A stretch of 64,000 bases of DNA from Streptacidiphilus pinicola (GTDB taxonomy: Bacteria > Actinomycetota > Actinomycetes > Streptomycetales > Streptomycetaceae): the NCBI RefSeq assembly GCF_003258295.1, contig NZ_QKYN01000021.1, positions 568 to 64,567 on the forward strand, in the 5' to 3' direction. A program made the position numbers and the translations under genes. Of the stretch, positions 1 to 64,000 are shown piece by piece. Each line of letters opens with the position of its first letter. Position 1 is the first letter of the stretch. Under the pieces are notes generated by a model. That model saw nothing but the letters and a program-made list of their open reading frames with translations. It was not told where the DNA came from and did no database searches.

Positions 1-22
1 CGCTTTGGCATATGCCAAAGCG
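1..22. repeat. Perfect 22-bp palindrome at window edge
   Basis: The first 22 bases form a perfect inverted repeat: CGCTTTGGCAT followed directly by its reverse complement. As RNA it could fold as a 9-bp stem with an ATAT loop; as DNA it could be a dimer-binding operator. It lies 15 bp beyond the stop codon of the leftward gene at 38-388, so a terminator role is possible, but no T-run follows. The gene to its left is outside the window. Confidence 0.45.
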
Positions 23-37
23 CGCGGGGCGCCCGCC

Positions 38-388
38 TCAGTCCACCGGCCGACGCTGCTGCAGGCTGCGGCCGTATTCGACCATCTTCGCGGCATAGTC
101 GGGCGTCCAGTCCGCCGACTCGGCGATCTGCTCCAGGCTCAGGTTGTCGAACCGCCGAGTGTCCGCGAGCTGGGCCGCGGCCAGCGCCTGGAAGTCGCTC
201 GCCCGCTCGGCGGCGGCGCGGAACGCGAGGGTCAGCTCAGTCGCCCGCGCGAGCAGCTCGCGGGGGTCCTCGATCGACTCCAGATCGAAGAAGTGCTCCG
301 CCTCCGGCTCCGCGAGACCCGGCTCGAAGAGCAGCGGCGCGGGCCGAAGCCGCCGCTGCGGCGCGGGATCGACCGGGGAGTCGGACAT
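38..388 (-). CDS. Small hypothetical protein (116 aa)
   Basis: Function not recognised. The start ATG at 388 was chosen because AGGAGG lies just upstream; an in-frame start at 454 has no comparable site. The N-terminus is Pro/Arg-rich. The rest looks helical and acidic (residues about 30-75), ending with LSLEQIAESADWTPDYAAKM, which resembles a helix-turn-helix-like pair of helices. It is soluble, with no signal peptide or membrane segment. It lies about 145 bp downstream of the nuclease/helicase operon on the same strand, so co-transcription is possible but unproven. Confidence 0.6.
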   Translation of the reverse strand: MSDSPVDPAPQRRLRPAPLLFEPGLAEPEAEHFFDLESIEDPRELLARATELTLAFRAAAERASDFQALAAAQLADTRRFDNLSLEQIAESADWTPDYAAKMVEYGRSLQQRRPVD

Positions 389-533
389 CGGGAACCTCCT
401 GGAGCGACGAGGGGGACAGGTGCGTGCCGACACTCCATTGTCCGGCCACGCCAACGCGTGAGGAACAGGGCCTTGCGCTGTGCGTATTCCCGGGCGGCCG
501 GGCGGCGGCCCGGGCGAGCGGCCGGCGCGGCCC

Positions 534-1904
534 TCATCCGACCGGCACCCGGTGCCGCCGCAGGTGCTCCAGCACGGCGTGGTTGGCCTCCCAGCCGTCC
601 GGGAACTTGGAGACCACGCCGAGCTGGACCGGCTCCGTGGCGGGGTGGGCGTCGAGCAGCTCCGGGATGCCGGCGCGGGTCACGACGACGCACGCGTGCC
701 GGTGCCGGGAGGCGAGCACGCACAGGCGACCGGTCTCCAGATGGAACGCCGTCGCGTCCGGGCGCCCGGACAGCGGGTGGAGCACCACCGTGACGTCGTA
801 CTCCCGGCCCTGCAGACGGTTCGCGGTGTCGACGGTGACGCCCGTGACACCCAGCGCGGCCAGCGCCGCGCGGACCGCCGCGGCCTGGTCCCGGTGCGCG
901 GTGCCCACGGCGATCCGCTCCGCGTCGACGGGCGCCGTGCCGCGCTCGGAACGGGCCTCGCCGCCCCGGGCCAGCAGCCGGGCGACCACCGCGGCGACCG
1001 CGGCCACCGCCTCCGGATCGGTGCGCACGGTCAGCCGCGCGGGCAGCTCCAGCAGCCCCCAGCCGGACTCCGCCGCCACGTCCAGCACCTCGTCCGCCGC
1101 GCGCGCCAGGCCCGGCGCGAGGCCGGCGGGTGGGGGAGGCGTCGCGGGGCCCAACCCCAGCAGCCGGTCACCCGACTCCGTGCCCGCGCGGAACGGGGTG
1201 AAGGGGTAGAACGCGTCGGAGATCAGCGGCGCGGCCGAGGCGGGCAGGCGCCAGGAGACCGGCAGCCGGTGCGGCACGATCCCCGGGTTGTGGGCGAGCA
1301 GCGTCACGACCGCGCTCTGCGACGGATCGTGGTGCAGGCCGGCCCAGTCGTCCGTGCCGACGATGCTGAACGGGTCCAACTGGCCCGGGTCGCCGACGAA
1401 CAGCGCACGCTCGAAGAGCCGGGCCACAGCCAGCAGCGCGTCCGAGCGCATCTGGTACGCCTCGTCGACGATGGCGTGGTGCCACGGGTCGGTGTCCCTG
1501 ACCCACTGCCACTTGGCCGCCGTGGCCACCACGACCGGCAGTTCGCGCAGGTCCGCCGCCTTGGTGGAGGCGACCACGCCCGCGTGCCGCGTCGCGATCT
1601 CGGACGGCAGCGCGTCACTGCCGTGCAGTCGGCCCACGGCCAGCCCGGCATCGGCCTGGGCCAGCCGGTCCACCAGGTCGTCGACCTGGCTGTTGGTCTG
1701 CGCGACGATCATCAACCGCTCGCCGGTGGCGACCAGTTCGCGCGCGGCCCGCACGACCAGCGTCGACTTTCCGGCGCCGGGGGGCGAGTCGACGACCGTG
1801 CCGCGCTCGCCGCCGTGCAGCGCGGAGGCGAGGATCGCGGCGACGGCGGCGTCGGCCTGCTCGCCGGGCGTCGGGGCCGCGGCGGGGGAGGGGTGCGTGC
1901 TCAC
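534..1904 (-). CDS. Upf1/Dna2-like superfamily 1 helicase
   Basis: A 456-aa predicted ATP-dependent SF1B helicase. Motifs seen in order: Walker A PPGAGKST (41-48); motif Ia QTNSQVDDL (69-77), typical of the Upf1/Dna2 group; motif II DEAYQ (147-151); motif III GDPGQLDP (171-178); motif V VDTANRLQGREYD (358-370); motif VI-like region around 393-404 (RLCVLASRHRHA). No nuclease domain is fused. The GTG start overlaps the stop of the upstream gene (GTGA), so translation is probably coupled. Third gene of a nuclease/unknown/helicase operon. A role in DNA end processing, repair or phage defence is inferred from context only. Confidence 0.85.
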   Translation of the reverse strand: MSTHPSPAAAPTPGEQADAAVAAILASALHGGERGTVVDSPPGAGKSTLVVRAARELVATGERLMIVAQTNSQVDDLVDRLAQADAGLAVGRLHGSDALPSEIATRHAGVVASTKAADLRELPVVVATAAKWQWVRDTDPWHHAIVDEAYQMRSDALLAVARLFERALFVGDPGQLDPFSIVGTDDWAGLHHDPSQSAVVTLLAHNPGIVPHRLPVSWRLPASAAPLISDAFYPFTPFRAGTESGDRLLGLGPATPPPPAGLAPGLARAADEVLDVAAESGWGLLELPARLTVRTDPEAVAAVAAVVARLLARGGEARSERGTAPVDAERIAVGTAHRDQAAAVRAALAALGVTGVTVDTANRLQGREYDVTVVLHPLSGRPDATAFHLETGRLCVLASRHRHACVVVTRAGIPELLDAHPATEPVQLGVVSKFPDGWEANHAVLEHLRRHRVPVG

Positions 1905-3415
1905 TGGGGCGGCCCCCCGTGGGTCCAGGGCGTGTCCTCGGGATCGGGCAGCGGAGCGGACTGACGGGCCGACAACTCGAACAGGGTGAAGCAGACCTGC
2001 TCGCCCTGCTCCGGCACCGAGCCCGGCTCCGGCTCCTTCTTGCGACCCATGCCGCTGAGCAGACGGAGCGTCAGCAGGCCCGCCTCCGCGTCGAGCCACG
2101 CCAGCTCGGCCCGCTGCGTCGACGGCCCGCCCGCGCGGTGCACCTCCCCGCCCGGGTCGAGATGCGGTCGGTCCTCCGTGCGAACGGTGACCAGCGGGCG
2201 CGGCTTCGGGCTGCGCCCGCTCGTGTCGTAGTCGGGCTGCACCTCCACGACCTCCCCCGCGAACGCCTGACCGGCGAGCCGGTGCTCGGCCATGGCCAGC
2301 GGGTCGTCCAGAGCCTCCTCCAGATCCACGCGGACCTGCTCGCGCTCGCGCTGCGCGAGCTTGCGCGCGGCCGTGACCGCGTCGTCGTGCAGCGGCTGTG
2401 GCGGCTCGCCCGCGGCGACGCGGTCCCGGTGGCCGGTGTAAGACCAGCGGTCGCCCTCCCAGCGCTCCACGACGTGGGCGGCGGGCGGGAGTTCACGCAG
2501 CAGGTCGATGCCCTGCCAGACCTGGTGCCAGACCGGGAGCAGCACCGACCTCAGCAGCGCCTCGATCTCCTCGGCGCGCGCCCGCGTCAGCGGCTCGTCC
2601 TGCGCGGAGCGGGCCGCGTCGTAGCGGGTGACGGCCGGGGCGAGCAGCAGGCTGTCGAAATCCGGATCGGTGGCCGGACCGGCCGGCGGCACCAGCAACT
2701 GGCCGCGCTCGTCCCTGCCGTTCTCGGCGCGCGACGCGGCCTGCTCGCCGCGCGAGCCCTCCGGCGGGGCGATCCACGCCAGCAGCGCGCCCAGGTGCGC
2801 GTCCTCCAGGGAGCTCTGGCCGGTGGCCCAGTGGCGCGCGAGCGTGCTGGTCAGCGGCAGCAGCATCGACGATCCCGGCACGTTCGCCCGCTCGGACAGA
2901 TGCGTCAGCCAGCGGCCGAGCAGCGGCACCCGCGCGGGCGCCGGATAGGGGCCGGGATCGGGATCCTCGGCCGTGCGCCGGAAGCGCGTCGAGCGACCGA
3001 ACAGCCCCAGCAGCTCCACCCCGCCCGGGTTCGGCACGATCAACTGCGGCGCGTCCGCGCAGAGCTCGCGCACCTCGACGGTCTTCTCGCCCGACTCCGG
3101 ATCCTTGACGTTCCGTTCGAGCAGCTCCACGTCGCCGCCGAAGCTCTCCAGATAGGGGAGCAACTCGTCGCCGAGCCGGGCCAGGAAGGCGAACCGCAGG
3201 TCGCGGTCGAGCGGCTGCGGAACGGTGAGCAGCCGCGGGTGTTCGCGGTCGGAGCCGAGCAGCATCGCCAGCGGCGCCCCCGTCTCGCCTGCCGCCGCGA
3301 GCGGCACCAGCGCGAACGGCCGCTCGGAGACGTGCCGGTGACGCACCGTCGCGAGCGGCTGGGCGACGCCCGCGCGGACCGCCTCCAGCCGCGCCAGGGT
3401 GGTGAGCAGGCTCAT
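1901..3415 (-). CDS. Unknown protein between nuclease and helicase genes (504 aa)
   Basis: I do not recognise this family. It starts with an ATG that overlaps the stop of the nuclease gene (ATGA) and ends in a GTGA overlap with the helicase gene, so the three proteins are likely made in fixed proportion and may form a complex. The sequence is soluble, with no signal peptide, no membrane segment and no Walker, PD-(D/E)XK or Cys-cluster motif that I can see. The C-terminal third (about 390-480) is rich in beta-prone segments with a Gly-Arg-Ser-Pro-Lys-rich patch, which could bind nucleic acid. The gene has no obvious decay. Confidence 0.75.
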   Translation of the reverse strand: MSLLTTLARLEAVRAGVAQPLATVRHRHVSERPFALVPLAAAGETGAPLAMLLGSDREHPRLLTVPQPLDRDLRFAFLARLGDELLPYLESFGGDVELLERNVKDPESGEKTVEVRELCADAPQLIVPNPGGVELLGLFGRSTRFRRTAEDPDPGPYPAPARVPLLGRWLTHLSERANVPGSSMLLPLTSTLARHWATGQSSLEDAHLGALLAWIAPPEGSRGEQAASRAENGRDERGQLLVPPAGPATDPDFDSLLLAPAVTRYDAARSAQDEPLTRARAEEIEALLRSVLLPVWHQVWQGIDLLRELPPAAHVVERWEGDRWSYTGHRDRVAAGEPPQPLHDDAVTAARKLAQREREQVRVDLEEALDDPLAMAEHRLAGQAFAGEVVEVQPDYDTSGRSPKPRPLVTVRTEDRPHLDPGGEVHRAGGPSTQRAELAWLDAEAGLLTLRLLSGMGRKKEPEPGSVPEQGEQVCFTLFELSARQSAPLPDPEDTPWTHGGPPQ

Positions 3416-4584
3416 CGCGCGAGCGCCTCCTCGCGCAGCCGGGCGGCGCGCGCCAGCGCCTCGCCCTCGCCGGTCGCGGCCAGCGCGGCCTCGACGGTGG
3501 TCAGGCTGCCCAACTCGCCGCGCACCCCTCGCCCGAGCGTCTCCACCGCGCCCGCGGCCCGGGCCTGCGTCCGACAGTGGAAGGACAGCTCGCACGCCGC
3601 CAGGCAGTCCGGCGTGTACGCGTGCGCGAGCGCGTCCACCGCCTCCGGCGCCTCGTCCAGCCGCGCCGTCTCCGGCAGCGCGGCCAGCAGCGTCTCGATC
3701 CGCGTCATCCGCACCAACTGCCGCCGCGTCACCGCGAGCTGCTTCCGCAGATCCAACGGCGCGGCGACGGCGACGTTCGAGAAGTCCCGCGGACAGACCA
3801 GCAGCCCCGTGGTCCGCACCGCCCCGGCAAGCCCCTCGGGCTCGACGTAGGGCGAGCCGGGCTTCCCGGCGCCGGAAGCGCCGGCGGGCCTGACCGCGCT
3901 TGGGGCCGCTGCGTCCAGCGCGGACGCCGTGGCGCGCAGCGCCAGGACGTAGACGGCGGCCTGGCGGGCGGCGGCGCCGACCTTGGTGGGGTCGGCGCTG
4001 CCGTCGAGGATCGGGAAGGACTTGATCTCCACGACCGTCCAGCGCCCGTCCGGGCCGACCACGATGGCGTCGGGCTCCAGGGAGACCGAGGAGCCCGCGA
4101 CGTCGAGGCGCAGCAGGGGGCGGTCCAGCAGCGTCCAGGCCCGGCCCGCCGAAGCGGCGGCCGCGGCCTCGGACAGGGCCACCCGGGTCCGCGCCGCGCG
4201 CACCGCGGGGCCCTCGGACGGGAGCAGGTCCGGCACCTCGACCGGGGTCTGCGCCGACGCCTCGGGCAGCAGCTCCGACCGGAGCAGCGCGACCAGCTCC
4301 GCGCACCGGTCGGCACGCAGCCGCCGTTCGAAGACGAGACCGCGGGTGATCGCGAACGGCGACTGGCCGAACGCGGCGGGACTGCCCAACCGGGCTGCCA
4401 GGGACGCCTTGTCGACGCCCGCGGCGTCGAGCACGGCGCGCCGGTCGCACCCCGGATTGGCCGCGAGCGCGGCCAGCGCCCGGGCGTCCATGCTGCGCGC
4501 GGCGGCGTCCCCGCGCAGCGCGGCGAGTCGCGCTTCGAGGGGGGTGAGGGGCTGATCGACCCGAGGATGCGTGCTGTGGTTCAT
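3412..4584 (-). CDS. Cas4/RecB-like PD-(D/E)XK nuclease with Fe-S cluster signature
   Basis: A 390-aa predicted DNA nuclease. Seen: GLVFERRL (82-89), the G-x3-E pattern of RecB/Cas4 nucleases; the catalytic trio D172 and E186-x-K188 (PDAIVV ... VVEIKS); the family Q-x3-Y motif at Q208-Y212; and C327-x3-C331-x5-C337 plus an N-terminal C46, the four-cysteine arrangement of 4Fe-4S nucleases such as Cas4, AddB and Dna2. ATG 4584 is the chosen start; an in-frame ATG at 4617 would overlap the preceding gene. First gene of the overlapped three-gene operon. Its stop overlaps the next start. Not linked to any CRISPR array here. Confidence 0.82.
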   Translation of the reverse strand: MNHSTHPRVDQPLTPLEARLAALRGDAAARSMDARALAALAANPGCDRRAVLDAAGVDKASLAARLGSPAAFGQSPFAITRGLVFERRLRADRCAELVALLRSELLPEASAQTPVEVPDLLPSEGPAVRAARTRVALSEAAAAASAGRAWTLLDRPLLRLDVAGSSVSLEPDAIVVGPDGRWTVVEIKSFPILDGSADPTKVGAAARQAAVYVLALRATASALDAAAPSAVRPAGASGAGKPGSPYVEPEGLAGAVRTTGLLVCPRDFSNVAVAAPLDLRKQLAVTRRQLVRMTRIETLLAALPETARLDEAPEAVDALAHAYTPDCLAACELSFHCRTQARAAGAVETLGRGVRGELGSLTTVEAALAATGEGEALARAARLREEALAR

Positions 4585-4607
4585 GGTGCCCGCCAGTGTT
4601 GCACCTG

Positions 4608-5471
4608 CTACTGACATCCGTCCCGAAACCCCGTCCCACCCGGGCCGCGTGGAGAACGCTCCCGAGGCGACCGGGTCGTCCAGTCCGCGGTGGTGAGGCC
4701 GTCGGCGCGGGTCGTGCGGAGGGCGCTGCGGTCCCAGAGGCGTAGGGCCGGGCCGGTCAGGGCGCGGCCCAGGAGGATCACGCCCACCCCGGCCAGCACG
4801 TCCAGCAGGTAGTGGTTGCCGGTGCCCATCACCACCAGCGCGATGATCACCGGGTAGAGCGCGCCGAGCGCCCGCACCGTCGTGTCCCGTGCGTGGGTGA
4901 CCAGCATCAGGCCGCACCACAGGGCCCAGCCCACGTGCAGGCTCGGCATCGCCGCGAACTCGTTGGTCATCGAGCCCAGCCCGTTCGGCACGCTCGCGCT
5001 GCCGCCCCACCAGCCGACCGCGGCGTGCTGGGCCATGGTGTCCGTGAACCCGAACGCCGTCGGCAGCAGGCGCGGCGGCGCCGCCGGGAAGAGCACGAAG
5101 CCGACAAGGGCCAGCACCGTCGAGATCCCGAGCCAGGTCCGGGCGCGGCGGTAGACGTCACGGTGGTGGCGCCAGAGCCAGATCAGGACCGCGGGCGTGA
5201 CGACGTAGTGCAGGGACGCGTAGGCGAAGTCGGCCGGTATGCCGAGCCAGCGGTGGCTGGTGAAGTCCGCGTTCAGCCGGCGCTCGGGGTCCAGGTGCAG
5301 CCACTGCTCGACGTCGACGAGGCGCGCGGCGTCCCGCTGCGCCCGCTGCACGCCGCCGCGCACGAGCAGCCGGCTGCCGTCGTAGGCGAAGTAGACGACC
5401 GCGACCAGCAGCACCTCCCGCAGCCACGTCGTCCCCCGCGCCGGGCTGGTGGGGGTGGCAGGTGTGGACAT
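4608..5471 (-). CDS. PAP2-family membrane phosphatase
   Basis: A 287-aa polytopic membrane protein of the PAP2 (phosphatidic acid phosphatase/inositol phosphorylceramide synthase-like) type. About six membrane segments are visible between residues 18 and 245. Catalytic motifs: PSLHVGW (His nucleophile-assisting motif) and GNHYLLDVLAG (His/Asp motif). It probably dephosphorylates a lipid phosphate or transfers a phospho-alcohol head group. The C-terminal 45 residues are a charged cytoplasmic tail. Its gene ends 23 bp before the nuclease gene, so it may head that operon, and it is divergent from a TetR gene with an inverted repeat in between. Confidence 0.82.
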   Translation of the reverse strand: MSTPATPTSPARGTTWLREVLLVAVVYFAYDGSRLLVRGGVQRAQRDAARLVDVEQWLHLDPERRLNADFTSHRWLGIPADFAYASLHYVVTPAVLIWLWRHHRDVYRRARTWLGISTVLALVGFVLFPAAPPRLLPTAFGFTDTMAQHAAVGWWGGSASVPNGLGSMTNEFAAMPSLHVGWALWCGLMLVTHARDTTVRALGALYPVIIALVVMGTGNHYLLDVLAGVGVILLGRALTGPALRLWDRSALRTTRADGLTTADWTTRSPRERSPRGPGGTGFRDGCQ

Positions 5472-5518
5472 GGCTGGGCTCCGCGCGGGTCTGGCCTGTC
5501 CGAGGAGCGGACAGGAAG

Positions 5519-5547
5519 AACGTACACGCTACCGTACGCTGTACGTT
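5519..5547. promoter_or_regulatory. Inverted repeat, likely TetR operator
   Basis: AACGTACA (5519-5526) and TGTACGTT (5540-5547) are perfect 8-bp arms 13 bp apart; the spacer itself contains CCGTACGC. The site lies between the divergent PAP2 gene (start 5471) and TetR gene (start 5626), the usual place for a TetR operator controlling both. Binding by this particular TetR is inferred. Confidence 0.6.
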
Positions 5548-5625
5548 AGACCGACGGACAACCGCCCCTCCGAGCCTCCGGGGACAATCAAGGTGGCCCT
5601 TACCAGGCCTGTGTACGCTCCAGAC

Positions 5626-6336
5626 ATGCCCTCCGAGCAGTCGACCGCCACTGCCGCGCCGTCCCGGCCGGCCCGTCGGTCGCGCGCGCCAAGAGGGTCG
5701 CTCAACCCCGACCTGATCCTCGAGCACGCGCTGCGGCTGCTGGACGAGCGAGGCCTGGAGGCCTTCTCGATGCGCGCGCTCGCCGAGGACCTCGGCGTCG
5801 GCACGATGGCGCTCTACACCTACTTCCGGGGCAAGGACGAGCTGTTCCGCGCCGCCCGCGACCGGGTCCTCGCCGGCTACACCCCGCCCAGCACCGAGGG
5901 CAGCTGGGACCAGCGCCTGCGCGCCGCCTGCGTCGCGGTGCACGACCTCTTCACCGGCCGACCGGCCGTGCTCCGGCTGCTCGCCGAGTCCACCGCCAAC
6001 GACGACTTCCTCGACGCCGCCACCTCCGCGATGGACCGGATGCTCGCGCTGCTGCGCGAGGGCGGGTTGGGGCGCGAGGACGCGGCGCGCGCGTACGGCA
6101 CGCTCTCCCGCTTCACCATCGGCTCCGCGCTGCGCGAGATCCGCGTCTGCGCCCGCCCCGAGGCGCTGGAGCTGTTCCGCTCCCGCATCGCCGCCCTGCC
6201 GCCGGAGCGCTTCCCGGTGTTGGCCGATCTCGCCCCCGAGCTCCTGCTGAGCACGGAGAACGGCCGCGAGCAGTACGAGTACGGCCTCGACCTGATCCTC
6301 TGCGGCATCCGCGACCTCGCCTCCCGCTCGGCCTGA
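5626..6336 (+). CDS. TetR-family transcriptional regulator
   Basis: A 236-aa repressor. The N-terminal HTH covers about residues 27-75, with the typical core FSMRALAEDLGVGTMALYTYF followed by KDEL. The C-terminal region (about 85-230) is a ligand/dimerisation domain of the TetR_C type, with ligand unknown. ATG 5626 follows the divergent control region; the longer frame upstream has AT-richer, promoter-like sequence. It probably represses itself and the divergent PAP2 gene through the inverted repeat at 5519-5547. Confidence 0.88.
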   Translation: MPSEQSTATAAPSRPARRSRAPRGSLNPDLILEHALRLLDERGLEAFSMRALAEDLGVGTMALYTYFRGKDELFRAARDRVLAGYTPPSTEGSWDQRLRAACVAVHDLFTGRPAVLRLLAESTANDDFLDAATSAMDRMLALLREGGLGREDAARAYGTLSRFTIGSALREIRVCARPEALELFRSRIAALPPERFPVLADLAPELLLSTENGREQYEYGLDLILCGIRDLASRSA

Positions 6337-6492
6337 CCGGCGAACCGGCCCGGCCTGGTGCGGACCGGCCCCGGTGCGCGGGCCGCGACGGGGTCCGGGA
6401 TCATGGAGGCACTTGTTCGTTCCCCTTCCGGGACGCACCGGAGTGCGCAGCGCGGCGCGCCCCGGCCCCCGGCGATGCCCGAGGAGGCCCGC

Positions 6493-7134
6493 ATGCCCGC
6501 GCGGATCCTGCTGGTCCGGCACGGCGAGACCGGTTGGTCGGCCACCGGCCGCCACACCGGCCGCACCGACGTCCCGCTCACCGACGAGGGCCGCGAGATG
6601 GGCCGCCGCCTGGGCGCTCGCCTCGCTGCCGGGCCGTGGCACGGTCTCGCGGACGCCGAGATCGTCAGCAGCCCGCTCTCCCGCGCCCGGGAGACCGCCG
6701 AGCTGGCCGGTTTCGGCGGGCGGATCCGCACCGACGAGCGGCTGCTGGAGTGGGACTACGGCGGCTACGAGGGCCTGACCGGCCCGGAGGTCCGCGCGGA
6801 GCGCCAGCCGGGGTGGCTGATCTGGCGCGACGGCGTGCCCGGCGGCGAGAAGCTCGCCGAGGTGGGCGCGCGGGTCGACGCCTTCCTCGCCGAGGTGGAC
6901 GCCCGCGCGGGCGTGCCGGACCCGGACACGACCGTGATGCACGCCGCCGACCGCGACCTCGTCGTCTTCGCCCACGGCCACCTGCTGCGCATCATGGCCG
7001 CGCGCTGGCTCGGGCTGCCGCCCGAGGGAGGCCAGCAGTTCAAGCTCGGCCCCGCCGCGCTGTCCGTGCTGACCTGGGAATACGGGGCGCGCGCCGTCGA
7101 ACGCTGGAACGACGCCGCGCACCTCGCCTCCTGA
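6493..7134 (+). CDS. Histidine phosphatase family protein (phosphoglycerate mutase-like)
   Basis: A 213-aa branch-1 histidine phosphatase. RHG motif LVRHGET at residues 7-13 (His10 is the phospho-acceptor), the acid-bearing LLEWDYGGYEG segment, and the second catalytic His in FAHGHLLR. These proteins are broad phosphatases or mutases of sugar phosphates; the exact substrate cannot be read from sequence. ATG 6493 was preferred over 6475 because GAGGAGG (6481-6487) fits its spacing. It converges on the HbpS-like gene, with a small tandem repeat between. Confidence 0.87.
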   Translation: MPARILLVRHGETGWSATGRHTGRTDVPLTDEGREMGRRLGARLAAGPWHGLADAEIVSSPLSRARETAELAGFGGRIRTDERLLEWDYGGYEGLTGPEVRAERQPGWLIWRDGVPGGEKLAEVGARVDAFLAEVDARAGVPDPDTTVMHAADRDLVVFAHGHLLRIMAARWLGLPPEGGQQFKLGPAALSVLTWEYGARAVERWNDAAHLAS

Positions 7135-7138
7135 GCGG

Positions 7139-7231
7139 CCCCTCCGGGCTGCTACCCGTCCAAGCTGCTGCCCCGCCAGGCTGTTAGCCCTCCAGGGCTG
7201 CTACCCCTCCAAGCTGTTACCCCTCCAAGAA
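7139..7231. repeat. Degenerate 16-bp tandem repeat, each unit carrying a stop codon
   Basis: Read on the minus strand, the end of the HbpS-like gene (7217-7231, ending in GGAGGGGTAA) is followed by five copies of about CAGCYTGGAGGGGTAR: 7201-7216, 7184-7200, 7168-7183, 7152-7167 and a partial at 7139-7151. The units are 16-17 bp with few differences, and three of the four complete downstream copies end in TAG or TAA. The array fills the whole gap between two convergent genes. No terminator hairpin is evident there. Confidence 0.7.
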
Positions 7232-7675
7232 CTGCTCCAGCGCCTCGACCACCAGCTTGTGGTCGTCGACCTGCGGCAACCCGGAGACCGCGACGGTGCC
7301 GACCAGGCCGACGTCCGCGACCACGATCGGGAACGCCCCGCCGTGGGCCGCGTACCGGTCGGGGTCGAGGCGGGACTTCTCCTCGAAGCTGCTGCCCTGC
7401 TCCCGGAAGCGCTGGCCCACCAGGTAGGAGCTGGCCGCGTACCGTCGCACCACGCGGATCTTGCGTTCGATCCAGGCGTCGTTGTCGGCGCTGCTCCCGG
7501 GGGCGGCGAAGTGGAAGAGCTGCTGCTCGCCGCGGCGGATGTCGACGGCGACCGGCAGGGCGCGCTCGCGGACCAGGTCCACCAGCAGGCAGCCGAGCCG
7601 CCAGGCGTCGTCGTTGGTGAACCGGGAGAACTGCAGGCGGCGCTCCTGCTCGACGAGCTCGGCCGTCGTGGTCAC
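7217..7675 (-). CDS. HbpS/haem-degrading domain (UPF0303-like) protein
   Basis: A 152-aa cytosolic protein of the Haem_degrading (DUF336/UPF0303) family. The C-terminal region HGGAFPIVV...VGTVAVSGLPQVDDH is typical. Members bind haem or small ligands, and many lie beside oxidoreductases. The GTG start at 7675 overlaps the stop of the Gfo/Idh gene (GTGA), so the two are translationally coupled. The end of the gene has been duplicated as a tandem repeat just downstream. Confidence 0.82.
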   Translation of the reverse strand: MTTTAELVEQERRLQFSRFTNDDAWRLGCLLVDLVRERALPVAVDIRRGEQQLFHFAAPGSSADNDAWIERKIRVVRRYAASSYLVGQRFREQGSSFEEKSRLDPDRYAAHGGAFPIVVADVGLVGTVAVSGLPQVDDHKLVVEALEQFLEG

Positions 7676-8772
7676 AGCGACACCGTCCGGGCCTCGGCGG
7701 CGGACTGCCGCGCTGCTTCCAGCACCTTCAGCGCGGCGACGGCGTCGCGCGGCTCGACCGGCACCGGGGCCTGGCCGCGCAGCGCGGCCGCGACCCCGGC
7801 GTAGTAGCGCTCGTAGGCGCCGTGCAGGGTCGGGTGGGCGACGTAGTCGTCCACCGCGCCGAGCTGTCCGAACATCGCCGCGGGTGTCACGCCCCAGCCC
7901 TCGTCGGCCGGGGTGCGGCCGGCCCGCAGCGCGTCCTCCTGGCCGTCGAGGCCCCAGCTGGTGTAGGCGGCCTCGCTGCCCAGCACCCGGAAACGCGGCC
8001 CGAGTTCGGCCGCGGTGGCGCTCATCCACAGGTGGGAGCGGGTGCCGTTCGCGTGGGTGAGCGCGACGAACGTGTCGTCGTCGGCCGCCGCGCCCCCGCG
8101 GCGGACGTCGAGCTCGGCGTAGACGCTGGTGGCCGGGCCGAAGAGGGTGAGCGCCTGGTCGACCAGGTGGCTGCCCAGGTCGTAGAGGAGACCGCCGGCC
8201 TCGGCCGGGTCGCCCAGCTCCCGCCAGCCGCCCTTGAGCTGGGGCCGCCAGCGCTCGAACCGGGACTCGAAGCGATGCACCCGACCGAGCCGCCCGGACC
8301 GGACCAGCTCGCTGACGGTCAGGAAGTCCCCGTCCCAGCGCCGGTTCTGGAAGACGCTCAGCGGCAGGCCGCGCGACTCCGCCAGCCCGGCCAGCTCCGC
8401 GCCCTCGGCGGCCGTCGCCGCCAGCGGCTTGTCGACCACGACCGGCATACCCGCCTGCAGGGCTGCGGTGGCCAGCGGGATGTGGGTGCGGTTCGGTGAC
8501 GCGATCACCACCAGATCCAGGCCGAGCGGCCACAGCTCCTCGGGCGAGGAGAGCAGGCGCGCCTGCGGATGCCGGGCGGCGGCCTGTTCCCGTCGTTCCG
8601 GGTTCGCCGTGACGACGGCGTCCAGCCGCAGGCCGGGAGTGGTCGTGATCAGGGGTGCGTGGAAGACCGCGCCCGCGAGGCCGTAGCCGATCAGGCCCAC
8701 GCGGAGCGGCGCGGGGCCGTCCTGCGTGCCGGCCGCGGGGGCCGGGGTGGGGTTGGGAGTGCTGTTCGCCAT
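7672..8772 (-). CDS. Gfo/Idh/MocA-family oxidoreductase
   Basis: A 366-aa NAD(P)-dependent sugar or polyol dehydrogenase-like enzyme. The Rossmann fingerprint GLIGYGLAG lies at about residues 23-31, followed by VVIASPNRTH and the conserved catalytic-lysine motif VVDKPLA. The C-terminal Gfo/Idh domain includes DLGSHLVDQAL. The start ATG 8772 gives a Pro/Ala-rich leader of about 20 residues. It forms an operon with the HbpS-like gene and is divergent from a ROK regulator only about 57 bp away, which probably controls it. The substrate is not determinable. Confidence 0.87.
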   Translation of the reverse strand: MANSTPNPTPAPAAGTQDGPAPLRVGLIGYGLAGAVFHAPLITTTPGLRLDAVVTANPERREQAAARHPQARLLSSPEELWPLGLDLVVIASPNRTHIPLATAALQAGMPVVVDKPLAATAAEGAELAGLAESRGLPLSVFQNRRWDGDFLTVSELVRSGRLGRVHRFESRFERWRPQLKGGWRELGDPAEAGGLLYDLGSHLVDQALTLFGPATSVYAELDVRRGGAAADDDTFVALTHANGTRSHLWMSATAAELGPRFRVLGSEAAYTSWGLDGQEDALRAGRTPADEGWGVTPAAMFGQLGAVDDYVAHPTLHGAYERYYAGVAAALRGQAPVPVEPRDAVAALKVLEAARQSAAEARTVSL

Positions 8773-8828
8773 GGAACCAGTTAAACAACAGTGTGGATTA
8801 AGTGGCAAGCATCCCGCATAATCGACTC

Positions 8829-9956
8829 GTGTCCACCCCCGGATCCTCAACATCCCCAGGCGACTCGGCCGTCACACCGGCGTCCACCCCGCCGGTCCGG
8901 CCGACCGTCCCCGGCGCGAACCTGTCGGCGTTGCGGGACCACAACGCGGCGGCCGTGCTGACCCTCGTCAGGGTCGCCGGCGAGGGCGGGATCAGCCGGG
9001 TGGAGCTCGCCCGGCAGTCCGGGCTGACCGCGCAGGCGATCAGCAAGATCGTGCAGCGGCTCGTCGAGGACGGCCTGCTGGCCGAGACCGGACGCGGCGC
9101 CTCCACCGGCGGCAAGCCGCGCACGCTGCTCACCCTGGTGCCCGAGGCGCGCTGGGCCGTGGGCGCACAACTCGGTCGCGACGCGCTGACGGTGCTGCGC
9201 GCCGATCTCACCGGGCGGGTGGTCGCCGACCGGCGGGTTCCGATCGACCTCGCCGGCTGGGGCCCCGCCCGTGTACTGGATCTCCTCGCCGAGGAGGTCG
9301 GCCGGCTCCTCGCCGACGTGCCGCGCGAGCGCGTCCTCGGTGTGGGCGTGGCCTCGCCCGGCCCGTTGGACCAACTCGCCGGGGTCCTGCACCAGGTGAC
9401 CGGCGCGCCCTCCTGGGACGGCCTCCCGCTGCGCGACGAGGTGGCCGGTCGGCTCGGCCTGCCCGCGCTCATCGAGAAGGACAGCACGGCCGGTGTGCTG
9501 AGCGGACTGGGCTCGCCCAACCGCGCCTTCGTCCACCTGGACCGGGGCTTGGGCGCGGGCCTCGTCCTCGGCGGCGCCGTCCAGCGCGGCGCCCGCACCA
9601 ACGCGGGCGAGTTCGGTCACCAGACCCTCGACCCGAACGGCCCGCGCTGCCGCTGCGGCAACACCGGTTGCGTCGAGGCGCTGTGGGCCGCCGCCCCCAC
9701 GCCCCAGGCGGCCGCCGCGGTGCTCGGCGAGGCCGTCGCCAACCTCGTCCGGCTGCTCGACCTCGACGAGGTCGTCCTCGGCGGCCGCGAGGTGCTCGCC
9801 GCCCCGGACGTCTACCCCGCCGAGATCCTCCGCGTCCTCGCCGCCCGCCTCCCGGACCCGGCCTGGCAGCCCGTCACGGTCTCCCTCGCCCCGTCCGGCC
9901 CCAACGCCGTCGCCCTCGGCGCGGCGGGGCTCGTCCTGTCCCGGCTCTTCGGCTGA
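8829..9956 (+). CDS. ROK-family transcriptional regulator
   Basis: A 375-aa protein with an N-terminal MarR/XylR-like winged HTH (VELARQSGLTAQAISKIVQRL) and a ROK sugar-kinase-like domain. It has the ROK zinc motif CRCGNTGC and EFGHQT. The regulator probably senses a sugar or sugar phosphate and controls the divergent Gfo/Idh operon. GTG 8829 is preferred, with the -10-like CATAAT at 8817-8822 suggesting a leaderless transcript; GTG 8802 is an alternative that would add nine residues. Confidence 0.85.
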   Translation: MSTPGSSTSPGDSAVTPASTPPVRPTVPGANLSALRDHNAAAVLTLVRVAGEGGISRVELARQSGLTAQAISKIVQRLVEDGLLAETGRGASTGGKPRTLLTLVPEARWAVGAQLGRDALTVLRADLTGRVVADRRVPIDLAGWGPARVLDLLAEEVGRLLADVPRERVLGVGVASPGPLDQLAGVLHQVTGAPSWDGLPLRDEVAGRLGLPALIEKDSTAGVLSGLGSPNRAFVHLDRGLGAGLVLGGAVQRGARTNAGEFGHQTLDPNGPRCRCGNTGCVEALWAAAPTPQAAAAVLGEAVANLVRLLDLDEVVLGGREVLAAPDVYPAEILRVLAARLPDPAWQPVTVSLAPSGPNAVALGAAGLVLSRLFG

Positions 9957-9989
9957 CGGGCCGACAAGCCGACGGGTCGACAAGCCGGC

Positions 9990-10016
9990 CCGGGAGCGGG
10001 AAAGGACCGCTCCCGG
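9990..10016. terminator. Bidirectional hairpin terminator
   Basis: A 10-bp stem (9990-9999 with 10007-10016, core GGGAGCGG/CCGCTCCC) and a 7-base loop sit between the convergent ROK and HTH-TPR genes. Like many actinomycete terminators it lacks a T-run. Confidence 0.6.
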
Positions 10017-10077
10017 CCGATGCGCGGCCCGCGAGGGAGCCCCACCCCGCAGGCCGCGCAGCTCTTGTGGCGCGCGA

Positions 10078-11490
10078 TCAGCTCGCGATCGCCAGTTCGT
10101 ACCGCTCCAGGAAGTCGGAGACCTCCGGCACCGAACGGTGCTGCCTCATCCGCTCCGCCGTCGCGGACACCATGCCGCGGATGCGGGTGGAGCGGACCTG
10201 GGAGAGCAGTGCCACCGCGGACGAGCCGCTGTGCGCGGCCTCGACCACGGCGCCGCGGCCGAGTTGGTCGTGGGCCAGCTCCGCCGTGTAGAGGGTGCGG
10301 TTGCGGACGAAGTGCGCCGGCTGCAGCGCTATCGCCCGCTCGGCCCACTCCGCCGCCGCCTCGAACTCACCCAGCGCGGCCCAGCACTGGGCCGTCAGAC
10401 CGGCCAGCTCGGCCTCGTTGAAGAAGGACATCCACTCGGGGTCCGCCTCCGCGGGGCCCTGCTCGAAGGCGGAACGGGACTCGCCCAGCGCCTTGAGGCA
10501 GGAGCCGCGGTCCCGCAGCAGCGCCCAGCCGCCGGCCTCACGCAGCGCCAGCAGGGACTGCAACCGGGCCGAGCCGAGGTCCGCCGCCGCGCTCCGCGCG
10601 GCCTGGGCGGCGCGGACCGCCTCTCGCGGGCGTCCCGCGTCCCGGGCCAGGAAGGCGGTGTTGCAGAACGCGTGGGCCTCCAGAGCGGAGTCCCCCGCCA
10701 TCCGGGCCGTGGCCAGCGCCTCGGCGTAGAGGGAGCGCGCCTCGGCCAGCCGGCCGGAGTCGTGGGCCAGCCAGCCGACGGAGATGGCCAGCTCGCCGGC
10801 GGACGCCTGTAGCCGTTGCTCCACCTGCGCCGTGTACGTGCCGCAGTTGAGCAGTTGGTAGGTCGAGCGCAGGGTGTGGCCCGCCCGCTCGAACAGGGTG
10901 TCGGCGCCGTGGACGTCGTCCAGCAGCCGGATCTGACGGACCGCCGACTCGACCTCGCCGACCTCGCGCAGGCCCACCCGGACGTTCGGCTGCGGGAGCG
11001 TCCCGGGATCCGGGACCGCCCCGGATCCCGGGCCGACCGCGGACGGCGCCGCCCCCAGGGGATGGACGGCGGCGTCCTGGGCCGCCGGGGAACTCTGAGC
11101 GTGGGCGGGACCGTCCCAGCTCAGTGCGGTGACCACGGCCAGGGGGCCGCCGGCCAGGAACGTGCGTCGCTGCACGTCGTCGTTCTCCTCGTCGCGTGGT
11201 GCCGGGAGCACGGCCGCACGCCGGGACTCCCCTCGCGGCGTGAAACCGAGATCGGCCAGGCTGGCGCCGGGGAACATGTGGCGGAAGACGCGCTCGTAGG
11301 CGTAGTTGGGACGCCGGATCTCCCCCGACTCGACCCGGCCGACGTATCGGGCGTCGCAGGAGACGTGCTCCCCGATCTCGCGCGCCGCGCGTCGGACCGA
11401 CGCGGCGAACTCGCGAGGGGAGAGGTCTCCGCGACGTTCGCGCATCCGCACGTTGGGAGAGGCGGGAGAAGGGAGAGAGACGTGAGCCAT
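10078..11490 (-). CDS. HTH-TPR regulator (NsdA-like architecture)
   Basis: A 470-aa regulator. An XRE-like segment (residues about 22-82: EFAASVRRAAREIGEH ... YVGRVESGEIRRPNYAYE) is followed by a linker and several TPR-like helical pairs from about 195 to 440 (for example LAHDSGRLAEARSLYAEAL and AALGEFEAAAEWAERAI). Such HTH-TPR proteins in Streptomyces include regulators of sporulation and antibiotic production such as NsdA; orthology is not claimed. A hydrophobic stretch around residues 117-132 (LAGGPLAVVTALSWDG) resembles a TAT-like leader seen in this family, but is internal. GGGGGTG precedes ATG 11490. Confidence 0.82.
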   Translation of the reverse strand: MAHVSLPSPASPNVRMRERRGDLSPREFAASVRRAAREIGEHVSCDARYVGRVESGEIRRPNYAYERVFRHMFPGASLADLGFTPRGESRRAAVLPAPRDEENDDVQRRTFLAGGPLAVVTALSWDGPAHAQSSPAAQDAAVHPLGAAPSAVGPGSGAVPDPGTLPQPNVRVGLREVGEVESAVRQIRLLDDVHGADTLFERAGHTLRSTYQLLNCGTYTAQVEQRLQASAGELAISVGWLAHDSGRLAEARSLYAEALATARMAGDSALEAHAFCNTAFLARDAGRPREAVRAAQAARSAAADLGSARLQSLLALREAGGWALLRDRGSCLKALGESRSAFEQGPAEADPEWMSFFNEAELAGLTAQCWAALGEFEAAAEWAERAIALQPAHFVRNRTLYTAELAHDQLGRGAVVEAAHSGSSAVALLSQVRSTRIRGMVSATAERMRQHRSVPEVSDFLERYELAIAS

Positions 11491-11710
11491 GCGGCACCCC
11501 CTGATACGGAATTGCAGGAGCGACATTACTCTGAGCGAGAATTCGAACACGCTCGGTTTTCCGACATTTCCGGACCAGTCGGACCTGATCGCGGCGGTCT
11601 GCCATGAAATGCCATGGCTCGCGGGTTTGGGACGCCGTGGCCGGAGCCGGTTCCACGCGTTGTAGGGGATAGAGAGCGCCTGTACCCGGGGTGCGAGCGA
11701 GGAGGCGGCC

Positions 11711-12166
11711 GTGCAGATGAAGGCGGACAGCGAATCAGGATGCGGCGATCCAGCCCGCGCCGAGTCGGGCCGTGGCGAGTCGGGCCGCGCCGGGTGCGCG
11801 GAGTCGGCCCGGCGAGCGGCCGTCGGCGGAGGCAGGCGGGCGCTCCGGCCGGGGTGCGAGGTGGTCACCGTGCCCGAGCGCGAGGGCCTGGAGACCGTCG
11901 ACATCCTGCGGCTGCGCGGCGGCTGCGGAGCCGTGCTCCTGGGGGACGCCGAGTCAACGCTCTCCTTCCTCGTCCCCTTCGGCACCGCCGCCCAGTGGCA
12001 GTTGCCCGGCAGTTCCTGTCGCCCCGTGCCCACGCCCGGCGCCGAGTCGCACTGGCTGCTGCCGCCGACGGCGGGCGGCCCCGGCCCGGTGCTCACCGAT
12101 CCCGCCGAGCTCCGTGCCGCCCTCGGCGAGGCGGCGCGTACCCTCGCCGCGAGCGAGAGGCTCTGA
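11711..12166 (+). CDS. Hypothetical protein (151 aa)
   Basis: Not recognised. GTG 11711 is preceded by GAGGAGG at 11699-11705, a good ribosome site. The first 45 residues are Arg/Gly/Ala-rich and disordered. The rest (46-151) looks like a compact alpha/beta domain: VVTVPEREGLETVDILRL, then a Gly-rich turn, several short strands, then a terminal helix PAELRAALGEAARTL. No membrane segment or catalytic motif was seen. It is divergent from the HTH-TPR gene with 220 bp between, so it may share a control region with it. Confidence 0.65.
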   Translation: MQMKADSESGCGDPARAESGRGESGRAGCAESARRAAVGGGRRALRPGCEVVTVPEREGLETVDILRLRGGCGAVLLGDAESTLSFLVPFGTAAQWQLPGSSCRPVPTPGAESHWLLPPTAGGPGPVLTDPAELRAALGEAARTLAASERL

Positions 12167-12252
12167 GCGCTCGCCCGGCTGGTCCGCTGGTCCGGGTTGC
12201 TCGTTCTCGCCGTCCGTTCGAGCCGTGCGGGTGGATCACGGATACTGGACCG

Positions 12253-13194
12253 ATGGCGAGAAAGCGGAAGGGCCAGGTCAGCGAAGCCGAGGCGGAGCGT
12301 GCGAGTGGGCCGAGGCGCGGTGGCGCGGCTCGATCCGGTGCTGCCCGCGGCGGCGCGGCCGTGGCGTCGATCTCCGCCCAGGTGGCCTCCGGCACCGCCG
12401 AGCTGGTGCCGGACCGGGACCGCCCCAAGGCCTGGACGCTGCTGCTGGACGGCGCCCCGCAGTCGCACGTCGACCTCGACGACCCGGGGCGGCTGACCTT
12501 CGAGTACCAGCGCCGCCTCGGGCGGGTCACGGATCTGGCCGCCGCGCCGGGCCGGCCGCTGAACGCCCTCCACCTCGGCGGCGGGGGGCTGACCCTGCCC
12601 CGCTACATCGCCGCGACGCGTCCCCGCTCCCGCCAGCAGGTGGCCGAGATCGACACCGCCCTGACCGAGCTCGTGCGCCGCGAACTTCCCTTGGAGCGCA
12701 CCTGGCAGATCCGGGTCCGTGGCGGTGACGCCCGCGAGGTGCTGACCCGCACCCCCGAGGGCTGGGCGGACCTGGTGATCGCCGACGTGTTCAGCGGCGC
12801 CCGCGTGCCCGCCCACTGCGCCACCGTCGAGTTCGCCGAGGCCGCCGCGCGCGCCCTGGCGCCCGGCGGCCACTACACGGCCAATATCGCCGACGGCGGT
12901 CGGCTGCCGTTCGCCCGACGTCAGGTCGCGACCCTGCGCGCGGTCTTCCCCGAGGTCGCCATGGTCGCCGACCCGGCCGTGCTGCGCGGCAAGCGCTTCG
13001 GCAACCTCATCCTGCTGGCCTCCACCGCCCCGCTGGCCCTGACGGAGCTCGGGCGCGCCATGGCGGGCGATCCCGTCGTCGCGCGCATCGTGCACGGCGC
13101 CGACCTGGACGACTTCCAAGCCGGCGCCGCTGTGGCCCGCGACGCCGAGGCGGAGGCCTCCCCAGCGCCGCCGGACACGGTCTTCGCCCACTGA
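12253..13194 (+). CDS. Spermidine synthase-like methyltransferase-fold protein
   Basis: A 313-aa protein. After a Lys/Arg/Gly-rich N-terminus comes a spermidine-synthase-like Rossmann fold: LNALHLGGGGLTLPRY (motif I, GGGxLxLxR), QQVAEIDTALTELVRR (acidic ligand-binding loop), VRGGDAREVL, and DLVIADVFSGARVP. These proteins keep the polyamine synthase fold, but many actinomycete members have unknown substrates. ATG 12253 is preceded at 12241-12246 by GATACT, suggesting a leaderless transcript. It ends close to the family-5 binding protein gene, which is on the other strand. Confidence 0.83.
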   Translation: MARKRKGQVSEAEAERASGPRRGGAARSGAARGGAAVASISAQVASGTAELVPDRDRPKAWTLLLDGAPQSHVDLDDPGRLTFEYQRRLGRVTDLAAAPGRPLNALHLGGGGLTLPRYIAATRPRSRQQVAEIDTALTELVRRELPLERTWQIRVRGGDAREVLTRTPEGWADLVIADVFSGARVPAHCATVEFAEAAARALAPGGHYTANIADGGRLPFARRQVATLRAVFPEVAMVADPAVLRGKRFGNLILLASTAPLALTELGRAMAGDPVVARIVHGADLDDFQAGAAVARDAEAEASPAPPDTVFAH

Positions 13195-13233
13195 CGGGGC
13201 GTCATCGCGAGGGCGGTTCCGGTCGGCGAGGCC

Positions 13234-14961
13234 TCACTTGACCGGGGTCAGGTGCAGGATCATGTACTCGTACGACTGGTCCTGCGGGGTCGGGTTGACG
13301 TAGGCGTTGTCCTTCGTCGGCCAGCCGGTGAAGTTGGCGGTGCTGAACTCGTACCAGGACGCTCCGTAGAGCACCGGCACCGCGGGAACGTTCGTGGAGA
13401 GTTCCTGCTGCAGGGCGTTGAGTGCCGTCTGCTGGTCGGCCGGGGTGGTCGCGTTCTGGTACTGCTTCACCGCGGCGTCGGCCGCGGTGCTCTGGTAGCG
13501 GCTGAAGTCACCGGCGGACGGCTGGCCGACCGGGGAGGTCAGGGTGGAGTCCAGGATGAACTGCAGCCGCTGGAAGGCCGTGGTGCCCTGGCCCCAGTGC
13601 AGCGCCACGTCGTACTTGCCGGTGGTGATGGCGGTGTTCCAGCCGTTGTAGTCCATGTCGCCGTTGACCTTCACGTCGAAGCCGAGGCCGTTCAGCGTCT
13701 GCTGCATCGCCTTGGCGTCGCACCAGTAGTCCGTGAAGGAGTTCGGGTCGATGATCGTGAACGAGATCGTCTTGCCGCCCTTGGTCCACTTGCCGGCGAC
13801 CTTGGCGTAGCCGTCCGCGCTCAGCAGGCTCTGCACCGCGGACGCGTCCGAACCCGACTTCAGGTCCTTGGCGGTCGCCGGGTTGAGCGAGCTCTGGTCC
13901 AGCGGCAGCGTCAGGCCCCCGGAGGAGGAGGCGGGCAGCTCGTAGTTCGTCTCGCACTGGCTGGCCATGGAGGCGCGGTCGATGCCCGCGCTGACCGCCT
14001 TGCGGACCGCCACGTCGGCCAGCGCCGGCGCGGTGGGGCTCTTGGTGTTGAGCAGCAGCGCGACGGTGTTGCCGGCCGGGAAGTACGGCGCGTCGGTCTG
14101 GAACAGGTGGTTGTGCTGCGTGTCCTTGGCGACGAAGGAGGTCAGCACGTTGTTGATGTCGTTGCCGGCCAGGTCGAGCTGGCCCTGGGCGAGCGCGGTG
14201 GTGGCCGCGTCGTTGCTCGCGTAGTTGGCCACGGCGACCTCGGGGACCTTGGGCTTGCCGCCCCAGTAGGCCGGGTTGGCCTTGTAGCTGACCTTCTGCG
14301 CGGCGAAGGCGTCGACGAGGTAGGGGCCGGTGCCTATCGCCTGCGAGGCCTTGATGACCGCGGTGGCCGGACCGGAGACTGCGGACCACTGCTTCTTCTG
14401 CACGATCAGCTGGTTGCCGATCGCCTGGGCGCTCGCCATCTCGGGCGAGGCGAAGGTGAGCACCACGGTGCTGGTGTCGGGCGTGGTGATCGAGGCGGCC
14501 TTGGGCACGCCCTGGGTGTTCGCCGCCGCGTTGTCCGTCACCAGCTGGTAGGTGAAGGCCACGTCCGCGGAGGTGAGCGGGGAGCCGTCGGACCACTTGA
14601 CGCCGGAGTGCAGGTGGATCGTGGCGGTCTTGCCGTCGCTCGACCAGTCGATCTTGTCGGCCAGCCACGGGGTGGGCGCCTGGGTCGGGTTGAGGGTGTT
14701 GTACTGCAGCAGCGGCTCGTAGATCAGCGAGTCGGTGTTCTGCGTCCGGCCGAAGGAGTTGCCGTCGAACGGGTTGAAGTCCTCGGTGAACGCGGTCGCG
14801 CCGGTGTTGTCCTCCAAGTAGAGGGTCTCGGCCGCGGTCTTCCCGCCGCCGGCTCCGCCGCCCTTCGGGGAGGAGCTCGAGCAGGCCGTCAGGCCCAGTC
14901 CGAGGGCCGCCAGAACGGCCACGCTCCTGATGACGGTGCTGCGTCTCGCGATGGGTCTCAT
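13234..14961 (-). CDS. Family-5 extracellular solute-binding lipoprotein
   Basis: A 575-aa ABC transporter substrate-binding protein of the SBP_bac_5 (oligopeptide/dipeptide/cello-oligosaccharide) family. Lipobox LTAC with Cys27 after a basic and hydrophobic signal peptide; then the typical WSDGSPLTSADVAFTYQL segment. AAGGAG precedes ATG 14961. No permease or ATPase gene is adjacent, so it must use components encoded elsewhere. Lying beside bglC and cebR in the place where cebEFG would be expected, it may bind glucosides, but peptides are equally possible from sequence alone. A strong terminator upstream separates it from bglC, so it has its own promoter. Confidence 0.88.
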   Translation of the reverse strand: MRPIARRSTVIRSVAVLAALGLGLTACSSSSPKGGGAGGGKTAAETLYLEDNTGATAFTEDFNPFDGNSFGRTQNTDSLIYEPLLQYNTLNPTQAPTPWLADKIDWSSDGKTATIHLHSGVKWSDGSPLTSADVAFTYQLVTDNAAANTQGVPKAASITTPDTSTVVLTFASPEMASAQAIGNQLIVQKKQWSAVSGPATAVIKASQAIGTGPYLVDAFAAQKVSYKANPAYWGGKPKVPEVAVANYASNDAATTALAQGQLDLAGNDINNVLTSFVAKDTQHNHLFQTDAPYFPAGNTVALLLNTKSPTAPALADVAVRKAVSAGIDRASMASQCETNYELPASSSGGLTLPLDQSSLNPATAKDLKSGSDASAVQSLLSADGYAKVAGKWTKGGKTISFTIIDPNSFTDYWCDAKAMQQTLNGLGFDVKVNGDMDYNGWNTAITTGKYDVALHWGQGTTAFQRLQFILDSTLTSPVGQPSAGDFSRYQSTAADAAVKQYQNATTPADQQTALNALQQELSTNVPAVPVLYGASWYEFSTANFTGWPTKDNAYVNPTPQDQSYEYMILHLTPVK

Positions 14962-15286
14962 TGTCGTACGCTCCTTGGGTCCGACCGGCGCGCGCCGGCC
15001 AGTGGTGAACGACCATGTCCAGGTCTGTGAACGGTGGTGCGGTGCTTGGCGGGACCGGCCGGTGACTGCCGGACGGCTCGCGATCGTCGAGGCGGACGTC
15101 GCCCCGGGCGAGTTGGCGCTCGCCCGGGGCTCCGCCCGCTCAGGGGGTGGGCAGGTCGGATGCCGCTGACGTCGTTTCCTGCGACGCCTGCTCGGCGCAG
15201 CGCGGCATGGCGAAAGACCTGAACGGCATCTGCACGTTGATGTGCAGGGCTGCCCGTGGGTGGGCGGTGGGCGGTGCCGGCTGCGG
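14962..15286. other. Intergenic region upstream of binding-protein gene
   Basis: Between the start of the binding-protein gene and the small ORF at 15287-15457. It holds the hairpin at 15101-15130 and, between that and ATG 14961, room for a promoter; I could not name a convincing -35/-10 pair. A 29-codon minus-strand frame (15140-15229) ends ten bases before the hairpin, without a ribosome site. Confidence 0.5.
15101..15130. terminator. Strong hairpin terminator after the bglC unit
   Basis: A perfect 12-bp stem, GCCCCGGGCGAG (15101-15112) with CTCGCCCGGGGC (15119-15130), and a 6-base loop. It ends the leftward bglC transcript before the binding-protein gene. Confidence 0.75.
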
Positions 15287-15457
15287 TCAGTGGCCGCCGG
15301 GCAGACCCCGGTGCTTGTAGCAGGCGATCGCGGTCAGCAGCAGGCCCAGCAGGACGGGAAAGAGCCAGGCCATCGTCCCGGCGTGATCCGCCGCTGCCGA
15401 GCCGGGCCCGGGGGCGGGCGCCGGCGTGGGTGCGGGAGCGATCAGGACGACGAACAT
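15287..15457 (-). CDS. Possible small single-span membrane protein (56 aa)
   Basis: A short frame 43 bp downstream of bglC on the same strand. It reads as a Pro/Ala-rich N-terminus, then one membrane segment (MAWLFPVLLGLLLTAIACY) and a basic tail KHRGLPGGH. Codon third positions are GC-rich, as in real genes here. The ribosome site is weak and a GTG two codons upstream is another possible start. The frame stays open after its TGA for another 48 codons to a stop at 15140. It may be a remnant or a genuine small membrane protein of the ceb locus. I know no function. Confidence 0.35.
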   Translation of the reverse strand: MFVVLIAPAPTPAPAPGPGSAAADHAGTMAWLFPVLLGLLLTAIACYKHRGLPGGH

Positions 15458-15500
15458 GTGCACGCCGGGTCCAACGATCGGGAGCTACGCAGCGTTACTG

Positions 15501-16970
15501 TCAGGGCTTGGGTATCGCCCCCCTGTGTGCGGCCTCGCCGTACCAGTGGGCGCTGGACTTGGGGATACGCCGCTGGGTGGCGAAGTCGACGTAGACCATG
15601 CCGAATCGCTTGGAGTAGCCGTAGCTCCACTCGAAGTTGTCCAGCAGTGACCACAGGAAGTAGCCGCGGACGTCGATGCCTGCGGAGAGTGCGCGGTGCA
15701 CGGCGGCGAGATGGTCCTGCAGGTAGGCGACCCGCTCCGGATCCCGCACCTCGCCCTCGGGGTTCGGGTAGTCGTCGCAGGCCATGCCGTTCTCGGTGAT
15801 CAGCAGCGGCAGATCGGGCCGCTCCTCGTGTACCCGGGAGAGCAGGTCGAAGAGCCCGGTGGCGTCGATCGGCCAGCCCATGTTGGTGGCCGGACCCTCC
15901 GGCTGGCGGAAGGCGACCGACTCGGAGCCCGGCCAGGGGGAGGCCCCTCCGGTGCCGTGCGGGTCGCTGCTGCTGGGGCCCTCGGCGCAGACCCAGGTGG
16001 GGGTGTAGTAGTTGATGCCGATCAGGTCGAGCGGGGCGTGGGCGGCCGCGAGATCGCCGGGCTGGACCAACTGCTCCCACTCGACCAGGCGCGCGGTGTC
16101 GGCGAGCAGGTCGTCGTCGTAACGGCCGTGCAGCATGGGCCCGGTGAAGATCCGGTTGCCGACCGCGTCGATCCGGCGTGCGGCCTCGGCGTCCGCCGCG
16201 CTGTCACTGACCGGGCGGACCTGGTGCAGGTTGAGGCTGACGGACAGGTTGGCGTCGGGCACCGCCGCCCGGACCGCGGCGGCGGCCCGGCCGTGGCCGA
16301 GGTTCAGATGGTGCGCCGCCCGCAGCGCGTCGCCGGGATCCCTCCGCCCGGGGGCGTGGACGCCCGAGGCGTAGCCCAGGAACGCCGAGCACCAGGGCTC
16401 GTTCAGCGTGGTCCAGTGCTTCAGCCGGTCGCCCAGCCCCTCGGCGACCAGGGACGCGTAGTCGCCGAACCGCTCGGCGGTCTCACGGGCCGGCCAGCCG
16501 CCCGCGTCCTCCAACTCCTGTGGCAGATCCCAGTGGTAGAGCGTGGCCACCGGGGTGATCCCGGCCTCGAGCAGGGCGTCGACCAGGCTGCGGTAGAAGT
16601 CGAGCCCGCGCTCGACGGCGGGGCCGCGACCCGTCGGCTGGACCCGGGACCAGGAGACCGAGAACCGGTAGGCGGTCAGCCCGAGCTCGCGCATCAGGGC
16701 CACGTCCTCGCGGAAGCGGTGGTAGTGGTCCACGGCGACGGCCCCGGTGTCCCCGTGGTGGGTCTTCCCGGGTGTGGCGCTGAAGGTGTCCCAGATGGAG
16801 GGTGTGCGCCCGCCCTCGGCGGCCGCGCCCTCCACCTGGTAGGACGAGGTGGCCGTGCCCCACAGGAAGTCGGCGGGGAAGCGCAGCAGGCCGTCGTCGG
16901 CCGGCGAGGATCGGGTCTGGGTGGGAAGGCCGGTGGTCCGGCGGGACGGTGAGGCGTCGACGGAGGTCAT
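15501..16970 (-). CDS. bglC: GH1 beta-glucosidase
   Basis: A 489-aa cytosolic family-1 glycoside hydrolase that splits cellobiose and related beta-glucosides to glucose. Seen: N-terminal [18 protein letters not shown]; acid/base Glu191 in TLNEPW; nucleophile Glu393 in ITENG; C-terminal [20 protein letters not shown]. There is no signal peptide. The start ATG 16970 was chosen over the longer frame because GGAGG lies near and the N-terminus matches the family. It is divergent from cebR, with two CebR boxes between, so it is expected to be induced by cello-oligosaccharides. The symbol follows the Streptomyces ceb locus. Confidence 0.92.
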
Positions 16971-17084
16971 CGCGGCAGACTCCCGGGAGTCCGAGGCGGA
17001 TGGCGGCAAGAGGCGGCAAGAGGTGGCAAGCGGCGGTGAGGTGCTCCGTCGGGCCGTCGAAGGCACCGGATCCAGGCGCGGATC

Positions 17085-17098
17085 TGGGAGCGCTCCCA
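17085..17098. promoter_or_regulatory. CebR operator 1
   Basis: The perfect 14-bp palindrome TGGGAGCGCTCCCA, identical to the established CebR-binding consensus of Streptomyces. It lies 115 bp upstream of bglC, so CebR should repress bglC from here. One extra matching base on each side makes a 16-bp palindrome. Confidence 0.93.
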
Positions 17099-17174
17099 GC
17101 CGCTTGCTGATTGGAAGCCTGGATCCCGTCGCGCGCGACTGTCAAGGAGTCTGCGGAGACTTTCCCTCGAAAGT

Positions 17175-17188
17175 TGGGAGCGCTCCCA
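17175..17188. promoter_or_regulatory. CebR operator 2
   Basis: A second perfect TGGGAGCGCTCCCA, 90 bp (centre to centre) from the first and 85 bp upstream of cebR. It suggests autoregulation of cebR and possible looping between the two sites. Confidence 0.93.
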
Positions 17189-17272
17189 GACATTGCGTGG
17201 ACACGCTACGGTGTTCCCGTGATCGTCGGCGCATCGCGCGCGAACGGCGAACGAGGGCAGCGAGGGAGCGCC

Positions 17273-18307
17273 ATGAGCAGCAGGGCAGCCGGTCGCGGGG
17301 AGGGCAAGCCCACGTTGGAGGCCGTCGCCGCGCTGGCCGGGGTCGGGCGCGGCACGGTGTCGCGCGTGGTCAACGGCGCGGCCGGGGTCAGCCCGCGGGC
17401 GCGCACGGCGGTGGAGCAGGCCATCGCCGAGCTCGGCTACGTGCCGAACCGCGCCGCCCGCTCGCTGGCCACGAGCCGGGCCGACGCCATCGCCCTGATC
17501 GTGCCGGAGACCGAGACCCGGCTCGCCTCCGAGCCCTTCTTCGCCTCGATCATCCGCGGCGTCGCCAGCGAGATCTCCGACACCGAGCTGCAGCTGCTGC
17601 TGATCCTGGTCAGCACGGAGCGGGAGCGGCGCCGGCTGGCCGGCTTCCTCGACGGACGGCGCGTCGACGGGGTGCTGCTGGTCTCCGTCCACGACGACGA
17701 TCCCGTGGTCGAACTGCTGGAGCGCACCGGGCTGCCCACCGTGCTCGGCGGTCGTCGCTCCGAGCTGGAGCCGCTCAGCTACGTCAACCCGGACAACCTC
17801 GGGGGCGCCTGGGCGGCGGTGCGCCACCTGCTCGGTCTCGGCCGGCGCCGGGTGGCCACGATCACCGGTCCGATGGACATGGAGGCGTCCTGCGTCCGTC
17901 TCGACGGCTACCGGCGCGCCATGGAGGAGGCCGGCGTGGCCGTCGAGGCCGGGCTGATCGCCCACGGGGACTTCTCCGAGGAGTCCGGGGAGCGGACCAT
18001 GACGGAGCTGCTCGACCGCGAGCCCGCCGTCGACGCGGTCTTCTGCGCCTCCGACCTGATGGCGGCGGGTGCCATGCGCGCGCTGCGCCGGGCCGGCCGC
18101 CGGATACCGGAGGACGTCGCCGTGGTCGGCTTCGACGACTCGCCCGTCGCCCGGCACACCGAGCCGCCGCTGACCTCGGTCCGCCAGCCCAGCGAGGAGA
18201 TGGGCCGCGCCATGGCCCGGTTGTTGCTGGAGGAGATCGCCACCCCGGGCCGCAGCCACCGGCAGATCATCCTCTCCACGGAGCTGGTGGTACGCGAGTC
18301 CGCCTGA
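17273..18307 (+). CDS. cebR: LacI-family cellobiose repressor CebR
   Basis: A 344-aa LacI/GalR regulator. The HTH (residues about 14-60: TLEAVAALAGVGRGTVSRVV, with the YVPNRAARSLA hinge helix) is followed by a periplasmic-binding-protein-like sensor domain, including AVDAVFCASDLMA and VAVVGFDDSPVA. GAGGGAG lies 6-12 bp before ATG 17273. The two CebR boxes in its own upstream region and the divergent bglC identify it as CebR with high likelihood. The cebEFG cello-oligosaccharide transporter genes that usually accompany it are not in this window. Confidence 0.92.
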   Translation: MSSRAAGRGEGKPTLEAVAALAGVGRGTVSRVVNGAAGVSPRARTAVEQAIAELGYVPNRAARSLATSRADAIALIVPETETRLASEPFFASIIRGVASEISDTELQLLLILVSTERERRRLAGFLDGRRVDGVLLVSVHDDDPVVELLERTGLPTVLGGRRSELEPLSYVNPDNLGGAWAAVRHLLGLGRRRVATITGPMDMEASCVRLDGYRRAMEEAGVAVEAGLIAHGDFSEESGERTMTELLDREPAVDAVFCASDLMAAGAMRALRRAGRRIPEDVAVVGFDDSPVARHTEPPLTSVRQPSEEMGRAMARLLLEEIATPGRSHRQIILSTELVVRESA

Positions 18308-18509
18308 GGCCCGGACGTCCGCTCCGGCGGGGCCGTCGCGTGGGTGATCCATGCCGATACGGGGTATGCGCGCCTGTGCGGAGCCCAGGGCAGCGCTGTC
18401 GAACGGCTGATCACCGGTTCCGCACGACCGTTCCTCCTGGCCTGACCCACGAGTAGCGTGGAACGTGGCGGGGTGGCTGCCGGGTGTCCTTCTTGGACGA
18501 GATCGGGTG

Positions 18510-19460
18510 ATGGCGATGCTGGCTGTGGATGTCGTCCTGGGGGTGCTCGGCGCGGGTGCCCTGTGGCTGGCGACGGGGGTGCGCGTCGTCCAGCAGTTCG
18601 AGAAGGGTGTGGTGTTCCGCTTCGGCCGGGTCCGCAGCGGGATCCGGGGTCCCGGCCTGACGCTGCTGCTGCCGGTCGCGGACCGGCTGCGCAAGGTGAA
18701 TGTCCAGATCATCACCATGCCGGTGCCGGCCCAGGAGGGCATCACCCGTGACAACGTGACCGTCCGGGTCGACGCCGTCGTCTACTTCCGGGTCGAGGAT
18801 CCGGTCCTCGCCACGGTCAACGTGCAGAACTACACCTTCGCGATGTCCCAGGTCGCGCAGACCTCGCTCCGCTCGATCATCGGCAAGAGCGAGCTGGACG
18901 ACCTGCTGACCAACCGCGAGCCGCTGAACCAGGGGCTCGAGCTGATGATCGACAGCCCGGCGGTCGGCTGGGGCATCCACATCGACCGGGTGGAGATCAA
19001 GGACGTCGCGCTGCCGGAGTCGATGAAGCGGTCGATGTCCCGGCAGGCCGAGGCGGAGCGTGAGCGTCGTGCCCGCATCATCACCGCGGACGGTGAGTTC
19101 CAGGCCTCGCGCAAGCTCTCCGAGGCCGCGACGATCATGTCGGACACTCCGGCCGCACTCCAGCTGCGTCTGCTGCAGACCGTCGTCGAGGTGGCCGCGG
19201 AGAAGAACTCCACGCTGGTGCTGCCCTTCCCGGTGGAGCTGCTCCGCTTCCTCGACGGGATGACGCCCAAGCCGGACAGCAACGGGGGTGCTCCGGCCGC
19301 GGCGGCCCGAGCCGGTGCGGCGGCGGTCGCCCCGAGCGCCCCGGAGCCGCCGAGCGTCGAGCCGGTGCCGAGCGTGCCCGAGCTGGAGGCGGAGGCCGAC
19401 GCGGAGCTGGAGGCGGGTGGGCTGCTCTTCCCGGAGTCCGAGGAGCACCCGGAGGCCTGA
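18510..19460 (+). CDS. SPFH-domain (slipin/stomatin-like) membrane protein
   Basis: A 316-aa protein with one N-terminal membrane segment (residues about 3-22), then an SPFH/Band-7 domain (about 24-190: VRVVQQFEKGVVFRFGRV ... GPGLTLLLPVADRLRKVN ... EAERERRARIITADGE), a helical region and a Pro/Ala/Glu-rich disordered tail. Slipins scaffold membrane microdomains. ATG 18510 was chosen; GTG 18507 and GTG 18465 are in-frame alternatives with no better ribosome site. It is followed by a strong terminator shared with tRNA-His. Confidence 0.88.
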   Translation: MAMLAVDVVLGVLGAGALWLATGVRVVQQFEKGVVFRFGRVRSGIRGPGLTLLLPVADRLRKVNVQIITMPVPAQEGITRDNVTVRVDAVVYFRVEDPVLATVNVQNYTFAMSQVAQTSLRSIIGKSELDDLLTNREPLNQGLELMIDSPAVGWGIHIDRVEIKDVALPESMKRSMSRQAEAERERRARIITADGEFQASRKLSEAATIMSDTPAALQLRLLQTVVEVAAEKNSTLVLPFPVELLRFLDGMTPKPDSNGGAPAAAARAGAAAVAPSAPEPPSVEPVPSVPELEAEADAELEAGGLLFPESEEHPEA

Positions 19461-19508
19461 TCCGCCGGATCCCCTGATCCGGGCTCAGAGCCCGGAAGCC
19501 GAGAACGA

Positions 19509-19543
19509 CTTCGGGCCCGACCGTCGAACGGTCGGGCCCGAAG
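19509..19543. terminator. Bidirectional terminator, SPFH gene and tRNA-His
   Basis: A perfect 16-bp stem (19509-19524 with 19528-19543, arms CTTCGGGCCCGACCGT/ACGGTCGGGCCCGAAG) and a 3-base loop. It serves the rightward SPFH gene and the leftward tRNA. Confidence 0.85.
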
Positions 19544-19550
19544 CCTTCGA

Positions 19551-19627
19551 TGGGGTGAGTGACGGGGCTCGAACCCGCGACACCTGGGATCACAACCCAG
19601 TGCTCTACCAGCTGAGCTACACCCACC
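19551..19627 (-). tRNA. tRNA-His (anticodon GTG)
   Basis: A cloverleaf is readable on the minus strand: acceptor GTGGGTG pairs with CACTCAC (one G-T), D-arm TAGCTCAGCTGGTAGAGC, anticodon stem-loop CTGGGTTGTGATCCCAG with anticodon GTG, T-arm GCGGGTTCGAGCCCCGT, encoded CCA (19551-19553). The extra 5' G at 19627 is the G-1 that marks tRNA-His. It lies between the SPFH gene and orn, an arrangement I remember from Streptomyces. Confidence 0.95.
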
Positions 19628-19735
19628 ATCTGTCCGCTGCGCTCTCGCGCGCTGACGGAGATAACTCTACAGGATCCGGCGGGGTGCTCTCGACCACGTT
19701 TCCCATGGCCGGAGGCGGTCCGGTTCGACCCGGTA

Positions 19736-20338
19736 TCAGGCCGGCGGCTGCTCGAAACGTGCGGCGATCGCGCGTGCGGCCTCGGTGTCCGGGCCCGGCT
19801 TCGGCACGAAGACGGCCTCGCGGTAGTACTTCAACTCCGCGATGCTCTCCCGGATGTCCGCGAGGGCACGGTGGTTGCCCTGCTTCTTGGGGCTGTTGTA
19901 GTAGGCGCGCGGGTACCACCGGCGGGCCAGCTCCTTGATCGACGACACGTCGACGATCCGGTAGTGCAGGTGGTTCTCCAGCGCGGGCATGTCCCGGGAG
20001 AGGAAGCCGCGGTCCGTCGCCACCGAGTTCCCGCACAGCGGGGCCTTGCCGGCCTCCGGGACGTGGGCCCGCACGTAGGCGAGCACCTGGGCCTCGGCCT
20101 CGGCCAGGGTGATGCCGCCGGCCAGCTCCTCCAGCAGGCCCGAGGCGGTGTGCATCTCCCGCACCACGTCCGGCATCTGCTCGATGGCCGCGTCCGGGGG
20201 GCGGACCACGATGTCGACGCCCTCACCCAGAATGTTGAGCTCGGAGTCGGTCACCAGGGCGGCGACCTCCACCAGGGCGTCTCGTTCGAGGTCGAGTCCC
20301 GTCATCTCGCAGTCGATCCACACCATGCGGTCGTTCAT
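19736..20338 (-). CDS. orn: Oligoribonuclease
   Basis: A 200-aa 3'-5' exoribonuclease that degrades 2-5-nt RNAs and linear dinucleotides such as pGpG, so it also closes c-di-GMP turnover. DEDDh residues are visible: D9 and E11 in WIDCEMTG, Asp in SVATDRGF, and His/Asp in [13 protein letters not shown] 20338 is the start that gives the family's usual [14 protein letters not shown] beginning; the longer frame is not typical. It lies just downstream of adpA on the same strand, the usual Streptomyces order, and its loss affects development there. Confidence 0.95.
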
Positions 20339-20645
20339 CCCGCTCACCGTCCCGGGGCTTGTGCGCGTCCTGCTTACGACGTCAACCGCGAACCACGCCA
20401 CGGACCCGGGCGGGGGATCGGCTGACCCGTCATGGTCGATCATCGCCCTTCACCCGTGCAAGTCGACACGTCGACCCGGGTGCGCGGGGGTCCGGTCGAG
20501 ACCCGCCGTCGTCGCCCCGATGGAGTCGCCACGACGGTGTCGCCTCAGTGGTGTCGGGCCAGGGACGGGGTGATGAGGGCGTGCGGCATGCGCCCACCCT
20601 CGGCACCCTGTCCCGGGTGGTCGCCTCGGGCCCGTGCGCCGGTCG

Positions 20646-22142
20646 CTACCGGCGTTCCGCGCCGCGGCGGCGGAGGGCGGCGGTGGCGCTGTCGGGGTGG
20701 CTCAGCGCCTGGGCCGGGCCGGGACGGCTGTCCTCGGTGGGGGAGGAGTGGTCGGCCGACGCCGGACGGCCCGAACCGGCCTGGCGCGAACGTCCGCCGA
20801 CGCGGGGCGTGGGACGGCCGCGTCCCGGTCCGCCCTGCGGCGGCACCGTGGGCTGCGAGCCGCCCGACTGGTCGCCGCCACCCGCGCCGGATGCCGCCCC
20901 GCTCTGCTGCGGAACCGCGATGGCGGCTCCGTTGGTCACTCCACCCGCACCGGCGCTCCCGTTCGGTGCGCCGGGCTCCGGGCGGCGGGCCCGGAAGGTG
21001 CTGCGGTAGACCGCCGGGGAGACGCCGAGCTGCCGCCGGAAGTGGCCGCGCAGCGCCACCGGCGAGCGGAAGCCGCAGCGGCGTGCGACCTCGTCGACGG
21101 AGAGCTCCGTGGTCTCCAGCAGTCGCTGCGCCTGCAGCACCCGCTGCGAGATGAGCCACTGCAGGGGCGCGCTGCCGGTCAGCGCCCGGAAGCGCCGGTC
21201 GAACGTGCGCCGGCTCATGTACGCGCGAGCGGCCAGCACCTCCACGTCGAACTGCTTGGAGAGGTTGTCCAGCGCCCAGGTGACGACCTCGGCGAGCGGG
21301 TCGTTGCCGATCTCCTCGGGTAAAGACCGATCGACGTACGGCGCCTGTCCGCCGGACCGGCGCACCGGAACGACGAGGCGGCGGGCCAGGGCCGCGGCGG
21401 CCTCCGCGCCGTGGTCGGTGCGGACCACGTGCAGGCACAGGTCGATGCCGGCCGCCGTGCCGGCGCTGGTCAGCACGTCGCCCTCGTCGATGAAGAGCTC
21501 CCGCGGGTCGACCTGGATCTGCGGGTACCGCTTGGCCAGGGTCGGCGCGTACATCCAGTGCGTGGTCGCGGGGCGGCCGTCGAGCAGTCCGGCGGCGGCG
21601 AGCACGAAGGCGCCGGTGCACAGGCCGATGATCCGCGCGCCTTCGGCGTGGGCCTTGCGCAGGGCGGCGAGCGCCTCGGCGGGCGGGGTCTGCCCGGCCG
21701 AGCGCCAGGCGGGGACGACAACGGTGCCGGCGCGGGCCAGGCCCTCGAGTCCGTAGGGGGCCGTCATGGTCAGGCCGCCGGTCGTCGCGAGCGGACCGTT
21801 CTCGCCGGCGCACACCAGCAGCCGGTAGTGCGGGAGCCCGGTGTCCTGGCGGTCGATGCCGAAGACGGAGAGCGGGATTGAACTCTCGAAGATCGGGCCG
21901 CCGCTGAAGAGCAGCACGGCCACGATCTCGGACCGGCGGCGGCCCGAGAGCTTGCGGGGAGCTGCGACGGCGAGGCCGGTTGATCCACTGGCGAGACTGC
22001 CGGAACCGGTGGCGCCGACCGGGACGCCGGCGGTCGCCTCGTCCCCGGTGACGGTAGTCCTGCTGACCCTGCTCAAGGCGCTCCGGCCCCCCTCGCTGTC
22101 ATGGTCGTCCCGGTCCCTGTGATTCCACGGTGCCGTCCGCAC
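20646..22142 (-). CDS. adpA: Developmental regulator AdpA (AraC family)
   Basis: A 498-aa global regulator of morphological and secondary metabolism. An N-terminal DJ-1/PfpI-like dimerisation domain (about 72-240: KLSGRRRSEIVAVLLFSGGP, LCTGAFVLAAAGLLDG) is followed by a double AraC HTH (about 280-385: VEVLAARAYMSRRTFDRRFR, VDEVARRCGFRSPVALRGHF). The core is nearly identical to S. griseus AdpA as I remember it. It is longer than usual, with a 60-residue Ser/Thr/Gly N-terminal extension (GTG 22142; no ATG in frame) and a 110-residue Gly/Pro/Gln-rich tail. It has one TTA codon, so it depends on the bldA tRNA. Confidence 0.93.
   Translation of the reverse strand: MRTAPWNHRDRDDHDSEGGRSALSRVSRTTVTGDEATAGVPVGATGSGSLASGSTGLAVAAPRKLSGRRRSEIVAVLLFSGGPIFESSIPLSVFGIDRQDTGLPHYRLLVCAGENGPLATTGGLTMTAPYGLEGLARAGTVVVPAWRSAGQTPPAEALAALRKAHAEGARIIGLCTGAFVLAAAGLLDGRPATTHWMYAPTLAKRYPQIQVDPRELFIDEGDVLTSAGTAAGIDLCLHVVRTDHGAEAAAALARRLVVPVRRSGGQAPYVDRSLPEEIGNDPLAEVVTWALDNLSKQFDVEVLAARAYMSRRTFDRRFRALTGSAPLQWLISQRVLQAQRLLETTELSVDEVARRCGFRSPVALRGHFRRQLGVSPAVYRSTFRARRPEPGAPNGSAGAGGVTNGAAIAVPQQSGAASGAGGGDQSGGSQPTVPPQGGPGRGRPTPRVGGRSRQAGSGRPASADHSSPTEDSRPGPAQALSHPDSATAALRRRGAERR
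21321..21323 (-). promoter_or_regulatory. TTA leucine codon (bldA control) in adpA
   Basis: The codon TTA encodes Leu in the DRSLPEEIG segment that links the two AdpA domains, the same place as in other Streptomyces adpA genes. TTA is decoded only by the bldA tRNA in this group and gates AdpA production in time. Confidence 0.9.
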
Positions 22143-22664
22143 CCGTCCTGAGATGGCGCTTGCCGAGCCCCCCGCCTCTCGCGTGCTCCCATCAAGATCG
22201 AATCTACTGGCTCGGGCGCGGCTGTTGCGACTAGTTCACCATCAGACGCTATGTCGACATGGCAATTTGGCGTGAAGCATTCGATCTCGAAGCGTGGCAC
22301 CCATCACCCCGTCAGGGAAGGGGGCATGCCGTGCCGTGGCCAGTTGTGGCGCGGTTCCCGCACGCTCGACGAGCGGACCGCGGCCCGTGCGAGGGGCCTG
22401 GGCTGGGCGTATGGCCAACCACGTGGATGTGTCCTGAAGTTGACCGAAAAGAGGCGTCCTGGAGCGCGGGGGGCGCACGAACCGCGCACATTTCCTCCCG
22501 CACTCCACCGCGAGCCAATCCGCTCGGCGCCTGATCAGCAGACGAACCGGGGTGTGCCCGCGGTGCGCATCGCTCCCCGTGAGGGGAGTGCCGGGCAGGC
22601 GCGGCCGGTGCCCGCGCCGCCCCTGGCCGCCCGGCCGGACGGCGTCAGGCTTTAGGGTGAACGG
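22143..22664. other. adpA upstream region
   Basis: A 522-bp intergenic region, more AT-rich than its surroundings from about 22195 to 22300, as expected of a large regulatory region. TGGCCAGTTG (22337-22346) matches the AdpA site consensus TGGCSNGWWY at 9 of 10 positions, so autoregulation is possible. A -10-like TAGGGT at 22652-22657 serves the GNAT gene on the other strand. No gene is supported inside. Confidence 0.5.
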
Positions 22665-23516
22665 ATGGGAGTCGAACTCGCTGTCGGCAACGCCGCAAGC
22701 CACTGGACGGCCATGGCGAGGGCGCGCGGGTGGGAGTGGGTCGACGGCCCGGGCTTCACCGCCGTCCGGTCCGAGCTGGCGCACCGCGTGCTGCTGGCGG
22801 CGGGGCCGATCTCCGACGTCGACGAACTGCGACGTGAACTGCTGGCGGTCTTCCGGGAGTGGGGCTCCCGGCAGCTCTGCCTGGAGGACCCGACCCAGTC
22901 CCTCGACCTCGGCGACCTGGGCTTCGAGGCGGCGCTGGCCATGCCGATGATGGTGCGCGACCCCGATGCCACCGAGAGGCCGAGCCTCCGCCGCCGCGTC
23001 CCCACCGACCGGCCCGGCACCGCCGCGACGGGCGCTTCGACGGGCGAGGTCGAGGCGGGCGGGATCGAGGCGGGCGCGGTCGATGCGGGTCGGGTCTGCG
23101 CAGGTGAGGCCGTGGACGAGGAGGACCTCGCCGCGGTCGAGCGCGTCGTGGTCGAGGGCTTTCCGATCCTGCACCGACTGCCCTGGCAGCGTGGGCAGCA
23201 GTTTCCGGCCGCGGCCGTGGTGCCGGGACAGCGCAGCTGGCTCGCGCGGGTGGACGGACATCCGGCCGCGGCGTGCGTGACGTACGACGACGGTACGGCG
23301 GTCGGCTTCTACTGGGTGGCCACTCTCCCGGAACTCCGCTCGCAGGGGGCGGCGCGGGCGGTGGTCCGCGCCGGGCTCGACGCGCACCCGGGTCGGCCGG
23401 CGACCCTGACCGCCACGCTGCTCGGCGAACCGCTCTATCGCCGCCTCGGTTTCACCGAGCGCGGCATCGCCCGCTGGTGGCAGTTTCCGGCCACCCCCGC
23501 AGAGCTGCGCCGCTGA
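22665..23516 (+). CDS. GNAT-family N-acetyltransferase
   Basis: A 283-aa protein. The C-terminal half (about 145-275) is a GNAT domain: AACVTYDDGTAVGFYWVATLPELRSQGAARAVV, with the R/Q-x2-G-x-A acetyl-CoA loop (SQGAAR), and GEPLYRRLGFTE. The N-terminal 110 residues are a second, diverged GNAT-like half common in Streptomyces. The middle (about 115-145) is a low-complexity Gly/Glu/Ala linker. ATG 22665 sits 7 bp from a -10-like TAGGGT, suggesting a leaderless transcript. The substrate is unknown. Confidence 0.8.
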   Translation: MGVELAVGNAASHWTAMARARGWEWVDGPGFTAVRSELAHRVLLAAGPISDVDELRRELLAVFREWGSRQLCLEDPTQSLDLGDLGFEAALAMPMMVRDPDATERPSLRRRVPTDRPGTAATGASTGEVEAGGIEAGAVDAGRVCAGEAVDEEDLAAVERVVVEGFPILHRLPWQRGQQFPAAAVVPGQRSWLARVDGHPAAACVTYDDGTAVGFYWVATLPELRSQGAARAVVRAGLDAHPGRPATLTATLLGEPLYRRLGFTERGIARWWQFPATPAELRR

Positions 23517-23633
23517 CCGGTCGCTGATCGCGGACCCTCCTCCTCTGTATCTCCCCTACCTCTACATCTCCGAGGTCCCTGCTGCGTCCCTGACCTCTCC
23601 GCGCGCTCCCGCATCTCCGCGCGCTCGGGCGCG

Positions 23634-24347
23634 TCAGGCGACCAGCGGTGCGCTCAACACCTCGTCGACCGCCTCCGGGATCCCGCTCGCGGTGATCGTG
23701 GGCCGATAGCCGAGCTCGGGCCAGGGGCGCCCGTGGTCGAGCCAGACGCTGCGCAGACCGGCCACGGCGGCGCCCGCGATGTCGGCGGGGGCGTGGTCGC
23801 CGACCATCCAGGTGGTGCGGGTCCAGTCGTCCGAGGGGGTCGGGAGCTCGCAGAACTCGACCGGGCCGGCCGAAACGCCACGTCTGCACCGGTCGGCCGC
23901 CAGCTGGAAGATCAGCGGATCGGGCTTGGCGCAGTTGGCCTCCTCCGAGATGATCCAGCCGTCGACCAGACCGTCCAGCCCGGTGCGCTCGATCTTGGCC
24001 CGCTGCTGCTTGGTCGAGCCGTTACTGACGATGCCGAGCGTCCAGCCGGCCTCCCGGGCCCTCCGCAGCGCCGCCCGGTGCTCCTCGGGGCAGTCGATCA
24101 GCTCGATCATGGTCTCCGCGTAGTCGTCGAGCAGCTTCTCCAGGGAGACGTGCAGGCCGTAGCGGGACATCGTGGCCCGCAACAGCGCCTCGCGGGGGAA
24201 GTACCCGCCGCAGTCCAGGGTGGCCAACCAGCCGAGGTCCTCCAGGGGGAGCGCCCGTGCGCTGAGGAAGCGCTGGGCCCAGCCTCGGAAGGCCTGGTTC
24301 CGATCGATGAGGGTGTTGTCAAGATCGAAGAGGAGGAGAGGCGGCAT
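23634..24347 (-). CDS. HAD-superfamily hydrolase
   Basis: A 237-aa phosphatase-like enzyme. Motif I LLFDLDNTLID (Asp8 nucleophile, Asp10), motif II GIVSNGS, motif III Lys in CAKPDPLIFQ, motif IV MVGDHAPADI. The cap is helical (about 18-85), as in subfamily I. The likely role is dephosphorylation of a small metabolite; the substrate cannot be assigned. It is divergent from the Usp gene. Confidence 0.88.
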   Translation of the reverse strand: MPPLLLFDLDNTLIDRNQAFRGWAQRFLSARALPLEDLGWLATLDCGGYFPREALLRATMSRYGLHVSLEKLLDDYAETMIELIDCPEEHRAALRRAREAGWTLGIVSNGSTKQQRAKIERTGLDGLVDGWIISEEANCAKPDPLIFQLAADRCRRGVSAGPVEFCELPTPSDDWTRTTWMVGDHAPADIAGAAVAGLRSVWLDHGRPWPELGYRPTITASGIPEAVDEVLSAPLVA

Positions 24348-24690
24348 GGGCGCATGGTTTCAGTCTGTTGGCATATGCGATAGGCGGATCGAATGCTTTT
24401 GTCCGAAAGTGAATCGGCCGCCGAGGCCACCTGACCGCGCCTGCACCGTTGCACATGGCCCGGCGCTCAGGCATGCTCCATGCACGCCCCGGGCGTGCGC
24501 ATCCTCCGTTAGCGGGAACTGCGCGGCCTGTGCGCTCCGCGTCTGGGCGCGGACAGAATGTCGCCGTACCCTGAAGGGAAGGGGAAAACCGGCCGCTCAG
24601 GCCCACCACGCCACGACCGCAGCCCTCTTCCCCCCGCTCAGCCCCGCGTACCACCATCTCGTATCCCACCTCGCGAAACGTCCTCAAGCC
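24348..24690. other. Divergent HAD/Usp intergenic region
   Basis: 343 bp between divergent genes. The first 70 bp beside the HAD gene are AT-rich and likely hold its promoter. I saw no repeat, RNA or further gene. Confidence 0.4.
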
Positions 24691-25221
24691 ATGGCCGGTT
24701 ACGAGCACCGAGAGCCCCGCGACCCCAAACAGACGACGGGACCCCACCTGCCGATGCCTAGTTTTGAAGTCAAGTCACAACGGGTTCGCCCCTGCGACCC
24801 CGCGTTCCTCCACGGTGTCGTGGTTGGCTTCGACGGATCCGTGTCGAGCGAGCGCGCGCTCGCCTACGCGGTGGGCATGGCACGGCGATCAGGTTCAGGG
24901 CTGGTGCTGGTGCACGTGGCCAACCGCCTCCCGGCGACGGTCTGGGCCGGCTGCGAGCCGCCCGTCTTCGTCGACGTGCCGGACCACCGCACCGAGGTGC
25001 TGGGCCTGGAGCTGGCCTGCGCCGACTACCTCTCCGACGTGCCCTGGGTGCTCGTCGAGCGTGGCGGGGACATCTGCCACGAGCTGGAGGAGGTCGCGAA
25101 GGAGTACGCCGCGGACGCCATCGTCGTCGGCGGCTCCCACGGCTGGGTCGGCCGGCTCTTCGGTTCCGTCGCCGGACGGCTGGCGAAGCGCGCCAACCGC
25201 CCGGTCGTCGTCATCCCCTGA
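24691..25221 (+). CDS. Universal stress protein
   Basis: A 176-aa single-domain Usp. GVVVGFDGSVSSERALAYAV starts the fold at about residue 42, and the ATP-binding loop VVGGSHGWVGRLFGSVAGRL lies near the end (about 146-165). ATG 24691 gives an N-terminal extension (MAGYEHREPRDPKQ) like that I recall in Streptomyces homologues; ATG 24754 is the alternative. Its stop codon (25219-25221) directly abuts the stop of the convergent acyl-CoA dehydrogenase gene. Confidence 0.83.
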   Translation: MAGYEHREPRDPKQTTGPHLPMPSFEVKSQRVRPCDPAFLHGVVVGFDGSVSSERALAYAVGMARRSGSGLVLVHVANRLPATVWAGCEPPVFVDVPDHRTEVLGLELACADYLSDVPWVLVERGGDICHELEEVAKEYAADAIVVGGSHGWVGRLFGSVAGRLAKRANRPVVVIP

Positions 25222-26400
25222 CTAGGCCGGCATCCCGAGCTCCCGCGCGATCAGCATGCGCTGCACCTCCGAGGTGCCCTCGCCGATCTCGAGGATCTTG
25301 CAGTCGCGCCAGAAGCGGGCCACCGGGAACTCGTTCATGAAGCCGTAGCCACCGTGGATCTGCGTGGCCTCACGCGCGTTGTCGACGGCGGCCTCGGAGG
25401 AGTACAGCTTGGCGATCGCCGCCTCCTTCTTGAACGGCTCGCCCGCCACCATCCTGCTGGCCGCGTGGTACCAGGCCAGCCGGGCCATGTGCGCCCGCGT
25501 CTCCATGTCCGCGACCTTGAACTGGATCGCCTGGTTGGCGCCGATCGCACGGCCGAAGGCGTGCCGCTCGGCGGAGTAGCGCAGCGACTCGTCGACGCAG
25601 CCCTGGGCCAGACCGGTGGCCAGTGCGGCGATGGCGATCCGCCCCTCGTCGAGGATCCGCAGGAACTGCGCGTAGCCACGGCCCGGCTTTCCGACCAGGT
25701 TGGCCGCGGGCACGCGGCAGTCGCTGAAGGAGAGCTCCCGGGTGTCCGAGGCGTTCCAACCGACCTTCGAGTACTTCTTGGAGACCGTGAAGCCCGGGGT
25801 CCCCGTGGGCACGAGGATGCTCGAGATCGAGCGCGTCGGCGAGGTCTTTCCCGCATCCTCACCCGAATCGGTGAGGGCGGTGACGGTCACCAGCCCGGTG
25901 ATGTCGGTGCCCGAGTTGGTGATGAAGCACTTCGTGCCGTTGATCACCCACTCGTCGGTGTCCTTGTCGTAGCGGGCGGTGGTGCGCGTGGCGCCCGCGT
26001 CGGAGCCACCCTCGGGCTCGGTCAGGCCGAAGGCGCCCAGCATCTCGCCGGAGCAGAGCTTCGGCAGCCAGGTGCGCTTCTGCTCCTCGGTGCCGAACAG
26101 GAAGATCGGCATGGCGCCGAGCGAGACGGCGGCCTCCAGGGTGATCGCCACGGAGGAGTCGACCCGGGCCAGCTCCTCCAGCGCGAGGCCCAGCGTGAAG
26201 TAGTCGCCGCCCATGCCCCCGTACTCCTCCGGGAAGGGCAGGCCGAACAGGCCCATCCGGCCCATCTCACGGACGATCTCGTAGGGGAACTCCTCGTGCT
26301 CGTAGAACTCCCCGATCTTCGGGGCGACCACGTCCTGGGCGAACTCCCGGACGGTACGGCGCAGTTCCTCGTGCTCGGGTTCCAGACGGTGGTCCAGCAT
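25222..26400 (-). CDS. acdH: Acyl-CoA dehydrogenase (isovaleryl/branched-chain type)
   Basis: A 392-aa FAD enzyme that makes the alpha,beta double bond in branched-chain acyl-CoAs (valine, leucine, isoleucine breakdown). Seen: LTEPEGGSDAGA and FITNSG (FAD/substrate binding), AFGRAIGANQAIQFKVADM, QIHGGYGFMNEFPVARFWRD, and the C-terminal EGTSEVQRMLIAREL; the Glu in YEGTSE-like position (here IGEGTSE) serves as base in many members. Last gene of the leucine-catabolism operon, 168 bp after the HMG-CoA lyase gene, so it may have an additional promoter. Confidence 0.93.
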   Translation of the reverse strand: MLDHRLEPEHEELRRTVREFAQDVVAPKIGEFYEHEEFPYEIVREMGRMGLFGLPFPEEYGGMGGDYFTLGLALEELARVDSSVAITLEAAVSLGAMPIFLFGTEEQKRTWLPKLCSGEMLGAFGLTEPEGGSDAGATRTTARYDKDTDEWVINGTKCFITNSGTDITGLVTVTALTDSGEDAGKTSPTRSISSILVPTGTPGFTVSKKYSKVGWNASDTRELSFSDCRVPAANLVGKPGRGYAQFLRILDEGRIAIAALATGLAQGCVDESLRYSAERHAFGRAIGANQAIQFKVADMETRAHMARLAWYHAASRMVAGEPFKKEAAIAKLYSSEAAVDNAREATQIHGGYGFMNEFPVARFWRDCKILEIGEGTSEVQRMLIARELGMPA

Positions 26401-26568
26401 GGTGGTCTCCTGAGGGTGCGGAGGCGGAAGGAGGGAAACGGGTGGCCGCCGTGCGGCCTTGTGGGCGCTTTCGGTGGCCGTCCGGTGGTGGTGCAGTGGT
26501 GCTGTGCAGTTGTGGTGGTGAGCGGCCGCTGGTCGGGCGGCCGCCCACCGCGTCGGTGGGTGCGAGAC

Positions 26569-27573
26569 TCAGCCGGCTCCGACCAGGGCGCGCACGGCGC
26601 GGGACGGGCTCGGCCTGCCGAGGTGTCCGGCGAGCCACTGGCTGGTGGCGGCCAGCGCGGCGAGGTCGACGCCGGTCTCGATGCCGAGGCCGTCGAGCAT
26701 CCAGACCAAGTCCTCGGTGGCGAGGTTTCCGGTGGCGCTCTTGGCGTACGGGCAGCCGCCCAGGCCGCCGGCCGAGGCGTCCACGACGGTGACGCCGCAG
26801 CGCAGCGCCGCCAGCGTGTTCACCAGGGCCTGGCCGTAGGTGTCGTGGAAGTGCACGGCCAGCCGTTCCGGGCCGACGCCCGCCGCGGCGAACGCACCGA
26901 GCAGCCCCTCGACCTGGCCCGGCGTGCCGGTGCCGATGGTGTCGCCGAGGCTCAACTCGGCGCAGCCGAGCTCCAGCAGGGCCTGCCCGACGGCGACGAC
27001 CTGCTGGGCCGGGACGGGCCCCTCCCACGGGTCGCCGAAGCACATGGAGAGGTAGCCGCGCACGGTCACCCCGGCCTCGGCGGCGCGGCGGACGACGGGC
27101 GCGAACATCTCCAGTGACTCGGCGACGGTGCGGTTCAGGTTCCGCGCCGCGAAGGTCTCGGTGGCGCTGCCGAAGACGGCGATCTCGGTCGCGCCGAGGG
27201 CCAGCGCGCGGTCCAGCCCCCGCTCGTTGGGCACCAGGACCGGCAGCCGCAGCCCCGGGTACTGCTGCGGCAACTGCGCGACCTGAGGAAAGAGTTCCTC
27301 GGCGTCCGCCAACTGGGGGACCCATCTCGGGTGGACGAAGCTGGCCGCCTCCACGGTGCGCAGGCCCGCCCGCGCGAGCCGGGCGATGAACTCCGCCTTG
27401 ACCTCGACCGGCAGCGAGACGGACTCGTTCTGCAGCCCGTCGCGCGGGCCGACCTCGTGGATCCGCACGCGCTGCGGCAGCCCGTCCGCACGGACCCGCA
27501 TCGGCAGGCCGAGCTCGAGCACGGTCGGCTCGTGGGAGCCCCGCTGCTCGGTCGGCACAGTCTGATCGGTCAT
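26569..27573 (-). CDS. hmgL: Hydroxymethylglutaryl-CoA lyase
   Basis: A 334-aa enzyme that splits HMG-CoA to acetoacetate and acetyl-CoA, the last step of leucine breakdown. Seen: VGPRDGLQNE (substrate Arg/Asp), EAASFVHPRWVPQLAD, SLGDTIGTGTP, HFHDTYGQALVN (metal His pair) and GGLGGCPYAKSATGN with the catalytic Cys. GAGGAG lies 5 bp before ATG 27573 and overlaps the end of the biotin carboxylase gene, so expression is coupled. Confidence 0.93.
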   Translation of the reverse strand: MTDQTVPTEQRGSHEPTVLELGLPMRVRADGLPQRVRIHEVGPRDGLQNESVSLPVEVKAEFIARLARAGLRTVEAASFVHPRWVPQLADAEELFPQVAQLPQQYPGLRLPVLVPNERGLDRALALGATEIAVFGSATETFAARNLNRTVAESLEMFAPVVRRAAEAGVTVRGYLSMCFGDPWEGPVPAQQVVAVGQALLELGCAELSLGDTIGTGTPGQVEGLLGAFAAAGVGPERLAVHFHDTYGQALVNTLAALRCGVTVVDASAGGLGGCPYAKSATGNLATEDLVWMLDGLGIETGVDLAALAATSQWLAGHLGRPSPSRAVRALVGAG

Positions 27574-27582
27574 CACCACTCC

Positions 27583-29658
27583 TCAGGATTCCGACGTCTC
27601 GTCAGTCGAGGCCGGAGCGATCACGGCGAGCAGGTCGTCCATCGCCACGGTGACCCCGGGGACGACCTTGAGCTGTGCGACCGTGCCGTCGTGCGGCGCG
27701 GTGATGACGTGCTCCATCTTCATCGCCTCGAGCACCAGCACGGCCTGACCCCGCTTCACCGGGTCGCCGACGGAGGCCTTGACCAGCGTCACCGTGCCGG
27801 GCATGGGCGCGGTCAGGGTGCCGCCCTGGGCGCCGGCGCCACCGAGGGCCAGCTCGGCCAGCGGATCGTGGGCGTGGCAGGCCCAGCTGTCGCCGTCGCG
27901 GGAGAGCCAGACGGTGCCGTCGCCGTGTGCGGCCCCGTCGACGCCGCAGGCGAAGGCGTGGGTCACGCCGTCCACGGTGACGGCGAGGCGGCCCGCACCG
28001 CCGGGCGCCGTCTCGGCCCGGGCCTCGGCCCGGAGGATCTCGCTGTCGCCGATCCGCACCTCGTAGGCGCCCTCCGCGCCGCGCACCGGCCGGACCCGGA
28101 CCAGGACCGGGTCGGCGCCGGGCAGGCGCAGGTGGTGCCCGGCCCAGGCGGGGGTGCCGCCGATCCGCCAGCCGGTGGGCCGGGCGAACGGGTCGGTCCA
28201 GCCGGCGCCGTCGGCGGCGGTCGTGGGCGCCAGCGCGAGCTGCCGGAGCAGGGCCGCGGCCAGCAGCGGGAAGTTGTCCACAGGCTGGGCGGTGCCCGCT
28301 TGGCCGATGTCGCCGGTCGGGACTAGCGTCAGCTCCGGGTGGCGCTCGACCAGTCCGGTGTCGAGGCGCCCCGCGACGACATCGGGATGAGAGATGAGCC
28401 GGCGCAGGTAGCCGGCGTTGGTGACGACCCCGAGGACGACGGTCTGCGCGAGGGCGGCGCGCAGCCTGCGCAGGGCGGTGTCCCGGTCGGGGCCGTAGGC
28501 GATGACCTTGGACACCATCGGGTCGTAGGTGCTGCCGACGACCAGCCCGGGGGCCAGTCCGGAGTCGACCCGGATCCCCTCCCCGTCGGGCTCCTGGAGC
28601 AGCAGGACCTGCCCACCGGAGGGGAGGAACCCGCGGCTCGGGTCCTCGGCGCAGATCCGCGCCTCGACAGCGTGTCCGGTGAGGGTGACGTCGGCCTGGG
28701 CGAACGGGAGCACCTCGCCGGCGGCCACGCGGAGCTGCCACTCCACCAGGTCCAGGCCGGTGACCAGTTCGGTCACCGGGTGCTCCACCTGGAGCCGGGT
28801 GTTCATCTCCATGAAGAAGTGGGAGGAGGGATCGGCCCCGGGGACGATGAACTCGACGGTGCCTGCGCCGGTGTAGCCGCAGGACTTCGCCGCACGCACG
28901 GCCGCCGCGCCCATCTCGGCGCGGGTGGCCTCGTCGAGGAGCACGGAGGGGGCTTCCTCGATCAGCTTCTGGTGCCGCCGCTGGAGGCTGCACTCACGCT
29001 CGCCCAGGTGGACGACGTTGCCGTGGGCGTCGGCGAGGATCTGGATCTCGATGTGGCGGGGGCGGTCGATCCACCGCTCCAGCAGCAGGGTGTCGTCGCC
29101 GAACGAGGTGCGGGCCTCGCGCCGCGCGGCGGCGATCTCCTCGGGCAGCCGGTCCGCCTCACGGACCAGCCGCATGCCCTTGCCTCCGCCACCGGCGGAG
29201 GGCTTGAGCAGCACCGGGAAGCCGATCTCGGCCGCGGCCGCGATCAGGGCGGCGTCGTCGAGGTCGTCGCCGCTGCTGCCCGGGACGACCGGGACGCCGG
29301 CGGCCTTGACGGCCTCCTTGGCGTTGATCTTGTCGCCCATCAGCTCGATCGCCCCGGCGGGCGGGCCGATGAAGACCAGACCGGCCTCGGCGCAGGCACG
29401 GGCGAAGCCCGTGTTCTCCGCGAGGAAGCCGTAGCCGGGGTGGACGGCCTGGGCGCCGGCCCGCCTGGCGGCGGCGACCAGCTCGGCTCCGTCGAGGTAA
29501 CTGTCGATCAGGACCGCGGTGTCCGCGGCGCGCACGTGCGGCGCTGCGGCGTCGGCGGCGCTGTGCACGGCGACGGAGCGGACACCGAGCCGCTTCAGCG
29601 TGCGGATGACCCGGACCGCGATCTCGCCGCGGTTGGCCACCAGAACACTTTCGAACAT
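27583..29658 (-). CDS. Biotin-dependent acyl-CoA carboxylase alpha subunit (methylcrotonyl-CoA type)
   Basis: A 691-aa subunit. Biotin carboxylase (1-450: FESVLVANRGEIAVRVIRT, GGGGKGMRLV ATP loop, MEMNTRLQVEHPVTE), linker/BT domain, then biotinyl domain ending with EAMKMEH (biotinylated Lys). With the carboxyltransferase encoded just upstream it forms the alpha-beta enzyme, and the HMG-CoA lyase and acyl-CoA dehydrogenase neighbours point to 3-methylcrotonyl-CoA as substrate. ATG 29658 and the GTG two codons earlier (29664) are both possible starts. Confidence 0.92.
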   Translation of the reverse strand: MFESVLVANRGEIAVRVIRTLKRLGVRSVAVHSAADAAAPHVRAADTAVLIDSYLDGAELVAAARRAGAQAVHPGYGFLAENTGFARACAEAGLVFIGPPAGAIELMGDKINAKEAVKAAGVPVVPGSSGDDLDDAALIAAAAEIGFPVLLKPSAGGGGKGMRLVREADRLPEEIAAARREARTSFGDDTLLLERWIDRPRHIEIQILADAHGNVVHLGERECSLQRRHQKLIEEAPSVLLDEATRAEMGAAAVRAAKSCGYTGAGTVEFIVPGADPSSHFFMEMNTRLQVEHPVTELVTGLDLVEWQLRVAAGEVLPFAQADVTLTGHAVEARICAEDPSRGFLPSGGQVLLLQEPDGEGIRVDSGLAPGLVVGSTYDPMVSKVIAYGPDRDTALRRLRAALAQTVVLGVVTNAGYLRRLISHPDVVAGRLDTGLVERHPELTLVPTGDIGQAGTAQPVDNFPLLAAALLRQLALAPTTAADGAGWTDPFARPTGWRIGGTPAWAGHHLRLPGADPVLVRVRPVRGAEGAYEVRIGDSEILRAEARAETAPGGAGRLAVTVDGVTHAFACGVDGAAHGDGTVWLSRDGDSWACHAHDPLAELALGGAGAQGGTLTAPMPGTVTLVKASVGDPVKRGQAVLVLEAMKMEHVITAPHDGTVAQLKVVPGVTVAMDDLLAVIAPASTDETSES

Positions 29659-29685
29659 AGGCACTGGAGGTGACCTCTCGTCATG

Positions 29686-31353
29686 TCACATGCGGAAGAC
29701 GCCGTAAGGGCGCGGCTCGGGCAGGGGCGCGTTGGCACAGGCGCTCAGCGCGAGGCCGAGCACAGTGCGGGTGTCCATCGGGTCGATCACGCCGTCGTCC
29801 CACAGGCGGGCCGTCGCGTAGTAGGCGTTGCCCTGGCGCTCGTACTGCTCGCGCACCGGGCGGCGGAACTCCTCCTCCGCCTCGGCCGGCCAGTCGTCGC
29901 CGCGGGCCTCCATCTGGTCGCGGCGCACGGTGGCCAGCACCGAGGCGGCCTGCTCGCCGCCCATGACGGAGATCTTGGCGTTCGGCCACATCCACAGGAA
30001 CCGGGGGGAGTAGGCCCGCCCGCACATCGAGTAGTTGCCGGCGCCGTAGGAGCCGCCGACGACGACGGTCAGCTTGGGCACCCGGGTGGTGGCCACGGCC
30101 GTCACCATCTTGGCGCCGTGCTTGGCGATGCCGCCCGCCTCGTACTTCTGGCCGACCATGAAGCCGGAGATGTTCTGCAGGAAGAGCAGCGGGATGCCGC
30201 GCTGGTCGCAGAGCTCGATGAAGTGCGCGCCCTTGAGTGCCGACTCGGCGAACAGGATCCCGTTGTTGGCCACGATCCCGACGGGGTGGCCCTGGATCCG
30301 CGCGAAGCCGGTGACCAGGGTCGAGCCGTACTCGGCCTTGAACTCCGCGAACCGGCTGCCGTCGACGATGCGGGCGATGATCTCGCGCACGTCGTAGGGG
30401 GTGCGCGAGTCGACCGGCACCGCGCCGTAGAGGCCGGCCGGGTCGACGGCGGGCTCCTCGACGGGCTCGACGGTCCACGGCCGCGGCGCGCGCGGGCCGA
30501 GCTCGCCGACGATGGTCCGCAGGATCGAGAGCGCGTGGCTGTCGTTCTCGGCGAGGTGGTCGGTGACACCGGAGGTGCGCGAGTGCAGCTCGCCGCCGCC
30601 CAGCTCCTCGGCGGTGACGACCTCGCCGGTCGCCGCCTTCACCAGCGGCGGTCCGCCCAGGAAGATCGTCCCCTGGTTGCGGACGATGACGGCCTGGTCG
30701 CTCATGGCCGGGACGTAGGCGCCGCCCGCGGTGCAGGAGCCGAGCACGGCGGCCAGCTGCGGCACGCCGGCCGCCGAGAGCCGGGCCTGGTTGTAGAAGA
30801 TCCGGCCGAAGTGGTCCCGGTCCGGGAAGACCTCGTCCTGCATCGGCAGGAAGGCGCCGCCAGAGTCGACGAGATAGACGCAGGGCAGCCGGTTGTCGAG
30901 GGCGACCTCCTGGGCCCGGAGGTGCTTCTTGACCGTCATCGGGTAGTAGGTGCCGCCCTTGACGGTGGCGTCGTTCGCGACGATCACCACCTCACGGCCC
31001 GCGACCCGCCCGATGCCGGCGATCACGCCCGCGGCGGGGGCGTCCCCGTTGTAGAGGCCGTCGGCCGCGAGCGGCGCGAGTTCGAGGAAGGGGGAGCCGG
31101 CGTCGAGCAGCGTGTCCACTCGGTCCCGCGGCAGCAGTTTGCCGCGCGAGGTGTGCCGCTCGCGGGCGCGGGCTCCGCCGCCGGCCGCGGCCGCGGCGAG
31201 CTTGGCCCGCAGCTCCTCGGCCAGGGCCTGGTGCCCCTCGGTGTTGCTCCGGTAGGAGTCCGAGGTCGGATCCACCGCGCTCTCCAGCCGCGGGGCGGCG
31301 GCCCGGGCCTGTGGGCTCGGGGGAAAACCGGTGGGGAGTGGAGCGGGTGCCAT
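29686..31353 (-). CDS. accD1: Acyl-CoA carboxylase carboxyltransferase beta subunit (methylcrotonyl-CoA type)
   Basis: A 555-aa carboxyltransferase with the two crotonase-fold halves: [23 protein letters not shown] (N-half), [12 protein letters not shown], and [20 protein letters not shown] (C-half, oxyanion/biotin site). The sequence QDEVFPD...FGRIFYNQA is typical of methylcrotonyl-CoA carboxylases. AAAGGAG precedes ATG 31353. First gene of the leftward operon (carboxyltransferase, biotin subunit, HMG-CoA lyase, acyl-CoA dehydrogenase). Methylglutaconyl-CoA hydratase, needed to complete the pathway, is not in the window. Confidence 0.93.
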
Positions 31354-31377
31354 CGCCGAGAGCTCCTTTGCTCCTGT

Positions 31378-31425
31378 GAACGAGCGGTGTGAACGAGCGG
31401 TGTGAACGAGCGGTGTGAACGAGCG
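31378..31425. repeat. 13-bp tandem repeat in a divergent promoter region
   Basis: GAACGAGCGGTGT is repeated exactly three times (31378-31390, 31391-31403, 31404-31416), then the first nine bases again (31417-31425), running directly into the operator at 31423-31451. The array lies in the 5' leader of accD1. The copies are identical, so the expansion is recent or maintained. Confidence 0.85.
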
Positions 31426-31451
31426 TTAACTTATACGGCTCAGGTTAACGC
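31423..31451. promoter_or_regulatory. Inverted repeat, likely operator of the leucine-catabolism TetR
   Basis: GCGTTAAC (31423-31430) and GTTAACGC (31444-31451) are perfect 8-bp arms 13 bp apart. The spacer includes a -10-like TATAAG on the minus strand (toward accD1), and the right arm overlaps a -35-like TTAACG for the rightward TetR gene (its -10 is TACGAT at 31469-31474). So one dimer could block both promoters. Binding is inferred. Confidence 0.65.
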
Positions 31452-31480
31452 CGCCTAACAGGTCTGTCTACGATGGCCTG

Positions 31481-32119
31481 ATGGTCAAGCCATCCTCGAG
31501 TCCCTCCCATGCTGCGACGGCGACGGAGAATCCGCGTCGCGCGCAGATCCGCCGCGAGGCCGCCCGGCTCTTCGCCGAGCGCGGATTCCTCGGCGTGGGC
31601 GTGGACGAGATCGGCCGGGCCGTCGGCATCAGCGGGCCGGGCCTGTACCGGCACTTCGCCGGCAAGGACGCGATGCTGGCCGATCTGCTGATCGGCATCA
31701 GCGAGCGGCTGCTGGAGCAGGGGCGCCGCCGCGTCGACGCGTCGGCCGACCCGAGGGAGGCCCTGGAGTCGCTGCTTCTGTGCCACATCGACTTCGCCCT
31801 CGACGAGAGCGCGCTGATCACCCTGCACGACCGGGAGCTGCTCAACCTGCCGGACAAGGAGCGCCGCCAGGTCCGCAGTCTGCAGCGCCAGTACGTGGAG
31901 CTGTGGGTCGGGGTCGCCCGGGACGTCTTCCCGGGCCTCGGCGAGGAGGCGCGCCCCGCCGTCCACGCGGTCTTCGGGCTGCTGAACTCCACTCCGCACA
32001 GCGCTGCCGTCGGCCCCACCGGCGCGGGTCACCCGGACGGACGCGCGGCGATGGCCGCGCTGCTGCACCGCCTCGCCCTCGGCGCCCTCGGTGCGGCCGC
32101 GGAGCAGGGCGGTCGGTAG
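31481..32119 (+). CDS. TetR-family regulator of the leucine-catabolism operon
   Basis: A 212-aa TetR protein. HTH residues about 18-64: RREAARLFAERGFLGVGVDEI, GISGPGLYRHFAGKD. The C-terminal part is a helical ligand domain that probably senses an acyl-CoA intermediate. ATG 31481 lies 6 bp after the -10-like TACGAT, suggesting a leaderless mRNA. It is divergent from accD1 across the perfect inverted repeat, which supports control of that operon. Confidence 0.9.
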   Translation: MVKPSSSPSHAATATENPRRAQIRREAARLFAERGFLGVGVDEIGRAVGISGPGLYRHFAGKDAMLADLLIGISERLLEQGRRRVDASADPREALESLLLCHIDFALDESALITLHDRELLNLPDKERRQVRSLQRQYVELWVGVARDVFPGLGEEARPAVHAVFGLLNSTPHSAAVGPTGAGHPDGRAAMAALLHRLALGALGAAAEQGGR

Positions 32120-32280
32120 CGCGCGGCGGGTAGCGCGCGCCGGTGGAGTGCGCCTCCGTCCGAAGTCCTACGACCATCGCGGAGCCGCGTCCCGCCTCTC
32201 GCCCGGTGTGCGACGGGAACACCCGACGGCACTCTGGTGCTGATCCCAGGGGGCGGCATCAGGGGCACGGAGGGCGAACG

Positions 32281-32706
32281 ATGGCTGACAAGGATCTGTT
32301 GGAGCTGGTCGCGCGGTCGCGCAACGGTGCGGTGGTCACGCTCAAGCGGGACGGCAGGCCGCAGCTCTCCAATGTGAGCATCACCTTCGACCCCGGCGCG
32401 CAGGTGATCCGCTTCTCCACGACCGCTGACCGGGCCAAGGTGGCCAACCTGCGCCGGGATGCGCGGGTGAGTGTCTACGTCACCCGTCCTGACTACCGCG
32501 GCTACGCCGTGGTCGAGGGGATGGCCCAGCTCACGCCGGTCGCGGCCGAAGCCGACGACGCGACCGTGGAGGAGCTGGTCGACGTCTACCGGCGGATCGC
32601 GGGCGAGCACCCCGACTGGGACGAGTACCGGACGGCGATGGTCGCCGACCGACGGCTCGTGGTGCGCATTCCGGTCGAGCGCGTCTACGGCATGGGTGGA
32701 TGGTGA
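32281..32706 (+). CDS. PPOX-class F420/flavin-dependent protein
   Basis: A 141-aa split-barrel protein of the pyridoxamine 5'-phosphate oxidase-like group, commonly annotated as F420-dependent in actinomycetes. Typical elements: GAVVTLKRDGRPQLSNV, IRFSTTADRAKVANLRRD, VSVYVTRPDYRGYAVVEG. GGAGGG sits 7 bp before ATG 32281. Such proteins reduce or bind small aromatic or unsaturated compounds; substrate unknown. A small hairpin (GCCCC TAAA GGGGC, 32726-32739) follows. Confidence 0.87.
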   Translation: MADKDLLELVARSRNGAVVTLKRDGRPQLSNVSITFDPGAQVIRFSTTADRAKVANLRRDARVSVYVTRPDYRGYAVVEGMAQLTPVAAEADDATVEELVDVYRRIAGEHPDWDEYRTAMVADRRLVVRIPVERVYGMGGW

Positions 32707-32740
32707 GTCGCGTGCGGGTATGTAAGCCCCTAAAGGGGCA

Positions 32741-32770
32741 TGGACAGCTGACCGACGAGAAGATTAGTAT
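32741..32770 (+). promoter_or_regulatory. Promoter of the ABC exporter gene
   Basis: TGGACA (32741-32746) and TAGTAT (32765-32770) are spaced 18 bp; the start codon at 32779 is 8 bp after the -10 box, so the transcript is probably leaderless or nearly so. Confidence 0.55.
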
Positions 32771-32778
32771 CCCTAAAT

Positions 32779-35700
32779 ATGTCTCAGGCTCATAAGTCTC
32801 CGGGGGAAGTCGCAGCCCCCTCCGCCGGTTCGGGCGCTCCGCGCCGCGCCGGTTGGGTGCGTCGGCTGAGCGGGTACGCCTGGCGCTACCGCACCAATGT
32901 GCTGCTGTCCTTCGGCGCGTCGCTGCTCGGCATGGCCATCAGCGCCCTCGTGCCGCTCATCCCGCGCCACATCATCGACGACGTCATCACCACCCACCGC
33001 AGCGCGCTCGCCCCCTGGGCGATCGCGCTGGTCGGCGCCGCGGTCGCGGTCTTCGTCCTGACGCTGGTCCGTCGCTACTGGGGCGGCCGGCTCGCGATGG
33101 ACGTCCAGCACGACATGCGGCAGGACCTCTTCGACTCGCTGACCAGGCTCGACGGCGTCAAGCAGGACGGGCTCGACACCGGCCAGGTGGTCGGCCGGGC
33201 CACGTCCGACCTGCAAATGATCGTCGGGCTGCTCTCGATGCTGCCGATGATGACCGGCAACGTCCTGATGTTCCTGCTCTCGATCGTGGTGATGCTCTTC
33301 CTGTCGCCGCTGCTGACGCTGATCGCGCTGGCGATGGCCCCCGCCCTGTGGTGGATCGCCTCGCTCAGCCGCAAGAAGCTCTTCCCGGCGACCTGGTCCG
33401 CGCAGCAGGAGGCCGGCCGGGTGGCCGGCGTCGTGGACGGAGCCGTCTCCGGCGTCCGCGTCGTCAAGGGCTTCGGGCAGGAGGAGCAGGAGCTCGCCCG
33501 ACTGGAGTCCGCCAGCCGCCGCCTCTACGCGAGGCGCCTGCGCGGCATCCGGCTGAGCGCCCGTTACAGCCCGGCGATGCAGGCCATCCCGGCGCTGGCG
33601 CAGGTGGCGGTGCTGGCTCTCGGCGGCTGGCTGGCCGTGCGCGGCCAGGTGACGCTCGGCACCTTCGTCGCCTTCTCCACCTACGTCGCCCAGATGACCG
33701 GCCCGGTCCGGATGCTCACCATGCTGCTGACGGTCGGGCAGCAGGCCCGCGCCAGCGTGGAGCGCGTGCTGCAGCTGATCGACGAGCGGCCGGTGATCAA
33801 GGAGCGCGCCTCCGCGGTCGACCTCGAACTCGACGAGCTCACCGAGCTCGAGGGCGCGGACGGCGTGGACGCGCTGGAGCGTCTCGACGAGATCGACGGC
33901 GGCCAGGGCCTGGCCGACGCGGGCGTGCCCGCCGTCTCGTTCGAGGACGTCGACTTCGCCTACGCCTCCTCCGCCGAGCCGGTGCTGCGCGGGCTGAACC
34001 TCAGCCTGCGGGCCGGTGAGACGGTCGCGCTGGTCGGCGCGTCCGGCTCCGGCAAGTCCACGGTCGGCATGCTCGTGCCGCGCTTCTACGACGCGACCAG
34101 CGGCACGGTCCGCGTCCACGGCCACGACGTGCGCGACCTGACGCTGCGCTCGCTGCGCGCGGCGATAGGCATCGTCCCGGAGGACAGCTTCCTCTTCTCC
34201 GAGTCGGTGCGCACCAACATCGCCTACGGCCGGCCGGACGCCACCGACGACGAGGTGGTCGCCGCCGCCCGCGCCGCCCAGGCGGACGGCTTCATCGGCG
34301 AGCTGCCCGACGGCTACGAGACGGTCGTCGGCGAGCAGGGGCTCACCCTCTCCGGCGGTCAGCGTCAGCGCGTCGCCCTGGCCCGCGCGATCCTGGCCGA
34401 CCCGCACATCCTGCTGCTCGACGACGCGACCTCCGCTGTCGACGCCCAGGTCGAGGCGGAGATCCACGAGGCCCTGCGCACCGTGATGGCCGGCCGCACC
34501 ACGCTGCTGGTCGCACACCGCCGCTCGACGCTGCAGCTGGCCGACCGGATCGGCGTGCTGGACCAGGGCCACCTGGTCGACCTCGGCACCCACGAGGAGC
34601 TGGACGCCCGCTGTCCGCTCTACCGCTCGCTGCTGACCGACCCGGACGCGATGGCGGGCGACATCCGCGAGGCCGACCCCGCCGCCCAGATCCTCACCGA
34701 CTCGCTGCTGGCGGCCGAGCTGGCCGACGCCGGAGCCCTGACCGACGCCGGAGCCCCGGCCGACGCCGCGTCGCCGGCCCACGCCGGGCCGGCCGACGCC
34801 GACGCGTCGCTGTCCGCGTACGTCGCCCAGGCCCACCCCGACGGCCGGGGCCGCACCGGCGGTGTGACGCCGGAGCTGTGGGACCGCGAGCGGTACCCGG
34901 AGCCCGACCCCGACGCGCCCCCGACCGCCAACCGGTCCGGGGCGGGCGCCGGGCACATGGGTGGTCCCGGCGCCATGGGCGCGGCGATGGGCGCCATGTC
35001 CGCCACCCCGGAACTGCTGGCCAAGGTGGCCGCGCTGCCGCCGGCCGACGAGACCCCGGCGATCCCGCTCGACGAGGCGCGCCGCCCCGACCCGGGGTTC
35101 AACGTGCGCCGGATGCTGGCGCCGTTCCGGCGTCCGCTGCTGCTGGCCCTGCTGCTGGTGGCCCTGGACGCGGTCGCCTCGCTGGTGCTGCCGATCCTGA
35201 TCCGGCGCGGCATCGACGACGGTGTCAGCAAGGGAGCGGCCGGCGCGGTCGGCGTGGTCTCGCTGATCGCCCTCGCCGTGGTCCTCGTCGACTGGGCCGT
35301 GCAGACCGCCGAGACGCAGGTCAGCGGTCGCACCGGCGAGCGGGTGCTCTACGGGCTGCGGGTGAAGATCTTCGCGCACCTGCAGCGGCTCGGCCTCGAC
35401 TACTACGAGCGCGAGCTCGGCGGCCGGATCATGACCCGCATGACGACCGACGTCGACGCGCTGACCTCGTTCCTGCAGACGGGCGTCGTCACCGCGGTGG
35501 TCAGCCTGCTCACCTTCTTCGGCATCTTCTTCGTGCTGCTCGTGCTCGACGCGGGGCTGGCGCTCTACGTCTTCGCGGTGCTGCCGGTGCTGATCGTGGC
35601 GACGCTGGTCTTCCGCGCCAAGTCGTCGAAGATCTACCAGCTCGGCCGCGAGAAGGTCAGCACCGTCAACGCGGACCTGCAGGAGAACGTCGCCGGCATG

Positions 35701-36927
35701 CGGATCGTGCAGGCCTTCCTGCGCGAGGAGCACAACCGCACCCGCTTCGCCGAGCGCAGCGACGACTACCGCCGCACCCGGGTCCGGGCGCAGCTGTACA
35801 TATCGCTCTACTTCCCGTTCGTGCAGATGCTCTCCAGCATCGCGGCGGCCCTGGTGCTGATCGTGGGCGCGAACCGGGTCAACGCGGGCACGCTGACCAC
35901 CGGCGCGCTGGTGGCCTACCTGCTCTACATCGACCTGTTCTTCTCCCCGGTGCAGCAGCTCTCCCAGGTCTTCGACGGCTACCAGCAGGCGGCCGTGGGT
36001 CTCAGCCGGATCCGGGAGCTGCTCCGCACGCCGACCTCGACCCCGCAGGCCGCGCGGCCGGAGTCGGTCGGCCGGCTCACCGGCGAGATCCACTTCGACG
36101 ACGTCCACTTCGCCTACAACGCGCTGACCCCGGACGTGAACCTCGACGCGACCGTCGCCGGCACCACCCCGGCCGTCGCGGGTGCCGTCGCCGCGAAGGT
36201 GCCGGGGCGCAAGCCCGAGGTGATCACCGGCGTCGAGCTGCGCATCCCGGCGGGTCAGACCGTGGCGCTGGTCGGCGAGACCGGCGCGGGCAAGTCGACG
36301 CTGGTCAAGCTGCTGGCCCGGTTCTACGACGTCACCGGCGGCGCGGTGCGGGTGGACGGGCAGGACGTGCGGGAGCTCGACCTGGCCGAGTTCCGGCACC
36401 GCCTCGGCGTCGTCCCGCAGGAGGCCTACCTCTTCGCGGGCACGATCCGTGACGCGATCGCCTACGGGCGGCCGGGCGCGAGCGACGCCGAGGTCGAGGC
36501 GGCGGCACGGGCCGTCGGCGCGCACGAGATGATCGCGCGGCTCGACGGCGGCTACCTCTACCAGGTCACCGAGCGCGGCCGGAACCTGTCGGCGGGTCAG
36601 CGGCAGCTGATCGCCCTGGCCCGTGCCGAACTGGTCGACCCGGACCTGCTGCTGCTCGACGAGGCGACCGCGGCGCTGGACCTGGCCACCGAGGCCGCGG
36701 TCAACCGCGCCGCCGACCGCCTGGCCCGCCACGGCGGCAAGCGCCGTACCACCGTGGTCATCGCCCACCGCCTCAGCACGGCCGCCCGGGCCGACCGGGT
36801 GGTGGTCATGGACCACGGCCGCGTCGTCGAGGACGGCACCCACGCCGAGCTGGTGGCCGCGAACGGGGCCTACGCCCGCCTGTGGCGCGCCTTCGTCGGC
36901 GAGGAGGAGACGGCCACCGTCGGCTGA
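32779..36927 (+). CDS. Fused heterodimer-type ABC exporter (1382 aa)
   Basis: One polypeptide holds two complete exporter halves (TMD-NBD-TMD-NBD). Half 1: six membrane segments (about 30-330), Walker A GASGSGKST (420-428), LSGGQ (524-528), Walker B ending in D548-D549, so the catalytic Glu is replaced by Asp. Half 2: TMD from about 780, Walker A GETGAGKST (1166-1174), signature LSAGQ (1270-1274), Walker B with the normal E1295. Both deviations (Asp549 and LSAGQ) fall in the same composite ATP site, as in TM287/288-type exporters with one degenerate site. A 110-residue Ala/Asp-rich linker (about 650-760) joins the halves. The cargo is unknown: drug or lipid export are both possible. Confidence 0.92.
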   Translation: MSQAHKSPGEVAAPSAGSGAPRRAGWVRRLSGYAWRYRTNVLLSFGASLLGMAISALVPLIPRHIIDDVITTHRSALAPWAIALVGAAVAVFVLTLVRRYWGGRLAMDVQHDMRQDLFDSLTRLDGVKQDGLDTGQVVGRATSDLQMIVGLLSMLPMMTGNVLMFLLSIVVMLFLSPLLTLIALAMAPALWWIASLSRKKLFPATWSAQQEAGRVAGVVDGAVSGVRVVKGFGQEEQELARLESASRRLYARRLRGIRLSARYSPAMQAIPALAQVAVLALGGWLAVRGQVTLGTFVAFSTYVAQMTGPVRMLTMLLTVGQQARASVERVLQLIDERPVIKERASAVDLELDELTELEGADGVDALERLDEIDGGQGLADAGVPAVSFEDVDFAYASSAEPVLRGLNLSLRAGETVALVGASGSGKSTVGMLVPRFYDATSGTVRVHGHDVRDLTLRSLRAAIGIVPEDSFLFSESVRTNIAYGRPDATDDEVVAAARAAQADGFIGELPDGYETVVGEQGLTLSGGQRQRVALARAILADPHILLLDDATSAVDAQVEAEIHEALRTVMAGRTTLLVAHRRSTLQLADRIGVLDQGHLVDLGTHEELDARCPLYRSLLTDPDAMAGDIREADPAAQILTDSLLAAELADAGALTDAGAPADAASPAHAGPADADASLSAYVAQAHPDGRGRTGGVTPELWDRERYPEPDPDAPPTANRSGAGAGHMGGPGAMGAAMGAMSATPELLAKVAALPPADETPAIPLDEARRPDPGFNVRRMLAPFRRPLLLALLLVALDAVASLVLPILIRRGIDDGVSKGAAGAVGVVSLIALAVVLVDWAVQTAETQVSGRTGERVLYGLRVKIFAHLQRLGLDYYERELGGRIMTRMTTDVDALTSFLQTGVVTAVVSLLTFFGIFFVLLVLDAGLALYVFAVLPVLIVATLVFRAKSSKIYQLGREKVSTVNADLQENVAGMRIVQAFLREEHNRTRFAERSDDYRRTRVRAQLYISLYFPFVQMLSSIAAALVLIVGANRVNAGTLTTGALVAYLLYIDLFFSPVQQLSQVFDGYQQAAVGLSRIRELLRTPTSTPQAARPESVGRLTGEIHFDDVHFAYNALTPDVNLDATVAGTTPAVAGAVAAKVPGRKPEVITGVELRIPAGQTVALVGETGAGKSTLVKLLARFYDVTGGAVRVDGQDVRELDLAEFRHRLGVVPQEAYLFAGTIRDAIAYGRPGASDAEVEAAARAVGAHEMIARLDGGYLYQVTERGRNLSAGQRQLIALARAELVDPDLLLLDEATAALDLATEAAVNRAADRLARHGGKRRTTVVIAHRLSTAARADRVVVMDHGRVVEDGTHAELVAANGAYARLWRAFVGEEETATVG

Positions 36928-36960
36928 CCGGAACCACGGCCGACACCCGCTCCCTGACGC

Positions 36961-37000
36961 CTGCCCGCTGACCCCGCCGCCCGGCGGGGTCAGCGGGCAG
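36961..37000. terminator. Strong bidirectional terminator
   Basis: A perfect 19-bp inverted repeat (36961-36979 with 36982-37000, starting CTGCCCGCTGACCCC) with almost no loop lies between the convergent exporter gene and the hypothetical gene at 37004. Confidence 0.85.
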
Positions 37001-37003
37001 CGG

Positions 37004-37855
37004 TCACTCGGGGAGCTGCAGCACCTCGATACGGCGGTGCCGGGTCGCCGCCGGCGCGGCCGAGAAGGTGCCGTCCGCGGAACGCGGCGGGATCACCTTC
37101 TCCGCGGCGTCCACGCGGGCCGTCACCGCGCGCCACCACAGGGCGAACGGGACGCCCCCGTTCTCCTGCTCGACCCGCAGCCGGGCGGGCTCGTCCCAGA
37201 CGATGCGGCGGACCGTCCACTCGGCGCGCAGGCGTAGCAGTTCCCGGTCGAGGTCCGGGGCGCCGAAGCGGTCGGGGGAGACGAGGTCGGCCGGGCCCGC
37301 GGGCGGGTCGCCGTCCCAGCGGAAGACGGTCAGCTCGACCAGGCCGGGCGTCTCCTCGGGGTCGATCTCGCGCAGCGACCAGCCCCAGACCGGTTCGGTG
37401 CCGCGGCCGGCGAAACGGGACCGGATCTCCACCCAACGCCCGGCCGCGGTCTGGGAGTCGAGGCGGCGCCGGATCTCGCAGTGGATCGGCCAGTAGCCGG
37501 TGGTGGCCGAGCGGACGGCCGCCGCGTACTGGACGGCCGCGGTTTCCACGCCGCTCTCGGCGGCGCGGGCGGCGCGGCGGCGGGCACCGGGGAGCAGGCG
37601 CGCCGCGGCGCGATGGGCACGGCGTTCCGCGAGGGTGAGCAGACGGCCCGCGTCGGCGATCGTGGCCTGGTAGGCCGCCGCGGCGGCGCGCCAGGCGTCC
37701 CACTCGACCCGGTCGACCGGGACCAGGCCGTCGACGCGGTCCGCTTCCGCGGTCTCCGCCTCGGTCAGCGCGAGCATGCGCGGTTCCTCGACCGGGGCCC
37801 CCTCGCGGGCCGGGGTCTCCAGCAGCGTCACCAGCACCCAGAGATCGCCGATCAT
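37004..37855 (-). CDS. Hypothetical protein (283 aa)
   Basis: Not recognised. ATG 37855 was chosen as it gives MIGDLWVL; the longer frame lacks a ribosome site. The protein is soluble and Arg/Ala/Glu-rich, with a helical N-terminal region (about 55-120, many Ala and Arg) that may form a coiled coil, and a more globular second half rich in Trp (WGWSLREIDPEETPGL, FALWWRAVTARVDAAEKVI). No catalytic motif was seen. It stands alone between a terminator and an MFS gene on the same strand, which ends about 120 bp upstream of its start. Confidence 0.65.
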   Translation of the reverse strand: MIGDLWVLVTLLETPAREGAPVEEPRMLALTEAETAEADRVDGLVPVDRVEWDAWRAAAAAYQATIADAGRLLTLAERRAHRAAARLLPGARRRAARAAESGVETAAVQYAAAVRSATTGYWPIHCEIRRRLDSQTAAGRWVEIRSRFAGRGTEPVWGWSLREIDPEETPGLVELTVFRWDGDPPAGPADLVSPDRFGAPDLDRELLRLRAEWTVRRIVWDEPARLRVEQENGGVPFALWWRAVTARVDAAEKVIPPRSADGTFSAAPAATRHRRIEVLQLPE

Positions 37856-37975
37856 CCAGTCACCCGTCCGTCGGCCCGTCCTTTCGCAGGGTGGAATACC
37901 CACGGACCTCGATCGCTAGGCACTGCGGGGCGTGGGTGACGGTCGTAGGGCGGTCCTCGGGCGGCGGGCCCCCGG

Positions 37976-39145
37976 TCAGGCGGCGGCGGACGGCCAGACC
38001 GCGCGGCGCAGCTCGGGAGTGGCGGCCGCCCACAGCGCGGCCGTGCCGAGGACGCCCGCGAGCAGCCACAGGGTGCCGACACCGCCCAGGAGTTGGAGCA
38101 GCAGGCCGACGGCGCCGGTGCCCAGCGGGATGCCCAGGCCGACCACGGTCATGGTCGCCGCGATGGCCCGCCCCCGGTGCGCGTCGGGGACCTGGCGGAA
38201 GATCAGCACGTCGAGCAGCACGCTGAGGGCCGGCACGCCGAGTCCGCCCGCGATCAGCAGCAGGCCGGTCGCCCACGGGCCCCGGGTGAGGGCCAGCGCG
38301 GCGAAGACCGGGACCTCCAGGGCGATGAGGCCGATGAGCAGGGTGCCCGGACGGAAGCTCCGGTGCAGCAGGCCGACGAGGGAGGCGCCGATCAGGCTGC
38401 CGACGGCCGAGCCGGCCAGCGCCGCGCCGATGCCCCATGCCGGGGTGGCCTGCTGGTGCAGCCGGAAGATGACGACGAGCGAGATCGGCGCCCCGCACGC
38501 GTTCAGGGCGGTCACCAGCAGCAGGGCCATGCGGAGGGTGGGCGCCTGCCACAGCGTGCGGATCCCGTGGAAGACGGTGCGCAGGGACGCGGCCGGATCG
38601 CCTGCGCTGTGCTGCTGCGGGCGGACGAACAGGGCGCACACCAGCGAGACCGCGAAGCCGACGGTGCTGAGCACGAACGGCACCGCGCGCCCCAGGGCGT
38701 AGAGCGCGCCGCCCAGCGGCGGACCGGCCAGCTCGGCCAGGCTGAGCCGGAGTTGGTCCTGCGTGAGCGCGGCGGTCAGCTGCTCGGGGGCGACCACCGT
38801 CCGCACCAGCAGCATCCGTGCCGCCCCGCCCAGCGGCTGCGCGGCGCCCAGGGTGGCGGCGACCGCCAGCAGGTGGGGGAGCGTCAGCGCGCCGAACAGC
38901 GCGGCGAGGACGACGGAGCCGCTCGCCGCGACGCGCAGCGCCTCGGCGGCGATCAGCACGCGGCGCCGGTCGCAGCGGTCGAGCAGGACGCCTGCGGGCA
39001 GCCCGCACAGCACGGTCGCGGCGGCCTGGATCACCCCGAAGAGGCCGGCCCAGGCGGGCGATCCGGTGAGCGCCAGGATGACGAGCGGGTACGCGACGTC
39101 GGCGGCGTTGAGGCCGGTCATCGCGGAGGCGGAGCCGAGCCACAA
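37976..39145 (-). CDS. MFS transporter with problematic 5' end
   Basis: A polytopic major facilitator of about 12 segments: LNAADVAYPLVILALTGSPAWAGLFG (TM1-loop), PAGVLLDRCDRRRVLIAAEALR (motif A-like loop after TM2), and AHRGRAIAATMTVVGLGIPLG. The sequence before TTG 39145 stays open and reads APALPPLRRNWRFQLLWLG, the natural MFS start, but that frame has no ATG/GTG. The only ATG with a strong ribosome site (39234, after GGGGAGG) is out of frame, which suggests a one-base frameshift near the start or a sequence error. Divergent from an ArsR gene that probably controls it. Substrate unknown. Confidence 0.8.
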   Translation of the reverse strand: MWLGSASAMTGLNAADVAYPLVILALTGSPAWAGLFGVIQAAATVLCGLPAGVLLDRCDRRRVLIAAEALRVAASGSVVLAALFGALTLPHLLAVAATLGAAQPLGGAARMLLVRTVVAPEQLTAALTQDQLRLSLAELAGPPLGGALYALGRAVPFVLSTVGFAVSLVCALFVRPQQHSAGDPAASLRTVFHGIRTLWQAPTLRMALLLVTALNACGAPISLVVIFRLHQQATPAWGIGAALAGSAVGSLIGASLVGLLHRSFRPGTLLIGLIALEVPVFAALALTRGPWATGLLLIAGGLGVPALSVLLDVLIFRQVPDAHRGRAIAATMTVVGLGIPLGTGAVGLLLQLLGGVGTLWLLAGVLGTAALWAAATPELRRAVWPSAAA

Positions 39146-39285
39146 CAGCTGGAACCGCCAGTTGCGGCGCAGCGGGGGCAGCGCGGGTGCCGGCGCCCCG
39201 GCGGTTTGCGTGTCCGTGCTGGTGCGTGCGTCATGGCAGGACCTCCCCTTCCTGGGTGGCGTGAACGTTCTCGCAATCGATGACG

Positions 39286-39301
39286 TTCACTATGACGTGA
39301 A
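39286..39301. promoter_or_regulatory. Inverted repeat between MFS and ArsR genes
   Basis: TTCAC (39286-39290) and GTGAA (39297-39301), with 6 bp between, plus a related GTGAAC at 39261-39266 and GACGTTCAC at 39282-39290, make a cluster of GTGAA half-sites in the divergent region. A likely ArsR operator. Confidence 0.5.
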
Positions 39302-39339
39302 TGATGGCGTACGGGTGAGCGCCTGGCAAGATAGGGGCC

Positions 39340-39936
39340 ATGGACGGAGCTCGGGACCTGCGCATCGTGGAGGACGTGGAGACGCTGAAGGCGCTCGCCG
39401 ATCCCCTCCGGATCGCCATCCTGCAGACGATGAGCGGGGCGGACCGGCGGTCCTGGACGGCCAAGGAGCTGGCCGCCGAACTCGGGGAACCGCAGACCAA
39501 GCTGTACCGGCATCTCAAGCACCTGGAGGAGGCCGGGTTGATCCTCGTCGCCGAGACCCGCGTCGTCTCCGGGATCCTGGAACAGCGCTATGCCGTCGCC
39601 CAGCGCCGCATCCAGCTCGGCGCGGACTTCATCGCCGGGACCGTGACGGGTTCGAGCGAAGGGCAGCAGGCGACGCTGGACGTCGTGCAGGCCGCGCTCA
39701 GCTCCTACGAACAGGAGTTGGTGAAAGCCCTGCGCTCCGGCCGGATCCACCTGGACGACGTCGACGAGAGCCGCCGGCCGCTGCTGATGGTCGCCGACTA
39801 CCGGATGTCCCCCGACCGCGCGGAGTCCTACCGGCGCCGGCTGCGGCAGCTGGCCGACGAGCTCGAGGCCGAGCCCCACGACCCGGACGGGGTGCCGGTC
39901 AACGTGCTCCTCACCCTCTACCGCCTGGACGAATGA
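39340..39936 (+). CDS. ArsR-family winged-helix regulator
   Basis: A 198-aa regulator. The HTH_20/ArsR domain is at about residues 10-75: TLKALADPLRIAILQTM, WTAKELAAELGEPQTKLYRHLKHLEEAGLI. The long C-terminal part (about 80-198) is a helical domain found in ArsR-like repressors of drug exporters, with no metal-binding Cys pair. It is divergent from the MFS gene and probably represses it. ATG 39340 is close to GATAGG, so the transcript may be leaderless. Confidence 0.85.
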   Translation: MDGARDLRIVEDVETLKALADPLRIAILQTMSGADRRSWTAKELAAELGEPQTKLYRHLKHLEEAGLILVAETRVVSGILEQRYAVAQRRIQLGADFIAGTVTGSSEGQQATLDVVQAALSSYEQELVKALRSGRIHLDDVDESRRPLLMVADYRMSPDRAESYRRRLRQLADELEAEPHDPDGVPVNVLLTLYRLDE

Positions 39937-40061
39937 GGCGGTCCGACCGGTGGCGGTTCGCCGGTCGGGTGGTGGTGTGGCGGTTCGGGGACATGGACAC
40001 ACTTGCCGATGAGATGCTTGGCCCCTTGTGGCGTGAGCGGCGCGGTGGAGGGGAAGGCGAA

Positions 40062-41432
40062 GTGACGGGGCGTCGGCGCGCGGTGCTCGCGCAGCAGTAC
40101 ACCGAGGTGGCCGAGGCGGCCGAGCAGCGGCTCGGCGAGCTGCTGGACCTGGCGGCGGAACCCTCGCCCGCCGTGGACTTCGACGCGCTGCGCCGCGACT
40201 ACGCGCCGCGCCCACTGCCGCCCACCGCCGTCTCCGAGCCGCCGCGCTGGGCCGACTTCGAGCCCGAGCCCGGCCAACCGCCCGCCGGGCGCTCCGGTCA
40301 GCCGCTGCTCGACCCCGGCTACCAGCAGAAGCTCGCCTCGGCGCGGCTGGCCCACCAGCGGTCGCTGCGCGAGTACCGCGAGCAGGAACGGACGCTGCGT
40401 GACCGCGCCGAGGAGGTCCGGCTCGCCTACGAGCGCGAGGAGCGCGAGCGCGCGGACGCGGTGCGCGCCTACAACGAGCGCCTGGTCGAGTACCGGCATG
40501 CCTACGAGGACGGTGAGCCCGCCGCGGTCGAGTCCGTGCTGGAGCGGGCGCTGGCCGCCGCCGGGCGGCTGCCCGGCCTGGAGGTCCCGGCCCGCGTCGG
40601 CTACCGCCCGCTCACCAGGACCGCCGTCATCGACCTGGTCCTGCCCGGCGTGGGTGTCGTGCCCCCCGCGCTCGACTTCCGGGTCTCGCCGGACGAGGCC
40701 ACAGGCGGAGTCGACCCGGTGCCGCGCCCCCGCGAGGAGTGCGTCGAGCGCTACCTGCTGCTCGTCGCCCGGCTGGCGCTGCGTGCGCTGGACGCCGTGG
40801 TCGCGGCGGACACCGAGTCGCACCTGGACGGCATCGTGCTGAACGGACGGGTCGTCACCGCCGAGGCGGGCGAGACGACGCTGCTCAGCATCGACGCGCG
40901 CCGGACCGACCTGTACGCGCGGACCCTGCTGCCCGTGGACCACGCCGAGGCGCTGCGCCGCCTGCGCGAGCTGCCCTGCCGCCTCACCACCGACCCGTAC
41001 GGCCCCGCGCCGGTCAACCCCTTCGGCGTCGGCAGCCCCATGGCGCCGCTGCCGGAGGAGCTCTCCCCGGGCGAGTTCGCGGGCCTGGCCTCGGAGCTCT
41101 TCGCCGCCATGGGCCTGCCCGACTGGGACGCCCGCCTGGTCGGCCGCGACGGCCTGCTCGCCATCGCCCACGGCGACGGCGCGGGCTTCGCCGAACACCC
41201 GCACGTGGTCTGCCTCGCGCGCCGCCCGGCCGTGGTCGGCGCGGAGGCGGTCCGCAACGTCGCGGAGGTGATGGAGGAGGAGCGGGCGGAGTCGGCCATC
41301 TGGGCCACCACCGGCAGCTTCCACCCGCTCGCGGTGCTGGCCGCCGCGGAGTACACCGGTCTGCGCCTGATCGACGGCGGTGAACTGCGCGCGCTGATCC
41401 GGGAACACCTCGGCGCCGAGCTCGGCGGCTGA
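40062..41432 (+). CDS. Protein with degenerate Mrr-like nuclease domain and coiled coil
   Basis: A 456-aa protein. GTG 40062 was chosen (GAGGGGAAGG upstream); the in-frame ATG 39993 would add codons with unusually low GC at third positions. Coiled coil at about 88-150 (Glu/Arg/Ala heptads), a middle domain (about 170-320), and a C-terminal Mrr-like region (335-450): LASELFAAMGLPDWDA, VVGAEAVRNVAEVME, ATTGSFHPLAVLAA, LRLIDGGELRALI. The TTG-x-F and LIDG landmarks remain, but the catalytic D and (E/Q)xK positions read Leu366 and LAR (385-387). So it is probably a non-cleaving DNA-binding or regulatory relative. Role unknown. Confidence 0.72.
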   Translation: MTGRRRAVLAQQYTEVAEAAEQRLGELLDLAAEPSPAVDFDALRRDYAPRPLPPTAVSEPPRWADFEPEPGQPPAGRSGQPLLDPGYQQKLASARLAHQRSLREYREQERTLRDRAEEVRLAYEREERERADAVRAYNERLVEYRHAYEDGEPAAVESVLERALAAAGRLPGLEVPARVGYRPLTRTAVIDLVLPGVGVVPPALDFRVSPDEATGGVDPVPRPREECVERYLLLVARLALRALDAVVAADTESHLDGIVLNGRVVTAEAGETTLLSIDARRTDLYARTLLPVDHAEALRRLRELPCRLTTDPYGPAPVNPFGVGSPMAPLPEELSPGEFAGLASELFAAMGLPDWDARLVGRDGLLAIAHGDGAGFAEHPHVVCLARRPAVVGAEAVRNVAEVMEEERAESAIWATTGSFHPLAVLAAAEYTGLRLIDGGELRALIREHLGAELGG

Positions 41433-41535
41433 GCCGGCCCGCCACCCCACCGCCCCGGTGGATCCGCGGACTCGGCGAGGGAAGTTTCCCGCGCCCCTGA
41501 GGCCCGCGGGGCGGTTCCGGTGTCACCCTTGAGGC

Positions 41536-41979
41536 ATGGGCTTCCCGTTCTTGGATCGATGGCGGTCGCGCAGGGATGACGCGGAGGCGCGCGCCGGGTT
41601 GTACCCCGGGGGAGTGGGCGACCCCGGGAGCCTCGCCGAGATGCTCGGCGAGTGCGCGCTGCTGCGGGGCCGGGTCGCCGACCAGGGGCTCGAGCTCGAC
41701 GACACCCCCGAGTCGCTGTCCACGCTGGACCAGCTGCCGCCGCGTTGGCGCGACGACCCCCAGGAGGCGGCCGAGTTGGGGCACGACGCGGGCCTGTACC
41801 TCGGCTCGGTCATCGTCGCGTCCGTCCCGGGTGCCAACTGGGAACTGCTGCGGGACGGGCGGCCGTTCGTCCGCCTGTCGAGCGGACGCGAGGTCGACGT
41901 GGCGGCGGTGGGCCGCGACTGGGCGGCGCAGGGCGCGCCCTCGCTCTGGCAGGTCTACTCCGAGGCCGACGAGGGCTGA
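41536..41979 (+). CDS. DUF6278-type protein
   Basis: A 147-aa protein that resembles the actinomycete family I recall as DUF6278: MGFPFLDRWRSRRDDAEA, MLGECALLRGRVADQGLELD, LDQLPPRWRDD, LGHDAGLYLGSVIV, RLSSGREVDVAAVGRDWA. Soluble, alpha/beta, no known function. It follows the Mrr-like gene by about 100 bp on the same strand. Confidence 0.72.
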   Translation: MGFPFLDRWRSRRDDAEARAGLYPGGVGDPGSLAEMLGECALLRGRVADQGLELDDTPESLSTLDQLPPRWRDDPQEAAELGHDAGLYLGSVIVASVPGANWELLRDGRPFVRLSSGREVDVAAVGRDWAAQGAPSLWQVYSEADEG

Positions 41980-42220
41980 CAAGGGCTGACGAGGGCCGGG
42001 GAGGGCTGAAGCTGCCGGCTGAGGACGCGGTCCCTCCGGGCGCGGTGGCGGGCTGTCGCCCGTGCGGAGCAGTGGGCGCGCGGGTGGACGGGGCGTCAGT
42101 GAGGATGGTGCCGAGGGCACCGAGGGTGGGCCCGTAAGGAGGGCGGCGGCGACTGGGCAGGGCGCCGCCGCCCTCGCCTGTCCGCAAGCCCTGCCTGCCC
42201 CATGGTCCTCGGGAGCGCCG

Positions 42221-43006
42221 ATGCCGGTACTGGTGGCCGCTGGGGCCTTCGTGATGACCCTCCTCGGCGGGTTCGTCGCCGGGCGGTTCGGCGACCGCAG
42301 GCACCTGCTGCTCGGACTGGCCGCCGGGCTGATGCTCGGCGTCGTCTCCTTCGACCTGCTGCCCGAGGCGCTGGACGCCGCGGGCCGGCACCTGTGGGGC
42401 GTGCCGCAGGCGCTGCTGATGTTCGTGGTCGGCTTCCTGGTCCTGCACATCGCCGAGCGCTCGGTCGCGATCCACCGCGCGCACGAGGGCGAGTACGCGG
42501 CCCACGAACACGGCGGTCACGGTCACGCCCACGGCCTCGCAGGCGCGGTGGCGCCGGACGGGCGGAGCGAGAAGCTCGGCATCGCGGCCGCCTCCGGTCT
42601 CTGCGTGCACAGCCTGATGGACGGCTTCGCGATCGGCGCCGCCTTCCAGGTCGACAGCGGCTTCGGCGCCGTGGTGGCCGTCGCGGTGCTGGCCCACGAC
42701 TTCGCCGACGGCTACAACACCTTCACCATCACCCGCCTGTACGGGAACGACCTGCGCCGCGCGGTGACCCTGCTGGCGCTCGACGCGATCGCCCCGGTCG
42801 CCGGCGCGGCGATCACGCTGGCGTTCACCATCCCCGAGCACGTCGTCGGGCTCTACCTGGGCTTCTTCGGCGGCTTCCTGATGTACCTGGCGACCTCGGA
42901 CATCCTCCCCGAGGCGCACAGCCCGCACCCATCGCGCTCGACGCTGCTGTGCACCGTGGCCGGGGCAGGCTTCATGTGGCTGGTCATCGGCCTCGCCAAC
43001 AGCTGA
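42221..43006 (+). CDS. ZIP-family metal transporter
   Basis: A 261-aa inner membrane protein with about eight segments. Between TM3 and TM4 lies a His-rich cytoplasmic loop (HEGEYAAHEHGGHGHAHG, about 88-105) that binds metal. TM4 has the HSLMDGFAIGAAF motif and TM5 LAHDFADGYNTF, the paired His/Asp metal sites of ZIP transporters (zinc, iron, manganese). ATG 42221 has GGGAG upstream at 42211. Its stop is 21 bp from the convergent LysR gene. Confidence 0.9.
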   Translation: MPVLVAAGAFVMTLLGGFVAGRFGDRRHLLLGLAAGLMLGVVSFDLLPEALDAAGRHLWGVPQALLMFVVGFLVLHIAERSVAIHRAHEGEYAAHEHGGHGHAHGLAGAVAPDGRSEKLGIAAASGLCVHSLMDGFAIGAAFQVDSGFGAVVAVAVLAHDFADGYNTFTITRLYGNDLRRAVTLLALDAIAPVAGAAITLAFTIPEHVVGLYLGFFGGFLMYLATSDILPEAHSPHPSRSTLLCTVAGAGFMWLVIGLANS

Positions 43007-43027
43007 CCGCCCACCTGGCCCGGCCCC

Positions 43028-43969
43028 TCAGCTGCGCTGGGCGGCGATCAGGGCCGGCTCGGGGGCCGCGGCGCGCTCCGGCCAGTGCCGGCGCAGCGCC
43101 TCCAGGGCCGCGATGATCGCCGGGCGGCGCGAGGCGTGCTCCCGCCACAGCACCGAGACGCGGCGGGTCGGCTCCGGCACGATCGGCCGGGCGACGACGC
43201 CCGCCGGCAGCGGCGCGCGCCCGAGCCGCGGGACCAGGCCGAGGCAGAGACCGGCGCCGATCAGCGCGATCTGCGTGTCGAACTCGCTGGCCTGGAACCG
43301 GATGTCCGGCTCCTCCCCGGCCTCGCGGAGGGTGCGGATCAGCCAGTCGTGGCAGATGGTCCCGGCCGGGGTGTTCACCCAGCGCTGTCCGAGCAGGTCG
43401 CCGACGCTGAGCAGCTCGCGTGCGCCGAGCGGATGGTCGACCGGCAGGACGGCGTCGACGACGTCCAGGCCCAGATGACGGCGGGCGACGCCCTCCGGCG
43501 TGGCCAGCGGCGTGTTGGGCCAGTCCTGCACCACCGCCAGGTCGATCTCGCCGCGGGCGACCAGATCGGCCATCAGATACGGGTCGCTCTCCAGCACCCG
43601 CAGTTCCAGCTCCGGGTAGCCCGCGGTCAGCTCGGCGAGGACCGGCGGCAGCAGGCCGCGCGCGGCGGTGGCGAACGCGGCCAGCGAGAGCCGCCCGCCC
43701 ACCTGCCCGCGCCGGGCCTCCAGGCCCACCTCGGCCTGCTCCACCAGTGCCAGGACGGTCTGCGCGGTGCGCACGAGCTCCTGCGCGGCGTCGGTCAGCA
43801 CGACGCCCCGGCCGCGCTTCTCCAGCAGCGGGGTCCGCGTCTCCCGCTCCAGCTTGCTGATCTGCTGCGAGACGGCCGACGGTGTGAACCCCAGCGCGGT
43901 CGCCGCACGCCCCACGGAACCGTGCACGGCCACGGCGTGGAGCGCGCGGAGTCGTCCCAGATCCATCAT
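43028..43969 (-). CDS. LysR-family regulator
   Basis: A 313-aa LysR protein. N-terminal winged HTH (RLRALHAVAVHGSVGRAATALGFTPSAVSQQISKLE), linker helix, then a co-inducer domain from about residue 90 (GRLSLAAFATAARGLLPPVL, DLAVVQDWP). The two Met codons at the start are both possible. The gene upstream on the same strand is a secreted protease; the EamA gene at 44937 may be its target, but no adjacent divergent partner is present. Confidence 0.88.
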   Translation of the reverse strand: MMDLGRLRALHAVAVHGSVGRAATALGFTPSAVSQQISKLERETRTPLLEKRGRGVVLTDAAQELVRTAQTVLALVEQAEVGLEARRGQVGGRLSLAAFATAARGLLPPVLAELTAGYPELELRVLESDPYLMADLVARGEIDLAVVQDWPNTPLATPEGVARRHLGLDVVDAVLPVDHPLGARELLSVGDLLGQRWVNTPAGTICHDWLIRTLREAGEEPDIRFQASEFDTQIALIGAGLCLGLVPRLGRAPLPAGVVARPIVPEPTRRVSVLWREHASRRPAIIAALEALRRHWPERAAAPEPALIAAQRS

Positions 43970-44012
43970 GCAGGGAAGCCTACGTCTCCGATTCGGGATG
44001 ACCCGTGGTTCC

Positions 44013-44783
44013 TCACCCGCGTGACACGGCCGCCCGGTACACCGCGGCGACGGCGGGGCCGAAGTACGAGGAGTACGAGACGTCGTCCGTGTCGCCGCCC
44101 TCCTGGTAGCCGCCGATCACGCCGGCGACCGCGCCGTGGTTGTGGGCGTCGCGGGCGGTGCCGACGAGGAGGGGGCCGCCGCTGGTGCCGCCGGGGAGGC
44201 CGGGGCAGTCGAACTCGAGCTGGTGAGCGTTGAAGCGCCGCAGGTGGGAGGCGCAGTAGACGGGGCGGTCGGTGCGGCTCGGGTAGCCGACGGCGACGGC
44301 GGGCGTGCCGGCGACGGGGTTGAACGCGAGGGACTCCGCGCCCGCCGCGTCCTGGATCCGGCGGCCGGAGGAGTCCGGACGCATGATCAGGAAGGCGACG
44401 TCGGCGTTCTGACTGCCGTGGACGGTCCAGTCGCTGGCGGCCACGACCGTGGCGACGGACCAGGTGCCGAACGGGCGAACGCCGTCGTGGTAGCCGGGCG
44501 CGAAGGTCAGGCCGCCACGGGCGCGACCGGTGCCGGGGGCGATCACGCAGTGGGCCGCCGTCACCACGATGTCGCGGGTGGGGCTGGCGACCACGGAGCC
44601 GCTGCAGAAGTGGTGGTTGGGGCGGTCCGCGGAGGAGCCGAAGATGGCGCCCACGCGGGAGGCGCCGTGGAACGCCGTCGAGTCCGGCGCTCCGGCGGCC
44701 GCGACCTGGGTCTGGGGTGCGGTGATCAGCAGGGCGAGCAGCGCGCCGGCGGCCGACAACGAACGAAGCGTCATATTCCGCAT
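44013..44783 (-). CDS. Secreted trypsin-like serine protease
   Basis: A 256-aa S1-family protein with a signal peptide (MRNMTLRSLSAAGALLALLI, cleavage near AAAGA). Catalytic triad: His in VVTAAHC, Asp in NADVAFLIM, Ser in LPGGTSGGPLL. Two Cys pairs are visible (CSG..AHC, YCAS..FDC) for disulfides. The start ATG 44783 or 44774 has only a weak ribosome site. The specificity pocket is not assignable. Confidence 0.87.
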   Translation of the reverse strand: MRNMTLRSLSAAGALLALLITAPQTQVAAAGAPDSTAFHGASRVGAIFGSSADRPNHHFCSGSVVASPTRDIVVTAAHCVIAPGTGRARGGLTFAPGYHDGVRPFGTWSVATVVAASDWTVHGSQNADVAFLIMRPDSSGRRIQDAAGAESLAFNPVAGTPAVAVGYPSRTDRPVYCASHLRRFNAHQLEFDCPGLPGGTSGGPLLVGTARDAHNHGAVAGVIGGYQEGGDTDDVSYSSYFGPAVAAVYRAAVSRG

Positions 44784-44936
44784 TTTTTGGGAGAACCAGT
44801 ACGGCTGCCACCGTTGTGGGCAAGCGGGTGACGGGCCGTCGGATCGGGGCCGGTGCAGACGGTTCAGCATCCGTGAACGGTTCACTGAAGGACAATTTGC
44901 TGGTGCTGAAGAGACCGGCCGCGTGATCCTCGATGC

Positions 44937-45944
44937 ATGACTGGTCGCCACCTCGGACTCGCCGTCCTCGTCGCCGCCATCTGGGGCGTGAACTTCGTCG
45001 CCATCGATGCCGGGCTGAGCCACTATCCGCCGCTGCTCTTCACCGCGTTGCGTTTCCTGGTCGCGGCCGTGCCGGCGGTGTTCCTGGTCGGCCGGCCGGG
45101 CGTGCCCTGGCGCTACGTGCTGGCGGGCGGCGTGGTGCTGGGGGCGCTGCAGTTCGGACTGCTCTTCGAGGGGATGAAGGCGGGCATGCCGGCGGGGCTG
45201 AGCTCGCTCGTCCAGCAGGGGCAGGCGATCTTCACGGCGGGGTTCGCCGCGGTGCTGCTGCGGGAGCGGATCGGCGGGCGCCGGCTGCTCGGGCTGGGCG
45301 TCGCGGTCGCCGGCATGGTCGTCGCCGCACTCGACCAGGCCTCACGCGGCGGGGCCGCGCCGCTGACCGCGTTCGCGCTGGTGGTGGGTGCTGCGGCGGC
45401 CTTCGGTTTCTCCAACATCATCACCAGGAAGGCGGCGCCGCCGGACGCGCTGCGCTGGATGGTCTGGGTCAGCGTCGTGCCGCCGCTGCCGTTGGCGGTG
45501 CTGTCGCTGCTCACCGAGGGGCCGCGGGCGGATCTGCGGGCACTGACCACCTTCAGCCCGAGCGCGGTGGGGTCGCTCCTCTATGTCGCGTGGGGTGCGA
45601 CGCTGGTCGGCTTCGGGCTCTGGGGGCACCTGTTGCGGCGTCACGACGCCTCCGTGGTGGCGCCGTTCTCGCTGCTGGTGCCGGTCTTCGGGATGTCCTC
45701 GGCCTGGCTGCTCCGCGGTGAGGCGCTGACCTGGCTCTCGGGTGCGGCGGCGGCGCTGGTGATCTCCGGGATCGCGGTCGCGTCGCTCAGCCGGCTGCGG
45801 TGGCCGGGGAGCCGTGCGGCCGGTGGTGGCCGTGCTGGTCGTGCGGACCGCGTCCGTGTGGCCCGTGGTGGGGATGGGCCTGCTCGTACGCCTCCTCCGC
45901 CACGCGCAGCAGACGCAGCAGCGTCACCCGTTCGGCCGAGCTGA
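44937..45944 (+). CDS. EamA/DMT-family exporter
   Basis: A 335-aa ten-segment drug/metabolite transporter with two EamA repeats (1-140 and 145-285), starting LGLAVLVAAIWGVNFVAIDAG, typical of the RhaT/PecM-like group. The last segment ends near residue 285 (LVISGIAVASL). The remaining 50 residues (SRLRWPG...) are low-complexity Arg/Gly/Pro and overlap the end of the MarR gene on the other strand by 158 bp; either the tail is real or the gene has lost its original stop. Confidence 0.85.
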   Translation: MTGRHLGLAVLVAAIWGVNFVAIDAGLSHYPPLLFTALRFLVAAVPAVFLVGRPGVPWRYVLAGGVVLGALQFGLLFEGMKAGMPAGLSSLVQQGQAIFTAGFAAVLLRERIGGRRLLGLGVAVAGMVVAALDQASRGGAAPLTAFALVVGAAAAFGFSNIITRKAAPPDALRWMVWVSVVPPLPLAVLSLLTEGPRADLRALTTFSPSAVGSLLYVAWGATLVGFGLWGHLLRRHDASVVAPFSLLVPVFGMSSAWLLRGEALTWLSGAAAALVISGIAVASLSRLRWPGSRAAGGGRAGRADRVRVARGGDGPARTPPPPRAADAAASPVRPS

Positions 45945-46329
45945 CCGGCCCGAAGTACTCGGCCGCCACCTCGCGGCGCACGGTCGCGATCCGGTCCACC
46001 GCCTCCTCGCCCTGCGTGGTCAGGTGGAGCAGGGTGGCGCGGCGGTCGTCCGGGTCGGGGGAGCGGGTGACCAGCCCGGCCGCCTCCAGGGCGTCGACGA
46101 CGGTGGTGGCCGAGCGTGGGGCGATGCGCAGCCGCTCGGCGAGCTGGTTCAGCCGGATGCCGCGACCGCCGCTCCAGGCGAGGGTGTCCAGCGCGCGACC
46201 CTGGGACGGGGTGAGCCCGTGCGGAGCCAGTCGGTGGAACGTGGCCTTCCGCATGCGCTTGCTCGCGCGCATCACTGCGTCGGCGAGCTCCACTTCGGTG
46301 GGGGGCGGCTCGGGTGCGGCGGCGGTCAC
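45787..46329 (-). CDS. MarR-family regulator with His-rich tail
   Basis: A 180-aa MarR protein. Winged HTH at about 34-105: TPSQGRALDTLAW, LNQLAERLRIAPRSATTVVDALEAAGLV, DPDDRRATLLHLT. The C-terminus has a His-rich stretch (HPHHGPHGRGPHDQHGHHRP) that may bind metal. GTG 46329 is the start. It is divergent from the DUF2218 gene, and its 3' end overlaps the EamA gene. It may control both neighbours, but no operator was identified for it. Confidence 0.85.
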   Translation of the reverse strand: MTAAAPEPPPTEVELADAVMRASKRMRKATFHRLAPHGLTPSQGRALDTLAWSGGRGIRLNQLAERLRIAPRSATTVVDALEAAGLVTRSPDPDDRRATLLHLTTQGEEAVDRIATVRREVAAEYFGPVSSAERVTLLRLLRVAEEAYEQAHPHHGPHGRGPHDQHGHHRPHGSPATAAG

Positions 46330-46417
46330 GGAAGGGCTCCTGCGTCGGGGGGAGGCCAGGATATCGAGTGGGTCCGGGGAGACCGGTGAGGGAAATCAAT
46401 AGAGAGCCAAGCTCATT

Positions 46418-46436
46418 ATGCCTTAGGCTCGCCTAA
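46418..46436. promoter_or_regulatory. Possible iron box (DmdR/IdeR site)
   Basis: CTTAGGC-TC-GCCTAAG (46422-46437) is a perfect palindrome, and the 19-mer at 46418-46436 matches the Streptomyces iron-box consensus TTAGGTTAGGCTCACCTAA at 14 of 19 positions. It lies 47 bp upstream of the DUF2218 gene, whose family is often iron-regulated in actinomycetes. Confidence 0.6.
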
Positions 46437-46482
46437 GCAGCCAGGGGTCCGCCGTGGCTGCCACCCGTTCTGGAGGATTCCC

Positions 46483-46827
46483 ATGGCCCGCTCCCACGCC
46501 CGCGTCGCCACCGACCGCCCCGGCCGCTATGCCAAGCAGCTCGCCTCCCACTTCAGCCGCAAGATCGAGACCCACTGGGACGAGGAGACCGGCCAGGGCT
46601 CGCTCAGCTTCGGCTTCGGCACCGCCGCGATGACGGCCACCCCGGACGCGCTGCTGCTCGTCGTCGAGGGCGCCGCCGAGGATCTGGAGCGACTGGAGGG
46701 TGTCGTCGGGCGCCATCTGGTCCGGTTCGGCACCAAGGACGAGCTGGTCGCCGAGTGGCACCGGGCCGACGGCACCGCCGGCACCGTGCAGCGCAACGAG
46801 GAGGAGCCCGCGGCCGAGCAGGCCTGA
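46483..46827 (+). CDS. DUF2218-family protein
   Basis: A 114-aa protein of the DUF2218 family: TDRPGRYAKQLASHFSRKIETHWDEETGQGSL, LEGVVGRHLVRFG. Members are often encoded near siderophore or iron genes; biochemical function unknown. GGAGG sits 7 bp before ATG 46483. The upstream iron-box-like palindrome supports control by iron. Its stop codon (TGA, 46825-46827) abuts that of the convergent GNAT gene. Confidence 0.85.
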   Translation: MARSHARVATDRPGRYAKQLASHFSRKIETHWDEETGQGSLSFGFGTAAMTATPDALLLVVEGAAEDLERLEGVVGRHLVRFGTKDELVAEWHRADGTAGTVQRNEEEPAAEQA

Positions 46828-47283
46828 TCAGCTCAGCGGGAGCTTGAAGCCGATGTGCGAGCCGGTGAAGCCCAGCCGCTCGTAGAAGCGGTGCGCGTCC
46901 GCCCGAGTGTTGTCGCTGGTCAGCTGGACCAGCGAGGCGCCGAGGCGGCGCGACTCCGCGACGGCGTGCTCCATCAGCGCCGTACCCAGCCCGCTGCCGC
47001 GTTGGTCGCCGCGCACGCGGACCGCCTCGATGATCGTCCGCACCGCCCCGCGCCGCGACAGGCCGGGGATGACGGTGAGCTGCAGCGTGCCGACCACCTC
47101 GCCCGCCCGCTCGGCCACGATCTGATGCTGGTTCGGATCGGCGTCGACCCGGGCGAAGGCCTCCTCGTAGGGAGTCAGATCGTCCGGCGACTCGCGGCCG
47201 ACGCCGAGCGAGTCGGCGGCGAGCATGGCGACGATCGCGGGTAGATCCGCGGTGGTGGCCCGCCGGAAGATGACGTCGGTCAT
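46828..47283 (-). CDS. GNAT-family N-acetyltransferase
   Basis: A 151-aa acetyltransferase covering the full GNAT fold: IFRRATTADLPAIVAML, VVGTLQLTVIPGLSRRG, the acetyl-CoA loop QRGSGLGTALME, and RFYERLGFTGSHIGFKL. It resembles small phosphinothricin/aminoglycoside-type or amino-acid acetyltransferases. ATG 47283 is preferred; upstream in-frame ATG 47289 and GTG 47292 are alternatives. Confidence 0.85.
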   Translation of the reverse strand: MTDVIFRRATTADLPAIVAMLAADSLGVGRESPDDLTPYEEAFARVDADPNQHQIVAERAGEVVGTLQLTVIPGLSRRGAVRTIIEAVRVRGDQRGSGLGTALMEHAVAESRRLGASLVQLTSDNTRADAHRFYERLGFTGSHIGFKLPLS

Positions 47284-47324
47284 GATCATCACCCTACGCG
47301 GCGGGTGTCACCCGGGACAGGCGT

Positions 47325-47813
47325 TCAGGCCTGCAGCTGGGCCTCGATCGCCGCGATGAGCTCCGGCGCCTCCGGCTCGGTGCGCGGGCGGAACCGGCCC
47401 ACGACCTCGCCCTTGGGGGAGAGCAGGAACTTCTCGAAGTTCCAGGTGATGTCGCCCGCCTCGCCGGCCGCGTCCTGCGTCGTGGTCAGCTCGGTGTAGA
47501 GCGGGTGCCGCTCGGCGCCGTTGACGTCCGCCTTCTCCAGCAGCGGGAAGGTCACCCCGTAGCTGGTGGAGCAGAAGGTCTGGATCTCCTCCGCCGAACC
47601 GGGCTCCTGGCCGGCGAACTGGTTGCACGGCACCCCCAGCACCGTGAAGCCGCGCTTGGCATAGGCCTGCTGCAGCCGCTCCAGACCGGCGTACTGCGGG
47701 GTGAGGCCGCACTTGGACGCGACGTTGACCAGCAGCACGGCCTTGCCCGCGTAGTCGGCCAGGCTGGTGGCCTCGCCGTTCAGGGTCTTCAGCGGGATGT
47801 CGGACAGGCTCAT
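47325..47813 (-). CDS. Glutathione peroxidase-family protein
   Basis: A 162-aa thiol peroxidase: LVNVASKCGLTPQYAGLE with the peroxidatic Cys, VLGVPCNQFAGQEPG with the resolving Cys, and WNFEKFLLSPKGEVVGRF (Trp/Asn of the site). Actinomycetes lack glutathione, so mycothiol or thioredoxin is the probable reductant. It is cytosolic and protects from hydroperoxides. It is transcribed alone or with the VOC gene, which is 109 bp upstream on the same strand. Confidence 0.92.
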   Translation of the reverse strand: MSLSDIPLKTLNGEATSLADYAGKAVLLVNVASKCGLTPQYAGLERLQQAYAKRGFTVLGVPCNQFAGQEPGSAEEIQTFCSTSYGVTFPLLEKADVNGAERHPLYTELTTTQDAAGEAGDITWNFEKFLLSPKGEVVGRFRPRTEPEAPELIAAIEAQLQA

Positions 47814-47921
47814 GCGATCCTCCGGGGCTTTCGATCAGGGCGCGGTGTTGCCGTGGCCGAGGGTAGTCCTCGGCCATCGACCACAACCGCGCCGCCCGAC
47901 CGCTTCTTCCCGGAGGGAGCG

Positions 47922-48692
47922 TCAGCTCGGCTGCTCGCCCTTGATCACGGAGAACATCGCGCCGTGCGGGTCCCGCAGGGAGGACATCCGGCCGACACCC
48001 TCGAGCGAGGCCGGGCCCATCAGCACCGTGGCGCCGAGCTCGGTGGCCTTGGCCGTCGTGGCGTCGACGTCCGCGACCTCGAAGTAGGGCAGCCAGAAGG
48101 TGACCGTCTCGCCGGGGAAGTGGCCCATCAGGCCGCCGAAGGAGGACTCCTCACTGCCCATCGAGGTGACGGTGTAGGTGAACTCGCCCATGTCGTTGTC
48201 GGTCAGCGTCCAGCCGAGGACGCCGGTGTAGAAGCCGCGCGCCGCCTCGGCGTCGGCCGTGTGCAGCTCCGCCCAGGAGACGGAGACCGGGACGTTGACG
48301 ATCTCGAAGCCCTTGGTCTCCAGCGGCTGCCAGACGGCGAACTCGCCGCCCTGCGGGTCGGTGAACTGGGCCATCCGCCCGAAGCCCATGACGTCCATGG
48401 CGGGCACGCGGACCGTGCCGCCGGCCTGCTCGACCGCCTTGACCGTGGCCTCGGCGTCGTCGCTGCCGAAGTAGATCGTCCAGGCCGGGGAGGCGCTCGG
48501 GTCCATCAGCGGGCCGACGCCGCCGACGCGCTTGCCCCCGCTGCGGTAGAAGCCGTACCCGCCGGCCTCGGGCCCGGCCTCCTCCTTCTCCCAGCCGAAG
48601 AGGGACGTGTAGAAGGCATCGGTGGCCTTGACGTCCGGGCTGCCGAGGTCGATCCAGCGCGGGGTGCCCGGGGTGTACTCGGTGCTCAGCAT
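47922..48692 (-). CDS. VOC-family protein (two glyoxalase-like domains)
   Basis: A 256-aa protein with two vicinal-oxygen-chelate repeats: PRWIDLGSPDVKATDAFYTSLFGW (1-125) and VSWAELHTADAEAARGFYTGVLGW (about 137-250), each ending in a DPQGGEFAVWQP or DPHGAMFSVIKG segment. Similar to actinomycete CFP30B/27-kDa antigen proteins. Enzymatic activity unproven. AGGAG lies 7 bp before ATG 48692, and the minus-strand TATAAA near 48790 is a likely -10. Confidence 0.87.
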   Translation of the reverse strand: MLSTEYTPGTPRWIDLGSPDVKATDAFYTSLFGWEKEEAGPEAGGYGFYRSGGKRVGGVGPLMDPSASPAWTIYFGSDDAEATVKAVEQAGGTVRVPAMDVMGFGRMAQFTDPQGGEFAVWQPLETKGFEIVNVPVSVSWAELHTADAEAARGFYTGVLGWTLTDNDMGEFTYTVTSMGSEESSFGGLMGHFPGETVTFWLPYFEVADVDATTAKATELGATVLMGPASLEGVGRMSSLRDPHGAMFSVIKGEQPS

Positions 48693-48870
48693 GGAGTGCT
48701 CCTGTGGGTTGTGTCCGGTGAGCCGTTCCACAGTCTTCCGCGCACCACTGACAATTCGACCCCCTCGGGGCGGCCCGGTCGCAAAGAATTTATACCGGTC
48801 GCTTTCGAGCAGATTCGAACAGATTTGGGCGCCTCCCACACTGTCAGTCCCAGCCGCTACGGTGCTGCTC

Positions 48871-51090
48871 ATGAACCAACTGGCCGTGGTCGAGGGGGTG
48901 CTGGAGCGCATCACCTTCGCCAGCGAGGAGACCGGCTGGACGGTCGCCCGCGTCGACACCGGCCGCGGCGGGGGCGAGCTCCTCACCGTCGTGGGCGCGC
49001 TGCTCGGCGCCCAGCCGGGGGAGAGCCTGCGGATGCACGGCCGCTGGGGCAGCCACCCCCAGTACGGCAAGCAGTTCACCGTCGAGAACTACACCACCGT
49101 GCTGCCCGCCACGGTCCAGGGCATCCGGCGCTACCTGGGCTCCGGGCTGATCAAGGGCATCGGGCCGCGGCTGGCCGAGCGGATCGTCGACCACTTCGGC
49201 GAGCGGACCCTGGAGGTGATCGAGGCCGAGCCCGCCCGGCTGATCGAGGTGCCCAAGCTCGGTCCCAAGCGCACCAAGCTGATCGCCGCCGCCTGGGAGG
49301 AGCAGAAGGCGATCAAGGAGGTCATGGTCTTCCTCCAGGGCGTCGGGGTCTCCACCTCCCTCGCCGTGCGCATCTACAAGAACTACGGGGACTCCTCCAT
49401 CTCCGTGGTGAAGAACGAGCCCTACCGCCTCGCTGCCGACGTGTGGGGCATCGGCTTCCTGACCGCCGACCGGCTCGCGCAGGCCGTCGGCATCCCGCAG
49501 GACAGCCCGCAACGGGTCAAGGCGGGGCTGCAGTACGCCCTGTCGCAGTCCTCCGACCAGGGCCACTGCTACCTCCCCGAGGAGCAGCTGATCTCCGAGG
49601 CGGTCAAGCTGCTCGCCGTCGACACCGGCCTGGTCATCGAGTGCCTGGCGGAGCTGGTCGCGGAGGAGGGCCTGGTCCGCGAGCAGGTGCCGGGGGACGA
49701 GCGGGACGAGGCCGGGCGCGCCGTCCCGGTCAGCGCGATCTACCTGGTCCCGTTCCACCGCGCCGAGGTCTCGCTCGCCGCCCAGCTGGGCCGGCTGCTG
49801 CGCGCGCCCGACGACCGGCTGGGCGCCTTCGCCGACGTCGACTGGACCCGGGCGCTCGGCTGGCTGCGCGGGCAGACGGGGGTGGACCTGGCGCCCGAGC
49901 AGGAGGCCGCCGTCAAGCTCGCGCTGACCAACAAGGTCGCGGTGCTCACCGGCGGGCCCGGCTGCGGCAAGTCCTTCACGGTGCGTTCGATCGTCACCCT
50001 CGCGCTGGCCCGCAAGGCCAAGGTGGTGTTGGCCGCGCCGACGGGCCGGGCCGCCAAGCGCCTCGCCGAGCTGACCGGCGGCGAGGCCGCCACCGTGCAC
50101 CGGCTGCTGGAGCTCAGGCCGGGCGGCGACGCCGCCTACGACCGGGACCGGCCGCTCGACGCCGACCTGGTGGTGGTCGACGAGGCCTCCATGCTCGACC
50201 TGCTGCTGGCCAACAAGCTCGCCAAGGCCGTCGCGCCCGGCGCCCACCTGCTGCTCGTGGGCGACGTGGACCAGCTCCCCTCCGTCGGCGCGGGCGAGGT
50301 GCTGCGCGACCTGCTGGCGACCGGCAGCCCGATCCCGTCCGTCCGGCTGACCAGGATCTTCCGGCAGGCGCAGCAGTCCGGAGTGGTCACCAACGCGCAC
50401 CGGATCAACGAGGGCGTCCCGCCGATCACCGAGGGCCTGGCCGACTTCTTCCTCTTCGCCGAGGAGGACACCGAGCGCACCGCCGACCTCACCGTCGACG
50501 TCGTGGCCCGCCGCATCCCGCGGCGGTTCGGCCTCGACCCGGGCCGCGACGTACAGGTGCTGGCCCCGATGCACCGCGGTCCCGCGGGCGCGGGCAACCT
50601 GAACACGCTGCTGCAGGCGGCGATCACCCCCTCCCACCCGGACCGTCCCGAGCGGCGCTTCGGCGGCCGCACCTTCCGGGTCGGCGACAAGGTCACCCAG
50701 ATCCGCAACAACTACGACAAGGGCAGTAACGGCGTCTTCAACGGCGCCGTGGGCGTGGTCACCGCCCTCAACCCGGAGGACCAGAAGCTCACCGTCCGCA
50801 CCGACGAGGACGAGGACGTCGACTACGACTTCGACGAGCTCGACGAACTGGCCCACGCGTACGCCGTGACCATCCACCGGTCCCAGGGCAGCGAGTACCC
50901 GTGCGTTGTGATCCCGATCACCACCAGTGCCTGGATGATGCTCCAGCGGAACCTGCTCTACACGGCCGTCACCCGGGCCAGGAAGCTGGTGGTGCTGGTG
51001 GGCTCCCGTCGTGCCCTTGGCCAGGCCGTTCGTGCGGTCTCCGCAGGTCGCCGACACACGGCTTTGGACCATAGGCTGACTCGGGGGTAG
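48871..51090 (+). CDS. recD2: RecD2-like ATP-dependent DNA helicase
   Basis: A 739-aa SF1B 5'-3' helicase without RecB/RecC partners. The N-terminal OB-like domain (ITFASEETGWTVARVD), helix-hairpin-helix region (IKGIGPRLAERIVDHFG, VPKLGPKRTKLI), then the motor: Walker A GGPGCGKS, APTGRAAKRLAELTG, DEASMLD (motif II), LVGDVDQLPSVGAG (III), NAYDKGSNGVFNG-like motif, IHRSQGSEYPCVVIP (V) and LYTAVTRARKLVVLVG (VI). ATG 48871 follows a -10-like TACGGT by 7 bp. Likely acts in recombination and replication repair. It is 167 bp upstream of citrate synthase. Confidence 0.93.
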   Translation: MNQLAVVEGVLERITFASEETGWTVARVDTGRGGGELLTVVGALLGAQPGESLRMHGRWGSHPQYGKQFTVENYTTVLPATVQGIRRYLGSGLIKGIGPRLAERIVDHFGERTLEVIEAEPARLIEVPKLGPKRTKLIAAAWEEQKAIKEVMVFLQGVGVSTSLAVRIYKNYGDSSISVVKNEPYRLAADVWGIGFLTADRLAQAVGIPQDSPQRVKAGLQYALSQSSDQGHCYLPEEQLISEAVKLLAVDTGLVIECLAELVAEEGLVREQVPGDERDEAGRAVPVSAIYLVPFHRAEVSLAAQLGRLLRAPDDRLGAFADVDWTRALGWLRGQTGVDLAPEQEAAVKLALTNKVAVLTGGPGCGKSFTVRSIVTLALARKAKVVLAAPTGRAAKRLAELTGGEAATVHRLLELRPGGDAAYDRDRPLDADLVVVDEASMLDLLLANKLAKAVAPGAHLLLVGDVDQLPSVGAGEVLRDLLATGSPIPSVRLTRIFRQAQQSGVVTNAHRINEGVPPITEGLADFFLFAEEDTERTADLTVDVVARRIPRRFGLDPGRDVQVLAPMHRGPAGAGNLNTLLQAAITPSHPDRPERRFGGRTFRVGDKVTQIRNNYDKGSNGVFNGAVGVVTALNPEDQKLTVRTDEDEDVDYDFDELDELAHAYAVTIHRSQGSEYPCVVIPITTSAWMMLQRNLLYTAVTRARKLVVLVGSRRALGQAVRAVSAGRRHTALDHRLTRG

Positions 51091-51257
51091 GTTCCGCTGT
51101 CAGAACTTGAAAGCGAATGGCCCGATTCTTTGTGACCTTAGGCTCTTTTGGGCCACCCCGCCTGCACAGGTGTAACCCGCCTGGGGGAAGGTAGGAGGGA
51201 GTCAGGGCACCCCTTGAACCCTTGAACGGGGTCATTCCGCTGGTGATGAGGGAAGAC

Positions 51258-52547
51258 GTGAGCGACAACTCTGTAGTACTCCGCTACCAGGGCGGCGAGT
51301 ACGAGTACCCGGTGACCGAGGCCACCGTCGGCAACGACGGCTTCGACATCTCGAAGCTTCTCGGCCAGACCGGCCTGACCACCCTGGACAACGGCTTCGG
51401 CAACACCGCCGCCTGCAAGTCCGCGATCACCTACATCGACGGTGACGCCGGCATCCTCCGCTACCGCGGATACCCGATCGAGCAGTTGGCCGAGCAGGGC
51501 ACCTTCCTGGAGACCGCCTACCTGCTGATCAACGGTGAGCTCCCGAACGCGGAGCAGCTGCGCATCTTCCAGCACGACATCTCCCAGCACACGCTGCTGC
51601 ACGAGGACGTCAAGCGCTTCTTCCAGGGCTTCCCGCGCGACGCCCACCCGATGGCCATGCTGTCCTCCGTCGTCAGCGCGCTGTCGACCTTCTACCAGGA
51701 CAGCCACAACCCGTTCGACGCCGAGCAGCGCTACCTCTCGGCCGTCCGCCTGCTGGCCAAGCTGCCGACGATCGCGGCCTACGCGTTCAAGAAGGCCCAG
51801 GGCCACCCCTTCGTCTACCCGAAGAACGACCTCGGGTACGTCGAGAACTTCCTGCGGATGACCTTCGCCGTCCCGGCCGAGGAGTACGAGCTCAACCCGG
51901 TCGTGGTCAGCGCGCTGGAGAAGCTGCTGATCCTGCACGCGGACCACGAGCAGAACTGCTCCACCTCCACGGTGCGCCTGGTCGGTTCCTCGCACGCCAA
52001 CCTCTTCGCCTCCATCTCGGCCGGCATCAACGCCCTGTGGGGTCCCCTGCACGGCGGCGCCAACCAGGCCGTGCTGGAGATGCTGCAGGGCATCAAGGCC
52101 GACGGCGGCGACGTGGACGCCTTCATCCGCAAGGTGAAGAACAAGGAGGACGGCGTCCGCCTGATGGGCTTCGGCCACCGCGTCTACAAGAGCTTCGACC
52201 CGCGTGCCCAGATCATCAAGGTCGCGGCGCACGACGTGCTCTCGCAGCTGGGCAAGGCCGACGAGCTGCTCGACATCGCGCTGAAGCTGGAGCAGCACGC
52301 GCTGACGGACGACTACTTCGTCTCCCGCAAGCTGTACCCCAACGTGGACTTCTACACCGGCCTGATCTACCGGGCCATGGGCTTCCCGACCAGCATGTTC
52401 ACCGTGCTGTTCGCGCTGGGCCGGCTGCCCGGCTGGATCGCCCACTGGCAGGAGATGATCACCGACCCGACCAACAAGATCGGCCGTCCGCGCCAGATCT
52501 ACACCGGCCAGGTCATCCGGGACTACGTCCCGATCGAGGCGCGGTAA
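51258..52547 (+). CDS. citA: Citrate synthase
   Basis: A 429-aa type II (hexameric) citrate synthase: ILRYRGYPIEQLAEQGTF, HADHEQNCSTSTVRLVGSSH, INALWGPLHGGANQAVLEML and GFGHRVYKSFDPRA with the catalytic His and Asp residues. GTG 51258 after GAGGGA matches the known MSDNSVVLRY start of S. coelicolor CitA; the longer frame is excluded. First step of the TCA cycle. A strong terminator follows. Confidence 0.95.
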   Translation: MSDNSVVLRYQGGEYEYPVTEATVGNDGFDISKLLGQTGLTTLDNGFGNTAACKSAITYIDGDAGILRYRGYPIEQLAEQGTFLETAYLLINGELPNAEQLRIFQHDISQHTLLHEDVKRFFQGFPRDAHPMAMLSSVVSALSTFYQDSHNPFDAEQRYLSAVRLLAKLPTIAAYAFKKAQGHPFVYPKNDLGYVENFLRMTFAVPAEEYELNPVVVSALEKLLILHADHEQNCSTSTVRLVGSSHANLFASISAGINALWGPLHGGANQAVLEMLQGIKADGGDVDAFIRKVKNKEDGVRLMGFGHRVYKSFDPRAQIIKVAAHDVLSQLGKADELLDIALKLEQHALTDDYFVSRKLYPNVDFYTGLIYRAMGFPTSMFTVLFALGRLPGWIAHWQEMITDPTNKIGRPRQIYTGQVIRDYVPIEAR

Positions 52548-52571
52548 CGCCCCGCCCCGCCCTGGAAGCGT

Positions 52572-52618
52572 CGAACGGGCCCCTGCAGCCGCCGTGTGCG
52601 GCCGCGGGGGCCCGTTCG
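52572..52618 (+). terminator. Terminator of citA
   Basis: A 12-bp outer stem (CGAACGGGCCCC 52572-52583 with GGGGCCCGTTCG 52607-52618) encloses further pairing (GCCGC/GCGGC), followed by TTCG. Confidence 0.8.
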
Positions 52619-53108
52619 TTCGTGTCATGGGAGCGCGTGCGCGCACGGCGGGGCGCGGGGGAGGCCGCTCAACCACCCTGATCACGCCCGCGCCGTGCGC
52701 TTGTCGGCCGCCCAGCGACGGCGGCCGTCCACCGGGATCCGCCGGAACCCCGGCTCTGGAGTTCTAACACAAAGTTGGCCTGACGAAGTTACGGTCCGCC
52801 TATGTGACGCCACTCTCACCACCTCCGAATATGCCGGTCGGGAGCGGTCCCATCGCCGTTCGTGGTCGTGCGTGCGCCCGCAGTCCCGCCCCGCGCCGGG
52901 GCGGGGTGGGGCGACCCGGTGCGAAGCGGTCGAAAGGGCGCGTGGCAGGAATCACGTGAAGTCAGATTCGGTGTGGGGGGCACAGATGGCCAGAACTGTC
53001 GTCGTCACGCCCGACGGTCCGCCCGCTCGCGGGTCCTGCTCACCGAGTCCGTCCGGGACCGGCTGACGCAGGGTCAGGGCCGCGTCGTCACCATCAGGTC
53101 GTGCAACC
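52619..53108. other. Intergenic region with a short broken reading frame
   Basis: 490 bp between citA and copA. A short frame begins at ATG 52986 after a GGGGGG site (MARTVVVTPDGPPARG, then stop at 53066). In another frame the same stretch continues as RVLLTESVRDRLTQGQGRVV up to about 53100. Together they look like one small gene interrupted by a frameshift. I cannot name it. The rest shows no gene. Confidence 0.35.
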
Positions 53109-55385
53109 TCAGGCCTCGGCCTGGAAGCGGCGGAGCCGCAGGCTGTTGGTGACGACGAAGACCGAGGAGAAGGCCATCGCCGCGCCCGCGATCATCGGGT
53201 TGAGCAGGCCGAGCGCGGCCAGCGGCAGCGCCGCGACGTTGTAGCCGAAGGCCCAGAACAGGTTGCCCTTGATGGTGCCGAGCGTCCGACGCGACAAGCG
53301 GATCGCGTCCGCCGCCGACCGCAGGTCCCCGCGGACGAGGGTGAGGTCCGCAGCCTCGATCGCCGCGTCCGTGCCGGTGCCCATGGCGAGGCCGAGGTCG
53401 GCCTGGGCTAGGGCCGCGGCGTCGTTGACGCCGTCGCCGACCATGGCGACCACGCGACCCTCGGACTGGAGCTTGGCGACCACCCCGGCCTTGTCCTCCG
53501 GGAGGACCTCGGCGATGACCCGGTCGGCGTCGATGCCGACCTCCGCCGCGACCGAGCGGGCCACGGCCGCGTTGTCGCCGGTCAGCAGGACCGGGGTGAG
53601 GCCCAGGGTCCGCAGCCGGGCGATCGCCTCGGCGCTGGTGGGCTTCGGGCGGTCGGCGACCTCCAGGACGGCGCGGGCCGCGCCGTCCCAGCCGACGAGG
53701 ACGGCCGTGCGGCCGTCGGCCTCCGCCGCGCGCTTGGCCTCGGCCAGGGAGGCCGGCAGGTGCATCGCCCGGTCGGCCAGCAGGCGTTCGCGTCCGGCGA
53801 TGACCGCGTGGCCGTCGACGACGCCCTGCACGCCGAGTCCGGGGATGTTGGCGAAGTCCGCGACCGGCGCGGGCTCGTCGACCGCCGCGGCGATCGCCGC
53901 CGCGATCGGGTGCTCGGAGGCGTGTTCCACCGCGGCCGCCAGGCGCAGCGCCTCGTCCTTGTCCACGCCGTCGGCGACGTGCACGCCGACCAGGGCCATC
54001 CTGCCGGTGGTGACGGTGCCGGTCTTGTCCAGCACGACGGTGTCGACGCGGCGGGTGTTCTCCAGCACCTCGGGGCCGCGGATCAGGATGCCGAGCTGCG
54101 CGCCGCGGCCGGTGCCGACCATGAGCGCGGTCGGGGTCGCGAGACCGAGGGCGCACGGGCAGGCGATGATCAGCACCGCGACCGCGGCCGTGAAGGCGTC
54201 GGTGGCGCCGTGACCGATGGCGAGCCAGGTGAGCAGGGTGCCGAGGGCGATCAGCAGCACGACGGGGACGAAGACGGCGGAGATCCGGTCCGCGAGGCGC
54301 TGGGCCGCCGCCTTGCCGGTCTGGGCCTGCTCGACCAGGGCCGCCATCCGGGCGAGTTGGGTGTCGGCGCCGACCCGGGTCGCCTCGACGACGAGCCGGC
54401 CGCCGGAGTTGACGGTGGCTCCGGTGACCGCGTCACCGGGGCCGACCTCGACCGGGACGGACTCGCCGGTCAGCATCGAGGCGTCGACCGCCGAGCTGCC
54501 CTCGACGACCTCGCCGTCCGTGGCGATCTTCTCGCCGGGGCGGACCACGAAGCGGTCGCCGATGACGAGCCGACTGACGGGGATGCGCTGTTCGCGGCCC
54601 CCGCGCAGCACGGCCACGTCCTTGGCGCCGAGCTCCAGGAGGGCGCGCAGGGCCGAGCCGGCCCGCCGCTTGGCGCGGGCCTCCAGATAGCGGCCGAGCA
54701 GGATGAAGGCGGTGACACCGGCGGCCGTCTCCAGGTAGAGGGCCTGGGAGGCGTTCTGCCCGGAGAGACTGAAGTCGAAGCCGTGGCGCATGCCGGGCAT
54801 GCCGGCGTCACCGAAGAAGAGCGCCCAGAGGGACCAGCCGAAGGCGGCCAGGGTGCCGACCGAGACAAGGGTGTCCATCGTGGCCGCGCCGTGCCGGGCG
54901 TTGGTCCAGGCGGCACGGTGGAACGGCCATCCGCCCCAGACCACGACCGGCGCGGCCAGAGTCAGCGAGAGCCACTGCCAGTTGCGGAACTGCCAGGCCG
55001 GAACCATGGCGAGCAGGATGACCGGGATGCTGAGCGCCACAGTGACCAGCAGGCGCTGCCGTAGCCGGGAGGTCTCCTCGTCCCGGGCGTCCTCGGTGGA
55101 GGGGACCTCGGCGCCTTCCGCCCCGTCGGCCGCGGGGGCCGGCGGGGGCGGGGGCTCGGCGGTGTAGCCGGCCTTCTCCACCGTGGCGATCAGGTCGGCG
55201 ACGGCCACGTCCCCGGCGTAGTCGACGCTGGCCTTCTCGGTCGCGAAGTTCACCGTGGCGGAGACACCCTCCAGCCGGTTGAGTTTCTTCTCGATCCTGG
55301 CCGCGCAGGATGCACAGGTCATCCCGCCGATGGCGAGCTCGATCCGCTGGGCGGCCGGTTCTATGCCGGGCGTGGCCGTGGTCAT
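53109..55385 (-). CDS. copA: Copper-exporting P1B-type ATPase
   Basis: A 758-aa heavy-metal ATPase that pumps Cu(I) out. N-terminal heavy-metal domain GMTCASC (Cys24, Cys27), eight membrane segments, TGESVPV (306-312), CPC transport motif (409-411), phosphorylation DKTGT (Asp453), HP (492-493), GDGVND (650-655), and the TM7/TM8 signatures YN and MSS-like (AFSSVFV) of copper pumps. Preceded on the same strand by copZ, 33 bp upstream. Probably derepressed by copper through the CsoR box ahead of copZ. Confidence 0.95.
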
Positions 55386-55418
55386 GCCGTTCCCTTCGGT
55401 GGGCGCGTGGGACGTCGC

Positions 55419-55634
55419 TCAGGCGTGGCGACCGGTGAGCTCGTAGCCGGCCTCGTCGACGGCGGCGCGGACCGCGTCCTCGTCGAGCGGCTGCTCCGAC
55501 TCGACGGTGACCTGGCCCAACTTGGCGTCGGCGGAGACCTGGAGGACGCCCGGCAGGGCGCCGACCTCCTCGGAGACGGACTTCTCGCAGTGGCCGCAGG
55601 TCATCCCGGAAACGGTGAAGACGGCGGTGGTCAT
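55419..55634 (-). CDS. copZ: Copper chaperone CopZ
   Basis: A 71-aa Atx1-like chaperone, one heavy-metal domain with the Cu-binding motif GMTCGHC near the N-terminus. It delivers Cu(I) to CopA, encoded directly downstream. The CsoR-type palindrome lies 55 bp upstream, so copZ-copA form a copper-induced operon. The csoR gene is not in the window. Confidence 0.93.
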   Translation of the reverse strand: MTTAVFTVSGMTCGHCEKSVSEEVGALPGVLQVSADAKLGQVTVESEQPLDEDAVRAAVDEAGYELTGRHA

Positions 55635-55688
55635 GGCTGCCTCCTGAAGGCGTGCTCGCTCGTTGGATCGTTCAATGATGACAACACC

Positions 55689-55705
55689 ATACCCCCCTAG
55701 GGTAT
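55689..55705. promoter_or_regulatory. CsoR-type operator
   Basis: ATACCC-CCCTA-GGGTAT (55689-55705) matches the CsoR consensus GTATACCCC...GGGGTATAC in its core and lies upstream of copZ. It should relieve repression when Cu(I) binds CsoR. Confidence 0.78.
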
Positions 55706-55782
55706 ACCTGAGTACAGGGGGCAGGCCGAAGAAAATCCCATCCGCACCGAGAGTAACGATCCGTCGCTCCAGGTAGCAGAAA

Positions 55783-55817
55783 GCCCGCCGTCCCCACCCG
55801 AAGGTGTGGCGGCGGGC
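55783..55817. terminator. Terminator after SGNH hydrolase gene
   Basis: GCCCGCCG (55783-55790) pairs with CGGCGGGC (55810-55817), with more pairing inside (CCACC/GGTGTGG). It lies 31 bp beyond the stop of the leftward hydrolase gene. Confidence 0.6.
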
Positions 55818-55847
55818 ATGCCGAACGAGCGGGCAGGACCCCTGGGC

Positions 55848-56651
55848 TCAGAGCAGTTCCAGCTCCGGGCGCTTCGCGACGACGTGGTCGCCGGAGGACT
55901 CGCCGCGCAGCCGGCGGCCGACCCAGGGCAGCAGGAACTCGCGGGCCCACTGGATGTTCTCCCGGCGCAGCTCCGCGGGGGTGTGCGGGGCGACCGGCGG
56001 CCAGTCCGCCTCCGGGTCGCCGGCGGGGACGCCGAGCGCGCGGGCGGCGAGCTGGGCGACGCGCTCGTGGCCCTCGGGGGAGAGGTGCAGCCGGTCCTCG
56101 CTCCACGCGCGCCGGTCCCGCACCGAGCGCAGTGCCCAGACGTCCGCGACGGCGAGGTCGTGCCGGTCCGCGATCGCGCGCAGGTGCGCGTTGTAGGTAG
56201 CGATCTTGCCGCGCAGGTGCTTGAGCACCGGGGTGTCCCGGGTGTCGAAGCCGGTGAAGATCAGCACGTGGTCCGCGTGCGGGGTGATCCGGGTGACGGC
56301 GCGCTCGAAGCGCTCGGCCACGTCGTCCGGGTCGCTGCCCGGCCGCAGGATGTCGTTCCCACCGGCGCAGATGCTGACCAAATCCGGCCGCATCGCCTCG
56401 AGCTGGGGCACCTGCTCGGCGGCGATCTGGTCGAGCAGGCGGCCGCGCACGGCGAGGTTGGCGTAGCGCAGGTCGTAGTGGCCGGACCCGGTCCGGGGGC
56501 GCTGCTCGGCCAGAAGGCGCGCCAGTCGGTCCGCCCACCCGGCGAACCCGCCGTCGGGGCCGGGGTCGTTCAGTCCCTCGGTGAAGCTGTCGCCGATGGC
56601 CACGTAGGACGTGATCTCTGGGGTCTCCTGGGGTGATCGCGAAGTCGGCAT
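55848..56651 (-). CDS. SGNH/GDSL-type hydrolase
   Basis: A 267-aa esterase-like enzyme: GDSFTEG (Ser nucleophile, block I), GGND (block III), and DRLHLSPEGH (Asp/His, block V). There is no clear signal peptide, so it is probably intracellular. Substrates may be lipids or acylated metabolites. ATG 56651 follows a control region with two inverted repeats, one of which resembles the TetR-type ACCTACG...CGTAGGT operators of lipid genes. Confidence 0.9.
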   Translation of the reverse strand: MPTSRSPQETPEITSYVAIGDSFTEGLNDPGPDGGFAGWADRLARLLAEQRPRTGSGHYDLRYANLAVRGRLLDQIAAEQVPQLEAMRPDLVSICAGGNDILRPGSDPDDVAERFERAVTRITPHADHVLIFTGFDTRDTPVLKHLRGKIATYNAHLRAIADRHDLAVADVWALRSVRDRRAWSEDRLHLSPEGHERVAQLAARALGVPAGDPEADWPPVAPHTPAELRRENIQWAREFLLPWVGRRLRGESSGDHVVAKRPELELL

Positions 56652-56659
56652 GCGACGAT

Positions 56660-56676
56660 ACTTCACCTCATGAAGT
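56660..56676. promoter_or_regulatory. Inverted repeat ACTTCA-N5-TGAAGT
   Basis: Perfect 6-bp arms 5 bp apart just ahead of the SGNH hydrolase start. It may be an operator overlapping the transcription start. Confidence 0.45.
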
Positions 56677-56677
56677 G

Positions 56678-56695
56678 ACCTACGCCACCGTAGGT
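56678..56695. promoter_or_regulatory. Inverted repeat ACCTACG-CCAC-CGTAGGT
   Basis: Perfect 7-bp arms 4 bp apart. TetR operators with a CCTACG/CGTAGG core are known for fatty-acid desaturase genes in actinomycetes; here the neighbour is an SGNH esterase gene. No matching regulator is next to it. Confidence 0.55.
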
Positions 56696-56746
56696 AGGGC
56701 TTGACGGGAGTGAGATGAGCCACGTCGAGCATGCGGAACAGTCGGT

Positions 56747-57742
56747 TCAGCGGTCCGGCGGTCGGTACCAGCGCTGGTGCGGCTGCAGCGGCGGGCGTGG
56801 GCGACGGGGGCGCCGCGGCGGCAGGTCGCCCTCGCGCCGCGCCCGGTGGACGATGGCGCCGAGCCAGCCGAGCCCCAGGCACGAGACCAGCACCAGGCCC
56901 AGCGTGGAGAACACCGTGAAGAGCTCCACCTGGTTGTGCGTCGGACTGGGCAGGTAGCCGAGCTCGAAGACGGTCCGCTGCCAGTGCGTCTCGGTGAGCC
57001 GCCCGACGATCCAGGTGGCGATGCCGTGGGTGCTGTCCCACAGCGCGTGGAGCAGCGAGACGCCCAGATAGGTGAGCAGCACCCGCCCGTTGATCCGGAA
57101 CCGCCCGTCGCCGCGCCGCTCGTGGAAGAGCACGGCGCCCAGGATCGCGGTCCACAGGCCGTGGCCGACGGGCGCCAGGATGCCGCGCAGGATCTCCGTG
57201 GTGACCAGGTCCAGCAGCGAGTAGCCGTGCTCGGTCAGCACCGCGTTGAAGGCGTAGCCGGCGCTCTCGAAGGCCGCGAAGCCGAACCCCACGGTGGCGC
57301 CCAGCACCAGGCCGTGCCGGACGCCGCCCGCCGGGATCCGCCGCGTCAGCAGGATCAGCGCCCAGGCCTTGACCGCCTCCTCGATCAGCCCGACGCCGAG
57401 GTAGAGCCAGACCGAGGACTTGAGCAGGTAGTACTCCAGCAGCGACGCGCCCAGCACGCCGATGACCCCGCCGACGGCGAAGCAGGCCGCGATCCGGTCG
57501 GTGCCCAGGTCCTGCCCGTACCGCTCGTGTGCCCAGACCACGAAACTGCCCGGCACCAGGAAGCTGCCGAGCAGCACCACGGTCGGCAGCAGGTTGTGGT
57601 TGTCGGTCCAGTAGGTGACGCCCACGCTGGCCGCCCAGAGCGCGAAGCCCACGAGGAAGCAGGTGCGCCAGCGGTGGGTGCGCACCACAGGGGCGGGCGG
57701 TCGCAACGGCGGGCGCGGGGGAGGCGCGGCCGCTGCGGACAT
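56747..57742 (-). CDS. PrsW-family membrane protease-like protein
   Basis: A 331-aa polytopic protein with about eight segments and a basic, Pro-rich C-terminus. It has the glutamic-protease motif GLIEEAVKAW (EExxK) in the middle, ESAGY and later His residues (VGHGLW, LLHALWDSTHG) as in PrsW, the site-1 protease for anti-sigma factors and CPBP-like relatives. A role in regulated proteolysis is inferred. It follows a stretch shared with the SGNH gene, on the same strand. Confidence 0.85.
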   Translation of the reverse strand: MSAAAAPPPRPPLRPPAPVVRTHRWRTCFLVGFALWAASVGVTYWTDNHNLLPTVVLLGSFLVPGSFVVWAHERYGQDLGTDRIAACFAVGGVIGVLGASLLEYYLLKSSVWLYLGVGLIEEAVKAWALILLTRRIPAGGVRHGLVLGATVGFGFAAFESAGYAFNAVLTEHGYSLLDLVTTEILRGILAPVGHGLWTAILGAVLFHERRGDGRFRINGRVLLTYLGVSLLHALWDSTHGIATWIVGRLTETHWQRTVFELGYLPSPTHNQVELFTVFSTLGLVLVSCLGLGWLGAIVHRARREGDLPPRRPRRPRPPLQPHQRWYRPPDR

Positions 57743-57892
57743 GGTGAGGCCTCCCGGCGAGTGGACGTCATTCCCCTTTCTGCCATATTTCCGGATCAAT
57801 CGCCTCCTTCCGGGTGGTGCCGGGCCGGCCCGGCAGTTGCCCCGCCGTGATCCAAACGTGTTGCTTACAGGGCGTTCCGATAAATTCGGTCT

Positions 57893-59032
57893 GTGACGAG
57901 CAATCGGCCCGACGACCAGGCGGGCGCCCACGCTCCGTCGGCCGGCCTCGCGCTCGACGAGGGCGGCACGCTGCTCGGGCTGCCGCTGTGGCAGCGGCTG
58001 CTGCCGATCGGCGGGGCGATGGCGGGCGTCTGCGCCGCCGATCTGCTGGCGGGTCAGGACACCTACCTGGCCTCGCTGATGTCGGTGGTCCCGCCGTTGG
58101 CGGCGCTGCTGCTGTACCCGCTGGAGGTGGTCGCCAGCAGCTGCCTGCTGCTGATGGTCGGGCTCACCCACTACGACGGTCTCGGCGACGCGGAGGCACG
58201 TCGGCTCTTCGAGGGCACGCTGATCGCGTATGCCGCGCTCACCCTGGCGGCCGTGTTCATCTCCCACTTCCGGATCGTCAGGACCCGGCACATGGTGGCC
58301 GTCCGGACGGTCGCCGAGGCTGCGCAGCTGGCCCTGCTGCCCCCGCCGGAACCCCGCGTCGGCCCGGTCCGGGTGGCCGCGCGCTACGTCTCGGCGGTCG
58401 ACCTGGCCCAGATCGGCGGCGACCTCTACGCGGTGCTGGACACCCCGTTCGGCGTACGCGCGCTGATCGGTGACGTCCGGGGCAAGGGCCTGCCGGCCGT
58501 GCGGATGGCCTCGGTGGTGCTGGGCGCGTTCCGCGAGTCCGTCTGCGACGAACCGGAGCTGAGCGGGGTCGCCGAACGGCTGGAGCGGAGCGTGGCCCGC
58601 CACGCGGAGGTGGGCGAGTTCACCACGGCGCTGCTGGTGCAGTTCCTGCCGCCGGACACCATCGAGCTGTTCCACTGCGGCCACGTCCCGCCGCTGCGGG
58701 TGTGCGCCGACGGTGCGGCGACGGTGCTGGAACCTCCGGACCCGTGGGTCCCGCTCGGCCTGGCCCGTCTGGCGGACGGCAAGCCCCAGCCCTGGCTGGA
58801 ACGCCTCGCCCCCGGGGACCGCCTCCTCCTCTACACCGACGGCGTCGCCGAGGCCCGGGGCGCGGACGGCGCGTTCTATCCGCTGATGTCGCGCGTCCCC
58901 GAGCTGCTGGGGCCTTCCGGCCCCGACCTCACCGCCGGCCTGACCGCCCTCCACACCGACGTCACCCACACCACCGGCGGCCCCCTCCGCGACGACGCCG
59001 CACTCATGCTCCTCACCTGGGCGGAGCCGTAG
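57893..59032 (+). CDS. Membrane-anchored SpoIIE-type PP2C phosphatase
   Basis: A 379-aa protein. Three or four N-terminal membrane segments (about 32-125) precede a PPM/SpoIIE domain (about 160-378) with the metal-binding motifs: DLAQIGGDLYAV, IGDVRGKGLPAV, CGHVPPLRV, LLLYTDGVAEARG, DDAALMLL. Streptomycetes encode many of these; they reverse phosphorylation of anti-anti-sigma factors. GTG 57893 is the start. No sigma or anti-sigma gene is adjacent, so partners are unknown. Confidence 0.9.
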   Translation: MTSNRPDDQAGAHAPSAGLALDEGGTLLGLPLWQRLLPIGGAMAGVCAADLLAGQDTYLASLMSVVPPLAALLLYPLEVVASSCLLLMVGLTHYDGLGDAEARRLFEGTLIAYAALTLAAVFISHFRIVRTRHMVAVRTVAEAAQLALLPPPEPRVGPVRVAARYVSAVDLAQIGGDLYAVLDTPFGVRALIGDVRGKGLPAVRMASVVLGAFRESVCDEPELSGVAERLERSVARHAEVGEFTTALLVQFLPPDTIELFHCGHVPPLRVCADGAATVLEPPDPWVPLGLARLADGKPQPWLERLAPGDRLLLYTDGVAEARGADGAFYPLMSRVPELLGPSGPDLTAGLTALHTDVTHTTGGPLRDDAALMLLTWAEP

Positions 59033-59080
59033 CCCTTCCGAAGCACCCGCAGGTAGCGCAACGACCTGCGGGAGCGCAGG

Positions 59081-60733
59081 TCAGCGGATCGGGAGGTCCT
59101 CGGTGTGCTGCTTGTCGACCGCGACGAGTGAGGCGGGGTCGAGGCCGAGGATGGAGAGGATCGTCGGGGCGATCTGCTTGGTCTCGACCGGGGCGCCGTC
59201 GACGACCTTGGTCGGGACGCCCGCGCCGCTGATGACCAGCGGGACGTTCAGGTCGTCCGAGTGGGCGCCGCCGTGCTCGGCGACCTTCTTGGTGCCGCCG
59301 GTGTAGACGACGCCGTACTGGGAGATCCCGAAGATGTCCGGGACCCGCGCGTCACCGGGCTTCACGCCGAAGTACTTGGCCGCCGCCGCGCCCGCGTAGA
59401 CCGTTTCCAGGCCGCTGTGGGCGAACGCCTTGGGGGCCTTGTTGATGTCCGTGCCGTTGCCGTGCTGCGCGAGCAGGTACGCCTTGGCGAAGTCCGTGGC
59501 CGCCTTGGAGCGGTCGCTCAGCCAGATCAGCATGCCGTCGTCGTCCACCGCGTGGGCGACCAGCGGAGCGGCCTTGGGGTGGGTCTTCTTCCAGGCGGCG
59601 TTCAGCCCGTCCAGCAGCGGGCCGTCGTCGATGCGGTTGAGCGCGTTCGGGTCGGTCGGCGACTGGCCGTGCTTGGAGGAGAGGATGATCGTGGTGGTCT
59701 TGTCCAGGTGGCGCTTGCGCAGCTCGGAGACCATGCGGCCGATCTCGTCGCTGACGAAGCCCAGGTTCTTGACCACGAGCGGGCCGGGCTGGCTCTTGTT
59801 GGTGTAGCCGCCCTGGAGGCCGTCCGAGGAGGGGAGCTTCTGGGCGGTGGAGACTGCCTGGAAGTTCATGCCGAAGATGGCCGGCGTGCCCACGCGGTCG
59901 GTGTGCTGGTGGTTGAAGCCGTCGATCTCGTTGAGGACGGCCTGCACCCTGTAGTTGTCGTACTGCTCGGTGGCCTTGTTGTCCGTGGTCCAGTCGTTGC
60001 CGGCCGGGTACCCGTTCGCGTCGGAGTTGATCTCCGGGGTGAACAGGTCGTCGATGCCGGTGCCGGTCGGGCCGTTCAGGATCTCGTACGCGGCGTGCTT
60101 GTCGGACCAGGCGGTGCGCAGGCCCGCGTTCTGGGCCACCTCGAACACCGTGTTGGCCTGCAGGTAGGAGTGCGGGTAGACCGGCTTGCAGGTCTTCGGG
60201 TCGACCGGCAGCTTGCTCGGGTCGATCAGCTTCTGCGGGGAGCCCGTCATCTGCAGGATCGAGCCCGGCAGGCCCCCCAGACCCTCGCCCGCGTCGGGGC
60301 TGGACTTGTTCTTGTCCAGGTCCTCCGTGAAGTCGATCTCGACACCGGGCTTGACGCCCTTGCAGTTCGTGGTGCCGGCGGGCAGCAGCTTCGCGTTCCA
60401 GGCGTCGTCGTAGTAGACGCCGGTGAGGCCGGGGCTGCCGCCGGTCAACTGGGCGACCATGCCGGGGAAGCTGTCCGACGGGATGGTGGTGCTGGCGTGG
60501 GTGTACTGGGTGCCGGCGTCGACCAGCTGGGCCAGGGCCGAGTTCGGGTGGGCCGCGACGTACCACGCCAGGTCCGACTGGTGCATGCCGTCGACCGAGA
60601 GGAGCAGGACGTGTCGCGGCTGGCTGGTCGGCTCGCTCTTCAGGGGTGACGCCACGGCCTGGGCGAAGAACGCCCCACCGAGCATCCCGGCCGAGCCGAG
60701 CACGGCGGCGATGCGCAGAGTACGTCGGGTCAC
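59081..60733 (-). CDS. Secreted type I phosphodiesterase/nucleotide pyrophosphatase-like protein
   Basis: A 550-aa exported alkaline-phosphatase-superfamily protein. Signal peptide (residues 1-28, RRTLRIAAVLGSAGMLGGAFF) ending near AVA. VLLLSVDGMHQSD carries the first metal Asp, TTIPSDSFPGMV the nucleophile Thr, ILSSKHGQSP the second-site His, and GAHSDDLNVPLV the last His/Asp. GTG 60733 was chosen; the start at 60781 has no ribosome site. Likely releases phosphate from nucleotides or phosphodiesters. Confidence 0.88.
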   Translation of the reverse strand: MTRRTLRIAAVLGSAGMLGGAFFAQAVASPLKSEPTSQPRHVLLLSVDGMHQSDLAWYVAAHPNSALAQLVDAGTQYTHASTTIPSDSFPGMVAQLTGGSPGLTGVYYDDAWNAKLLPAGTTNCKGVKPGVEIDFTEDLDKNKSSPDAGEGLGGLPGSILQMTGSPQKLIDPSKLPVDPKTCKPVYPHSYLQANTVFEVAQNAGLRTAWSDKHAAYEILNGPTGTGIDDLFTPEINSDANGYPAGNDWTTDNKATEQYDNYRVQAVLNEIDGFNHQHTDRVGTPAIFGMNFQAVSTAQKLPSSDGLQGGYTNKSQPGPLVVKNLGFVSDEIGRMVSELRKRHLDKTTTIILSSKHGQSPTDPNALNRIDDGPLLDGLNAAWKKTHPKAAPLVAHAVDDDGMLIWLSDRSKAATDFAKAYLLAQHGNGTDINKAPKAFAHSGLETVYAGAAAAKYFGVKPGDARVPDIFGISQYGVVYTGGTKKVAEHGGAHSDDLNVPLVISGAGVPTKVVDGAPVETKQIAPTILSILGLDPASLVAVDKQHTEDLPIR

Positions 60734-61147
60734 AGCTGTGTCTCTCCTCGTCGCGCGCTGTTGGCTTGAGTGACGGTTCAAGTGGTCTGGGCCAGCGCAA
60801 CGCCCGCGACATGACTAGTGGCCCGGGGTGGCCCCAGGGCGGACGGTCGCTGAACAGCGGGCGACCAATGAGAGGTCTTACCCCCTCCCTACCGTCGCCC
60901 GGCTGCAGCTCCCACCACCCCGCTGGGGGTCCGTCGAGCGCAGTCCGATGATATGAGGCGGAATCATGACAATGGTTAAGGCCAGGCAGGAGCCCGGGAA
61001 GTAGCTGCTCAGATTCGGTGTGATCTTCGTCGCTCCGCCTCGCCCGGCGGGAGCCCGGACGCGACGTGATCTTCCCGCCGACCGGGTGGGCCGCGCCCGT
61101 CCCTCGGGGGTGGTCCGGGTGTCGGTGGACCGCCCTATGCTGGCGCG
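60734..61147. other. Divergent intergenic region
   Basis: 414 bp. CTTGA (60765-60769) and TCAAG (60778-60782) form a small inverted repeat near the phosphodiesterase start. TATGCT (61136-61141) lies 6 bp before the next rightward ATG and is a likely -10. A stretch at 60950-60975 is AT-rich. No gene was seen. Confidence 0.45.
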
Positions 61148-62191
61148 ATGGCAGCACTCGAACCCGCCCGAACGGCGCCGCGCACGGGCGCGGTCGGGCC
61201 GCACGCGTCCGACGCCGCGCCGCGCGACGCGTGGCTGTTCGTCACGCTGCTGCTGACGCTGGGTTCGCTGCTCGGCGCGGTGCTCGCGGCGCCGCCGGCC
61301 GGGTCGAGCCCCCGCGCGGCCCTCGGCGGGCTGCTCTTCCTCGGCTCCTCGGTGCACGTCGCCAGCAGCGCCTGGTTCTGCACGGTGCCGGAGGTGCGCC
61401 GGTTCATGGCCGCCCGGCGCGGCCGGTACGTGGTGGCGCCCGTCGCCCTGGTCGTCGGCATGGCGCTGCTCGGCGGGCTGGTCCCGCCGGGGCCGTTCGC
61501 GCTGCTGCTGTGCGCGTTCTTCGCCTGGCAGTTCTTCCACTTCCAGAAGCAGAACCTGGGCCTGGCGGCGCTGGCCAGCGCCGCCTACGGCGCCGGTCCG
61601 CTGCGCCGGGGCGAGCGCCTCGCGGTCACGGCCGCCGGGGTGCTCGGCACGGCCGGGCTGCTCTGCCACCCGGCGCTGCTCCAGCTCACCGGTTCGGTGC
61701 CGCGGCTGACCGGCCTCTTCCCCGTCGTCGCGGTGCTCTTCGCGGCGGCGCTCGGCTACGGCACGGTGCAACTGCTGCGCCGCCGCCCCGAGGAGCGGCC
61801 CTGGCAGGTCACCGCGCTGTTCGGCACCGCGCTGGGCTTCTTCCTGCCGGTCTTCCTCTTCGACTCGCCGTACGCGGCCGTCGCCGGGCTGACCATGGCC
61901 CACGGCTTCCAGTACCTGGTGATGATGGGCCTGGTGGCGGGCGGCGGGCCGGTCGAGCGCATACCGCGACTGATCTCGCTGGCCGTGCTGCTCAACATCG
62001 GACTGCTGCTCGGCCTGCTGCTGAACCTCGCCTCCCACCTGCACAGCGGAGGCCCCGCGGAGCGTGCGCTCTACGGGGCCTACCTGGGTGCGGTGATGGC
62101 GCACTTCGTGGTGGACGCCGGCCTGTGGCGGCTCCGCGACGCGTTCCCGCGCGCCTTCCTGCGCGAGCGGCTGCCCTACCTGCTGGGCTGA
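61148..62191 (+). CDS. Polytopic membrane protein with conserved-looking His motifs
   Basis: A 347-aa protein, family not recognised. About nine hydrophobic segments. His residues recur near membrane ends: LGSSVHVASSAWF (first third), AWQFFHFQKQNLG (middle), TMAHGFQYLVMMG (about 250) and AHFVVDAGLWRLRD (end). Their placing resembles membrane diiron or haem oxygenases such as carotenoid-cleaving Blh proteins and desaturases, but the motifs do not match a family that I can name. ATG 61148 is close to a -10-like TATGCT, so the transcript is likely leaderless. Confidence 0.7.
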   Translation: MAALEPARTAPRTGAVGPHASDAAPRDAWLFVTLLLTLGSLLGAVLAAPPAGSSPRAALGGLLFLGSSVHVASSAWFCTVPEVRRFMAARRGRYVVAPVALVVGMALLGGLVPPGPFALLLCAFFAWQFFHFQKQNLGLAALASAAYGAGPLRRGERLAVTAAGVLGTAGLLCHPALLQLTGSVPRLTGLFPVVAVLFAAALGYGTVQLLRRRPEERPWQVTALFGTALGFFLPVFLFDSPYAAVAGLTMAHGFQYLVMMGLVAGGGPVERIPRLISLAVLLNIGLLLGLLLNLASHLHSGGPAERALYGAYLGAVMAHFVVDAGLWRLRDAFPRAFLRERLPYLLG

Positions 62192-62213
62192 GCCGTCGTC
62201 ACCGGCGGCCGCG

Positions 62214-62423
62214 TCACCCGCCGCCGCAGCCGCCCGCGGCGCTCGCGTCGCCACCGAACAGCACCACCAGTCCCACGGCGACGGCGGCCAACACCATCAG
62301 CGAGATGAGCACGGCGAGCAGCACCTTGCCGTTCCGGCCCCGAGGCGCGCCCGGCGGCGCGGCCGCGGGCTGGGGCGCCTGGGGCTGGGGCAGTCCGTCC
62401 GTCCAGATCGTGTCGGTCGTCAT
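62214..62423 (-). CDS. Small single-pass membrane protein (69 aa)
   Basis: ATG 62423 has AGGGGAC upstream. Pro/Gln/Ala-rich cytoplasmic N-terminus (about 40 residues), then a membrane helix (VLLAVLISLMVLAAVAVGLVVLF) and a Gly-rich tail with one Cys. It resembles many small streptomycete membrane proteins of unknown role. It is divergent from the MarR gene, which may control it. Confidence 0.65.
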   Translation of the reverse strand: MTTDTIWTDGLPQPQAPQPAAAPPGAPRGRNGKVLLAVLISLMVLAAVAVGLVVLFGGDASAAGGCGGG

Positions 62424-62476
62424 GTCCCCTGGGACGTGTGCGGACCCGGATCGGTTTCCTCCGGGTCCGTCGATAT

Positions 62477-62489
62477 TTGAGCCCCTCAA
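62477..62489. promoter_or_regulatory. MarR-type operator
   Basis: TTGAG (62477-62481), CCC, CTCAA (62485-62489) is a perfect short palindrome that overlaps the -35-like TTGAGC of the MarR gene; its -10 is TACACT (62501-62506), 18 bp on. The site lies in the divergent region, so it could control both genes. Confidence 0.5.
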
Positions 62490-62512
62490 TTTCCCGGACG
62501 TACACTCGCTCC

Positions 62513-62941
62513 ATGAGCACGAGCAAGGCGGAACTGATGGACGTGATCGCGGCTGTCGGCGGCGCGTACTACCAGGACTTCGCCGCCGTCGCGGCGCGAC
62601 AGGGGCTGACCCCCGTCCAGGCCAAGGTCCTGGGCGCGGCCGTCCGCGCTCCGCTGCCGATGCGCGCGCTGGCCGAGGCGCTGGTCTGCGACGCGTCCAA
62701 CGTCACCGGCATCGTCGACCGGCTCGAGTCCCGCGGGCTCGTCCGGCGTGAGGCGGGCCCGCAGGACCGGCGCGTCAAGATCGTCACCGCGACGGACGAG
62801 GGCCGCGCGGCGATCCTGGCCGTCCGCGAGGACATGAAGTCCGTCCACGACGCGCTGGACCGGCTGGACGAGCAGGAACGGGACACGCTCCACGCCATCC
62901 TGCAGAAGCTGCTGCCGGAGCTCAGCCAGCTGACCGCCTGA
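62513..62941 (+). CDS. MarR-family regulator
   Basis: A 142-aa winged-HTH protein: LTPVQAKVLGAAV, MRALAEALVCDASNVTGIVDRLESRGLVRR, QDRRVKIVTATDEG. ATG 62513 lies 6 bp after -10-like TACACT, so the mRNA is probably leaderless. The palindrome in its promoter suggests autoregulation. Confidence 0.9.
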   Translation: MSTSKAELMDVIAAVGGAYYQDFAAVAARQGLTPVQAKVLGAAVRAPLPMRALAEALVCDASNVTGIVDRLESRGLVRREAGPQDRRVKIVTATDEGRAAILAVREDMKSVHDALDRLDEQERDTLHAILQKLLPELSQLTA

Positions 62942-62987
62942 CCGCCTGCCGCCAGACCCGCCTGACCGCTGATCCACCGTCCGGAGC

Positions 62988-64000
62988 CTAGTGACCCGGC
63001 AGGGCGGGCAGCTGGGTCTCGAAGAGCCACTCGTGCAGCAGCGCCTCCACCGGGGCCGGTCCGTAGCGGCGGACGTGGGCGAGGAACAGCTCGGTGCTGA
63101 CCACGCCGTGGCGGTGCTGGCGGGTCCAGTCCCGCAGCATCCGGAAGAACGCCTCGTCGCCCAGGGCCACCCGGAGCGCGTGCACGGTGACGCCGCCGCG
63201 CTGGTAGAGGCGGTCGTCGAACATCAGCCGACGGCCGGGGTCGGCGAGGCGCAGGTCCTGGGGGAGCGAGGTGAGCAACTCGTACGACTTCGCCGCCCGT
63301 TCGCGCGCGGGCGGCCCGCCCGCGGCCTCGGACCAGAGCCACTCCGCGTACTTGGCGAAGCCCTCGTTCAGCCAGATCTGGCTCCAGTCCGCCACCGAGA
63401 GGCTGTTGCCGAACCACTGGTGCGCCAGCTCGTGGGCGACCATCCGCTCGGACGGCCAACCCGCATCGAGGTGGTTGGTGCCGAAGGTGGCCATGCCCTG
63501 GGACTCGACGGGGACGTCCAGCTCCTCGTCGACGACGACCGCGGTGTAGCGGTCGAACGGGTAGGGGCCGAAGAGCTCCTGGTAGAGGCGCATCATCTCC
63601 GGCTGCCGGGAGAACGCGGCCGCGAAGGCCGGCACCTTGGGGTGCGGCGCCCAGCCGAACTGGGGGACCTCCCCCGCGTCCGGGTCGTCCAGGCGGATCT
63701 GGTGCAGCGGGCTGATGGCGACCCCGACCAGGTAGCTGGAGGTCGGCGCGGGCTGCTCGTAGACCCAGGTGGTGCTGGAGGACTTGACGGTCCGGGTGAG
63801 CAGCCGCCCGCCCAGCGCCACGGCGTAGGACGAGGGCGTGGTCACCGAGATCTGGTACGAGGCCTTGTCCGCGGGCCGGTCGTTGCACGGGTACCAGGAC
63901 GGGGCGCCGGTCGGCTGGCTGGCGACGAGCGCGCCCTCCTCCAGCTCCTCCCAGCCGATGCCGCCCCAGGGGCTGCGGACCGGCTTCGGATTGCCGGTCC
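62988..64000 (-). CDS. M1-family zinc aminopeptidase, partial (N-terminus outside window)
   Basis: The C-terminal 337 codons are present; the frame is open to the right edge. Seen: SWYPCNDRPADKASYQI (substrate domain), PVESQGMATFGTNH in the exopeptidase-motif position (normally GAMEN), the zinc site HELAHQWFGN (His-Glu-Leu-Ala-His at about 63420-63434) and the third ligand Glu in WLNEGFAKYAEW. The GxMEN-like motif is degenerate here (QGMATF), as in many bacterial M1-like proteins. It ends with TAG 62988. Probably secreted or cytosolic; no N-terminus is available to judge. Confidence 0.9.
   Translation of the reverse strand, partial: TGNPKPVRSPWGGIGWEELEEGALVASQPTGAPSWYPCNDRPADKASYQISVTTPSSYAVALGGRLLTRTVKSSSTTWVYEQPAPTSSYLVGVAISPLHQIRLDDPDAGEVPQFGWAPHPKVPAFAAAFSRQPEMMRLYQELFGPYPFDRYTAVVVDEELDVPVESQGMATFGTNHLDAGWPSERMVAHELAHQWFGNSLSVADWSQIWLNEGFAKYAEWLWSEAAGGPPARERAAKSYELLTSLPQDLRLADPGRRLMFDDRLYQRGGVTVHALRVALGDEAFFRMLRDWTRQHRHGVVSTELFLAHVRRYGPAPVEALLHEWLFETQLPALPGH

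Follow-up and report, generated by a model that had tools for sequence, protein, structure and literature searches.

Three overlapping genes in a 64,000-nucleotide stretch of the Streptacidiphilus pinicola genome (the window; NCBI RefSeq assembly GCF_003258295.1, contig NZ_QKYN01000021.1) probably encode a single helicase-nuclease of the DNA2 kind, divided at two domain borders into separate chains. We expect this enzyme to contain an exonuclease-like domain without catalytic acids, to assemble and act in the manner of DNA2 and of the bacterial enzyme Bad, and to serve genome maintenance in its core lineage and defence in its accessory lineage. We give this reading a probability of about 0.6, based on the gene structure, the conserved residues, the co-occurrence, adjacency and neighbours of the genes, and predicted folds; assembly, activity and role we infer. 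DNA2-like helicase-nucleases are a known kind of enzyme, and the three-gene split version appears to be what is new.

Gene layout of the trio

The three genes lie on the minus strand (4584-534), and adjoining genes share 4 nt, as ATGA and GTGA (gaps of -4 and -4; Table 1). The sequence-only reading had described three genes overlapping by stop-start codons and encoding a split Dna2; the coordinates and the 4-nt junctions hold, and the split is supported and sharpened by a middle protein with a Upf1/DNA2-like stalk and barrel by predicted fold. The genes follow one another in the order of the DNA2 domains, so the trio has the look of a DNA2-like enzyme divided among three chains.

Table 1. Features of the trio, in positions of the window
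Feature	Position	Strand	Remarks
Nuclease gene	3412..4584	(-)	390 aa, ATG start; PD-(D/E)XK nuclease, four-Cys Fe-S layout
Nuclease active-site stretch D172 ... E186-x-K188	4021..4071	(-)	invariant in 27/27 rows
Nuclease C327-x3-C331-x5-C337	3574..3606	(-)	predicted Fe-S ligands; partner C46 at 4447-4449
ATGA overlap, nuclease stop / middle-gene start	3412..3415	(-)	
Middle gene	1901..3415	(-)	504 aa, ATG start
Middle-protein residues 30-307	2495..3328	(-)	predicted fold like 3'-5' exonuclease (RNase H-like) domain of E. coli Pol II; lacks the acids of the first strand
Middle-protein residues 344-495	1931..2386	(-)	predicted stalk helix and beta-barrel (domain 1B), cf. IGHMBP2, SETX, DNA2, Upf1
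GTGA overlap, middle-gene stop / helicase start	1901..1904	(-)	
Helicase gene	534..1904	(-)	456 aa, GTG start; Upf1-like SF1B motor, RecA domains only
Helicase motif I (Walker A), residues 41-47	1764..1784	(-)	invariant in 26/26 rows

Conservation of the trio as a unit

The arrangement of the trio is not due to chance. A BLAST search matched the nuclease in 43 of 61 genomes, the window's own included, and all 40 loci compared (39 genomes, again with that of the window) have the order nuclease-middle-helicase on one strand, with the nuclease and middle genes overlapping in 37 of these loci, and by exactly 4 nt in 29, when start codons are those chosen by our script. We screened 276 genomes sampled across the class with cut-offs of E 1e-10 for the nuclease, 1e-3 for the middle protein and 1e-60 for the helicase, the last chosen to keep out other Upf1-like helicases. 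The three genes are found in one and the same set of 44 genomes, after removal of a weak middle-protein match (G537, 7e-4); the four genomes of this sample with two copies contain two of each of the three genes. Of the 25 Streptomycetaceae in the class sample, 24 have the trio and G645 is without all three genes, where family labels (Streptomycetaceae and Streptomyces, and also the Micromonosporaceae type of G260 and G607) were taken from named neighbours in the tree and loci. A phylum sample returned the middle protein in 15 of 396 genomes, with one of the matches being a distant relative. Pairwise distances among 109 loci are correlated between the three proteins (0.95-0.96), which fits a unit but also fits shared species history.

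Adjacency is complete for the first two genes, which are neighbours at 48 of 48 loci, and nearly so for the middle gene and the helicase (45 of 48). The three loci in which the latter two are not adjacent comprise one cut by contig ends (G568) and two with the helicase some distance away (~49 kb in G607 and ~36 kb in G260). In addition, a GmrSD-type gene sits between the middle gene and the helicase in two Micromonospora, and the Micromonospora loci L170 and L195 have a helicase with neither nuclease nor middle gene alongside. The five genomes that we searched singly, the two Micromonospora among them, contain both the middle and the helicase genes. The sequence-only reading had named separation of the genes in relatives as a finding that would refute it; such separation is seen for the helicase alone and in Micromonosporaceae-type genomes alone, and those genomes keep all three genes.

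These observations bear on a reading in which the operon co-transcribes three independent proteins, with the nuclease and the middle protein forming one enzyme and the helicase working alone. We consider this distinctly improbable: the constant pairing of nuclease and middle gene, the helicases found elsewhere and the solitary helicases of L170 and L195 speak for it, but all three genes are present in each of the 44 genomes, the five singly searched genomes have middle and helicase genes together, and the helicase chain is without the stalk and barrel that the middle chain supplies by predicted fold.

The nuclease

The residues picked out earlier from the sequence alone (C46, D172, E186, K188, Q208, Y212, C327, C331 and C337) proved invariant in all 27 aligned nucleases. 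A larger alignment, of 114 rows in addition to that of the window, with genes called by the analysis script and a few places repeated, retains D172, K188, Q208 and Y212 in 113 rows each, E186 in 111, C46 in 109 (with 5 gaps), and C327, C331 and C337 in 114 of 114 each. The cysteine spacing in DNA2 and AddB is C-x2-C-x5-C, whereas that of the nuclease described here is C-x3-C-x5-C, a difference that speaks against the split-DNA2 reading.

Sequence profiles say little about this protein, with Pfam PDDEXK_1 being reached by just 6 of the 27 members (best 5.3e-4). Its AlphaFold2 model (pLDDT 84) gave no Foldseek match at E 0.001 or better, and the list below this standard is topped by nucleases of the superfamily (MGME1, the Cas4 protein SSO0001 and RecE). 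Fold comparison with VIA placed Cas4 first (Z 10.3), followed by EXO5 (9.3), RecE (8.7) and chains of AddAB and AdnAB (7.8-8.1), with RecBCD also present; the match to Dna2 was weak (Z 6.3), and Rai1 and Dom3Z stood at the bottom (Z 5.8-5.9). The Cas4-fold similarity on which the sequence-only reading had staked its assignment is thus found in the model, which aligns best with Cas4 and then EXO5; these two top structural matches have the Fe-S PD-(D/E)XK fold in common with the nuclease. Unlike the Cas4 of CRISPR systems, the nuclease is tied to a helicase operon, and the 10 scanned neighbours of core copies include no CRISPR genes. We rejected the Pfam labels MarR_2, AbiEi_4 and MpsC returned for single nuclease members, which are weak and inconsistent, and PDB profile matches to designed repeat proteins, which are probably chance since all rest on one 30-residue stretch.

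The middle protein

Searches with the middle protein of the window found nothing in Pfam or PADLOC (E up to 1) or, by profile, in the PDB, and its one match in NCBIfam lies far under the cut-off; two of its relatives returned weak profile labels and nothing else. Its structural model is confident (pLDDT 91), and Foldseek gave weak barrel matches to it (best E 2.3e-3; none at E 0.001 or better). We wrote down the expectation of a Upf1/DNA2 stalk-barrel after seeing these weak barrel matches and before reading the output of VIA, which aligned 995 chains to the model. In this comparison, eight of the 13 best rows (ranks 1, 2, 4, 5, 6, 8, 12 and 13) are Upf1-like SF1B helicases aligned on their stalk/barrel. 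The top row is IGHMBP2, with residues 7-159 on model residues 344-495 (Z 10.5, rmsd 5.8, 123 aligned), and a second IGHMBP2 entry aligns over its residues 37-140 (Z 9.9, rmsd 2.3, 87 aligned); SETX (Z 8.9), Dna2 residues 460-567 (Z 8.4, 99 aligned) and Sen1 (8.3) follow. The barrel is a common fold, and the rows for SETX, Dna2 and Sen1 (Z 8.0-8.9) lie less than 1 from an unrelated dihydroorotate dehydrogenase barrel at Z 8.3, so that only the IGHMBP2 rows stand clear. Judged from the predicted model, the middle protein ends in a region similar to the stalk and beta-barrel of Upf1-like helicases and DNA2.

The N-terminal part is matched by one VIA row (rank 3), taken from the whole-chain model, in which the exonuclease domain of E. 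coli Pol II (149-347) aligns with Z 9.0 and rmsd 3.4 over 158 residues. The first catalytic acids of this fold would fall at residues 34-39, where nearly all of 115 further rows have hydrophobic residues or proline, so catalysis by the exonuclease-like domain would not be expected.

We also considered whether the middle protein is a degenerate RNase_H_2 domain of the TM0106 type. The resemblance was motif-like and seen by eye, and hhalign found nothing with either the A2 or the 117-row profile; Pfam RNase_H_2 itself appeared just for a separate protein of L090 and not in the middle protein, and comparison with 26 TM0106-type proteins (19 of them helicase-fused) showed no sequence similarity. 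Only the similarity in fold to the exonuclease domain of Pol II is left after this rejection. A phage origin of the trio was likewise rejected, with the middle protein matching 0 of 50,697 phage records and nothing in BFVD at E 0.001 or better.

The helicase

The third gene had been read as a Upf1-like SF1B helicase with all motifs, and these motifs are invariant in 26 of 26 rows. Pfam AAA_11 (3.3e-11) and AAA_12 (1.8e-7) match the protein, a sequence search of the PDB ranks DNA2 and SMUBP-2 entries in the first five places, and the window's genome contains one match of the helicase. Residues 36-181 align with Dna2 645-797 (residue 36 at Dna2 645-648), and residues 36-85 with IGHMBP2 208-257. 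The chain starts ~40 residues ahead of motif I, so it has neither the barrel nor the stalk found in front of the motor in DNA2 and SMUBP-2.

A motor like that of Upf1 and IGHMBP2, joined to a nuclease fold shared with Rai1/DXO, could also mean that the enzyme acts on RNA or R-loops. The barrel is indeed closest to the RNA helicases IGHMBP2, SETX, Sen1 and Upf1, and Rai1 and Dom3Z do occur, at the foot of the nuclease list; the nuclease, however, has the Fe-S layout and fold of the DNA nucleases Cas4, EXO5 and AddB, and the systems that adjoin accessory copies (SbcCD and Wadjet) act on DNA, which makes action on RNA a very remote prospect.

Comparison with DNA2 and Bad and a proposed mechanism

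The sequence-only reading knew of no named system with this arrangement, and none of our profile searches supports one: PADLOC 2.0.0 gives 0 families at E up to 1 for the nuclease and the middle protein, and partial motor matches alone for the helicase. We found no description of the trio by title and abstract opening among the matches listed in the open-access literature, most subscription journals being beyond this scope.

The published description of Bad (PMC7430649) presents this Geobacillus protein as a single-chain bacterial DNA2-like helicase-nuclease with an iron-staple nuclease and an SF1B motor, with motif I at K815 of 1245, a rare and sporadic distribution, and a conserved central domain whose structure and function its authors call completely unknown. 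Bad thus likewise joins an iron-staple nuclease to an SF1B motor in a bacterium, whereas the trio is made of three chains and is near-universal in one family. For eukaryotic DNA2, the source (PMC4716839) gives the domain order as nuclease, stalk/barrel, then 1A-2A, which is the order of parts seen here, with all three parts matched and the nuclease weakly so. DNA2 is one chain with an N-terminal OB domain, and the middle protein adds an N-terminal part of 340 residues. Of the traits of DNA2/Bad-type enzymes, the trio has the PD-(D/E)XK nuclease with four cysteines spanning the domain (27 of 27 rows, with x3 spacing), the Upf1-like SF1B motor complete in its motifs, with DNA2 as closest PDB relative, and, by the predicted fold of the middle protein, the stalk/barrel between nuclease and motor, where Dna2 rows tie with unrelated barrels; location of all domains in one chain is absent, the genes being separate at the loci seen. 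The Upf1-like helicases IGHMBP2, SETX, Sen1 and Upf1 have the stalk/barrel fold and the motor motifs in common with the trio, but are single chains with no nuclease.

We propose that chain 1 is the iron-staple nuclease, that chain 2 combines an exonuclease-like domain without the expected catalytic acids with a stalk and beta-barrel (domain 1B), and that chain 3 supplies the two RecA domains. By analogy with DNA2 and Bad, the three chains would assemble; the motor would run 5'-to-3' on single-stranded DNA, with the barrel guiding the strand and the nuclease cutting the strand fed to it near ss-ds junctions. Such a complex may trim 5'-ended strands at ends, flaps or stalled forks. Bacterial DNA2-like enzymes have been described as rare single chains with an unexplained central domain (PMC7430649), and the version described here, present in 24/25 sampled Streptomycetaceae, separates nuclease, barrel and motor so that each could be removed or restored singly.

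Core and accessory forms

The core form, which is that of the window, is present in nearly every Streptomycetaceae within a conserved neighbourhood. A PADLOC scan at 1e-5, with cas genes included, matched 0 of 10 neighbours of core copies (7 in the window and 3 in the relative L033). The core lineage is most likely a fixed genome-maintenance enzyme of Streptomycetaceae that processes ends or forks.

Form II occurs in Actinomadura, Nonomuraea, Nocardia and Micromonospora, as second copies in Streptomyces and on two plasmids, and has a fourth gene, hyp281, upstream. Among the 276 class-sample genomes hyp281 has 15 matches, 13 of them strong and each of these within 130 bp of a trio nuclease (coordinates compared by eye); of the others, the one in G521, whose genome has no trio match, is broken by a stop, and the one in G680 is weak. 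The 20 trio genomes outside the window's family are divided between 9 with hyp281 and 11 without, and hyp281 is therefore no constant part of the trio. These forms were surveyed with a neighbourhood set made up of the best 80 of 569 confirmed loci, ranked by likeness to an Acidimicrobiia sequence, with gene calls at part of the loci made by our own codon-model script; loci outside the core form, form II and form III number 9 of 115 in the tree, which was quickly made and contains long branches.

Within form II, one branch shows an SbcCD sequence adjoining the trio in 9 of 9 rows (annotated fragments alone in L230) and Wadjet in 7 of the 9, namely type I in L177, L196, L229 and L230, type II in L049 and L172, and type III in L055, where it is on the facing strand; of the rows without Wadjet, L052 ends shortly past the helicase and L056 shows none. 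Other form-II or related loci adjoin BrxC and GmrSD (L302), GmrSD and a type I methylase (L296), HmaA/DrmD and pPIWI-RE (L093), a type IIG-like enzyme (L094) or PDC-S37 (L194). The accessory neighbours scanned were chosen by eye for resembling defence genes, and their share is therefore no unbiased estimate. As a control, two Streptosporangiales-type loci (Actinomadura/Nonomuraea) had 3 of 10 neighbours matched, all generic (ABC ATPase, methyltransferase and hydrolase). Within the genes scanned, at loci picked by eye, defence neighbours thus accompany the accessory copies and not the core copy. The suggestion made earlier that the trio might serve anti-phage defence is therefore upheld in part: defence genes adjoin the eye-picked accessory copies, and none of the 10 scanned core neighbours matches PADLOC.

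In a rival reading, every lineage, the core copy included, would be a phage or plasmid defence system that became fixed in Streptomycetaceae and has no part in genome maintenance. Such a reading would account for accessory copies beside Wadjet I/II/III, BrxC, GmrSD, type I methylase, HmaA/DrmD and pPIWI-RE genes and for the two plasmid-borne copies. We think it unlikely, if the strongest of the alternatives, given the conserved core neighbourhood with its 0/10 matches, the choice of accessory neighbours by their defence look and the generic matches at control loci (3/10).

We favour a maintenance role for the core copies, while the accessory trio, which works beside SbcCD and Wadjet and is often joined by a fourth protein, probably destroys foreign DNA ends. 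We suggest, tentatively and as somewhat less than an even chance, that the accessory SbcCD, hyp281 and split DNA2 act together with Wadjet as a single anti-plasmid machine, in which Wadjet would cut circular DNA, SbcCD would open and trim the new ends, and the three-chain DNA2 would unwind and shred them. SbcCD is the bacterial Mre11-Rad50, and such a machine, if real, would use for defence the bacterial equivalent of the resection pair Mre11-Rad50/DNA2. The accessory form ties a DNA2-type enzyme to SbcCD and Wadjet, and suggests a possible fate for plasmid DNA after the Wadjet cut.

The small gene at 38-388, which the sequence-only reading had thought a possible member of the trio, does not belong to it. 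Its distance from the helicase varies from 66 to 408 bp among those of the first 40 loci in which both genes point the same way, and in 5 of 61 loci (L048, L053, L057, L063 and L193) the two genes are on opposite strands. It was not found in the stretches compared for the other forms, and it never occurs together with hyp281 (0/44 loci).

Relation to TM0106-type proteins

A second type of nuclease is joined to a related motor in the TM0106-type fusions, of which we found 19 examples (1032-1403 aa) with a TIGR03491 region followed by the motor in one chain. Their motor profile aligns with the trio helicase (hhalign E 1.2e-23), whereas the trio nuclease shows just a weak match (E 0.022, probability 2%), located around the Cys cluster, and the middle protein shows none. 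TIGR03491 is absent from the NCBIfam matches of the window's proteins (E up to 1), has 0 matches in the window genome and is found in 0 of 40 genomes of the window's order, with a weak match in G238 (9.5e-4) appearing later. We dropped the idea that TM0106-type proteins and the trio exclude each other, G107 and G308 carrying both. Form III is found in Acidimicrobiia-type assemblies, where the gene behind the helicase encodes a TM0106-type nuclease in 8 of the 9 loci L148-L156, the ninth being cut.

Gene neighborhoods of the trio

The product of the fourth gene, hyp281, is 281 aa long, with a weak UVR-motif match at its N-terminus (E 0.081), and the gene nearly always adjoins the trio nuclease and is seldom found elsewhere. 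Genome G521, which has no trio match, contains a hyp281-like stretch with an internal TAG, and this stretch is perhaps a relic of an operon since lost. On two Streptomyces plasmids (L229 and L230) SbcCD (in L230 seen only as annotated fragments), hyp281, the trio and Wadjet JetABCD stand in one row, and on the L229 plasmid, which is linear, this cassette lies ~6-22 kb from the plasmid end.

In two Micromonospora loci, L296 and L302, a GmrSD/HEC-05-type gene is located between the middle gene and the helicase, and overlaps the helicase start by 4 nt. Three loci from Micromonosporaceae-type genomes (L297, L300 and L301) also contain a nuclease-middle pair with no adjoining hyp281 or helicase, and with a diguanylate-cyclase-like gene close by.

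An Acidimicrobiia-type trio was present on a contig labelled Bifidobacterium breve (L153), its helicase being 62% identical to that of the Acidimicrobiia-type locus L148; this is probably a metagenome contig assigned to the wrong organism. The helicase reading of genome G495 falls into two pieces, i.e., a frameshift or sequencing error.

RecD2-like and SbcD-like genes in the genome of the window

The window encodes a putative RecD2-like protein of 742 aa, which we take to be its second SF1B helicase. The one SbcD-like match in this genome (G000), 34% identical to the plasmid SbcD, is on a different contig from the trio.

Coordinates of the features described
Feature	Location
hyp281	L229:9971-10816
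hyp281-like stretch	G521:C44:290871-291530
SbcCD-hyp281-trio-Wadjet cassette	L229:5343-21676
GmrSD/HEC-05-type gene	L296:5770-8103
GmrSD/HEC-05-type gene	L302:7936-10272
Two-piece helicase	G495:C7:86868-88270
RecD2-like protein	window 48862-51090
SbcD-like match	G000:C237:10090-11001
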